Source: Elusimicrobiota bacterium (lineage in GTDB: Bacteria; Elusimicrobiota; Elusimicrobia; Elusimicrobiales; UBA9959). From it: a stretch of DNA of 38,189 nucleotides. Shown here piece after piece: positions 1 through 38,189 of the stretch. Location of the stretch: assembly GCA_030651035.1 (NCBI GenBank), contig JAUSCK010000221.1, positions 1 through 38,189 on the forward strand, read 5' to 3'. Numbering within the stretch: position 1 is the first letter of the stretch; each line of letters starts with the position of its first letter. The notes beneath the pieces were generated by a model. The model was not told where the DNA came from, made no database searches, and worked only from the letters and a program-made list of their open reading frames with translations. A program made the translations under genes and the position numbers.

Positions 1-106
1 AGGCGGGAAAAAAATAAAAGTAAATTTTAATTTCCCGGCGGCAGAAACGCAGAAACTGCGGGAGCGGGCGGGGCTCAATCCTGCCGGACTGCGGACTTCA
101 AAAATT

Positions 107-182
107 TGGCGGCCCCTACGGGATTCGAACCCGTGATCTCCGCCTTGAGAGGGCGGCGTCCTAACCGCTAGACGAAGGGGCC
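107..182 (-). tRNA. tRNA-Glu (anticodon CTC)
   Basis: The reverse strand folds as a full cloverleaf. The acceptor stem GGCCCCT/AGGGGCC is perfect, the T arm carries GGTTCGAATCC, and the seven-base anticodon loop CTCTCAA places CTC at positions 34-36, which reads GAG (Glu). The 3' CCA is encoded in the DNA. The gene lies 46 bases downstream of tRNA-Thr on the same strand, so the two are probably one transcript. Confidence 0.95.
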
Positions 183-228
183 GTAAGTACATATTTTAGC
201 AAATAGCCCGCGGCACGGGTAAAAATTT

Positions 229-301
229 AGCCGACTATCGGATTTGAACCGATGACCTGCTGTTTACAAAACAGCTGCTCTACCAGCTGAGCTAAGTCGG
301 C
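229..301 (-). tRNA. tRNA-Thr (anticodon TGT)
   Basis: The reverse strand gives a complete cloverleaf: acceptor stem GCCGACT/AGTCGGC, D arm with AGCTGGTAGAGC, anticodon stem GCTGT/ACAGC with loop TTTGTAA (TGT, reading ACA), and T arm with GGTTCAAATCC. The discriminator base is T. CCA is not encoded, unlike in the neighbouring tRNA-Glu, so it must be added after transcription. Confidence 0.95.
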
Positions 302-313
302 GACTTCATGGCT

Positions 314-319
314 ATTATA
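314..319 (-). promoter_or_regulatory. Probable -10 box of the tRNA pair
   Basis: On the minus strand a perfect TATAAT lies 12 bases before the 5' end of tRNA-Thr, a usual distance for a stable-RNA promoter once a short leader is counted. No convincing -35 hexamer is visible. Confidence 0.5.
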
Positions 320-432
320 GGATTTTTTAACGGTGCGGTGGTATGAGGGGTCGTTTAAAGCAACATGCTAATTTTGCGTTAGATAATTCTACCCCCTTGT
401 GGGGGGCGTCCGTAGTATTTTATTATAACTCT

Positions 433-1677
433 ATGAGAAACATTACTGGCTGCAGCGAGCGGGGCATGATGGTCCTGTGCCTGGCCGCTGCCGCGGCGCT
501 TGGTTGCTGCCCGCTGTCCGCCCAGGATTTAACGCTGTCTACCGAGCCTGTTGTGCTGCAGCCGGCCGAGAGGTCTAATGCCATGGGCTTCAGGTTCAGC
601 GCCAAGGCCGGTGAAGCCAAGGGCAATGTGCTGCTCTCGCCGTACGGCCTCTATTCCGCTTTTTCAATGGCCTATGACGGCGCGCGCGGGAACACCGCGG
701 CCGAAATGCGCGGCGTTTTCGGTTTTCCCGAGGACCTGCATACCCTTCGCCGCGAAGCGGTGCGGCTGCGCCGGGGTCTGACCAAGTCCGTCAAAGGCGC
801 GGAGTTCAGGCGGGTCAACGCGTACTGGTATCAGACCGGCTATGAATTCCTGCCCGAATATGAAGCGGTGCTTAAGTCCTCCTATTCGGCGTCGGGAAAA
901 ACAGCGGATTTCAGGACCGTGCCGGAAAAGGCGCGGGCCGCCGTCAACGACTGGACGGCAAAGCAGACCGGCGGCCGGATCAGTGATATTTTCGAGCAGG
1001 GCTCGCTCACGCAGCTTACCAGGCTGACGATGCTGAGCGGCGTATATTTCAAGGGCAAATGGAAAAATTCTTTTAGCAGCGACGGCACGTCCGAACAGGA
1101 TTTCTTCCTGGCAAGCAGCGAAACGGTGAAAGCGCAGCTGATGTCCTCGGTCAAGCCGGTAAAAATTAATTACTACGAGGATGAAGAGGTCCAGGTGGCG
1201 GGGCTGGACTATCTCGGCGGCGGGCTGCGAATGCTGGCGATACTGCCGGCACCCGGGAAGAGCGCCGCCGACCTGGGCAGATCCCTTTCGCTCGAGAAGC
1301 TGGCGGGCCTGAGGGAAGCCCTTTCATCCAGGATAGAGCCGGTCATCCTCTACCTGCCGCGCTTTAAGTTTTCCAGCACCTGGGACCTGGCTGCCGGGCT
1401 GTCCGCGCTTGGCATGCCGCTGGCTTTCACGGAAAACGCGGATCTTTCCGGGATGACGGGCCGCAAGGGCCTTTTTCTGCAGAAGGCGGTGCAGAAAGTT
1501 TTCGTGGAAGTCGACGAGGAGGGGGCTGTCCCCGCCAAGGACGCTAAGGCCGGCCGGGCGAAGCGCGGAAAAAAGCCGCCGGTCTTCAGAGCCGACAGGC
1601 CCTTCGTTTTCCTGATAGAGGAAAAGCGGACGGGCCTGATACTTTTTATGGGCAGGCTTGAAGACCCGGGCTCCTAG
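433..1677 (+). CDS. Secreted serpin (serine protease inhibitor family)
   Basis: A serpin-fold protein of 414 residues, probably exported by a signal peptide (hydrophobic stretch MMVLCLAAAAALG, then Ala-Gln). Family marks are NVLLSPYGLYSAFSMAYDGA near the N terminus, LSGVYFKGKWKNSF in the middle, and the C-terminal FRADRPFVFLI followed by LFMGRLEDP, which match the serpin signature. The reactive loop begins at EEG (residues 362-364). Counting as in alpha-1-antitrypsin puts Arg378 at P1, within RAKR. The hinge has Pro at P12, Lys at P10 and Asp at P9 where inhibitory serpins prefer small residues, so inhibition by loop insertion is doubtful. The start at 433 is preferred over an in-frame upstream ATG at 343, whose extra 30 residues are not signal-like. 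ATG 466 is also possible. Confidence 0.9.
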   Translation: MRNITGCSERGMMVLCLAAAAALGCCPLSAQDLTLSTEPVVLQPAERSNAMGFRFSAKAGEAKGNVLLSPYGLYSAFSMAYDGARGNTAAEMRGVFGFPEDLHTLRREAVRLRRGLTKSVKGAEFRRVNAYWYQTGYEFLPEYEAVLKSSYSASGKTADFRTVPEKARAAVNDWTAKQTGGRISDIFEQGSLTQLTRLTMLSGVYFKGKWKNSFSSDGTSEQDFFLASSETVKAQLMSSVKPVKINYYEDEEVQVAGLDYLGGGLRMLAILPAPGKSAADLGRSLSLEKLAGLREALSSRIEPVILYLPRFKFSSTWDLAAGLSALGMPLAFTENADLSGMTGRKGLFLQKAVQKVFVEVDEEGAVPAKDAKAGRAKRGKKPPVFRADRPFVFLIEEKRTGLILFMGRLEDPGS

Positions 1678-1803
1678 CCGCGGGAAACATAAGAAAGAAT
1701 TTTATTCCAGCGGCAGCTTTATTGAAATCGGTTTGTAAATACGGGTTTAAGCAGTAAAACCGGGAGCAACGTTTTTTTAATGCGGATTTCCCGCGGATGC
1801 CTG

Positions 1804-1827
1804 GCGCCCGGCCTGTCAGCCGGGCGC
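1804..1827. terminator. GC-rich hairpin between convergent genes
   Basis: A perfect 9-bp stem GCGCCCGGC/GCCGGGCGC with a six-base loop lies between the convergent serpin gene and the 220-residue exported protein gene. Only three T residues follow on the plus strand and no T run on the minus strand, so it is at best a weak or factor-assisted terminator. Confidence 0.4.
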
Positions 1828-1845
1828 TTTGAACAGTACAGGTCG

Positions 1846-2508
1846 CTAGTTCATTTTTTCAGTACAGGCATCCAGTTTATACAGTTCCTCTCTGCTGAGT
1901 TTGGCGTTTTCCTGTTTAAGCTTTTCCCCAACCGCGGCGATTAATTTCTTTTTTGCGTCCGAGTTGAGGCCCCACTTAGGCATGCGTTCAAGTATTTCTT
2001 TCTCGCCGTCCTGCACGCGCTTTGCCCAGTAGCGTGCCTTAAGTTCTATACAGTAGTCCAGGGAAAGCTCGGAGATAAGTTTTTTATCCTGGCTGCCCGG
2101 AGCCAGCAGGGCGCGGACCTTCTGTTTGCTTTCGTCGAACTTGTTCATTTCCGCCGCCGTAAGAGCTCTGGCGCTGCCGCTGTCGAGGATTTTCCTGATT
2201 CCGGCCATCAGCCGGTCCCGGGTTCCGGGTTTCATTATCCATTTTTTGGAATATCCAAGCAGCTCTTCATAAGTTGTGTCCTTGACCTCCGTAACCCGCC
2301 AGGCCCAGTAGTTCGCCTCTATGTCCAGGTTTTCCTTGTCTATGGCGTCCATCAGGTCCATAACAGACGACAGCCCGGCTTCCCCGGGTTTTTCCGGCTG
2401 CGCTGCCGAAGTTTTAACGGAAGCCGCTCCTGCGGCCGGCCTCTCGGCGGCGAAAGCGGCCGCGGCGGTCATTGTCACAAACACTGCCAGTAGTATTTTA
2501 GTTTTCAT
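1846..2508 (-). CDS. Exported protein with a duplicated domain (unknown family)
   Basis: A 220-residue protein with a clear signal peptide (MKTKILLAVFVTMTAAAAFA) and a strong ribosome binding site, AGGAGGAC, a few bases before the ATG at 2508. The reading frame is open further upstream, but that part is not signal-like and runs into the anti-sigma gene. The mature part holds two copies of a helical unit: IEANYWAWRV ... KKWIMKPGTRDRLMAGI ... LTAAEMNKFD and LKARYWAKRV ... PKWGLNSDAKKKLIAAV ... LSREELYKLD. I do not recognise the family. It lies downstream of an ECF sigma/anti-sigma pair and has the same promoter-like motif as the sigma gene, so it is probably a target of that sigma factor, acting outside the cytoplasm. 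Confidence 0.8.
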   Translation of the reverse strand: MKTKILLAVFVTMTAAAAFAAERPAAGAASVKTSAAQPEKPGEAGLSSVMDLMDAIDKENLDIEANYWAWRVTEVKDTTYEELLGYSKKWIMKPGTRDRLMAGIRKILDSGSARALTAAEMNKFDESKQKVRALLAPGSQDKKLISELSLDYCIELKARYWAKRVQDGEKEILERMPKWGLNSDAKKKLIAAVGEKLKQENAKLSREELYKLDACTEKMN

Positions 2509-2528
2509 AAGTCCTCCTGTAACACTAC

Positions 2529-2554
2529 TATGCTCCGGGGCCGGAAGTATCACA
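2529..2554 (-). promoter_or_regulatory. Candidate ECF promoter, motif 1 copy A
   Basis: The minus strand reads TGTGATACTT-N9-GAGCATA. The same 17 fixed bases with the same nine-base spacer occur upstream of the ECF sigma gene at 3490-3515. This copy starts at the base after the anti-sigma stop codon and ends 20 bases before the ATG of the exported protein. The N9 segments differ (GC-rich here, AT-rich in the other copy), so conservation is confined to the two boxes. Confidence 0.6.
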
Positions 2555-2974
2555 TTACCGCCCCTGAAAATCCGCGCCGCCGGGGAAATTGTAAGAGGCC
2601 CTCCAGTCAGGCTGTATATCCATAAGATACAGCCGGGCTTCATCGGCATATGAGGGGTAGTTATCATAAGAGCGCCAGTCCGGTGAAAGCTCGGCGACCC
2701 GCCGGTGCGGAGAATGCAGGGAAACAGCCAGTATCAACGCGGCGGCGCACGCGGCCAGCGCCGGCGCTGCTTTTTTCCAGAATGACCTTGGCGCGGGCTC
2801 CCGTTGGGCGCCCAGCAGCGCGCGTATACGGTTCTTTACCGCAGCTGGGGCGTTTAATTCCGCTTTTTTAAAGCGGGAAATGACCTCTTCGTTGGCCGCG
2901 GATCTTTTTGCGTCCCCGGCCGAGATTTCAGTTATGAACCTGCTCAACTCTTCAGATTTTTCAGGGCGCGTCAT
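2555..2974 (-). CDS. Membrane anti-sigma factor (probable), module 1
   Basis: A 139-residue protein whose start overlaps the end of the ECF sigma gene by 14 bases, the usual arrangement for a translationally coupled anti-sigma factor. Residues 1-68 are charged and cytoplasmic-like. One hydrophobic segment spans about residues 69-86 (PALAACAAALILAVSL), followed by a periplasmic tail of about 50 residues. There is no HxxxCxxC zinc motif, so it is not a ZAS-type anti-sigma. The tail holds a short tandem duplication, PDWRSYDNYPSYAD then PDWRASYNFPGGAD. The role is inferred from gene order and topology, not from a recognised domain. Confidence 0.7.
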   Translation of the reverse strand: MTRPEKSEELSRFITEISAGDAKRSAANEEVISRFKKAELNAPAAVKNRIRALLGAQREPAPRSFWKKAAPALAACAAALILAVSLHSPHRRVAELSPDWRSYDNYPSYADEARLYLMDIQPDWRASYNFPGGADFQGR

Positions 2975-3470
2975 AATTCTCCCCCGTTAATTGTTTCCTT
3001 AATTTTGCCATGCACCTGTAAAGGATAGTTCCTACATTGCTTTCACTCAGTCCCGTAACCGCCGCTATCTCGCGGTTCGTCATTTCCGAATAGAACTTCA
3101 GGGTTATCATGTCACGCTCCCGCGGCTCAAGCATTCCAAGGGCTGAAACAAGTTCGGCTATATCACCGCCGGTATCACCTGTCCCCGGATCACGGCCGGA
3201 TTCTCCGGGAAAGATGTCGCCGAAAAGATCGAGAGGAAAGAATTTTAATATGGCAGCTTTTCTCAGGCAAGAATTAACTTCGTTGCGGGCTATGCCGAAA
3301 AGCCACTGGGCCATATTGCCCCTGGCCGGGTTGTATTGCTCAAAACGGGCCAGGGCTTTTTGGAAAACAGCGGAGGATATATCCTCAGCCGCGGCGTCCG
3401 CGCCGATACGGCAGCGTATGTAGGAGTAGATCCGCGCGAAGAATTCTTCGTATACCTCGGGAAATTCCAT
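2961..3470 (-). CDS. ECF-family RNA polymerase sigma factor, module 1
   Basis: A 169-residue sigma-70-family ECF factor. Region 2 covers about residues 5-70 (VYEEFFARIYSYIRCRIG, then MAQWLFGIARNEV). Region 4 covers about residues 110-160 (LGMLEPRERDMITLKFYSEM, TNREIAAVTGLSESNVGTIL, the helix-turn-helix that reads the -35 box). ATG 3470 is preferred because AGAGGTGG lies just upstream; a GTG two codons earlier is possible. The gene heads a minus-strand set of sigma, anti-sigma and exported protein. It has motif 1 in its own promoter region, so positive autoregulation is likely. Confidence 0.93.
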   Translation of the reverse strand: MEFPEVYEEFFARIYSYIRCRIGADAAAEDISSAVFQKALARFEQYNPARGNMAQWLFGIARNEVNSCLRKAAILKFFPLDLFGDIFPGESGRDPGTGDTGGDIAELVSALGMLEPRERDMITLKFYSEMTNREIAAVTGLSESNVGTILYRCMAKLRKQLTGENYDAP

Positions 3471-3489
3471 AACCACCTCTATAATACAA

Positions 3490-3515
3490 TATGCTCAAAA
3501 GCGAAAAGTATCACA
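3490..3515 (-). promoter_or_regulatory. Candidate ECF promoter, motif 1 copy B
   Basis: The minus strand reads TGTGATACTT-N9-GAGCATA, ending 19 bases before the sigma gene ATG. It matches copy A at 2529-2554 in both boxes and in spacer length. Two copies, one before the sigma gene and one before the next exported gene, fit an autoregulated ECF regulon. The -35-like box would be TGATACTT and the -10-like box GAGCATA. Confidence 0.6.
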
Positions 3516-3565
3516 CTTTGCCTGAGAACTTCACTGAAAAAGGTTAATCCGGGCCGTTGAATTGT

Positions 3566-3571
3566 TATAAT
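3566..3571 (+). promoter_or_regulatory. Probable -10 box of the DJ-1/PfpI gene
   Basis: A perfect TATAAT lies 16 bases before ATG 3588, with the G-rich ribosome binding site GGGGG between them. The matching -35 position holds GTTAAT, a weak hexamer. This promoter diverges from the ECF sigma gene. Confidence 0.5.
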
Positions 3572-3587
3572 TTCGGCTGGGGGATTT

Positions 3588-4094
3588 ATGAAAAAAATAG
3601 CGATGTTTATAGCTTTCCAGGGCTTCCGGGATGAGGAGTACACCGAGCCTAAAAAAATTCTCGAGGCTGCGGGGCACAAGGTAGTTACCGTTTCCACCGC
3701 GAAGGGCGAGGCCAGGGGGAAGTTCAGGGCTACCGCGCAGGTTGACAAGACGGTGGGGGAGGTAAACCCCGCCGATTACGACGCGCTCGCGCTGGTGGGC
3801 GGGCCGGGGGCACTGGAGCACCTGGACACGCCCCAGGTCCACGCCATTTTTAAAAAGGCGGCCGAGCTTGGCAAGGTGATAGGCTCTATCTGCATCTCCC
3901 CGGTAGCGCTCGCCCACGCCGGGCTGCTGAAAGGCAGGACGGTCACCTGCTGGCCCGACGGCGCGGCCGAGGTGGAGAAGGGCGGCGGGAAATATACCGG
4001 CGCCGACCTTGAGATAGACGGCAAGCTGATAACCGCCAGCGGCCCGGTTCCGGCTAAAAAATACGGGGCCGCGCTGGTAGAGGCTTTAAAATGA
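3588..4094 (+). CDS. DJ-1/PfpI family protein
   Basis: A 168-residue single-domain member of the DJ-1/ThiJ/PfpI superfamily. The N-terminal strand MKKIAMFIA is followed by GFRDEEY, carrying the conserved acidic residue (Glu16 or Glu17). The middle has DYDALALVGGPGALEHL. The nucleophile elbow is GSICISPVALAHAG with Cys102. The residue after the Cys is Ile, not the His of PfpI proteases, so peptidase activity is unlikely; glyoxalase/deglycase or chaperone-like roles are known in the family. The stop overlaps an upstream in-frame extension of the next gene, and the two are probably co-transcribed. Confidence 0.9.
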   Translation: MKKIAMFIAFQGFRDEEYTEPKKILEAAGHKVVTVSTAKGEARGKFRATAQVDKTVGEVNPADYDALALVGGPGALEHLDTPQVHAIFKKAAELGKVIGSICISPVALAHAGLLKGRTVTCWPDGAAEVEKGGGKYTGADLEIDGKLITASGPVPAKKYGAALVEALK

Positions 4095-4150
4095 CCCCGC
4101 ACTTTTCCCGAAGGACGGCCAAAGCGCGGGGCAGGGAAACAGGAGGAAAA

Positions 4151-4798
4151 ATGAAAATATTGACCGCGTTATTGCTGACGGCGCTGCTTTCCGGCGGCGC
4201 GGCCGCGGAGGAACAAAAAAAAGCGGCGGATGGAGACGCCTGGAAAGCCCGGGTATTCACTTCCGAGGAGCTGAAAAAATACAACGGTAAAGACGGCATG
4301 CCCGCTTACGCGGCGGTGGACGGGATAGTCTACGACCTTTCAAAGTCCAAGTACTGGAAGGCCGGCGGGCACATGAAGATGCACGAAGCCGGCGCGGACC
4401 TGAGCTCAGCCATGCATAACCAGGCCCCTAAGGGCACACACAAGGACGGGAAGATACTTGAGAAAATGCCGAAGGTGGGGGTGCTGGAAGGCTACGGCAA
4501 AGAAAGGACGGCCGCCGCGCCGCCGGCCGCGAAATCAACTCCGGAGGCAGCGCCGCAGGAGGCCGCGAAATCTCCGCTGGCCGCCCTGCACAAGGTGACA
4601 AAGGAGGAAATAGGGCTCGACACCTCCTGCCCGGTCACCGGTGAAAAAATAAAAGTATCGGAGAAGACTCCCGCCCTGGATTTTAAGGGGAAAACCTATT
4701 ATTTTTCCGGCCTGGACAGTATGGCGAAGTTCGGCAAAGACCCGGGGAAGGCGTTGACGGAAAAGGTCAAGGGGCTGTTCAAGAAAAAGAAAAGCTGA
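4151..4798 (+). CDS. Exported cytochrome b5-like / YHS-like fusion protein
   Basis: A 215-residue protein with signal peptide MKILTALLLTALLSGGAAA; AGGAGG lies just before ATG 4151. Residues 36-115 resemble the small cytochrome b5-like heme/steroid-binding domain: FTSEELKKYNGKDG, AYAAVDGIVYDLS, WKAGGHMKMHEAGADLS. Candidate ligand histidines are 74, 78 and 89. An Ala/Pro-rich linker leads to residues 158-203, which resemble a YHS-type domain (TSCPVTGEKI, FKGKTYYFSGLDSMAKFGKDP). The tail is Lys-rich. Heme binding is inferred from the family. The 3' end overlaps the convergent aroA gene by 20 bases. Confidence 0.85.
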   Translation: MKILTALLLTALLSGGAAAEEQKKAADGDAWKARVFTSEELKKYNGKDGMPAYAAVDGIVYDLSKSKYWKAGGHMKMHEAGADLSSAMHNQAPKGTHKDGKILEKMPKVGVLEGYGKERTAAAPPAAKSTPEAAPQEAAKSPLAALHKVTKEEIGLDTSCPVTGEKIKVSEKTPALDFKGKTYYFSGLDSMAKFGKDPGKALTEKVKGLFKKKKS

Positions 4799-6023
4799 AG
4801 ACTCTTTTAAAGTCTTTCCAGAAACCCGGGTATGATTTGTTCACGCAGCCCGGGTTTTTTATTTCCAGCCCGGGGCAGATAAGGGCGGCCGCGGCCGCCG
4901 CCATGGCTATCCGGTGGTCGCCGAATGTTTCCACCGGCTTTACCGCCGAAAAAGAGGGCCGGCCGGTTATCTTCAGCGCGCCGTTCTTATAGGCGGCCTT
5001 AACGCCCAGCGAAGCCAGCAGCGCCAGGGTGCTTTTTATCCTGTCGGATTCCTTGGCGCGCAGCCCCGCTATGCCGCCGATAACGGTAATGCCGCGCGCG
5101 CGGGCCGCGAGCAGGGCCAGCAGCGGAACCTCGTCTATCATTGCCGGGATCTCCGCCGCCTTCACGGAGCGGGCTATAAGGGCCGACGGCAGGACTTCTA
5201 TTTCGCCGTAAGGTTCAGGGAAGGCATGCATGGCCTTCAGGTTTATGACGGCGCCCATTTTTTTCAGCGCCGCTATGAAACCCAGCCGGGCGGGGTTCAG
5301 GCCGCAGGAATTTATTTTAAGCGCCTTTCCGGAAAGCAGCGCGGCGGTTATGAACGGCGCGGCCGAAGAAATATCCCCGGGTATCGTCAAAGGCCGAGGG
5401 GTGAGCGGGCCCGGCTCCAGTTTTATGCTAGCGCCGCGATGCGTAAGCCGGGCTCCCATCAGGGTGAAAAGCCGCTCGGTATGGTCCCGGCTCGGTGTCT
5501 TCTCTTTTATTTCCAGCGGGCCTTTAGCGTAAAGCCCGGCCAGCAGCAACGCTGATTTTATCTGGGCGCTTTCGACTCCGGAAATTTTACACCCCTTCAG
5601 CGCTGCCGGTTTTATCGAAAGCGGCAGCCGCCCTTTATCCGCCACGATGCGGGCGCCCAGTTTCTTAAGCGCGCCAGCCAGCCCTTCCATCGGTCTTTTT
5701 AAAAGCGAGCCGCGCCCCGTTATCACGGAGGGGAAATCCTGCCCGGCCAGTATGCCGGCCAGCAGGCGCGCGAGCGCCCCGGACTCGCCGGCGTCAAGAG
5801 CCTCTCCCGGAGCTTTAAGGCCCTTCAGTCCCCGCCCCGCCACTATAAAGGCGCTCCCGTCGCGGTGAAGCTTTACGCCCAGCGCCTGCAGGCAGCGGGC
5901 GGCGGCCTCCGTATCTTCGCAGCGCAGCGGGTGGTCTATGCGCGCGCTGCCGCCGGCTACGGCGGCCAGCAGCAGGGCCCTTATGGTTATGGATTTGTCC
6001 GGCGGGGGAGAGTAAGACTTCAT
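4779..6023 (-). CDS. aroA: 3-phosphoshikimate 1-carboxyvinyltransferase (EPSP synthase)
   Basis: Transfers the enolpyruvyl group of PEP to shikimate 3-phosphate, the sixth shikimate step. It has 414 residues. Key motifs are PPDKSITIRALLLAA near the N terminus, GDISSAAPFITAALLSG in the middle, IDEVPLLALLAA with the catalytic acidic region, RAKESDRIK, and DHRIAMA near the C terminus. The usual GNAGTAMRP loop reads DAGESGALARLLAG here. The N terminus is short, with only eight residues before DKS. It is the last gene of the shikimate operon and overlaps aroQ by four bases. A plus-strand terminator hairpin lies inside its 3' coding end. Confidence 0.95.
   Translation of the reverse strand: MKSYSPPPDKSITIRALLLAAVAGGSARIDHPLRCEDTEAAARCLQALGVKLHRDGSAFIVAGRGLKGLKAPGEALDAGESGALARLLAGILAGQDFPSVITGRGSLLKRPMEGLAGALKKLGARIVADKGRLPLSIKPAALKGCKISGVESAQIKSALLLAGLYAKGPLEIKEKTPSRDHTERLFTLMGARLTHRGASIKLEPGPLTPRPLTIPGDISSAAPFITAALLSGKALKINSCGLNPARLGFIAALKKMGAVINLKAMHAFPEPYGEIEVLPSALIARSVKAAEIPAMIDEVPLLALLAARARGITVIGGIAGLRAKESDRIKSTLALLASLGVKAAYKNGALKITGRPSFSAVKPVETFGDHRIAMAAAAAALICPGLEIKNPGCVNKSYPGFWKDFKRVFSFSFS
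4822..4860 (+). terminator. Rho-independent terminator embedded in the 3' end of aroA
   Basis: The plus strand has AAACCCGGG, an 18-base loop, CCCGGGTTT and a run of six Ts overall. It would end the DJ-1/cytochrome-b5 transcript 24-62 bases after that stop codon. It lies entirely inside the coding sequence of the convergent aroA gene. Confidence 0.75.
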
Positions 6024-6454
6024 TGCTTTTTCAGCGCGGCGCAGAAATCCAGCGCCTTGAAATACGAGAGCTGACCTTCGCCCTTGAACTGCGCGCGGCA
6101 GACCGGCTTTATCACGGAAATTTTGCGGAAGGGTTCCCGCTTCGAGATATCGCTCAGGTGGACTTCCACCGCCGGGAGCTCAAGCGCCTCTATGGCGTCG
6201 CGGATGGCGCAGCTGTAATGGGTGTAGGCCGCGGGGTTTATCACCAGCGCGTCAGCCCAGGCGGCGTTGGCGGTCAGCAGGTCTATTATTTCACCTTCGC
6301 AGTTGCTCTGGAAGGCCCGGACCTTAGCGCCCAGCCCGGCGGCGTGTTTTTTTATCCCGGAGTTCAGCTGCGCCAGCGTGGCCTTGCCGTAAATTTCCGG
6401 CTTGCGCTTGCCCAGCAGGTGCAGGTTCGGCCCGTGTATCACAAGTATGTTCAT
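6020..6454 (-). CDS. aroQ: 3-dehydroquinate dehydratase, type II
   Basis: Converts 3-dehydroquinate to 3-dehydroshikimate, the third shikimate step. At 144 residues it has the normal length of the dodecameric type II enzyme. Motifs are ILVIHGPNLHLLGKRKPEIYG (the Tyr is the catalytic base), FQSNCEGEIIDLL, ALVINPAAYTHYSCAIRDAI, and PAVEVHLSDISKREPFR carrying the catalytic His. It overlaps aroB upstream and aroA downstream by four bases each, so translation is coupled. Confidence 0.97.
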   Translation of the reverse strand: MNILVIHGPNLHLLGKRKPEIYGKATLAQLNSGIKKHAAGLGAKVRAFQSNCEGEIIDLLTANAAWADALVINPAAYTHYSCAIRDAIEALELPAVEVHLSDISKREPFRKISVIKPVCRAQFKGEGQLSYFKALDFCAALKKQ

Positions 6455-7542
6455 TTCAGAGCTCCGTCGAAGGCTTTTTTCAGCAGCGCCGGCTTTATCT
6501 TCTCTACCGCGCGCAGGCGCCCGGGACCCGCGATAAGCATGAAGCGGTTATCCGCGCCCCGCGCTTTCTTGTCCCTTGAAACCAGGCCCAGGAATTTCCG
6601 GAAGTCCCGGCGCACGGCCGGGGCCGGCGGGAGGCGCAGGGCGTCCACCAGGGCGTTCAGCCGGGCGAAGGCCTCGCGGCCCAGCAGGCCGGCCTCGCGT
6701 GAGGCGATCAGGGCGAAGCGTATGCCGCGCGCCACGGCCTCGCCGTGCGGCAGGCGGCCGCCGGACAGGGCTTCGAAGGCGTGCCCCGCGGTATGGCCGA
6801 AGTTAAGCGCCTCCCTCTGGCCGGTTTCGTCGCGCTCGTCTTTCGCCACCAGCTTAAGCTTATAGGCGGCGCACGCGCTTACGCAGGCGGTAAGCGCCGA
6901 CTTGTCGCCGGCAAGGGTTTTTGAAAGATTCTTTTTCACCGTCCGCCCCAGGCTGCCGGGGCCTATCATGGCGTATTTTATAAGCTCGCCTCCGCCGGAG
7001 CGCAGCTCGGCGTGCGGCAGCGAATCCAGGAAGGCCGTGTCGCAGACGGCCAGGGCCGGCTGGTGGAAAGTGCCGGCGATGTTCTTCGCGCCGCCCAGGT
7101 TAACGGCGGTCTTGCCGCCCAGGCCCGCGTCTATCTGCGCCAGGAAGGTGGTGGGGACGCTGATCCAGTTTATGCCGCGCATGTAGATCGAGGCCGCGAA
7201 ACCCGCAAGGTCCGTTACGGCCCCGCCGCCGGCCGCGATTATCAGCGAATTGCGGGAAAAGCCCTTATCAAAAAGGAAAGTGCAGAGCTTGCCCGCCTGC
7301 TCCAGTGTTTTTGCTTTTTCGGAGGGGGGGAGCCAGAAATAAAAATGCGGGGTTTTTCCCTCGGGGAACAGGGCCAGCGCCCTGGCCCGCAGGCTGGGCG
7401 GGGCGTCGGTGCCGGTGACCAGGCAGATCTTGTCCGCTCCCTTGAACAGGGCCGGGAATTCCGCCGGTATGTCCGCCATCCCGCGCCCCAGCGCCGCCTT
7501 TATAAATCGTGAACTCCTGATGGTAAAATTAAATGTTTTCAT
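6451..7542 (-). CDS. aroB: 3-dehydroquinate synthase
   Basis: Cyclises DAHP to 3-dehydroquinate using NAD and a divalent metal, the second shikimate step. It has 363 residues. Visible motifs are IIAAGGGAVTDLAGFAAS (NAD binding), SVPTTFLAQIDAGLGGKTAV, GAKNIAGTFHQP, and the metal-ligand regions GGGELIKYAMI, LNFGHTAGHAFE and LPHGEAVARG. Start ATG 7542 has no recognisable Shine-Dalgarno sequence. The 108-base gap to the upstream kinase gene holds a palindromic repeat, the only real gap in the operon. Confidence 0.97.
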   Translation of the reverse strand: MKTFNFTIRSSRFIKAALGRGMADIPAEFPALFKGADKICLVTGTDAPPSLRARALALFPEGKTPHFYFWLPPSEKAKTLEQAGKLCTFLFDKGFSRNSLIIAAGGGAVTDLAGFAASIYMRGINWISVPTTFLAQIDAGLGGKTAVNLGGAKNIAGTFHQPALAVCDTAFLDSLPHAELRSGGGELIKYAMIGPGSLGRTVKKNLSKTLAGDKSALTACVSACAAYKLKLVAKDERDETGQREALNFGHTAGHAFEALSGGRLPHGEAVARGIRFALIASREAGLLGREAFARLNALVDALRLPPAPAVRRDFRKFLGLVSRDKKARGADNRFMLIAGPGRLRAVEKIKPALLKKAFDGALK

Positions 7543-7578
7543 AAATCAATAACTAGTAAATTGCAGGCACAACTGATT

Positions 7579-7689
7579 TTCACCGCAGAGGCGCAGAGGT
7601 CGCGGAGGAGGAATGTTTTTTAAATAACTGCTTACTGCGGTGTCGCTTCGCTACACCCCACTCTGCGACCTCTGCGTCTCAGCGGTGAA
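7579..7689. repeat. Palindromic MITE-like repeat, copy R1 (subfamily I)
   Basis: The left arm at 7579-7606 (TTCACCGCAGAGGCGCAGAGG...) and the right arm at 7662-7689 are inverted repeats of 28 bases with 25 matches. The centre holds a small hairpin around GGTGTCGCTTCGCTACACC. Related copies are at 14376-14532 and 22533-22636. No transposase gene is present. The right arm overlaps the end of the shikimate kinase gene and encodes its tail. Confidence 0.85.
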
Positions 7690-8208
7690 TTCGGCAATCT
7701 TATTTAATGCTTTTTTTGTCTTTTCTGCCGTCTGCGCGGGGGTGAGCCCGGCGGTGTTTATCGTTATGTCCGCGCGGCGGTAGAACCTGAGGCGCGCCGA
7801 ATAAAGTTTTTTCGCGCGCGGGGCGGCTTTTTTCCATGACCCGGACAGCAGCGGCCGCGGCGCGCGCGCCGCCTCAAGCCTTACCTCCAGCTCCGGCCAG
7901 GGGCAGTAAAGAAAAACGGCGACGCCGGTTCTTTTAAGCAGGCTTTCCCACCTGCGGGACGGATAAACCCCGCCGCCCAGCGCTATGACCTGCCCGCTGC
8001 GCGCGGCCAGGTGTCTTACCAGCTCCGCCTCAAGCCGCCTGAAGCCGCCCAGCCCCCTGGCTTTTATCAATGCGGATAAAGACGCTCCGGTTTTCTTTTC
8101 CAGCAGGGCGTCGCTGTCGCAAAAGGGCAGCCGCAGCGCGCGCGCGAGCGCCCTGCCGGCCAGGGTTTTCCCGGCGCACATGAAGCCGGTGAGATAAATA
8201 TTCTTCAC
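7651..8208 (-). CDS. aroK: Shikimate kinase
   Basis: Phosphorylates shikimate with ATP, the fifth shikimate step. The P-loop is GFMCAGKT in NIYLTGFMCAGKT; DSDALLEKKTGASL, GGFRRLEAELV and IALGGGVYPSRR follow, and a lid Arg lies in RPLLSG. GTG 8208 is preferred because it overlaps the aroC stop as GTGA and puts the P-loop strand at the N terminus, as is usual; ATG 8244 would add 12 residues inside aroC. The last 12 codons (FTAETQRSQSGV) and the TAG stop come from repeat R1, so the original C terminus was replaced or extended. Confidence 0.95.
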   Translation of the reverse strand: MKNIYLTGFMCAGKTLAGRALARALRLPFCDSDALLEKKTGASLSALIKARGLGGFRRLEAELVRHLAARSGQVIALGGGVYPSRRWESLLKRTGVAVFLYCPWPELEVRLEAARAPRPLLSGSWKKAAPRAKKLYSARLRFYRRADITINTAGLTPAQTAEKTKKALNKIAEFTAETQRSQSGV

Positions 8209-9227
8209 AGGCGGTTCAGTGTTTTTCCGGTTTTTTTGCGCCATACGTTCACACGCCCTTCTATTTCGGAAAATGAATCGCCGCCGAATTTTTCCAGCAG
8301 GGCCCCGGCCAGTTCCAGCGCGGCCGCATGCTCTCCGACCACGGCCGCCGCGAACACAGCCGTGGTGTCCGAGGTCTTTGAAACTGAAAGCCGTTTATGG
8401 AAATTCCTGAGGTCGGTGGAGAGCGTCCCGCCGGGCAGGCCGGGCACCGGCTTAACAGCGCAGCGCAGCGTGAGGGCGCGGCCGTTGGTCATGCCACCGT
8501 CGAGCCCGCCGGAAAGTTCCGGGGCCTTCGAGACTTCTATGCCTCCTGCGGCGGCCAGGCAGAAGCCGCCGCCCACTTCAAAGCCTTTAACGCCGTTTAT
8601 CCCCATGAGCGCCGCGCCAAGGCGGGAGCCAAGGCGCTGGTCCCACTGGCTGAACCCGCCCAGCCCGGCAGGCAGGTTTTCTACGGTAACTTCAAAAACG
8701 CCGCCAAGCGTATCGCCAGCGCGGCGGGCCCGCAGCAGTTCGGCCGCGGCGCTTTCCGCTGTTACTGTCCGCAGGCCGCCCAGGCGGAGCACCCTTGAAT
8801 TGATATTAATATGCAGCAGCTCATGGAGCCGCATTGCAAAAGTGCCCAGGGCGGTGCGCATGGCTGTTTCACGCCCGCTGGCTCTCTCGCGTATCAGGAC
8901 GGCGTTAAGCAGCCCGTATTTGAGCATGCCCGGCAGGTCCGCATGGCCGGGCCGGGGTAGGCTCGACGGGAGGGGCAAGTCCCGGCTTGCGTTCGGTATG
9001 AGCACGCTTATCGGCGCGCCGGTGGTGATATTCCCGCTAAGGCCGGAGACTATTTCAAAAGCGTCGGTTTCGCGGGCCTGGCGGGCGCTGCGTCCCGGGG
9101 CCTGTCGCCGCCGGCGGAGCTGGGCCGTGATGTATTCACGCGTAATTTTTACGCCGGCCGGAAAGCCTTCAAGTATGCCTGACAGGTATTTGCCGTGCGA
9201 TTCGCCGGCTGTAAGGTATCTGAGCAT
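8205..9227 (-). CDS. aroC: Chorismate synthase
   Basis: Converts EPSP to chorismate with reduced FMN as cofactor, the seventh shikimate step. It has 340 residues. Motifs are the N-terminal LTAGESHGKYLSGILEGFPAG, a basic stretch RRRRQAPGR, PRPGHADLPGMLKYG, ERASGRETAMR (FMN/substrate site), GGMTNGRALTLRCAVKP, and SDTTAVFAAAVVGEHAAA near the C terminus. Its start overlaps the aroE stop by one base and its end overlaps the kinase start. Confidence 0.97.
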   Translation of the reverse strand: MLRYLTAGESHGKYLSGILEGFPAGVKITREYITAQLRRRRQAPGRSARQARETDAFEIVSGLSGNITTGAPISVLIPNASRDLPLPSSLPRPGHADLPGMLKYGLLNAVLIRERASGRETAMRTALGTFAMRLHELLHININSRVLRLGGLRTVTAESAAAELLRARRAGDTLGGVFEVTVENLPAGLGGFSQWDQRLGSRLGAALMGINGVKGFEVGGGFCLAAAGGIEVSKAPELSGGLDGGMTNGRALTLRCAVKPVPGLPGGTLSTDLRNFHKRLSVSKTSDTTAVFAAAVVGEHAAALELAGALLEKFGGDSFSEIEGRVNVWRKKTGKTLNRL

Positions 9228-10075
9228 CAGTCCCCCCGTTGGAGTTTTTCCCTGAGAAGCCTTAGCGCTTCCCTGTTAAATTCTACAATATCGCCGCCGG
9301 GCAGGCCCGCCCAGAATTTAAGGGAAAGGGCCGCCTGCCTGACCAGGACCTCAAGGCCGTCTATTGTTATGGCGCCGGCCAGGGCGGAGGTTTTAATGAA
9401 TTCGGTGCCCTCCGGGGCATAGGCCAGGTCCAGGCAGACGTCGCCGGGCTTCGGGTTTGCCGGCGGCTTCCCCGGCGCGTACATTCCCAGGGGGGTGGCG
9501 TTCACAAAAATCCCGGCGGGGCTGCCGGGCACGGCGAAGGGAGCCGCCGAAAAAACGGTTCCGGGGAAAACCTCCGCCAGGTTCCCGGCTGTTTCCAGCG
9601 CCGCGCCGCCGTTGCGGGCGCAGAAGGTCACTGAGGCCGCGCGGGCGCGGCCCAGCGCCCAGCCCGCCGCCGCGGCCGAGCCGCCCGCGCCGAAGATGAC
9701 GGCGTTTTTTCCGGCCGGGCTTATCCCGTTCTCTTGCAGGGCGCTCACTATTCCCGCCGCATCGGTGTTAAGGCCCTCAAGGCCCTTCCTGCCGAAGCGC
9801 ACGGCGTTGACCGCCTTTATTCCGCGCGAGGCGGGGTCCGGCAGGTCGAGCATCTTGAAAACGGCCCGCTTGTGCGGGATGGTGACGTTGAAGCCGGACC
9901 AGACTTCGGACTTGACGGTATGTATGACCGAGGCCAGCTCAGCCGCGCCGCACTCGCGGAGCTCGTATTTTATTTCGCACCCGGAGAGGCTGGAAAATAT
10001 CCGGAATATCGCGGGGGAAAGGGAGCTGGAAAGCGGGAGCCCCAGCAGGCCGGCTTTTATCGGTTTTATGTACAC
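9227..10075 (-). CDS. aroE: Shikimate dehydrogenase
   Basis: NADPH-dependent reduction of 3-dehydroshikimate, the fourth shikimate step. It has 282 residues. The N-terminal substrate domain has GLLGLPLSSSLSPAIF (shikimate-binding Ser pair), GFNVTIPHK with the catalytic Lys, and LNTDAAGIVSAL with the catalytic Asp. The nucleotide-binding domain has AVIFGAGGSAAAAGWALGRA. The C-terminal half has NATPLGMY and DGLEVLVRQAALSLKFW. One base separates it from the DAHP synthase gene. Confidence 0.97.
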   Translation of the reverse strand: MYIKPIKAGLLGLPLSSSLSPAIFRIFSSLSGCEIKYELRECGAAELASVIHTVKSEVWSGFNVTIPHKRAVFKMLDLPDPASRGIKAVNAVRFGRKGLEGLNTDAAGIVSALQENGISPAGKNAVIFGAGGSAAAAGWALGRARAASVTFCARNGGAALETAGNLAEVFPGTVFSAAPFAVPGSPAGIFVNATPLGMYAPGKPPANPKPGDVCLDLAYAPEGTEFIKTSALAGAITIDGLEVLVRQAALSLKFWAGLPGGDIVEFNREALRLLREKLQRGD

Positions 10076-10076
10076 G

Positions 10077-11042
10077 TTATTTCCCGGCTATAGCGCGGAA
10101 AGTTTCTATGGTTATTGTCTGCCTGCCGTCCACCAGGGCGCCGCCGGGGGAAACGCTGGCTTCAATAAGCAGGCCGCCGGCGCCGGCGCGCAGCGCCCTG
10201 AGGGCCAGTTTCCGGGCTATTTCGCGGTTCCTTGCGGCGTGGCTGGGGTCGGCTATGACCGGGAAACCGGTGATCTTTTTAGCTTCGCGCAGGAGACTGA
10301 AATCCAGCCCGGGGCTGTCCGAGGAAAAAACCGAGTCGCCGCGCTCGCAGAGGATGAGCTTCTTCGCGCCGTGCTTCAGCAGGTATTCGGCCGAAAGCAG
10401 CCATTCCCGCAGGGTCGCGCGCATCCCCCGCTTCAGCAGCACCGCGCGGCCGCTGCTGCCGGCTTCTTTGAGAAGCTCGTAATTGCGCATGTTGCGCGCG
10501 CCTATCTGCAGTATATCGCAGACGGCCGAGAGGCGTTCCACCTGGCGGGTATCCGTGGCTTCGGTCACCAGCGGCAGGCCGGTTATTTTTTTAGCCTTGG
10601 CGATAATTCCCAGGCCGGCCCAGCCTATGCCCTGGAAGGCGTAGGGCGAGGAGCGGGGCTTGAAGAGCGCGGCGCGCAGCGCGTGCGCGCCGGCGGCCTT
10701 GAGCGCGCGGGCCGAGGCCAGGTAAGAGGCCTCTTCCTCCACGGCGCAGGGCCCGGCTATGAAGACGGGCCCGCGGCTGAAGTCCAGCGGCCGCGAAAAA
10801 GGTTTTTTTATCCCGGCGCAGGCCAGCGGGCAAAGCTCGGTGTCGGAAAGGGAGACGCCGGACACCCCGGCCAGGTTCTCGATGCGCGGCACGGCGTCCG
10901 CCGCCTCCGCGGGGTTGGGAATGGTTATGTGCAGCCCCGCCGGATCGCGGCGCATCAGGCAGCCGGGCAGCAGGAAAGACAGGGCCAGCAGGACGTCCCG
11001 GCGGCTGCCGGCGCCGAGGTTTTTTTGCAGTGTAATTACCAT
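10077..11042 (-). CDS. aroF: 3-deoxy-7-phosphoheptulonate (DAHP) synthase, type I-beta
   Basis: Condenses PEP and erythrose 4-phosphate, the first shikimate step. It has 321 residues. Residues 1-75 look like the ferredoxin-like regulatory domain of PheB/AroF-type enzymes. The barrel follows with FIAGPCAVEEEASYL, FKPRSSPYAFQG, LVTEATDT, LQIGARNMRNYELLKEAG, VLLKRGM, LILCERG and VIADPSHAARNR (metal and substrate ligands). It overlaps the chorismate mutase gene by seven bases. Feedback control through the N-terminal domain is possible but not shown by the sequence. Confidence 0.95.
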   Translation of the reverse strand: MVITLQKNLGAGSRRDVLLALSFLLPGCLMRRDPAGLHITIPNPAEAADAVPRIENLAGVSGVSLSDTELCPLACAGIKKPFSRPLDFSRGPVFIAGPCAVEEEASYLASARALKAAGAHALRAALFKPRSSPYAFQGIGWAGLGIIAKAKKITGLPLVTEATDTRQVERLSAVCDILQIGARNMRNYELLKEAGSSGRAVLLKRGMRATLREWLLSAEYLLKHGAKKLILCERGDSVFSSDSPGLDFSLLREAKKITGFPVIADPSHAARNREIARKLALRALRAGAGGLLIEASVSPGGALVDGRQTITIETFRAIAGK

Positions 11043-11287
11043 TTTTGCAGCTTTTTGGATTGCCTTATTATCTCGGTAAAAACGGCCTTTGTGGCCGGCG
11101 CGTAAATTTTTTTTCCGGCGGCGGCCGCGTTGGCCAGCACCTGCCTCTCCCGCGGGCGGTCGGTGATCTTATCCTTCAGCTCTTTAAGCGGGATGACCAG
11201 CGCGAAGCGGCGCGCCAGCAGGGCGGCTATGCGCCGGTCCAGCACGTTAATTTTTAACCGCGCGCTTCTAAGTTTTTCCGGCATCAT
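11036..11287 (-). CDS. Chorismate mutase (AroQ-fold, monofunctional)
   Basis: A small 83-residue all-helical chorismate mutase (CM_2 family) that turns chorismate into prephenate. Expected positions are present: an Arg in the first helix (RSARLKINVLDRRIAALLARR), Lys in LKELKDKI, and REREVL-like RPRERQVLA; the C-terminal helix has IIRQSKKLQ. It is the first gene of the shikimate operon and overlaps the DAHP synthase gene. In some bacteria such a domain is fused to, or binds, DAHP synthase; the overlap suggests a possible complex here. ATG 11284 is an alternative start. Confidence 0.9.
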   Translation of the reverse strand: MMPEKLRSARLKINVLDRRIAALLARRFALVIPLKELKDKITDRPRERQVLANAAAAGKKIYAPATKAVFTEIIRQSKKLQKW

Positions 11288-11349
11288 AGAAGTCTCTCCG
11301 CCATTCGCTAGAATTCTATTCTATTAAAATACAGATAAAAATAAAATTG

Positions 11350-11355
11350 TAAAAT
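11350..11355 (+). promoter_or_regulatory. Possible -10 box just before prfB
   Basis: TAAAAT ends only seven bases before the prfB ATG at 11363, and no Shine-Dalgarno sequence lies upstream. If this box is used, the mRNA would begin at or next to the start codon (leaderless). A second TAAAAT at 11342-11347 would give a leader of about 8 bases. The whole 11300-11360 gap is AT-rich and must also hold the divergent shikimate operon promoter. Confidence 0.3.
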
Positions 11356-11362
11356 AGTATTC

Positions 11363-12487
11363 ATGGCTGAAACGCTGGAACTCAAGGATATCGATAACAA
11401 GCTGGCGGAGCTGGAGGCGGCCCTGGCTGACTCGGCCAAGCTTTACGGCCTTGATGCCAAGCGCGCCACCCTGCGCGAGAGCGAAGCCGTCTCCGGCGCG
11501 GGCGATTTCTGGGACGACGCGCACAAGGCGCAGGCCCACCTGAAGGACCTGAACGACCTGAAGAAGGGCGTGGAGCTGCTGGACTCCGCCAAGCGCGAGA
11601 TAGAGGATTTCAAGGTCCACTTCGAGCTGGCGCGCGACGCCGGCGACGCCGCCGAGCTGCCCGTCATAATGGAAGGCCTGCGCGGGATAGAGAAAAAGCT
11701 TTCAGTGCTGGATTTCGAGCTGAAGCTGTCCGACCCGGTGGACAAGATGGACGCCATCATAAGCCTGCACGCCGGCGCCGGCGGTACCGAGGCCTGCGAC
11801 TGGGCCCAGATGCTGCAGCGGATGTACAGCCGCTGGGCGCAGAGCAAGGGTTTTATTTTCGCCATAACCGACATGCTGCAGGGTGAGGAAGCCGGGGTGC
11901 GCAGCGTGACGGCCTTCATAAAAGGCAATTACGCCTACGGCTACCTTAAAAGCGAGATAGGCGTGCACCGCCTGGTCCGCATTTCGCCTTTCGACGCCAA
12001 CAAGCGGCGGCACACTTCGTTCGCGTCCCTCGACGTGCTGGCCGACATCGAGGACAAGATCGAGATCAAGGTGGAGGACAAGGACATAAGACTGGACACC
12101 TTCCGTTCCGGCGGGGCCGGGGGGCAGAACGTCAACAAGGTGGAAACCGCGGTGCGCCTCACGCATATCCCGTCGGGCATCGTGGTGGCCTGCCAGATAG
12201 AGCGCAGCCAGCACCAGAACCGCGAGACCGCCATGAAGATGCTGAAGGCCAGGCTCTACGAAGTGGAGATGGACAAGAAGCGCTCCGAGATGGAGCGCCG
12301 CTACGACGCCAAGGGCGACATCGGCTGGGGCCACCAGATCCGCTCCTACGTTTTCATGCCCTACCAGCTGGTGAAAGACATGCGCACCGGCCATGAAACC
12401 TCCCAGATAGAAAAGGTCATGGACGGCGACCTGGACCCCTTCATGCACTCCTACCTCGCCTGGGCCGCGGCTAATAAGAAGAAGTAG
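11363..12487 (+). CDS. prfB: Peptide chain release factor 2
   Basis: Class I release factor for UGA and UAA stop codons. It has 374 residues. The codon-recognition tripeptide SPF is in [18 protein letters not shown], where RF1 would have PxT. The catalytic GGQ is in [18 protein letters not shown]. The N-terminal helical domain is complete and in one frame. The programmed +1 frameshift site found in most prfB genes (CTT TGA C) is absent: the equivalent codons read CTT GAT at 11450-11455. The start has no visible Shine-Dalgarno sequence. Confidence 0.97.
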
Positions 12488-12668
12488 CCCCCATAAATTC
12501 CGGGAGATGAAACCCCACCCGAAAATCCTTTCCGCGGAAAAGATGTTTCCTTGAGAAAGTTGCCGGTAATTCAAGTGGCAACGAAGACGTTGGGATATTG
12601 CCCCCTGTGGCCGCTTTAAGCGGAAAACGAAGCCTGGGCGCAGTCGGGGTCTTCAAAAGAGTCGCGGC

Positions 12669-12697
12669 TTGACAGGATGGGGTTTGTGCTGTATCCT
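12669..12697 (+). promoter_or_regulatory. Sigma-70-type promoter of the toxin-antitoxin pair
   Basis: TTGACA at 12669-12674, a 17-base spacer, then TATCCT at 12692-12697. The ATG of the antitoxin follows 29 bases after the -10 box, with GGAGGA just before it. In such systems the AbrB-type antitoxin usually represses this promoter. Confidence 0.75.
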
Positions 12698-12726
12698 ATT
12701 AGTAAGATAAGTAAGACGGAGGAGTT

Positions 12727-12990
12727 ATGCAAAATCTTGATGTAACGCGGATGTCTGTGAAGGGGCAGGTGGTTATTCCAGGCGATATCCGGCAGGCCCT
12801 GGGCCTGGTGGCCGGAACGAAGTTTGTTGTTGCCGGCGAAGGGGATACGGTCATTCTAAGGAAAATAGGCCGGCCTGCGCTGGAAGAAGCAGACAGGCTC
12901 TTTGGTGTAAGCCGGAAGTTTGCGAAGCGGGCTGGCCTGAAAAAGTCAGATATTAAAAAGACCATTAAGAAATCCCGCGCTGACAAATGA
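12727..12990 (+). CDS. AbrB/MazE-type antitoxin
   Basis: An 87-residue protein with an N-terminal swapped-hairpin AbrB domain (residues about 6-50: VTRMSVKGQVVIPGDIRQAL, GTKFVVAGEGDTVILR). This part would bind DNA and repress its own operon. The C-terminal basic tail (LKKSDIKKTIKKSR) would block the toxin. It overlaps the PIN toxin gene by four bases (ATGA). Confidence 0.92.
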   Translation: MQNLDVTRMSVKGQVVIPGDIRQALGLVAGTKFVVAGEGDTVILRKIGRPALEEADRLFGVSRKFAKRAGLKKSDIKKTIKKSRADK

Positions 12991-13391
12991 GGATCGTCCT
13001 TGATGCTAATGTGGTAATTTCCGGGATCTTCTGGGGCGGCCCGCCGCAGGAGATACTAAAACGATGGCTAGAGGGAAAGCTAACGCTCGTGATGTCTGCC
13101 CCTATCCTGGCCGAGTACCAGGACGTTCTCCGCAGGATGACAGGGGGCCAAGGCGGAGACATCTTCGCGAAGTGGAATCATTATCTGACTGAGCTTAGCG
13201 AGTTTGTCGAACCGCTGCCGGTTGCTGTAGTCTGCCGCGATTCCGGGGATCAGAAGTATCTGGAAGCGGCCGCCGGCGGCCGGGTCCAGGCGCTTGTCTC
13301 CGGAGACAAAGACCTGGTGGTTCTAAAAGTGATCGAAGGAATTCCGATCCTGACCCCGACGGCGTTTCTTCTGGGCCACAAAATCCAGTAG
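12987..13391 (+). CDS. PIN-domain toxin (putative ribonuclease)
   Basis: A 134-residue PIN-fold protein of the COG1569 type. Acidic residues expected to bind metal are visible: Asp6 in VLDANVVISG, Glu in APILAEYQDVLRR, Asp in CRDSGDQKYLEAA, and Asp in LVSGDKDLV. The family cleaves RNA. The overlap with an AbrB-type antitoxin gene makes this a VapBC-like pair. The stop codon runs directly into a 39-base palindrome. Confidence 0.92.
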   Translation: MRIVLDANVVISGIFWGGPPQEILKRWLEGKLTLVMSAPILAEYQDVLRRMTGGQGGDIFAKWNHYLTELSEFVEPLPVAVVCRDSGDQKYLEAAAGGRVQALVSGDKDLVVLKVIEGIPILTPTAFLLGHKIQ

Positions 13392-13429
13392 CTATATAAA
13401 AACCTTAGAATTTAAGGGTCTTATATAGC
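13391..13429. repeat. 39-bp palindrome after the toxin gene
   Basis: Outer arms GCTATATAA and TTATATAGC match perfectly (9 bp), and an inner stem ACCTTA/TAAGGG continues it. It begins on the last base of the toxin stop codon. There is no T run after it, so it is not a standard terminator. It could protect mRNA ends or bind a protein. Nothing else is recognisable in 13430-13548. Confidence 0.55.
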
Positions 13430-13548
13430 ATGACATATTGCCGCTTCCAGCCTGCAGGACGGGAGCGATTGTGAGCGCTATAAGGATGGGCTGGGATTTG
13501 GAGCCTTAACAGCGATGGTTCCCCGGCGGCTTTGGGAAATGGTTTAAT

Positions 13549-14358
13549 ATGTGCATGGTTTTCGTGGAAACACATGCGCATCTTAACGACCCGGCTTTTA
13601 ACGCTGACCGCAACGAGGTTATCGGGCGGGCCGCTGGCCTGGGCGTCTCTAAGATGATAGAAATAGCCTGCGCGCCCTCCGAATGGGCGCAGGGGGAGCG
13701 ATTGGCCGCCGCTTTCCCGGAGATGGTCCGCTGCGCTTTCGGCGTACACCCCGAATATATCAAGGAATTTTCTCCCGCCGTAATGCCGGAGCTGGAAAAT
13801 TATCTACAGAAGGCCTGCGCCGTAGCCGTGGGCGAAATTGGCCTGGACTACTGGTGGGAGGCCGGCCGTAAGGCGGAGCAGCTGGCCCTGCTTGAAAGCC
13901 AGCTGCCGCTGTGCGCGAAATTCTCGAAGCCGGTGGTTTTCCACGCCCGGAACGGTAAGACGCCGGAGTTGAACGCCTACGCGGACCTGCTGGAAGCCCT
14001 TAAAAGCTGGGAGTACCGTCCGGCGAAAAGATTCCGCGGCGTGCTGCACTGCTTCTGCGGGAGCTGGGCGGACGCGAAGATCGGGCTGGATATGGGCCTG
14101 GCGCTGGGAGTGAATGGCACTTTTACTTATAAAAAGAACGACGGCTTGCGTGAAACGATAAGAAAGGCGGGGCTGGATAATATAATCCTCGAAACGGACT
14201 GCCCGTACCTGCCGCCGCAGAGTTCCCGGGGCAAAAGGAACGACCCGTCGTTCATCCCTGAAATAGCCGCCGCGGTGGCCGCGCACCTGGGAGTCGGCAA
14301 CGAGGCACTGGCCGACAAAACCACCGCCAACTCCTTTGAGCTTTTCGGTGAATTTTAA
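13549..14358 (+). CDS. TatD family metal-dependent hydrolase / DNase
   Basis: A 269-residue TIM-barrel hydrolase. Metal ligands follow the TatD pattern: ETHAHLND (His9, His11; the first residue is Glu rather than the usual Asp), AVGEIGLDYWW, PVVFHARNG, GVLHCFCG and IILETDCPYLPPQ. TatD enzymes act as 3'-5' exonucleases in DNA repair. ATG 13555, two codons later, is an alternative start; neither has a strong ribosome binding site. Confidence 0.93.
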   Translation: MCMVFVETHAHLNDPAFNADRNEVIGRAAGLGVSKMIEIACAPSEWAQGERLAAAFPEMVRCAFGVHPEYIKEFSPAVMPELENYLQKACAVAVGEIGLDYWWEAGRKAEQLALLESQLPLCAKFSKPVVFHARNGKTPELNAYADLLEALKSWEYRPAKRFRGVLHCFCGSWADAKIGLDMGLALGVNGTFTYKKNDGLRETIRKAGLDNIILETDCPYLPPQSSRGKRNDPSFIPEIAAAVAAHLGVGNEALADKTTANSFELFGEF

Positions 14359-14375
14359 GAGCAACGGCAAAGAGT

Positions 14376-14532
14376 TTCACCACAGAGACACAGAGAGGGA
14401 GAAGGTAAGAGGAGAAGAAGGAATAAAAAGGGAAGCAAATATTTTTATTCTGTTCTCTGTGTTAAACTCCTCCCTCTCTGTGTCCTGTTAGATACAGTTG
14501 AATTGTGTCGCTTCGCTCCACCCTGTGGTGAA
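14376..14532. repeat. Palindromic MITE-like repeat, copy R2 (subfamily II)
   Basis: The left arm TTCACCACAGAGACACAGAG... starts at 14376. The complementary right arm (CTCCCTCTCTGTGTC ... CTGTGGTGAA) is split by an insertion of roughly 37 bases containing GTGTCGCTTCGCTCCACC, which is nearly identical to the small hairpin in copy R1. The repeat fills the gap between tatD and metH and ends 16 bases before the metH start. Confidence 0.8.
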
Positions 14533-14548
14533 TATATTAGGAATAAAT

Positions 14549-17077
14549 ATGATCTCAAATGATGAAATTAAAAAAATTTTTTTGGAGCGGATTCCGGTGT
14601 TCGACGGGGCTATGGGGAGCTATCTGCAGGGGTTCGACCTTAAAGAGGCTGATTTTGCCGGGCACGAGGGGCTTAATGAGATACTTTCCGTCTCTAAGCC
14701 CGAAGTAATAACCAAGGTGCACGAGGATTACCTCGCCGCCGGGGCAGACTTTATTGAGACCAACACTTTCGGCGCCAATGCGGCTGTCCTGGCTGAATAC
14801 GGCCTGACCGCCCGAGTGCGCGAATTCAATATAGCCTCGGCCCGCCTCGCGAAAGCCGCGGCCGATAAGTTCTCCAAGGACGGCAGGCAGCGCTTCGTGG
14901 CGGCCTCCGTCGGTCCCACCAATAAGGCCCTGTTCGTCACCGGCGGGCTCAGTTTTGACGATATGCGCGCTATCTACCTTGAGCAGCTCACCGCCCTGAT
15001 GGAGGGCGGCGTGGACCTGCTGCTGCTGGAAACAGCCCACGACATTTTAAACCTTAAGGCCGGGCTTGCCGCCGTAAGGCTCGCCTTCAAGGCAGCCGGC
15101 AGGGAACTGCCCGTCATAGTTTCCGCCACCATGGACGCGCGCAACAAGATGCTCTCCGGCCACGATTCCGAGGCTTTCTACGCCGCCGTGGAGCATTTCC
15201 CGCTGGCGGCTCTGGGCTTTAACTGCTCAACAGGCCCCGAGGGGCTGGGTCTGCGCCTTGAGCGCCTGGCCGCCCGCGCGCAGTACCCGGTGTTTGCCAT
15301 GCCCAACGCCGGTATGCCCGACGAGAACGGCCGCTACCTGCAGACACCGGAGACATTCTCCGCCGTCATGGCCGACTACGCCAAAAAAGGCCTGCTCAAC
15401 GCGGCCGGCGGCTGCTGCGGCACCACGCCGGCGCATATAAAAGCCCTGGCGGAAGCCGTGGAAGGCGTTAAACCCCGCGCCCCGCGCGCCGCCGTCCCCT
15501 GGGTGGTGTCGGGCGTTGAAGCCCTTTTTTACGACGAGATAGAGCCGCCGGCCATGGTGGGCGAGCGCAATAATTCCATAGGCTCCAAGAAATTCCGGGA
15601 TATGGTGGCCGCCGGGGACTGGGACGGGGCTGTGGCGCTGGCCAAAGCCCAGGTGGCCGCCGGGGCGCACATATTGGACATCTGCCTGGCCAACCCCGAG
15701 CGCAACGAGCTTGCGGACGTGAAAACCTTCATGCCTAAACTTGCCCGCGCGGTGCGCCTGCCTATAATGACAGATACCACCGACCTCGCCGTGATGGAGG
15801 AGGTCCTGAAGACAGTGCCCGGCAAGGCCCTGCTGAACTCCGTGAACTTCGAGTTCGGCACTGATAAGCCGCGCGCTGCCGCCGAGCTGGTCAAGACCTA
15901 CGGCGCGAAGCTGGTGTTCGGCTGCATAGACGGGGATAAAGTGCACGGCCTGCCGCTGGATGCGAAGCGGAAGTTGACCATAGCCCGCCGGGCTTACGCC
16001 TTCCTGACAGAGGAATGCGGGCTGAAAGCCGGGGATATAATTTTCGACACGCTGGTTTTCCCGGTGGGCGTGGGCGGAGAGCACGCCAAAACCGCGCACG
16101 AGACCATAAAGGCTATAGAGCGGATAAAAAAAGAATTCCCCGGCGTGAAAACCGTGCTGGGCGTCAGCAATGTCTCGTTCGGCCTGCCGCCGGCGTCGCG
16201 CGAAGTCCTGAACTCGGTTTTCCTGCACCACGCGGTCAAGGCCGGGCTGGACCTGGCTATAGTAAACATCGAAAAGCTGAAGCGCTACGCTTCCCTCTCA
16301 GCAGAAGAGCGCGGGCTCGCCGAAGACCTTATCTTTGCCCGGAGGCCCGACGCCGCGCAGGCCTTCGCCGCCCGCTACCGCGACGCTAAAAAGACCTCAT
16401 CAGCCCCGGCCGTGCCGGACGCCCCGCCGGCCGAGAGACTGCGCCTGGCCGTCCTCAACGGCGTAAAGGCCGGCATAGAAGAGGCCGTGGCCGCCCTGCT
16501 GGAGAAAGAATCCCCGCTGGACATAATAAACGGGCCCGTGATGCAGGCCATGGCCGAGGTGGGCAGGCAGTTTTCCGCCGGGGACCTGATAGTGACCGAG
16601 GTTCTCCAGAGCGCCGAGGCCGCCAAGACCGCCGTGACCGCGCTTGAGGCGGCGCTTAAGGCGCAGAAAGCACCGAAGCGCGGCCGCGTGCTGCTGGCCA
16701 CCGTAAAGGGCGACGTGCACGACATAGGCAAGAACCTGGTGGGCATAATTTTCGAGAGCAACGGTTTCGAGGTGGAGGACCTGGGCGTGAAAGTAGCCCC
16801 GGAGGACATAGCCGCCGCCGCCGTTAAATCCCGGCCGGACTTCATAGGCCTGTCCGGGCTGCTGGTGCGCTCCTGCGAACAGATGACTATAACCGCGCGC
16901 GAACTGGTCAAGGCCGGCATAAACGCCCCGCTGCTGGTAGGCGGCGCGGCCCTTACCGGAAAATTCACCGAAGCGAATATCACTCCCAATTACGGCGGCC
17001 CTGTTTTCTACGCACAGGACGCCATGGAGGGCTTGAACTACGTGCTGGCGCGCGTTAGCGGCAAGCCGCAGGCATGA
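14549..17077 (+). CDS. metH: Cobalamin-dependent methionine synthase lacking the reactivation domain
   Basis: Methylates homocysteine with methyltetrahydrofolate through methylcobalamin. It has 842 residues. The homocysteine/Zn module (about 1-295) has DGAMGSYLQG, FNCSTGPEGL and GGCCGTTPAHI, giving three Cys ligands. The pterin-binding module (about 320-590) has GERNNSIGSKKFRDMVAAGD. The cap and B12 module (about 600-838) has VKGDVHDIGKNLVGIIFESN with the cobalt-ligand His. The protein ends there; the AdoMet-binding activation domain is in the next gene, which overlaps by four bases. ATG 14549 is preferred since an upstream in-frame ATG lies within repeat R2. Confidence 0.96.
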   Translation: MISNDEIKKIFLERIPVFDGAMGSYLQGFDLKEADFAGHEGLNEILSVSKPEVITKVHEDYLAAGADFIETNTFGANAAVLAEYGLTARVREFNIASARLAKAAADKFSKDGRQRFVAASVGPTNKALFVTGGLSFDDMRAIYLEQLTALMEGGVDLLLLETAHDILNLKAGLAAVRLAFKAAGRELPVIVSATMDARNKMLSGHDSEAFYAAVEHFPLAALGFNCSTGPEGLGLRLERLAARAQYPVFAMPNAGMPDENGRYLQTPETFSAVMADYAKKGLLNAAGGCCGTTPAHIKALAEAVEGVKPRAPRAAVPWVVSGVEALFYDEIEPPAMVGERNNSIGSKKFRDMVAAGDWDGAVALAKAQVAAGAHILDICLANPERNELADVKTFMPKLARAVRLPIMTDTTDLAVMEEVLKTVPGKALLNSVNFEFGTDKPRAAAELVKTYGAKLVFGCIDGDKVHGLPLDAKRKLTIARRAYAFLTEECGLKAGDIIFDTLVFPVGVGGEHAKTAHETIKAIERIKKEFPGVKTVLGVSNVSFGLPPASREVLNSVFLHHAVKAGLDLAIVNIEKLKRYASLSAEERGLAEDLIFARRPDAAQAFAARYRDAKKTSSAPAVPDAPPAERLRLAVLNGVKAGIEEAVAALLEKESPLDIINGPVMQAMAEVGRQFSAGDLIVTEVLQSAEAAKTAVTALEAALKAQKAPKRGRVLLATVKGDVHDIGKNLVGIIFESNGFEVEDLGVKVAPEDIAAAAVKSRPDFIGLSGLLVRSCEQMTITARELVKAGINAPLLVGGAALTGKFTEANITPNYGGPVFYAQDAMEGLNYVLARVSGKPQA

Positions 17078-17943
17078 GTTCCAACCCCACTGAAAATGCG
17101 GGACAAATGATCAGGGATGCTTCCCAGCCCTCCTCCTTCGTCTTCCGTCCGGTCAATTATTATCCTGACGAGATACCGCTCCCCATCGACCTGCTCCGGC
17201 ATTTCACCGGCGAGCAGGCGCTCGGCGAGCTGTTCGACAACCTCGACGAGGACCTTTTTAACCTGCGCTTCCTGAAGCTGAAGAAGGAGCAGGAGGAGAA
17301 AAGCCGCGAAGCCAGGGAACTGCTGGCCGGGATAAAAGAAGAGATAATAGAAAAGAAACTGATCAAGGCGCGCGGTGTTTATCAATTCTTCCAAGTCAAC
17401 AGTTTTTGCGAAGAACTGTATTTTTACAACGGCCTGGGCGCCAAGCTGGCCGCTTTTACTTTCCCGCGCCAGCCCGGCGGCGAGCGGCTCTGCCTGGCGG
17501 ATTTTGCCGCGCCCGAGGCGCGCGGCAAAAAAGACTACGCCGCGCTACTGGCCGTCACCTGCGGCGAGGGCGTGCTGGAGCTTGCCAGGCGCGAGCGCGA
17601 GGCCGGCAATTACGTCAGGTCTTACCTGGTGGAGGCCCTGGCCCTGGCCCTGGCCGAGGCTTTCGCCGACGTGCTGCATTACCGCGTCCGCCTGGAATGG
17701 GGCATAGCAGAGGCCTGCCCGGCCAAGCCGCTGCTGCGGAGCAAATACCAGGGGAAAAGGTATTCTTTCGGCTACCCGGTCTGCCCTGACCTGGCCAACC
17801 AGAAAATCCTTTTTGACCTGCTCAAGCCGGAGCCGGACGCGGGCCTGCGGCTGACCGAGGATTTTATGATGGACCCCGAGGCCTCGGTATCGGCGTTAGT
17901 CTTTCATAACCCGAAAGCGGTGTATTTTGATATAAACAAATAG
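17074..17943 (+). CDS. Stand-alone methionine synthase reactivation (AdoMet-binding) protein
   Basis: A 289-residue protein matching the C-terminal activation domain of MetH (Met_synt_B12), which reductively remethylates oxidised cob(II)alamin using AdoMet. The signature is RYSFGYPVCPDLANQKILFD, then LTEDFMMDPEASVSALVFHN and KAVYF. The middle has ARGVYQFFQVNSF, matching the domain's usual GVYGFFPAN. The first 90 residues contain a charged coiled-coil-like helix (LKLKKEQEEKSREARELLAG) less typical of the fused form. The ATGA overlap with metH supports a two-subunit enzyme. Confidence 0.92.
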   Translation: MSSNPTENAGQMIRDASQPSSFVFRPVNYYPDEIPLPIDLLRHFTGEQALGELFDNLDEDLFNLRFLKLKKEQEEKSREARELLAGIKEEIIEKKLIKARGVYQFFQVNSFCEELYFYNGLGAKLAAFTFPRQPGGERLCLADFAAPEARGKKDYAALLAVTCGEGVLELARREREAGNYVRSYLVEALALALAEAFADVLHYRVRLEWGIAEACPAKPLLRSKYQGKRYSFGYPVCPDLANQKILFDLLKPEPDAGLRLTEDFMMDPEASVSALVFHNPKAVYFDINK

Positions 17944-17993
17944 GATTTCCGGGCCCGGGAAATGTCTGAAAGGCGGAGTTTCCGGGATTTATT

Positions 17994-19373
17994 ATGCGCG
18001 AAGATATAATATCCAGCATCTCGGTTTGCGCCAACCGGCTGGCCGCCGGCGGCAGGCAGCTGCAGGCGGAAAAGCTGGCGCTGGACGCTATTAAAAAGGC
18101 GCCGGGCAGCCAGGAGCTCGCCAAGCTGCTGGAAAAGATCCTGAGCCAGTCCGCGGATCCCGCGAGGGCGGAAGAAGCCTACGCCGGGATACTCGGCCTG
18201 CCCGGCCTCTGCCCCGATAATTACTACCACCTGGCCATGTTCCACAAGCGCCGCGGCGATTATCCCGGCATGCGGCGCGCCCTCGGGCGGCTGCTGGCCG
18301 CAGGCGCCGGGGCCGATCCCGTGAACAGGTACATAGCCTGCTGCACGCTGGACCGGTTCAGCCAGGCCTTCGAGACGGCCGAAAGCTTTATCGGCTCCGG
18401 CAGGAGGGAGCCGGTCCTTTCCAGGCTCTGGCACCCCTGGGGCGACCGGTCAGACACGCTGCCGCCCGGCTTCCTGGCGGACAGGCTGGCCGCTCTGGAG
18501 CGCGCGCGCCTGGGTAAAAAACTGGAACCTTACCGCTCATTTTTCCGGGGAGCGCTGCTGCTCCTGCTCGGCAGGAACGCGGAATCGGCCGCCGAGTTCG
18601 GGCGGCTGGCGGCGCGGCCGGACCTGCCGGACCCGCGCTACGGCTGGATGTTTTTCCCCGCGGGCTGGGCCTCTCTTTACGCCTGCGACTACGGCAGCGC
18701 GCTGCGGATGTTCAGCCGCAGCGCCCGCTCGCCTGTTTCCAGGTCCACCTCGCTGGGAAGGATAGCCGAGATCTATATCTGCACCGGCAGGGCGGGGAAG
18801 GGTTTCCAGCAGCTTAAAAAGGCTTTCAGCACGGCGGCCTTCGGCGAGCTGCCGGGCCTGCATTCCTGGGAGGGCCAGATGCGGCTCTTCACCGGGGCTT
18901 ATAAGGCGGCGCTGAAAGCCCTTACCAAAGGCCTCGCCCTCGGTGACGACGTGGCCTTCTGCTGGCGCGGCGCCGCCCTCACGCTGCTGGGCAGGCGCAA
19001 GGAAGCCCTGCGCGACCTGGACAGGGCCGTGGAACTTTTTCCTACCGACGCCGAGGCCGGGGTCTGGCGGGCAGAAACCCTCAGGCTGGAGGGCAGGCTC
19101 GCCGAAGCCCTGCGGGACCTGGACGGCATCATAGCCTCCAAAGGCAGCCGCACGTGGGCCCGCGTCAACCGGGCCCTTGTCCGCGAAGCCCTGGGCGACA
19201 AGGCCGGCATGACGGAAGACTTCAACGCGCTGAGCCCCGAAGTCAGGAAATTCCTGCAGAGCCGGACAGCCGGCTCACGGCGCACGGTGAAGCGCATGCT
19301 GGAAGAGGCCTGCCGCCGGGCAATGGGGAACCGCAGGGACGATAAATATTTTTTCCCCGTCTGGATGAAATGA
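17994..19373 (+). CDS. TPR-repeat protein (cytoplasmic, unknown role)
   Basis: A 459-residue helical-repeat protein with no signal peptide. The clearest tetratricopeptide units are in the C-terminal half: AFCWRGAALTLLGRRKEALR, DLDRAVELFPTDAEAGVWRA, ETLRLEGRLAEALRDLDGII and ARVNRALVREALGDKAGM. Earlier repeats are degenerate. It follows the methionine synthase genes after 50 bases and may share their transcript, but nothing ties it to methionine. The function cannot be called. Confidence 0.8.
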   Translation: MREDIISSISVCANRLAAGGRQLQAEKLALDAIKKAPGSQELAKLLEKILSQSADPARAEEAYAGILGLPGLCPDNYYHLAMFHKRRGDYPGMRRALGRLLAAGAGADPVNRYIACCTLDRFSQAFETAESFIGSGRREPVLSRLWHPWGDRSDTLPPGFLADRLAALERARLGKKLEPYRSFFRGALLLLLGRNAESAAEFGRLAARPDLPDPRYGWMFFPAGWASLYACDYGSALRMFSRSARSPVSRSTSLGRIAEIYICTGRAGKGFQQLKKAFSTAAFGELPGLHSWEGQMRLFTGAYKAALKALTKGLALGDDVAFCWRGAALTLLGRRKEALRDLDRAVELFPTDAEAGVWRAETLRLEGRLAEALRDLDGIIASKGSRTWARVNRALVREALGDKAGMTEDFNALSPEVRKFLQSRTAGSRRTVKRMLEEACRRAMGNRRDDKYFFPVWMK

Positions 19374-19396
19374 TTTAATTAGGTCTTTTTTGGGTC

Positions 19397-19424
19397 TTGA
19401 CAATCGGAATATTTCTGCTAAAAT
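19397..19424 (+). promoter_or_regulatory. Orphan sigma-70-type promoter
   Basis: TTGACA (19397-19402), a 16-base spacer, then TAAAAT (19419-19424), close to consensus. It points toward a convergent gene. No plus-strand gene begins before coaD, more than 1 kb away. The predicted start site falls at the foot of the hairpin at 19431. Confidence 0.55.
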
Positions 19425-19430
19425 ATCAAC

Positions 19431-19475
19431 GAGTCCGCAACCCCTTTTAGTGGGTTAATGCGGACTCTTCCTTTT
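19431..19475 (+). ncRNA. Candidate small RNA or promoter-proximal terminator hairpin
   Basis: A perfect 9-bp stem GAGTCCGCA/TGCGGACTC (19431-19439, 19459-19467) encloses a second stem ACCC/GGGT. TTCCTTTT follows on the plus strand. It starts about seven bases after the orphan -10 box, so a transcript of roughly 45 bases would be made almost entirely of this hairpin. It also overlaps, in antisense, the last codons of the WG-repeat gene. It could instead simply end the TPR transcript. Confidence 0.35.
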
Positions 19476-20456
19476 GGGCTCAGCCTCTTGTTTTCTGTAT
19501 TCGAAGCCTTTTGCGTCTATGTAGAAGGAGCGTCCGCCGCGGGTCACCTTGGCCAGCCCGCCGCGGAAGCCCGCCGCCTGGCTGTAATTGAAATCTATCG
19601 CTACCTTGCCTGTTTTGTCTATATAGCCCCACCCGCCCTTGAAGTCCTTGAGGACCGGGGCGAGGCCCCCGTCGAAAGAGGCGCACATGGCGAAGCCGGC
19701 CGGTATGAGCTCGTTGCCTTCCTGGTCTATGTAGCCGCAGCGGCCTTCCGCTTGCAGGTGCTGGGCGTGGGCCAGGCCCTCGCTGTAGGGCCCGATAGAG
19801 ACATAGGGCCGCTCCTTGAAGATAAGCGTCTGGCGGCTGATAAAGCCGTATTTATCTACCAGTTTAGCTGTGGCAAAGCCGCCGCTGAAGGGGAAAGCCT
19901 CGGCGTAAACCGGCGGCAGGGCTTCCTTCCCGGAGAGCTCGATGTAGCCGTACTTGCCGTTCAGCTTGACGCGGGCCAAACCCTCGCTGGGCGGGTAAAT
20001 TTCCTCATAGATGCCGCCGCGGAATTCGCGCGCGTCTTTAAGCAGCAGGCCCCAGCGGCCGCCCTTCTTTGCCGGGGCGGCGCCTTCCCTGAACGGCAGC
20101 AGCTCCTCGTATTCGAAGGGGACGGCGGTTTTTTCGGACCTGTCCACGCAGCCCCACAGGCCGCGGGCCTTTACGGGCGCGCAGCCCTCGCTGAAGGAGC
20201 CGGCGGACTGGTATTTGAACGGAATGACCTTTTTGCCGTTCTTGTCTATAAAGCCGTATTGCGCGCCGGAGCGCACCAGCGCCAGCCCCTCGCTGAAAGG
20301 CTCGGCGTAGTCGTAGCGGGCCGGGATCTCCAGCTTTCCGCCGGGCGCCGCGTAACCCCATTTGCCGCCGGAGGCGTAGGGGACAAGCTCCTGCGCTGCG
20401 GCCGGGGCCGGGATCAACGGCAGTATTAAAGCTGAAATCAAAAATATTTTTTTCAT
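19455..20456 (-). CDS. Exported WG-repeat protein
   Basis: A 333-residue protein with signal peptide MKKIFLISALILPLIPAPAAA, chosen at ATG 20456 because an ATG six codons upstream adds non-signal residues. The mature part is a chain of about eight WG repeats of roughly 35 residues: KWGYAAPGGKLEIPARYDYA, QYGFIDKNGKKVIPFKYQSA, LWGCVDRSEKTAVPFEYEEL, KYGYIELSGKEALPPVYAEA, GWGYIDKTGKVAIDFNYSQA. The repeats likely form a beta-propeller-like surface; WG proteins are generally of unknown function. The gene diverges from coaD. Confidence 0.9.
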   Translation of the reverse strand: MKKIFLISALILPLIPAPAAAQELVPYASGGKWGYAAPGGKLEIPARYDYAEPFSEGLALVRSGAQYGFIDKNGKKVIPFKYQSAGSFSEGCAPVKARGLWGCVDRSEKTAVPFEYEELLPFREGAAPAKKGGRWGLLLKDAREFRGGIYEEIYPPSEGLARVKLNGKYGYIELSGKEALPPVYAEAFPFSGGFATAKLVDKYGFISRQTLIFKERPYVSIGPYSEGLAHAQHLQAEGRCGYIDQEGNELIPAGFAMCASFDGGLAPVLKDFKGGWGYIDKTGKVAIDFNYSQAAGFRGGLAKVTRGGRSFYIDAKGFEYRKQEAEPKRKSPH

Positions 20457-20494
20457 ATCGGGTCCTTCGTGCAACCGCCCTGATAAAGATTGTA

Positions 20495-20500
20495 TATAAT
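20495..20500 (+). promoter_or_regulatory. Probable -10 box of coaD
   Basis: A perfect TATAAT lies 18 bases before ATG 20519, followed by GGAG as ribosome binding site. The -35 region is weak. The 62-base gap also has to serve the divergent WG-repeat gene. Confidence 0.5.
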
Positions 20501-20518
20501 AGTTGGCTGGAGATAATT

Positions 20519-21001
20519 ATGAAAAAGAGAATAGCGGTTTACCCGGGCAGCTTTGACCCGGTTACCTTCGGGCACCTGGACATCATAGACAGGGCGGCGA
20601 AAATTTTTGACCACCTCATCGTGAGCGTCTTCGTGCACAGTTCCAAAAAGCACATGTTTTCCGTTGAGGAGCGGGCGGAGATGCTTAAGGCCGCCCTTAA
20701 GGGCAAGAAGAACGTTACGGTGGACTGTTTCGAGGGGCTGCTGGTCGACTATGTGAAGAAGAAAAAGACCTGCGTGGTGATCAGGGGCCTGCGCGCTATT
20801 TCGGACCTGGAATACGAGTTCCAGATAGCGGCCATAAACCGCACGCTCTACCCCGACATAGAAACCGTTTTCTTCATGCCGCGCCAGCGCTACACCTACC
20901 TCTCGTCCAGCGTGGTGCGCGACATAGCCCATTTCAAGGGCGACGTTTCAAAACTGGTCCCGCCGCATGTGGCCAAAGCCATAGCCGCCCGGAAAGGCTA
21001 G
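20519..21001 (+). CDS. coaD: Phosphopantetheine adenylyltransferase
   Basis: Adenylates 4'-phosphopantetheine to dephospho-CoA, the penultimate step of CoA synthesis. It has 160 residues, the normal length. Motifs are AVYPGSFDPVTFGHLDII (nucleotidyltransferase TxGH), VIRGLRAISDLEYEFQIA, and TYLSSSVVRDIA with the C-terminal SSS/VR phosphate-binding motif. Confidence 0.98.
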   Translation: MKKRIAVYPGSFDPVTFGHLDIIDRAAKIFDHLIVSVFVHSSKKHMFSVEERAEMLKAALKGKKNVTVDCFEGLLVDYVKKKKTCVVIRGLRAISDLEYEFQIAAINRTLYPDIETVFFMPRQRYTYLSSSVVRDIAHFKGDVSKLVPPHVAKAIAARKG

Positions 21002-21136
21002 GGGCTTGTATCCAAAGTTTCATAGTGCGGGGCGGCATAATTTGATATATTATTCAATAATTGATCGTAAGGGCCGGTGAACACGCATAAAAGTCATCGG
21101 GCTAGTGTGGTATCTTTAAAACAGAAGGGGTAACTA

Positions 21137-22390
21137 ATGAAAAAATTAATACTTGCGGCCGGATTGATCTGCGGTGTGTTCCTGGCGGCGGATTCCGCTT
21201 TAGCCTGGGATTATAATTATAGCGGGCAGCAGCATGGGAATGTTTTTGGAACATACATGGTTGACATAAACATTGACGACTACCTGCCCTTGAATTCCGG
21301 CGGCTCTGCAAAGGCCCTGGGCATGGGCGGCGCGTTTACCGCCGTCGCCAATGACCTGGGCGCGGTGGAATACAACCCGGCCGGCCTGGCGCAGATAGAC
21401 CATATCAACTTCGCGGCACTGGCCACAGCCAGCCGCACCTCGAAGATCGGCCCGAATGGCGATAAGAAATCAGAGTGGACCTTCGTCCCCAGCTACGGCG
21501 GAGCGGCCATTAAGGTGGGCCCCCTCGCCCTCGGTGTCAGCCGCAAGGTTGCGGAGTCTAAAAATATATTCCAAAAGTTCACCAAAACGCAAAATAACAT
21601 CTTCGCGCCGGACGGCTGGCGGATGTACTACGATACGTTGAGCGATAAAATAGACATGAGCGGCCTTGATACTTATGTGCTGACCGGGGCCCTGAAAATC
21701 GGGCGGTTATCTGTTGGCGCAAACTATAATGCTATCGACGGAGAGATCGAGCGTGAATTCAGCGGAAGACGCACCACCCCCCTGAAGCGCCCCTGGTGGT
21801 ATCCCGGTGGTTACAACATGAATGACCAGTTCCAGGCCACCAACAAGGTGGGGCTTAAGGGTTATACCATGGACTTCGGCGCGCTGATGAACATGGGGCC
21901 CCTTCGCCTTGGAGTTGCGGCCAAGAACGCAATAGGCAAGGTTGACGTTACACAGAAGCTGTATTGGAAGGACAACTTTGACATGGGTGGGAGTAGTAAT
22001 TGGTTCGTCTATAACCCCCTCGAGACCAAGAAAACCCTGACCAAGTTCGCTCCGACCTACGTGGCGGGCGCGGCGCTGGTGCTGGGGAAAATACTGATGG
22101 TGGACCTGGATTATGTCACCGTGAACCTGGAAGACACCAAGAAAGCGCAGGGCCGGCTCGGCGCTGAGCTTGCCGTTGTCCCCGGCTTCCTGTTCGCCCG
22201 CGGCGGCGTGCGGTCGGACTTTAAGAACATCGTCCAGAACCGGGACCAGAAGACCATGGCGTATTTTGTGGGCGCCGGCCTTAAGATGCTGGTCCTTACC
22301 GTTGACGCCTCGGCTTCCCTTGAGCAGGCTAAGGCCGGCTCGGACGGCGCGAATATGACCGGCGCTGTCAGCGCGCAGTTGAAGTTCTAA
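21137..22390 (+). CDS. PorV/UPF0164-like outer-membrane beta-barrel protein, paralogue 1
   Basis: A 417-residue exported protein (signal MKKLILAAGLICGVFLAADSA). The N-terminal block LNSGGSAKALGMGGAFTAVA followed by VEYNPAGL is typical of the PorV/FadL-like UPF0164 barrels. The rest alternates short amphipathic strands and ends in Phe (GAVSAQLKF), as outer-membrane barrels often do. A paralogue at 31365-32654 shares this block and YTMDFGAL, DLDYV, GRLGAE and PGFL segments. Ribosome binding site GAAGGGG precedes the ATG. Its cargo or partner is unknown. Confidence 0.85.
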   Translation: MKKLILAAGLICGVFLAADSALAWDYNYSGQQHGNVFGTYMVDINIDDYLPLNSGGSAKALGMGGAFTAVANDLGAVEYNPAGLAQIDHINFAALATASRTSKIGPNGDKKSEWTFVPSYGGAAIKVGPLALGVSRKVAESKNIFQKFTKTQNNIFAPDGWRMYYDTLSDKIDMSGLDTYVLTGALKIGRLSVGANYNAIDGEIEREFSGRRTTPLKRPWWYPGGYNMNDQFQATNKVGLKGYTMDFGALMNMGPLRLGVAAKNAIGKVDVTQKLYWKDNFDMGGSSNWFVYNPLETKKTLTKFAPTYVAGAALVLGKILMVDLDYVTVNLEDTKKAQGRLGAELAVVPGFLFARGGVRSDFKNIVQNRDQKTMAYFVGAGLKMLVLTVDASASLEQAKAGSDGANMTGAVSAQLKF

Positions 22391-22417
22391 AGCAGCAAGG
22401 CGGGAATCCCTGCCGCA

Positions 22418-22459
22418 CGATCCCCTTTTTTCCGCAAGGAAAGGAGGGGATCGTTTTTT
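22418..22459 (+). terminator. Rho-independent terminator of beta-barrel gene 1
   Basis: A long stem, CGATCCCCTTTTTTCC paired with GGAAAGGAGGGGATCG around a GCAA loop with small irregularities, is followed by six Ts. It starts 28 bases after the stop codon. Confidence 0.9.
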
Positions 22460-22470
22460 AAGCAAAGAAT

Positions 22471-22636
22471 TTCACCACAGAGACGCAGAGAAAGATGAGG
22501 TAAGAGGAGATAAGATTAGGTTGGGGAAAGAGTTCACCGCGGAGGCGCAGAGGTCGCGGAGTTCAGAAGAGAAAATATTAAATATTCGACTCCCCGCTCA
22601 CTCCGTTCTCTGCGACCTCTGCGCCTCCGCGGTGAA
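22471..22636. repeat. Composite MITE-like repeat, copy R3
   Basis: A subfamily II left half (TTCACCACAGAGACGCAGAG at 22471, continuing GGTAAGAGGAGA as in R2) without its right partner is followed by a complete subfamily I palindrome at 22533-22636. Its 28-base arms match at 27 positions (TTCACCGCGGAGGCGCAGAG... and its complement). The composite suggests one element landed in or next to another. It fills the gap before the convergent DUF4130 gene. Confidence 0.85.
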
Positions 22637-22662
22637 TATCCGGAATCCCCCTCGAAGTTAGT

Positions 22663-23397
22663 TTATTTGTCGAATTCGGTGAGGTTTTTGCGGTATTTCA
22701 GGGGGACGTTCTGGCGCTGGAGTTTAGGGTTTACCCTTTCCGCTATCGCGGCTGTCTTGAAGAAGTGCTTCCAGAGCTTCCGCACCTCCGCCTCTTTGGC
22801 GTCCTCCAGGATAAGCGCGGCGGCCAGCGGGGCGTAAACCAGTTTCCCGTTAAAATACAGCGCGGCGTTATTGCGCCGGGCGTCGTGGATTACCCAGTTG
22901 AAGGTCCCCAGCCGCGCGCGGAAATGCGGAACTAACAGGGCAAGTATATTATGGTCGGGCTCTATTTTTGAGTAAAGGGTTTTGTCCGCCAGCTCCTTGA
23001 ACCTTACGAAGCCCTTGAAGCGGTGCGCCTCGCCGCCCACCTTGGCTGAAAGGCCGTGGACTTTCTTTACCCGGTCGTCAGCCAGCATATTGTCGGCTGC
23101 CGGGCCTTTCTCCAGCAGCAGTTTCACATATTCAAATATGGCCGTTTCCGCGCCCGGGACTTCCGAGAGGAAGGCGAAGCGGATATGCTGCCAGGATTCC
23201 GCGGAGCCTCGGCGCTCTATCAGGTCCCGGGCAGTGGCCGCGCGCTGCTGGTCCGTGCCGGCATTTATAAATTCAGAGAACAGCCCCGCTTCCTCCGCGT
23301 TCTCTTTTGAAATGGCGCAGGCGTCCCCGCTGTCCAGCGCCAGCGAGAGCGCCGTCAGGAAGCCTTCAAAACAGCCGTCGTAAAGGAAAGTCTTCAT
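22663..23397 (-). CDS. DUF4130 / TIGR03915-type protein, putative DNA metabolism
   Basis: A 244-residue cytoplasmic protein matching the TIGR03915 (SAM/DUF4130) family by its start TFLYDGCFEGFLTAL, the conserved GGEAHRFKGFVRFKEL, PDHNILALLVPHFRARLGTF, NWVIHDARRNNAALYFNGK and C-terminal VPLKYRKNLTEF. It overlaps the radical SAM gene by four bases. The two families nearly always occur together and are thought to act on DNA, but the reaction is not established in my knowledge. Confidence 0.88.
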   Translation of the reverse strand: MKTFLYDGCFEGFLTALSLALDSGDACAISKENAEEAGLFSEFINAGTDQQRAATARDLIERRGSAESWQHIRFAFLSEVPGAETAIFEYVKLLLEKGPAADNMLADDRVKKVHGLSAKVGGEAHRFKGFVRFKELADKTLYSKIEPDHNILALLVPHFRARLGTFNWVIHDARRNNAALYFNGKLVYAPLAAALILEDAKEAEVRKLWKHFFKTAAIAERVNPKLQRQNVPLKYRKNLTEFDK

Positions 23398-24674
23398 AGC
23401 TGGCCGGTCACGGTCCCGGCCAGGCCCTCCTTCACCAGCTCCTTTTCGCCGAACAGGTCCAGCTGGCCGTTGGGGTTCTTGTGCTCCAGGAGTTTGATCT
23501 TTATGGCCTCCCCGGTTTCTTTTTTTAAGCCGCCGTATTTGCCGCCTGCCGTCACAAAATAGACCGCGCGCTTCATCACCACGCCCAGCTTTTTAAGGTC
23601 GTCCAGGCTTAAGGGGGCCGTGCGCCGCGCGCGCAGTATCCTTTTTGCGGAGGTCACGCCTATGCCCGGCGCCCGCAATATCTCTTCATAGGAGGCTTTG
23701 TTGACCTCAAGCGGGAAGAGATGCAGATTGTTCAGCGCCCAGACCGTCTTGGGGTCGAAAGACAGGTCCAGCGTCGGGTGTTTTTCATCCAGCAGTTCGT
23801 CCGCTTTGAAACCGTAGAAGCGCAGCAGCCAGTCGGCCTGGTAAAGGCGGTGCTCGCGCAGCAGCGGCGGGCTGAGAAGGGCGGGCAGGCGGCTGTCCTT
23901 GGTGACCGGCACAAAGGCGGAATAGTAGACCCGCTTGAGGCACATTTTGCCGTATAGGGCCTCGCTGAGCTTTATGATCTCGCGGTCGGTCTCGGGCGTG
24001 GCGCCTATTATAAGCTGGGTGCTCTGCCCGGCAGGGGCGAAGGCGGGGGAACTTTTGATAGAGCGCCGCTCGTCCTTCGAGGCGGAAATTTTCTGCGCCA
24101 GGCGGCTCATGGGCCCCAGCACGGTCTCTTTCGTCTTGCCCGGGGCCAGCAGGCGCAGGCTCTTGTCGGTGGGCAGCTCTATGTTCACGCTCACCCGGTC
24201 CGCCCAGAGGCCGGCCTGGTCAATAAGGGCCTGGTCCGCGCCCGGTATCACCTTCATGTGCACGTAGCCGTTGAAGCGGAAGACCTGCCGGAGCTTTCGC
24301 ACCGCCTCCAGCATAAGTTCCATGGTGCGGTCCGGGGATACTGTTATTCCTGAGCTGAGGAACAGCCCCTCAATATAATTCCTTTTATAAAATTCGAAGG
24401 TGAGGCCGGCTATCTCGTCCGGGGTAAGTATGGCTTTGGGGGTGTCGTTCGTCCGGCGGTTCACGCAATAAGCGCAGTCGTAGACGCACTCGTTGGTCAT
24501 CAGTATCTTTAAAAGTGAGATGCAGCGGCCGTCGGCGGTCCAGCTGTGGCAGACGCCGCTCAGGTGGGCCGCCCCGGTGCCGCCGGCGCCGCCGCGGTCC
24601 GAGCCGCTTGAGGCGCAGGAGGCGTCGTACTTGGCGGAATCCGCCAGTATCTCCAGTTTTTTCTCTAAATCCAT
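23394..24674 (-). CDS. Radical SAM protein with C-terminal helix-hairpin-helix (TIGR03916-type)
   Basis: A 426-residue protein described in family databases as a putative DNA modification/repair radical SAM protein. The cluster motif is CVYDCAYC (Cys63, Cys67, Cys70; spacing CX3CX2C). Three more cysteines upstream (20, 42, 51) might bind another metal site. The C-terminal part has a helix-hairpin-helix, EEILRAPGIGVTSAKRILRA (about 336-356), a DNA-contact motif. The near-terminal QLDLFGEK resembles a peptide used by DNA-processing proteins. Co-transcribed with the DUF4130 gene. Confidence 0.9.
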   Translation of the reverse strand: MDLEKKLEILADSAKYDASCASSGSDRGGAGGTGAAHLSGVCHSWTADGRCISLLKILMTNECVYDCAYCVNRRTNDTPKAILTPDEIAGLTFEFYKRNYIEGLFLSSGITVSPDRTMELMLEAVRKLRQVFRFNGYVHMKVIPGADQALIDQAGLWADRVSVNIELPTDKSLRLLAPGKTKETVLGPMSRLAQKISASKDERRSIKSSPAFAPAGQSTQLIIGATPETDREIIKLSEALYGKMCLKRVYYSAFVPVTKDSRLPALLSPPLLREHRLYQADWLLRFYGFKADELLDEKHPTLDLSFDPKTVWALNNLHLFPLEVNKASYEEILRAPGIGVTSAKRILRARRTAPLSLDDLKKLGVVMKRAVYFVTAGGKYGGLKKETGEAIKIKLLEHKNPNGQLDLFGEKELVKEGLAGTVTGQL

Positions 24675-24826
24675 ATAAATATTCTAGCAAACGAACCCGT
24701 CAAGGGCGTGTCGCGTTGGAAAACGGCGAAATTACAAGAATAGTGCCAGGACTTACGATATTATACGGCAGGAAGCGCGGTTTGGCAACCCTTTTGCACC
24801 AGCGAACAAGATAGCAGAAGCCCGCG

Positions 24827-24857
24827 AATGAACTTTTTTCCGGGTTCCGGCACTAAC
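24827..24857 (+). promoter_or_regulatory. Candidate ECF promoter, motif 2 copy C
   Basis: Reads AATGAACTTTT-N10-CGGCACTAAC. GAACTT resembles the classic ECF -35 box (GGAACTT). The same boxes with the same spacer occur at 26354-26384. The end of CGGCACT is 38 bases before ATG 24892, the same distance as at the other copy. This copy would drive the small exported protein and probably the sigma/anti-sigma genes behind it. The rest of 24675-24891 holds no gene that I can see. Confidence 0.65.
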
Positions 24858-24891
24858 GGGATACAAGACTTTTCCAGAGAGGTGCCTGATT

Positions 24892-25206
24892 ATGTCCAGA
24901 AAAGCGTTTTATGCGGTGTTGGCGGCGGCATTATGTTTATCTGTCCCGGCGGTAGTTTGGGCCGTGTATCAGGATAATACCAATGCGATATATTGCGATG
25001 ACCCCGCGAACCCGGTCTGCGGGCTTTACCGGGTGTGCCGGCCGATACTGGACCAGTACCCGGAATCCGAGATCACCGAGAAAGGAAAGGACTGCACGCT
25101 GACGATAGAGTCGCGCCAGATAATTATCCGCAGGAAAAGGGTGGGCGATGTTGCGGGGTATTTCTTTTACGCGCACCAGGTGCCGGTAGTGAAAAAAGCC
25201 TCGTGA
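24892..25206 (+). CDS. Small exported cysteine-containing protein (unknown)
   Basis: A 104-residue protein with signal peptide (KAFYAVLAAALCLSVPAVVWA); AGAGGTG precedes the ATG. The mature part has four Cys residues (YCDDPANPVCGLYRVC and DC), which could form two disulfides, and a basic strand RQIIIRRKRVGDV. I do not recognise a family. It sits directly before the second ECF sigma gene and under the motif 2 promoter, so it may be a sensor, feedback or envelope component of that system. Confidence 0.7.
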   Translation: MSRKAFYAVLAAALCLSVPAVVWAVYQDNTNAIYCDDPANPVCGLYRVCRPILDQYPESEITEKGKDCTLTIESRQIIIRRKRVGDVAGYFFYAHQVPVVKKAS

Positions 25207-25264
25207 CAGAGAAAAGTTTGCGGCCGCGGGGTAATAACCATATAATTATTGTTTGGCCAGCTTA

Positions 25265-25861
25265 ATGGAACACCCGGACAGAAAAGAACTAATAGAACTG
25301 GAAAACAGCCTGATCTCGCGCTTTATTGGCGGTGACGCAGAGGCCTTCGCCGGCTTGGTGGATATCTACAAGGACAGGGTACACCAGTTCATACTCTGCA
25401 TCCTGGGCCCCGACAGGGAGGCTGAGGATATCGCGCAGGAAGTTTTTATTCAGATCTACAAGTCGCTGGGCGCCTTCCGGCGCGAGTCGTCGTTCGGCAC
25501 CTGGGCCTACTCCTTAACGCGCAATGTCTGCCGGCGCAGGCTGCGGGACAGGGGCCGCGAAGCCGGCTTGTTCAGCGGCGATGACGGCGAGAGCGGCGGC
25601 GAGCCGCGGGACGCGGCGCCTTCCGTCGAGATAAAGTTCGAGAACGAGGAAACGGGGAAGATCATCCGCGCAGCGGTGGACGGGTTATCGCCCCTGCACC
25701 GCTCCGTGATCTTCCTGAGCTGCTGGGAGCATCTTTCGTACAAGGAGATAGCCGCCGCGCTCGATATTCCCATAGGCACCGTGCGTTCCCGCATACATAA
25801 TGCCCTGGCGGCCCTTTCCACGCGGCTCAAACCGGTTCTGGCGGAGGAGAAACAGCCATGA
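25265..25861 (+). CDS. ECF-family RNA polymerase sigma factor, module 2
   Basis: A 198-residue sigma factor of the RpoE-like ECF type. Region 2 covers about residues 15-85 (LVDIYKDRVHQFILCILG, DREAEDIAQEVFIQIYKSLG, SSFGTWAYSLTRNVCRRRLR). Region 4 covers about residues 130-190 (GLSPLHRSVIFLSCWEHLSY, KEIAAALDIPIGTVRSRIHN). ATG 25265 is used; a TTG four codons earlier is possible and neither has a clear ribosome binding site. It overlaps the anti-sigma gene by four bases. Confidence 0.95.
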   Translation: MEHPDRKELIELENSLISRFIGGDAEAFAGLVDIYKDRVHQFILCILGPDREAEDIAQEVFIQIYKSLGAFRRESSFGTWAYSLTRNVCRRRLRDRGREAGLFSGDDGESGGEPRDAAPSVEIKFENEETGKIIRAAVDGLSPLHRSVIFLSCWEHLSYKEIAAALDIPIGTVRSRIHNALAALSTRLKPVLAEEKQP

Positions 25862-26352
25862 AACATCTTGCTGATGAAGAGTTTACGGACCATCTTTTGG
25901 GTGAGACGGCGCCCGGGAGAAGAAAAGAGACGGCGGCTCATCTCCACGCCTGTCCCGCCTGCCGGAGCCGGCTGGCTGCGCTGCGCGCCGCCGCCTCCGC
26001 CGTTGCCGCTGTTCCCCCGGCGCCGGTTTCGGCGGATTTTACAGCAAAGCTCATGGCAAGGATCGGGGAGGGGGAAAAGGCCGCTCCCGCCGAACATATC
26101 GGCATCTTTTCCTGGCCGGCCCCATGGAAATTGGTTTTTGCGGCCTGCGCGCTAATGTTGTTCGCTGCCGCTTTCTTCCGCCCGGGAGGTGCCCCGGTCC
26201 CAGCCACATCTAGAATTCTTTACCTGGCGGACGGGCCGGCTACGCCGGTAAGGCTCGCCGGCCTGGTTTCGCCCGCCCAGCCAGGTGTCGAAGCGAAGTC
26301 CGGCGGAATATATTTCTCGGATTCCTGCAGAACAGCCGGATGCGGGCTTTGA
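25858..26352 (+). CDS. Zinc-binding (ZAS) anti-sigma factor, module 2
   Basis: A 164-residue membrane protein. The N-terminal cytoplasmic domain has the ZAS motif HLHACPAC (His28-X3-Cys32-X2-Cys35), typical of anti-sigma factors that hold ECF sigmas and often sense redox or envelope stress. One membrane segment lies near residues 88-106 (WKLVFAACALMLFAAAFF). The periplasmic tail of about 55 residues is Pro/Gly-rich and carries two Cys near its end (SCRTAGCGL), a possible disulfide switch. Translation is coupled to the sigma gene. Confidence 0.9.
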   Translation: MKHLADEEFTDHLLGETAPGRRKETAAHLHACPACRSRLAALRAAASAVAAVPPAPVSADFTAKLMARIGEGEKAAPAEHIGIFSWPAPWKLVFAACALMLFAAAFFRPGGAPVPATSRILYLADGPATPVRLAGLVSPAQPGVEAKSGGIYFSDSCRTAGCGL

Positions 26353-26353
26353 A

Positions 26354-26384
26354 AATGAACTTTTACGGCTTTCCCGGCACTGAC
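26354..26384 (+). promoter_or_regulatory. Candidate ECF promoter, motif 2 copy D
   Basis: Reads AATGAACTTTT-N10-CGGCACTGAC and begins two bases after the anti-sigma stop codon. Both boxes, the spacer length and the 38-base distance to the next ATG match copy C at 24827-24857, while the N10 segments differ. It should drive the STN-TPR gene. Confidence 0.65.
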
Positions 26385-26418
26385 TGTACGACAACCGTTA
26401 GTCAAAAGGAGAATTGAT

Positions 26419-27747
26419 ATGAAAAAGATGCTGACCATTATGTTCCTTATCCAAAGCGCGGCGATTACCGCTTTGACGCCGGTCCTTGCCGCCGAGCCGC
26501 TCTCCGCCTTCCCGGGCGTTCCGGAGGTTACCGGGGCCGCGGCGGAGAAGAAAGTTAATGTGCGATTCAGGAATATTTCCCTTCCGGAATTCTTTAAATA
26601 CGTTTCAAGGGAAACCGGGCTGACCTTCAGACTGGCCGACCCGGAGCTTAACACCGTGCATACTACGATCTATATGAAAGATTCATCTATTTCTGCGTTG
26701 ATGGAGATATTCGTCAAGTCTAAGAGTTTGGAATTTCAGCGCGACCCGCAGGACGGCGCCTACTTGGTAAAAAGAGCGAAGAAGCCGGCGGTTTTTCCGC
26801 CGTTAACCAGGAAAGAACTGGAAGACCCGCTCCTCCAAAGAGTGGTAAATAAAAAAGTCCGGCTGAAAGAAGTCGCTCTTGCCAACTTCCTGGACACGGT
26901 TTCAGAGCAGACTAAAATAAATTTTATTATTACCGGGGACACTCCCGATATCAGGGTAACTACCGAGTTGAATAACACCACGGTGGTAGACATCTTACAG
27001 TTCCTAAAAAGCCGGGGGCTCGAGTATTCCAGGATCACGGACACCAGTCTCTTTATCGTCCGGCCAGCCGGGGACGGCGCCGAGAGGTTCTCTAAAGCCG
27101 AGACAGCGTTCAATGAAAAGAAATATGAGGATTCCGCCGCTCTTTACAGGGAGATCGCCGGCAAGAATCCTGACTCCGACATGGCCGATTACGCGCTGCT
27201 TATGAGCGCGGTCAGCTATGACTGGCTGGCGGCCCGGGATAATTCCCCGGCGGCCCTCAAATCGGAAGAGGAGGCTTTGCGGGCCCTTATAATGGATTAT
27301 CCGGCAAGTTCCCGCCTGGGAGACGCCTACCTGTACCTGGGTCAGATATATTCCGGCCATGCCGGAGCGGCCATAAAAGACATTGACTGTAAAAAAGCCC
27401 TCGGATTCTACGCGCTGGCTATTGAGAAAACTTACCGGGACTGGGTGAAGGCGCAGGCCGAGGTCAGGATGGGGCAGTGCTACGAACGGGCCGGTGACAG
27501 GCTTAAGGCGCTGGTTGTTTACAAGGAAGCCGCAAGGAAGTACCCGGACGAAGAGATCGTTAAATCCATACAGCCGCTCATCGATGGACAGAAAACGCTT
27601 CTGAACGCCGGGATCGAACTGGAAAACAGCGGCGAATATGAGCTGGCCGTCAGAATTTATGAAACGGTTTTAAAGAAAGACCCCGGCTCGGATACGGCAA
27701 GGGAGGCGGCGCGCCGTATTGAGATCTGCAAGAGCGGCCGCCATTAG
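26419..27747 (+). CDS. Exported STN-STN-TPR protein without a secretin channel
   Basis: A 442-residue protein with signal peptide (MKKMLTIMFLIQSAAITALT...). Residues 45-118 and 146-215 are two STN/secretin-N0-like domains: VNVRFRNISLPEFFKYVSRE with TIYMKDSSISALMEIF, and VRLKEVALANFLDTVSEQ with TELNNTTVVDILQFL. Residues 222-437 are tetratricopeptide repeats (KAETAFNEKKYEDSAALYRE, GDAYLYLGQIYSG, GQCYERAGDRLKALVVYKEA, LENSGEYELAVRIYETVLKK). STN domains usually precede a secretin pore or TonB barrel; neither is present. The ribosome binding site is AGGAG. It is the likely output of ECF module 2; an envelope scaffold or sensor role is only inference. Confidence 0.85.
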   Translation: MKKMLTIMFLIQSAAITALTPVLAAEPLSAFPGVPEVTGAAAEKKVNVRFRNISLPEFFKYVSRETGLTFRLADPELNTVHTTIYMKDSSISALMEIFVKSKSLEFQRDPQDGAYLVKRAKKPAVFPPLTRKELEDPLLQRVVNKKVRLKEVALANFLDTVSEQTKINFIITGDTPDIRVTTELNNTTVVDILQFLKSRGLEYSRITDTSLFIVRPAGDGAERFSKAETAFNEKKYEDSAALYREIAGKNPDSDMADYALLMSAVSYDWLAARDNSPAALKSEEEALRALIMDYPASSRLGDAYLYLGQIYSGHAGAAIKDIDCKKALGFYALAIEKTYRDWVKAQAEVRMGQCYERAGDRLKALVVYKEAARKYPDEEIVKSIQPLIDGQKTLLNAGIELENSGEYELAVRIYETVLKKDPGSDTAREAARRIEICKSGRH

Positions 27748-27780
27748 ATTCCCGCATTACATAGGCCGCTTGGTATTTTC

Positions 27781-28019
27781 ATGTTATAACTGAGCAACAT
27801 AGAATCTGCACCCAGGGAAAAAGTTTATATTTACGCGCTGGCCGCCGTCTCCGGCATCGCTATCACGGGCACGCTGTTCGCCTCTGTTTATTAATGCTGC
27901 TGGACAGGAAGCCCCCTTCCGCCTACCTGCTGGTCTCTTTCGCCTTTTTCCTGGCCGGGATGAGCTTTTATTCTGAATTTGCGAGTAATGCCGCTCCCGT
28001 ACTGCAGAATTCAGGCTAA
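27781..28019 (+). pseudogene. Decayed or overlapping small membrane ORFs
   Basis: In the frame of ATG 27781 the reading is ML, stop, then an open stretch with a hydrophobic segment (VYIYALAAVSGIAITGTLFA) ending at TAA 27892-27894. ATG 27894 overlaps that stop in another frame and encodes 41 residues with a second hydrophobic segment (AYLLVSFAFFLAGMSFYSEF). Codon use is GC-rich like the neighbours, which suggests real coding history. It is either a two-helix membrane gene broken by a nonsense and a frameshift change, or a tiny coupled ORF pair. No ribosome binding site is visible. Confidence 0.35.
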
Positions 28020-28053
28020 TAATTTTGTTTAATAAGAGTCAGAGGTGGCTACA

Positions 28054-28479
28054 ATGGAAAATCCCGGTTTTGCAAGCTCTGCCGATAAACTCGTGCTGAT
28101 AGTCGACGACGAGAAAGGCATCAGGGAATTATTGGAGATCGTAGTGCGGAGAGAGGGCTTCCGGGCCGAGCTGTCCGAGGACGGCGAAGACGCCCTGAAC
28201 AAGGCCCGCACGCTCTCGCCGGACATAATTATTCTGGACCTTATGCTCCCGAAATCGGGGGGGTTTGAGGTATTGCACGAACTCCAGGCGGAGGAAACCG
28301 CCAATATCCCTATTATCGTCATTACGGGCCGCAACATGGACCGCTCTACCGCCGACATGATCAGGCGGGAGGCCAATGTCCGGGAATACATAGAAAAGCC
28401 TCTCAAAACAGAGGTGCTGGCGGCCCGGCTGCATCAACTCCTTAAAACCCGGCCGCCGGCCAGGAAGCCCGGCAAATAG
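28054..28479 (+). CDS. Single-domain response regulator (CheY-like receiver)
   Basis: A 141-residue receiver domain with no output domain. Visible residues are the acidic pair in LVLIVDDEKGIRELLEIV, the phospho-acceptor Asp in IIILDLMLPKSGG, the Thr in IIVITGRN, and the Lys in EYIEKPL. It would be phosphorylated by a histidine kinase not present in this window and act through protein contacts. ATG 28054 follows AGAGGTGG at good distance; an in-frame GTG three codons upstream is less likely. Confidence 0.93.
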   Translation: MENPGFASSADKLVLIVDDEKGIRELLEIVVRREGFRAELSEDGEDALNKARTLSPDIIILDLMLPKSGGFEVLHELQAEETANIPIIVITGRNMDRSTADMIRREANVREYIEKPLKTEVLAARLHQLLKTRPPARKPGK

Positions 28480-28512
28480 CGCGCGGATACTACACTTAGG
28501 AGGGGCAATACA

Positions 28513-28878
28513 ATGGAACAGTACTGGAAATGGTTCGTTGAGGTAGTCACAACAAAGTATACTCAGTTCGACGGCCGCGCGCACCGCGAGGAATACTGGG
28601 GGTTTTTCCTGGTGTATTTCGTGATCTATCTTGTGCTGCTGCTCCTGGGAAAGACGACCGGCCTGAGTTTTATCGGCCTGCTTTTTTCGCTGGGGACGCT
28701 GCTGCCTTCGCTCGCGGCGGGGGCCAGGCGCCTGCACGACACCGACCGCACGGGGTGGTGGCAATTGATCTGTATTATTCCGATCCTTGGCGTGATAGTG
28801 CTGCTGGTGCTGCTGGCGCAGGAAGGCCAGGCCGGCGAGAACCAGTACGGCGCCGACCCCAGGCAGCCTGCCGCTTAG
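28513..28878 (+). CDS. DUF805 family membrane protein
   Basis: A 121-residue integral membrane protein. The family pattern is visible: FDGRAHREEYWGFFLVYFVI, hydrophobic segments near residues 28-46, 50-66 and 85-101, and the basic ARRLHDTDRTGWW before the last helix. DUF805 proteins have no settled function. Ribosome binding site AGGAGG precedes the ATG. Confidence 0.92.
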   Translation: MEQYWKWFVEVVTTKYTQFDGRAHREEYWGFFLVYFVIYLVLLLLGKTTGLSFIGLLFSLGTLLPSLAAGARRLHDTDRTGWWQLICIIPILGVIVLLVLLAQEGQAGENQYGADPRQPAA

Positions 28879-28954
28879 GCGCGCTGATAAACCTGTGCCG
28901 CACGAGCGGGGCGACGCCCCCAAAATCAGGTGCCGCGGTAAAGGAAACGCCCGC

Positions 28955-30448
28955 ATGCTCCTGAGCGCCGCAATATTCGCCATGCTCGGCGCCGCGGCCG
29001 CGGCGCAGGAGGCTCCCGCCGTTTCCTCAGCCGCCGTGCAGCGGCAGGCCGCGGGAATTAAAGTCACCCGCGACAAGGACCTCGTTTCCGTAGACAATTT
29101 CCCCTCAGAAGCGCTGGGCAACCTGCGCACCCTGCGCATCCTGCTCCCCCCGGGCTACGACGGCTCCGGAGAGGCCTATCCCGTAGTTTATATGCACGAC
29201 CGGCAGAACCTGTTCTCGAAAAAGACCGCGGCCCACGGCATGGAGTGGGAAGCCGACGAAACCGCCGGCCGCCTGATCGGCGGGAAGAAAACCCGGCCGT
29301 TCATTATTGTGGGCATCGATAACACGCCCGCGCGGGTGAGCGAATACACCCAGACGCGCGACGAAAAAAGCGGCGAAGGCGGCGCCGCGGAAGAGTACGC
29401 GCGGTTCCTCGAGCGCGAGGTGGTGCCCTACGTGGACGGGCTTTACCGCACGATCCCGCGCAGGCAGGGGCGCGCCGTCATGGGCTCCTCCCTGGGCGGC
29501 CTGGTATCGCTTTACATACTGGCGACGCGGCCGCAGACCTTCTCCATGGCCGGGGTCATGTCCCCGTCGCTGTGGTGGGGGCAGCGCTCCATCTTCGGCC
29601 TTGTGGAGCGCTCCACCATCCCCGCCGACGCGAAGATCTGGCTGGATATGGGGATGCGCGAGAGCAGCGAAGAAACGGTGCCCGACGCCATCGATATGGA
29701 GCGGCTCCTGCAGGCCCGCGGCCTGCGCTACGGCGAGAACCTGCTGTTCATGCTGGATGGCCCCGCGGCGCACAACGAGGCCGCCTGGGCGCGGCGCCTG
29801 CATAACCCGCTCCAGTGGTTCTTCGGGCCGGCCGCGGGCGAGGTCGTGGAGGCGCGCGGCGTCGTTTCCGAAGATAAACTCGCGCTGAACGGCGAGCCGG
29901 CAAGCGCCCGGTTCTGGGGGCGGCTGCGCTTCTCCTCCGGTATTTCCTGCGACTATATACCGGACGCCGTCGCCGCTTCCCCGCCGCTTCTGTCCTGGAA
30001 GGACGCGAAGCTCAGCGTCGTCAGCGGCGCGGAACCGCGGGCCGTGAAGCTGACGGGGCGCTTCGGGAGCCGCCCGTTCTCCGCCGCGCTCCGTATCGTG
30101 AAATACCTTTCACCGTGGACGGACCTGGCGCTTACCGTCGCGCTGCCGAAGGGAACGCCTGCCGGCGCAGAAATATACATCGCCGGCAGCCAGGACGAAC
30201 TCGGCGGCTGGGACCCGGGAAAGATCAAGCTCTCGCCGGTGCCGGGCAAGCCCCTTGAACGGGTATTCAGGGCCCGCTTCAGGCGCGGCGCGGCGGTCTC
30301 TTTCAAATTCACGCGCGGCTCCTGGAAAACCGTGGAAAAAGACCGCGACGGCGGCGAAGTCCCGGACCATACCCTCGTCTTCGGGGAAGCGGCCATGACC
30401 GCGCGCGTGCGAGTGGCGCGCTGGGCCGACGCCGCGGCGGCAAAGTGA
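28955..30448 (+). CDS. Exported esterase with C-terminal CBM20-like domain
   Basis: A 497-residue exported alpha/beta-hydrolase of the esterase D / enterochelin-esterase type. The signal peptide is MLLSAAIFAMLGAAAAA; an upstream GTG adds 20 non-signal residues. The hydrolase part (about 40-300) has PVVYMHDRQNLFS, FIIVGIDNTP, the nucleophile elbow MGSSLGGLVSLY and a likely catalytic His in AAHNEAAW. After a beta-rich middle part, about the last 110 residues resemble a starch-binding CBM20 fold (IYIAGSQDELGGWDPGKIKL, FTRGSWKTVEKDRDG). Attack on ester groups of a polysaccharide or storage glucan is plausible but inferred. Confidence 0.85.
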   Translation: MLLSAAIFAMLGAAAAAQEAPAVSSAAVQRQAAGIKVTRDKDLVSVDNFPSEALGNLRTLRILLPPGYDGSGEAYPVVYMHDRQNLFSKKTAAHGMEWEADETAGRLIGGKKTRPFIIVGIDNTPARVSEYTQTRDEKSGEGGAAEEYARFLEREVVPYVDGLYRTIPRRQGRAVMGSSLGGLVSLYILATRPQTFSMAGVMSPSLWWGQRSIFGLVERSTIPADAKIWLDMGMRESSEETVPDAIDMERLLQARGLRYGENLLFMLDGPAAHNEAAWARRLHNPLQWFFGPAAGEVVEARGVVSEDKLALNGEPASARFWGRLRFSSGISCDYIPDAVAASPPLLSWKDAKLSVVSGAEPRAVKLTGRFGSRPFSAALRIVKYLSPWTDLALTVALPKGTPAGAEIYIAGSQDELGGWDPGKIKLSPVPGKPLERVFRARFRRGAAVSFKFTRGSWKTVEKDRDGGEVPDHTLVFGEAAMTARVRVARWADAAAAK

Positions 30449-30544
30449 TATTGCGCAACGGATAATCAAGGCGGGGCTTCAGGAAAAGCTTCCCTGGCGG
30501 CCCTGGGCCTTTAGTCCCACTTTTGTCCTTCCCCTTTGCCTCTA

Positions 30545-30572
30545 TTGCGGACGGCTTTAAATTCTCTATAAT
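30545..30572 (+). promoter_or_regulatory. Sigma-70-type promoter of the 30609 gene
   Basis: TTGCGG at 30545-30550, a 16-base spacer, then a perfect TATAAT at 30567-30572; ATG 30609 follows 36 bases later. Confidence 0.6.
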
Positions 30573-30608
30573 CAAGGTTGAGGGTTTTGCGGAACGAGGA
30601 TACGGATA

Positions 30609-31238
30609 ATGATTAAAACCGCGTGCATAGTATTCTTTTCGGCGTTTTCAGCCAACCTTTGCGCGTTCGAGCTTGAAGGGGTGAAGGTTGCCGGGATAAA
30701 AGAACTGCCGCAGCCGGCCATCACCGCGCCCGAACCGGCGGCGGCCGAAAAGGTTTCCTCCCAGTATATCTGGCTGCGCATCAATAATTACACCGCCGGG
30801 GGAATTCAGGCCTACGATTATTCCCTCAAGCTGGACGTGGTTGTGAGAAAAACGTCCGCCGGTTATTTTTACGTCGATTCCGGGGCGGGCGCGGGCGAGT
30901 CTTACGGTCGCGGCGTCATCCGCGTCTACGGGAAGGATTACCAGCTGACCGGCGACGGGATGTCCCTTGACCTGAAGAGAGCCGGCGGCGGCTACGCCGT
31001 CTCGGGCAATGTGAGGGGGGACAATAATCAGTACCAGTTCATCAGCCTGACTTTTTCCGACAGGTCCGACGCCTTTTCCTACGATATCAGCGGCTACGGC
31101 ATGTACCTCAGCTCCGACCGCGGCGGCATAAGCGGTACTTTCGACGCCGGGCGCTATTCAAAAAAAGCGCTGTCCGCCGTCGCCTCTCTCCTGCTCGCCC
31201 TCCAGCTCGACGCGCAGCAGCCCCAGGTAAATCCCTGA
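30609..31238 (+). CDS. Exported beta-rich protein (unknown)
   Basis: A 209-residue protein with signal peptide (MIKTACIVFFSAFSANLCA). The mature part is rich in predicted beta strands with regular Tyr/Ser/Gly (AYDYSLKLDVVVRKTSAGYF, GRGVIRVYGKDYQLTGDGMS, GYAVSGNVRGDNNQYQFISL), suggesting a lipocalin- or barrel-like fold. The last 25 residues are a hydrophobic helix (ALSAVASLLLALQLDAQQ). I recognise no family. It precedes the second beta-barrel gene. Confidence 0.75.
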   Translation: MIKTACIVFFSAFSANLCAFELEGVKVAGIKELPQPAITAPEPAAAEKVSSQYIWLRINNYTAGGIQAYDYSLKLDVVVRKTSAGYFYVDSGAGAGESYGRGVIRVYGKDYQLTGDGMSLDLKRAGGGYAVSGNVRGDNNQYQFISLTFSDRSDAFSYDISGYGMYLSSDRGGISGTFDAGRYSKKALSAVASLLLALQLDAQQPQVNP

Positions 31239-31364
31239 AAATAGGCGCCAGCGCTTTACCTGAGCTCCTCAACGAGATGGAGCGCCACGGCTTCGGTTCG
31301 GCCATGATAACCGGGATAGTAACCTCGGGTGATAAAGCCGCGGGCTGCTAATTATGAGGAGTAA

Positions 31365-32654
31365 ATGACTAGAAAGGCGCTGAGAACAATTGGCCGTATA
31401 ATATCCGGGTGCTCCTGTCGCGGGATCAGCGCATATCTCGCTTTAGCGGCGGTCCTTCCTTTAGCTTCAAGCCCCATATTCGCCCTGGATTATTACTGGG
31501 ACTCGAACACTCCGCGCCCCGGCGCCCTTGTGCAGACGATGCGCCTTAATGTCGACGCCTATCTGCCGTGGAGTTCGGGCGGTTCGGCCAAGGCCATGGG
31601 CATGGGCGGCGCTTTTACGGCTATTGCGGACGATATTGGCGGCGCAGTGGAATACAACCCCGCCGGCCTTACCCGGCTGGGCCGCGCTGATATAGGGGCG
31701 CTGGTCACCGCCAACCACAACACAAAACTTAACGCCCAGGGCAGGAAAACCAATGAGTGGACAATAGCGCCCACCTATGCCGGCGCCGCTTTCAGGGTAG
31801 GCCGGCTTGTCTGCGCCCTCAGCCGCAAACAGCCGCAAGCCTCCTCCACCTACCTCAAGTTCTCCGGAGTCCGGAATAATCTCTACGCGCCGGACGGCGC
31901 GGCAATGTCTTATGACACCCTGAGCGACACCCTGGACACGAAGGACCTTAACACTTATGTCCTTACCGCCGCCATGAGTGTGGATAAATTATCCGTTGGC
32001 GCGAATTATAACAGCATCAAGGGTGAGGTCACGCGCGCTGAGCGCGGAAGGATAAGCTCTCAGAGCGCATTTTGGTTCACCGGCAAAAACAACCGGTTTG
32101 ACGCAACAGAAAAAGTTAACTTTTACGGCTATACCATGGACTTTGGCGCTTTGCTGGACCTTGGGACCGTCCGCATCGGCGCCACCGCCAGGAACTTCAT
32201 GGGAGGCGTTGCGATAAAGCGGAATATCATGTGGCAGGACAACTTCGGCCCGGCTAGCGGCGACACCTGGAACTGGATCTCCCCGGCCCATAAGGAAACC
32301 ATTGCCAGGTTCGCACCGACCTATACCGCGGGCGCCGCTTTTAACATCGGAAATCGTCTGGCCGTTGACCTGGATTATGTCAACGTGCGCCTGGATGACG
32401 TCACGAAGGCCCTCGGACGGCTTGGCGCCGAGGTCGGAGTTATCCCCGGTTTCCTGGCTGTACGCGGCGGCCTCAAGTGCGACTTCAATAGTCTAATTGA
32501 AGATCAGAATATCAGGACCAACGAATACTTTCTCGGAGCCGGGCTAAAGATGCCGGCTTTAACCGCGGACGCTTCCGTCTCGTTCGCGCAGTCCCGGGCC
32601 GGCTCAAGCGGCGGCAATGTAACCGGTTCCGTGAGCGCGATGTTGAAGTTCTGA
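31365..32654 (+). CDS. PorV/UPF0164-like outer-membrane beta-barrel protein, paralogue 2
   Basis: A 429-residue paralogue of the 21137-22390 barrel. Shared blocks include SGGSAKAMGMGGAFTAIADD, VEYNPAGL, APDG with SYDTLSDTLD, the YVLTAA strand, GANYNSIKGEV, YTMDFGALLDLG, RFAPTYTAGAA, VDLDYVNVRLDDVTKALGR and the C-terminal Phe. The signal peptide has a longer N-terminal basic part (MTRKALRTIGRIISG) before the hydrophobic core. Ribosome binding site GAGGAG lies three bases before the ATG. Confidence 0.85.
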   Translation: MTRKALRTIGRIISGCSCRGISAYLALAAVLPLASSPIFALDYYWDSNTPRPGALVQTMRLNVDAYLPWSSGGSAKAMGMGGAFTAIADDIGGAVEYNPAGLTRLGRADIGALVTANHNTKLNAQGRKTNEWTIAPTYAGAAFRVGRLVCALSRKQPQASSTYLKFSGVRNNLYAPDGAAMSYDTLSDTLDTKDLNTYVLTAAMSVDKLSVGANYNSIKGEVTRAERGRISSQSAFWFTGKNNRFDATEKVNFYGYTMDFGALLDLGTVRIGATARNFMGGVAIKRNIMWQDNFGPASGDTWNWISPAHKETIARFAPTYTAGAAFNIGNRLAVDLDYVNVRLDDVTKALGRLGAEVGVIPGFLAVRGGLKCDFNSLIEDQNIRTNEYFLGAGLKMPALTADASVSFAQSRAGSSGGNVTGSVSAMLKF

Positions 32655-32684
32655 ACTCATGGCCCGCTGTCCTTGATCTTTTTT

Positions 32685-32720
32685 GGATCCCATTTCTCCG
32701 TAAAAAGAGGAGGGGGATCC
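32685..32720. terminator. Hairpin after beta-barrel gene 2
   Basis: GGATCCC and GGGATCC arms with a partly paired interior lie 30 bases after the stop codon. The position and ATCCC...GGGAT arms resemble the terminator of paralogue 1, but here the T run lies before the stem rather than after it, so termination is uncertain. Confidence 0.35.
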
Positions 32721-32876
32721 AGCCGGGAAACAAGCGGGTAAAAATATTCCCCGACTTTTTGTATTATAGCGGTAGCGGCTTATTCCGGAATTTCCAGGGG
32801 CGCCCGGAAGTTTACAGGGAGGAGCTAACGCCGGCGGGGCTCATGTTTTCCGGGGATTCAATATCGCCGCACACTT

Positions 32877-33893
32877 ATGATCAAACTTGTTTTAGCTTGT
32901 TTTTTATTATTGCCGGCCGCCGCGCCGGCTTTCGCCAAGGACGAGGTATTTAATCCGGAGTCTTTGGCGCCTTCCTATATCCCGCCGGGCCGGCCGGCCC
33001 TGGCCGAGCTGACGGCCGGGTTGCGCGCTAAAGTTAAAAAGCTCCCCCTTAACGGGCTGCCGGGGCCTAAGGGCGGCAAGGTATCAAAAGCCCTGCTGCT
33101 GCTGCCGCGCGACCGCGGCGGGGCGGGGGTATTGAGCTTCGAGATAGAGGGCGGCAAACAGCCCGGGGTTTACCAGTGCGAGGCGCTGGGCCGCGGCCTG
33201 ACTTCCAGCGAGCCGAAACCCCGCTGGCCGGTCGGCCATATAGGCGTCAACGCCGTTTATTACGCGCCGAAAGAAATTGCCGACGGGGCCACGGTGGCCG
33301 GAGTCTACGACCTGCGGAATATTTCCCCGGAGCGCTACGAGATAGTTCTACTCGGCAAGCCCGAGGCCCTGGCGGGGGAAGAGGGTGTTGTGGCCAGGAC
33401 CAAACCCAAAAAAGCCGGGGCGAGACCGTTTTTTTCAGGCGTGTGGACGCACTGGTACTCCACAGCCTCCGCCGCTATGCCGGTGGATATGGTCTGGGCT
33501 GAAGATTCCCAGGCCGGGTCGCAGGGGGAGAGGGTGCCGGTATTCGAGACGCGGTCCCCGGCGTCAACCCCTGAAGCGGTTTCCCGGCGGGCAAAGCAGC
33601 TCTCGCACAACCCGCGCTACTATTACGGGCCTTACGGCCGCTCTGGCTTTGCCGTGCATACGGACCGCTGGGAGGACCCGGAGAGGGCGGCGGACCTGAA
33701 GTACTCCGGGCGGCAGGAGCTCTCGGATTTTCGCTACCGGGACACTAACGGGTGCGTGAAGCTGCGCCCGGCCTGCCTTGAACTTTTGAACGAATTCATA
33801 GCCGGGCAGGAGAAGCTTAAGCGGCGCGTGCAGCTTGAGATCTTTGAAACCCCGGTGCTGGACGGCCCGCCTGAGGCGCCGCCGGCAAAGTAA
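32877..33893 (+). CDS. Exported L,D-transpeptidase-like (YkuD) protein
   Basis: A 338-residue protein with signal peptide MIKLVLACFLLLPAAAPAFA. The C-terminal third has the YkuD arrangement: RSGFAVHTDRWED supplies the His, and YRDTNGCVKLRPACLELL supplies the catalytic Cys (usual form S-x-G-C-x-R). Asn replaces the usual Ser before GC, and Lys replaces Arg after it. The N-terminal two thirds are not recognisable. Family members cross-link peptidoglycan or attach lipoproteins to it. There is no strong ribosome binding site. Confidence 0.8.
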   Translation: MIKLVLACFLLLPAAAPAFAKDEVFNPESLAPSYIPPGRPALAELTAGLRAKVKKLPLNGLPGPKGGKVSKALLLLPRDRGGAGVLSFEIEGGKQPGVYQCEALGRGLTSSEPKPRWPVGHIGVNAVYYAPKEIADGATVAGVYDLRNISPERYEIVLLGKPEALAGEEGVVARTKPKKAGARPFFSGVWTHWYSTASAAMPVDMVWAEDSQAGSQGERVPVFETRSPASTPEAVSRRAKQLSHNPRYYYGPYGRSGFAVHTDRWEDPERAADLKYSGRQELSDFRYRDTNGCVKLRPACLELLNEFIAGQEKLKRRVQLEIFETPVLDGPPEAPPAK

Positions 33894-33898
33894 GGGCG

Positions 33899-35341
<1,443 letters not shown>

Positions 35342-35353
35342 TGTTTCCTTGTT

Positions 35354-35389
35354 AAAAAAAGTCCCCCCGGGTTTTCCGGAGGGACTTTT
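35354..35389 (-). terminator. Rho-independent terminator of rpsA
   Basis: The minus strand reads AAAAGTCCCTCCGG, a short loop, CCGGGGGGAC and seven Ts. It lies 60 bases after the rpsA stop and 12 bases before the amylase start, so it separates the two genes. The amylase would depend on readthrough or on a promoter not evident here. Confidence 0.85.
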
Positions 35390-35448
35390 GAACCGCTGGC
35401 CGCTCCGCCTGTCCCGCACTTTGGCCGGCTGCGGAAAAAGTGCGGGGT

Positions 35449-36648
35449 TTATTTGTCTATTTTATTTTTCTGCTCCATCTGGCGCTTAAGCTGCTCGCCC
35501 ATGGAGCCCATCGCGGGCTCCTCGGAAGCGGGGGTCTCCTGCTGCTGGTACTTCTGCATCGTGGCCGCGGTCTCGTCTTCCTCGCGGCTGATCTCGGCCG
35601 GCACCAGGGAGATGCGCTTGCTCGCCAGGTCCAGGGCCTCGACGCGCACTTCGATGGACTGGCCGTTCTTTAAAACGTCCTCGGGGTGGTTTATCCGCTT
35701 CTCGCCGCCCAGGCGGGAGACGTGTATGAGCCCGTCCACGCCGGGGCCCAGCGTCACGAAAGCGCCGAACGGCGCCAGGCGCGACACCGTGCCGGTATGG
35801 TAGGAGCCCGCCGGCCATTTCTGCGCGGCCGTGTCCCAGGGGTTGGGCAGGGTATCCTTGAGGCTCAGCGAGATCCTGCGGTTCGCCCAGTCCAGGCTCT
35901 TTATTATCACTTCCACCGGCTGGCCGGGGGAAAGCAGGTCGCTCACTTTCTCGGTGCGGCCCCAGGCCAGCTCGGAAACGGGCAGCAGGCCTTCCACGCC
36001 GCCGATGTCCACGAAAGCCCCGAAATTCTGTATGGAGGTCACCACGCCGCGCACCTTGTCGCCCTCCTTCAGCGTCTCTTTCAGCACAACTATCTTCTCC
36101 TGCCTCTCCTTCTCCACTATTTCCTTGCGGGAGAGCACTATGTCGCGGCGGTCGCATTCTATGATGTAGAAGATCATAGAGACGCCTATATAGACCTCTT
36201 TGCTCTCGTCGCGGCGTATGCCCATCTGCGAGAAGGGGCAGAAGGCGCGCATGCCGCCGGAGATCGTGATCTCGAAGCCGCCCTTCTGCTCTTTCGAGAC
36301 GGTTCCCTCGACGGGGATATGGTTCTTGAAAGCGTCCATGAGCTGGGCGCGGGCCGCGGGGCCGGTGCCTATCTTGGTGGTGAAGCGCATCTCGCCTTCC
36401 TCGGTATGCAGGAAGTAGGCGCGCACGCTGTCGCCCTCCTTGACCAGCAGTTTCCCGTCGGCGTCCTTCAGCTCGTTAATGTCGATATAGCCTTCGCCCT
36501 TGCCGCCCACTTCGATCAGGGCCCACTCGGGGGTGAGCTTCACGATGGCGGCCTCCACCTTCTGGCCTGGCTCCATCCTTGAGGGCTCCTTGTAGTTCTG
36601 TTCAAACATCTCGGCGAAATTTTCTTCGTTTTCCATTGCAGTCTCCAT
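35449..36648 (-). CDS. rpsA: 30S ribosomal protein S1
   Basis: A 399-residue protein with four S1 (OB-fold) RNA-binding domains: about residues 23-90 (GQKVEAAIVKLTPEWALIEV), 105-175 (VEGTVSKEQKGGFEITISGG), 190-265 (GDKVRGVVTSIQNFGAFVDI) and 275-360 (TGTVSRLAPFGAFVTLGPGV). This is shorter than the six-domain E. coli form. ATG 36648 is chosen for its GGAG six bases upstream. A near-perfect 12-base tandem duplication (GGAGACTACAAT, GGAGACTGCAAT) gives a second start at 36636 with its own GGAG. The C-terminal tail is acidic, then Gln/Lys-rich. Confidence 0.93.
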   Translation of the reverse strand: METAMENEENFAEMFEQNYKEPSRMEPGQKVEAAIVKLTPEWALIEVGGKGEGYIDINELKDADGKLLVKEGDSVRAYFLHTEEGEMRFTTKIGTGPAARAQLMDAFKNHIPVEGTVSKEQKGGFEITISGGMRAFCPFSQMGIRRDESKEVYIGVSMIFYIIECDRRDIVLSRKEIVEKERQEKIVVLKETLKEGDKVRGVVTSIQNFGAFVDIGGVEGLLPVSELAWGRTEKVSDLLSPGQPVEVIIKSLDWANRRISLSLKDTLPNPWDTAAQKWPAGSYHTGTVSRLAPFGAFVTLGPGVDGLIHVSRLGGEKRINHPEDVLKNGQSIEVRVEALDLASKRISLVPAEISREEDETAATMQKYQQQETPASEEPAMGSMGEQLKRQMEQKNKIDK

Positions 36649-36865
36649 TGTAGTCTCCAGGTGGTCTGACACGCGTATATATGACATTTTACCAAAATTG
36701 GGGCACTTGTGGCGGACCAGCGGGGTATAAAGCGTAATTAGACGGGTTTTTTGAAGGCCGGCCGGGCGGTGGTTTCCGTTTTTTTTATTTTGTATCATTG
36801 AATAGAAGTCGCGGCGCTCGCCTCTCGTTCCTGAATTGTGTCACTACACTAGCGGCAGGGTAAAA

Positions 36866-37507
36866 ATGGACAACATCAAAAAATCGCGCTTCATCCTCGG
36901 CATAGCCGGCGGCTCAGGCTCGGGCAAGACCACGCTGGCCGGCAAGCTTATAGAGCAGTGCGACAGGATAGGCGTAACCGGACAGCTTTTTTCGCTGGAC
37001 AATTATTACCAGCCGCTGGACCACCTCGACTTCGACGAAAGGAAGAACTACAACTTCGACCACCCCGACGCGATCGACGCCGTGCTGGCGGTGAAGCATC
37101 TGCACGACCTCTGCGCCGGCAAGACCATACAGCAGCCGGTCTACGACTTCAAGCAGCATACGCGCGAAAAAGAAACCGTCCCGTGCAAGCCCACGCAGCT
37201 GATAGTGGTGGAGGGGCTCTACACCCTTCATTTCCCGAAGCTGCTCGCGCTGTGCGACTACAAGATCTTCGTCTCCACCGGCATGGTGACCGCCGTGCTG
37301 CGCCGCGTGCAGCGCGACATCAGCGAGCGCGGCCGCGACATAGAGGGCATCAAGCACCAGATCCTCGCCACCGTGCTGCCGATGTACGAGAACTTCGTTA
37401 AGCCCACGCAGAAGAACGCCCATTTCTCGATAAACTGGGAGGGGGAGGAAATCCCCGGCAAAGCCACCGAAGGCCTGGTGCGCATGATGCGCGACCACTT
37501 CCGCTGA
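36866..37507 (+). CDS. udk: Uridine kinase
   Basis: Phosphorylates uridine and cytidine in pyrimidine salvage. It has 213 residues. Motifs are the P-loop GIAGGSGSGKTTLAGKL, SLDNYYQPL, NFDHPDAIDA, QPVYDFKQHTR, VVEGLYTLHFPKL, and RRVQRDISERGRDI (lid). ATG 36866 is preferred over ATG 36836 because the extra ten residues are atypical and AGGG precedes the second start. The gene diverges from rpsA. Confidence 0.96.
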   Translation: MDNIKKSRFILGIAGGSGSGKTTLAGKLIEQCDRIGVTGQLFSLDNYYQPLDHLDFDERKNYNFDHPDAIDAVLAVKHLHDLCAGKTIQQPVYDFKQHTREKETVPCKPTQLIVVEGLYTLHFPKLLALCDYKIFVSTGMVTAVLRRVQRDISERGRDIEGIKHQILATVLPMYENFVKPTQKNAHFSINWEGEEIPGKATEGLVRMMRDHFR

Positions 37508-37526
37508 AACTTCCGCGAAGCCTGAA

Positions 37527-37565
37527 AAAGAAGAAACCCGGGGAGACAGCCCGGGTTTCTTCTTT
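37527..37565. terminator. Bidirectional terminator between udk and the next gene
   Basis: A perfect 16-bp stem, AAAGAAGAAACCCGGG with CCCGGGTTTCTTCTTT, has a seven-base loop. The T-rich ends on both strands suit termination of both convergent genes. Confidence 0.9.
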
Positions 37566-37585
37566 GGTGAAGGTCGTTTGCGGCT

Positions 37586-38189
37586 TTAGTTGCGCCACAC
37601 GCCGTCGGTCCAGGTCACGAACTCGTCCCACTGCGAGTCCTTGGAGAGGGAGAGCTCGTTGTACTTGGTCTCGTAAAGGTTCGCCAGCTGGGCGGGGACG
37701 GCCTTGATCTTCATGGTGGTGTTGATGGCTATGCCGCCCACGGTGGCGTAGTCGTAGCCGTTCTCGGCGTCGGCGTTCAGCCCGATGGAGCGCAGCACCA
37801 GGCGGGTCTTTATGAAGCCCATCAGGTTCTCGGCGGCCTGCTTCGTCTCCCGGCTCCTGGCGTTCAGGCCCATGAGGCGGGCGAAGTCGTAGAGGTCGGC
37901 ATAGGCCGCTATCATTTTCTTCTTGTCGTTCGCGGGGTCCAGGCTGGTGAAGCGTATCACGCCGCCCACGGCGGCCTTGGCGGCCTCGGTCTCGTTGTTG
38001 CGCATGGCGGCTCCGGCGAGGCCGTCCAGGTAAAGGGGCAGCTCGCTAAGCGCCGCGGGTCGCACGGTGGAAAGGGCGGCGCCCATCTTATCCAGCGGCA
38101 TGCTGATCGGGCCCACGTTCATCCCGCCGGCGTAGAATTCTTTGTACCAGTTCATCAGCCAGTCGCTGAGCTGCTCGTTGGTGAAGGCG
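37586..38189 (-). CDS. 3' end of a probable clostripain-like (C11) peptidase
   Basis: A 3'-partial gene: the frame stays open to the window edge (upstream residues FTNEQLSDWLMNWY...), so ATG 38155 is probably internal. About 200 residues are visible. The pattern ALSELPLYLDGLAGAAM, AAYADLYDFARLMG, VGGIAINTTMK and the end KYNELSLSKDSQWDEFVTW resembles the C-terminal part of clostripain family cysteine peptidases. The catalytic His/Cys region lies outside the window, so this call is tentative. Confidence 0.5.
   Translation of the reverse strand, partial: AFTNEQLSDWLMNWYKEFYAGGMNVGPISMPLDKMGAALSTVRPAALSELPLYLDGLAGAAMRNNETEAAKAAVGGVIRFTSLDPANDKKKMIAAYADLYDFARLMGLNARSRETKQAAENLMGFIKTRLVLRSIGLNADAENGYDYATVGGIAINTTMKIKAVPAQLANLYETKYNELSLSKDSQWDEFVTWTDGVWRN

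Follow-up and report, generated by a model that had tools for sequence, protein, structure and literature searches.

Two closely similar DNA boxes lie on either side of a sigma/anti-sigma gene pair in the stretch analysed here (the window, 38,189 nucleotides from an Elusimicrobiota bacterium). The question they raise is whether they serve as promoters for the sigma factor whose gene they enclose, and what they would drive. Gene order in the window agrees with the original prediction that the boxes flank the pair, running on the + strand from P1 through exp104, sigma and anti-sigma to P2 and STN-TPR.

24827-24857, + strand: P1, predicted ECF promoter before exp104, with an orthologous site in 9/9 genomes that have the locus
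24892-25206, + strand: exp104, a 104-aa exported protein with no Pfam or NCBIfam match
25218-25246, + strand: putative housekeeping promoter TTGCGG-N17-TATAAT between exp104 and sigma
25265-25861, + strand: sigma, an ECF sigma factor of 198 aa with sigma2 and sigma4 only, HMM orthologs in exactly 9 genomes of the family
25858-26352, + strand: anti-sigma factor of the membrane-anchored zinc-finger type, ATGA overlap with sigma, H28xxxC32xxC35
26320-26346, + strand: C-terminal tail of the anti-sigma factor, D-x-C-x4-C-G invariant in 9/9
26354-26384, + strand: P2, predicted ECF promoter before STN-TPR, abutting the anti-sigma stop codon
26419-27747, + strand: STN-TPR protein, with a signal segment first, two STN-like domains (about 43-120 and about 145-216 of the protein) and TPR repeats (about 223-440)

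Each box is 31 bases long (20 positions are fixed, one is A or G and 10 form the spacer) and reads AATGAACTTTT TTCCGGGTTC CGGCACTAAC at P1 (24827-24857) and AATGAACTTTT ACGGCTTTCC CGGCACTGAC at P2 (26354-26384). Both copies were exact in the window, with the positions, fixed bases and equal spacer that had been claimed for them. The -35 element of P1 is TGAACTTTT (24829-24837) and its -10 element is GGCACTAA (24849-24856). With up to 3 mismatches allowed, P1 and P2 were the sole matches in the window (expected 0.01; two matches in 0/100 shuffles). The genome-wide motif search proposed earlier was carried out; when 2 mismatches at most were allowed, P1 and P2 were again the sole hits in 4.47 Mb, and two additional matches at 3 mismatches were not above a reversed control pattern. 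A relaxed pattern, GAACTTTTN{11,15}CACTRA, also returned only P1 and P2 in 4.47 Mb. No further regulon members were found in the source genome by either the strict or the relaxed pattern, and the regulon appears to be the four-gene module alone.

The sigma gene starts at ATG 25265. Its product has Pfam domains Sigma70_r2 (30-97) and Sigma70_r4_2 (132-183, both in the residue numbering of the domain-search query). It agrees with the ECF definition in having sigma2 and sigma4 only with a linker of <50 residues, and passes the cutoff of the sigma70-ECF superfamily model. Two further ECF traits are a -35 element with AAC, seen as TGAACTTTT at 17/17 aligned sites, and an adjoining anti-sigma gene that is likely co-transcribed, judging from the ATGA overlap at 25858-25861. 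The -10 motif CGT is absent from P1 and P2; it characterises just those ECFs that were studied first (PMC8103513) and is no requirement of the present ECF definition. Class I zinc-binding anti-sigma factors are defined by an Hx3Cx2C signature in the N-terminal domain (PMC7406223). This signature is present in the predicted anti-sigma factor, with H28, C32 and C35 invariant in 9/9 orthologs and zf-HC2 detected in 7/9. A hydrophobic segment was placed by eye at about residues 92-112, and the C-terminal tail is predicted to lie outside the membrane. Distant relatives (L091, L125 and L127) have a similar tail, reading DHCLAARCGP, DRCLSASCGAS or DRCLAANCQA. This conserved Cys tail is a possible thiol or metal sensor and suggests where a signal may enter. 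STN-TPR weakly matches FecR_C and STN, and its fold search gave matches to TPR only, BamD-like best, with low overall TM. Past its signal segment, exp104 has four invariant Cys (C35, C43, C49 and C68); its fold model is weak (pLDDT 65), with no PDB match.

Eight further family genomes encode an ortholog of STN-TPR (42-52% identical), and all eight have both P1 and P2 at orthologous places with 0-2 mismatches. The relatives' sites were chosen by pattern, yet each genome has them at the orthologous positions; for G055, whose locus is spread over two contigs (C79 and C75), the gene order is inferred. Spacing between the elements is kept as GAACTT-N15-CACTRA at 17/18 sites (one reads AACTAA) and is N16 at one, P2 of G041, whose spacer is one base longer. 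At the 17 sites of equal spacing TGAACTTTT never varies and GGCACTAA hardly does; the flanking 25 bases are almost without information. Lack of conservation in relatives would have refuted the original reading; instead, 9/9 genomes keep the pair as islands in otherwise unalignable DNA. Most neighbouring genes change from one genome to the next, so conservation is confined to the module and does not reflect general synteny. P2 starts only a few bases from the anti-sigma stop codon, overlapping it in three genomes, and in G044, which is without exp104, P1 stands directly before sigma. A P2-like site is also kept at more distant loci, in another family (TGAACCTT...GGCACTAA in L125 and TGAACCTTTT...CGGCAACT in L091). 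The 38-base offset from the last T of CACT to each ATG (37 bases between) is true at both window sites, but the equality drifts in the relatives, where the distance is 33-37 for P1 and 29-39, 46 and 76 for P2. Because the distance is not kept, we regard the equality as a coincidence and reject the exact offset as a functional feature.

The same comparison bears on two other ways of reading the boxes. With just two copies in the window, the likeness of P1 and P2 might come from a recent duplication, a repeat element or chance; yet P1 does not match P2 in spacer or flanks, the pair persists next to STN-TPR proteins as divergent as those above, and it recurs nowhere else. The conservation data refute this explanation, and we give it practically no credence. 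Two boxes at fixed spacing could also be bound by an activator or a repressor, and would then be operators, not core promoters. Against this, the boxes are non-palindromic, constant in orientation and mostly 29-46 bases from the ATG, they have a sigma-E-like -35 and promoter spacing, and no conserved regulator gene other than sigma and anti-sigma was found. An operator function is therefore very improbable.

A sigma profile search covering 235 genomes of the class, the family of 59 included, found strong orthologs of the module sigma (E <1e-97) in exactly nine genomes, all within the family. These nine are the nine that have the P1/P2 pair (counts uncorrected for shared ancestry). The pair was found in 0/50 of the family genomes without this sigma, which held few, scattered single matches at most. 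One of the single matches lies in G033 (L082, G033:C122), a genome closely related to G044, and continues into sequence that codes for TPR. We rejected chance as its origin, as alignment with G044 shows it to be P1 beside a deletion: about 2.6 kb is missing, beginning just downstream of P1 and reaching the 3' end of STN-TPR. This natural deletion took sigma, anti-sigma and most of STN-TPR and left a single P1, whose -10 has mutated from CACTAA to CGCTAA (GGCGCTAA vs GGCACTAA).

Another sigma of the genome might read the boxes, the sigma between them having other targets. The genome has about 10 more sigma-like genes that match the module sigma, at least 7 of them clearly ECF, and in G013 a similar site, GAACTTTT-N14-CACTAA at spacing 16 (L136, G013:C42:910-937), lies just upstream of a distinct ECF sigma. 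Because this related sigma has such a site, the predicted promoter grammar is not wholly private to the module sigma. However, the site pairs occur exactly in the genomes with the module sigma and are absent from the 50 others of the family, and in G033 the sigma genes were lost together with damage to the -10 of the remaining P1. Recognition by a different sigma is thus improbable. The original reading of the boxes as ECF promoters is supported, at the level of sequence, by their fixed orientation and spacing, their proximity to start codons, the sigma-E-like -35, conservation relative to the flanks and co-occurrence with sigma. We consider it very likely that P1 and P2 are ECF promoters recognised by the sigma encoded between them.

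Comparison with known systems places the module among familiar designs. GAACTT had been proposed as a classic ECF -35 core, and it is indeed common to the -35 of sigma-E, given as GGAACTT (PMC8103513) and, in Salmonella, as GGAACTTTT (PMC1804206). P1 and P2 have the GAACTTTT -35 core in common with the sigma-E promoters of E. coli and Salmonella, and contain the sigma-E core except for its first G. Their -10, GGCACTAA, is unlike both the quoted sigma-E GTCAAA and CGT. The module sigma can be aligned with E. coli sigma-E over almost its full length and has GTVRSRI of region 4 in common with it, but in region 4 has HN where sigma-E has FR, and it scores 107.5 bits against the cutoff of 236 of the NCBIfam RpoE equivalog TIGR02939. 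A membrane-bound anti-sigma and, probably, autoregulation of the sigma are shared with RpoE-RseA; the module differs in its zinc-finger type of anti-sigma and in a regulon that apparently consists of a single module, where that of RpoE has many genes. With class I zinc-binding anti-sigma (ASDI) systems such as SigW-RsiW, the module shares the HxxxCxxC domain, the membrane anchor and the sigma/anti-sigma overlap. SigW is among the best sequence matches of the module sigma, which stays below the cutoff of the SigW NCBIfam model (116 vs 209 bits), and the module differs from SigW-RsiW in that its anti-sigma has a short extracytoplasmic tail with the invariant DxCx4CG. FecI-FecR-FecA has STN domains alongside sigma and anti-sigma, as the module does. 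However, the STN domains of the module are fused to TPR repeats, and no STN-domain TonB-dependent receptor was found, there being no barrel in the module and none conserved beside it. FecI systems are usually without autoregulation (PMC8103513), whereas here a promoter of the module's own type precedes sigma, which suggests autoregulation.

The original prediction had the two sites point to exp104 and STN-TPR. Both genes do lie downstream, but control by P1 very likely extends to sigma and anti-sigma. A search of the + strand from exp104 to sigma gave no terminator-like site, so transcripts from P1 are likely to read through the 58-base gap into the pair. P1 precedes the gene run that contains sigma, and in G044 immediately precedes sigma itself; the module is probably autoregulated. 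A second start may lie closer to sigma. TATAAT was seen by eye before sigma in 7/9 loci, and in the window TTGCGG lies 17 bases upstream of it, a weak match to the -35 consensus that is absent from the promoter scan output. Retention of TATAAT together with this -35 suggests a housekeeping promoter for basal expression of sigma and anti-sigma.

We propose that at rest the membrane-bound zinc-finger anti-sigma would hold sigma, a weak housekeeping promoter keeping the pair present. An envelope signal would free sigma from its anti-sigma, and the freed sigma would start at P1, giving exp104 and then, by read-through, sigma and anti-sigma, which would amount to positive feedback plus renewed braking. 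From P2 it would start transcription of STN-TPR. Whether STN-TPR is moreover the cognate envelope partner of the anti-sigma, in a surface-type signalling loop without a TonB receptor that is sensed via the Cys-containing tail, perhaps with exp104, seems to us doubtful.

The module (window 24892-27747; L071-L078) appears to be a mosaic, the histories of exp104 and sigma differing from those of anti-sigma and STN-TPR. Between the source genome (G000) and G047, exp104 and sigma are 70% and 78% identical, but anti-sigma and STN-TPR only 36% and 45%. Distances correlate well for exp104 and sigma (0.80) and for the C-terminal half of anti-sigma and STN-TPR (0.83), and weakly for sigma and STN-TPR (0.38). 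The sigma tree joins G000 and G047 with moderate support, and for STN-TPR a clade of these two was rejected (p-AU 2.7e-5). Discordance of identities, distances and trees suggests internal recombination of the module, in which anti-sigma and STN-TPR moved as a unit; this is compatible with, though no proof of, a joint function.

The design is an ordinary one, a narrow ECF module in a little-studied phylum, and our literature search turned up no work on the regulon of an ECF sigma in Elusimicrobiota. Here sequence alone yields the sigma, likely its two promoters and likely the whole regulon, with nine genomes to back it, and this compact sigma/promoter pair provides one more case for the study of how ECF promoters are recognised.

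Other sigma loci and a neighbouring promoter were also observed. The source genome has a second sigma/putative anti-sigma/STN locus (L079, G000:C132, 4122-6600), with sigma 28% and STN 41% identical to those of the module; its anti-sigma is a different one and its STN protein is shortened, and a search of this locus for the P1/P2 motif gave no match. The window contains a second, distant ECF-like sigma gene (2961-3476, - strand, 27% identity). Finally, a strong sigma-70-like promoter, TTGCCA-N17-TATAAT (11/12), lies at 24760-24788 on the - strand and points to a radical SAM gene (23394-24674).
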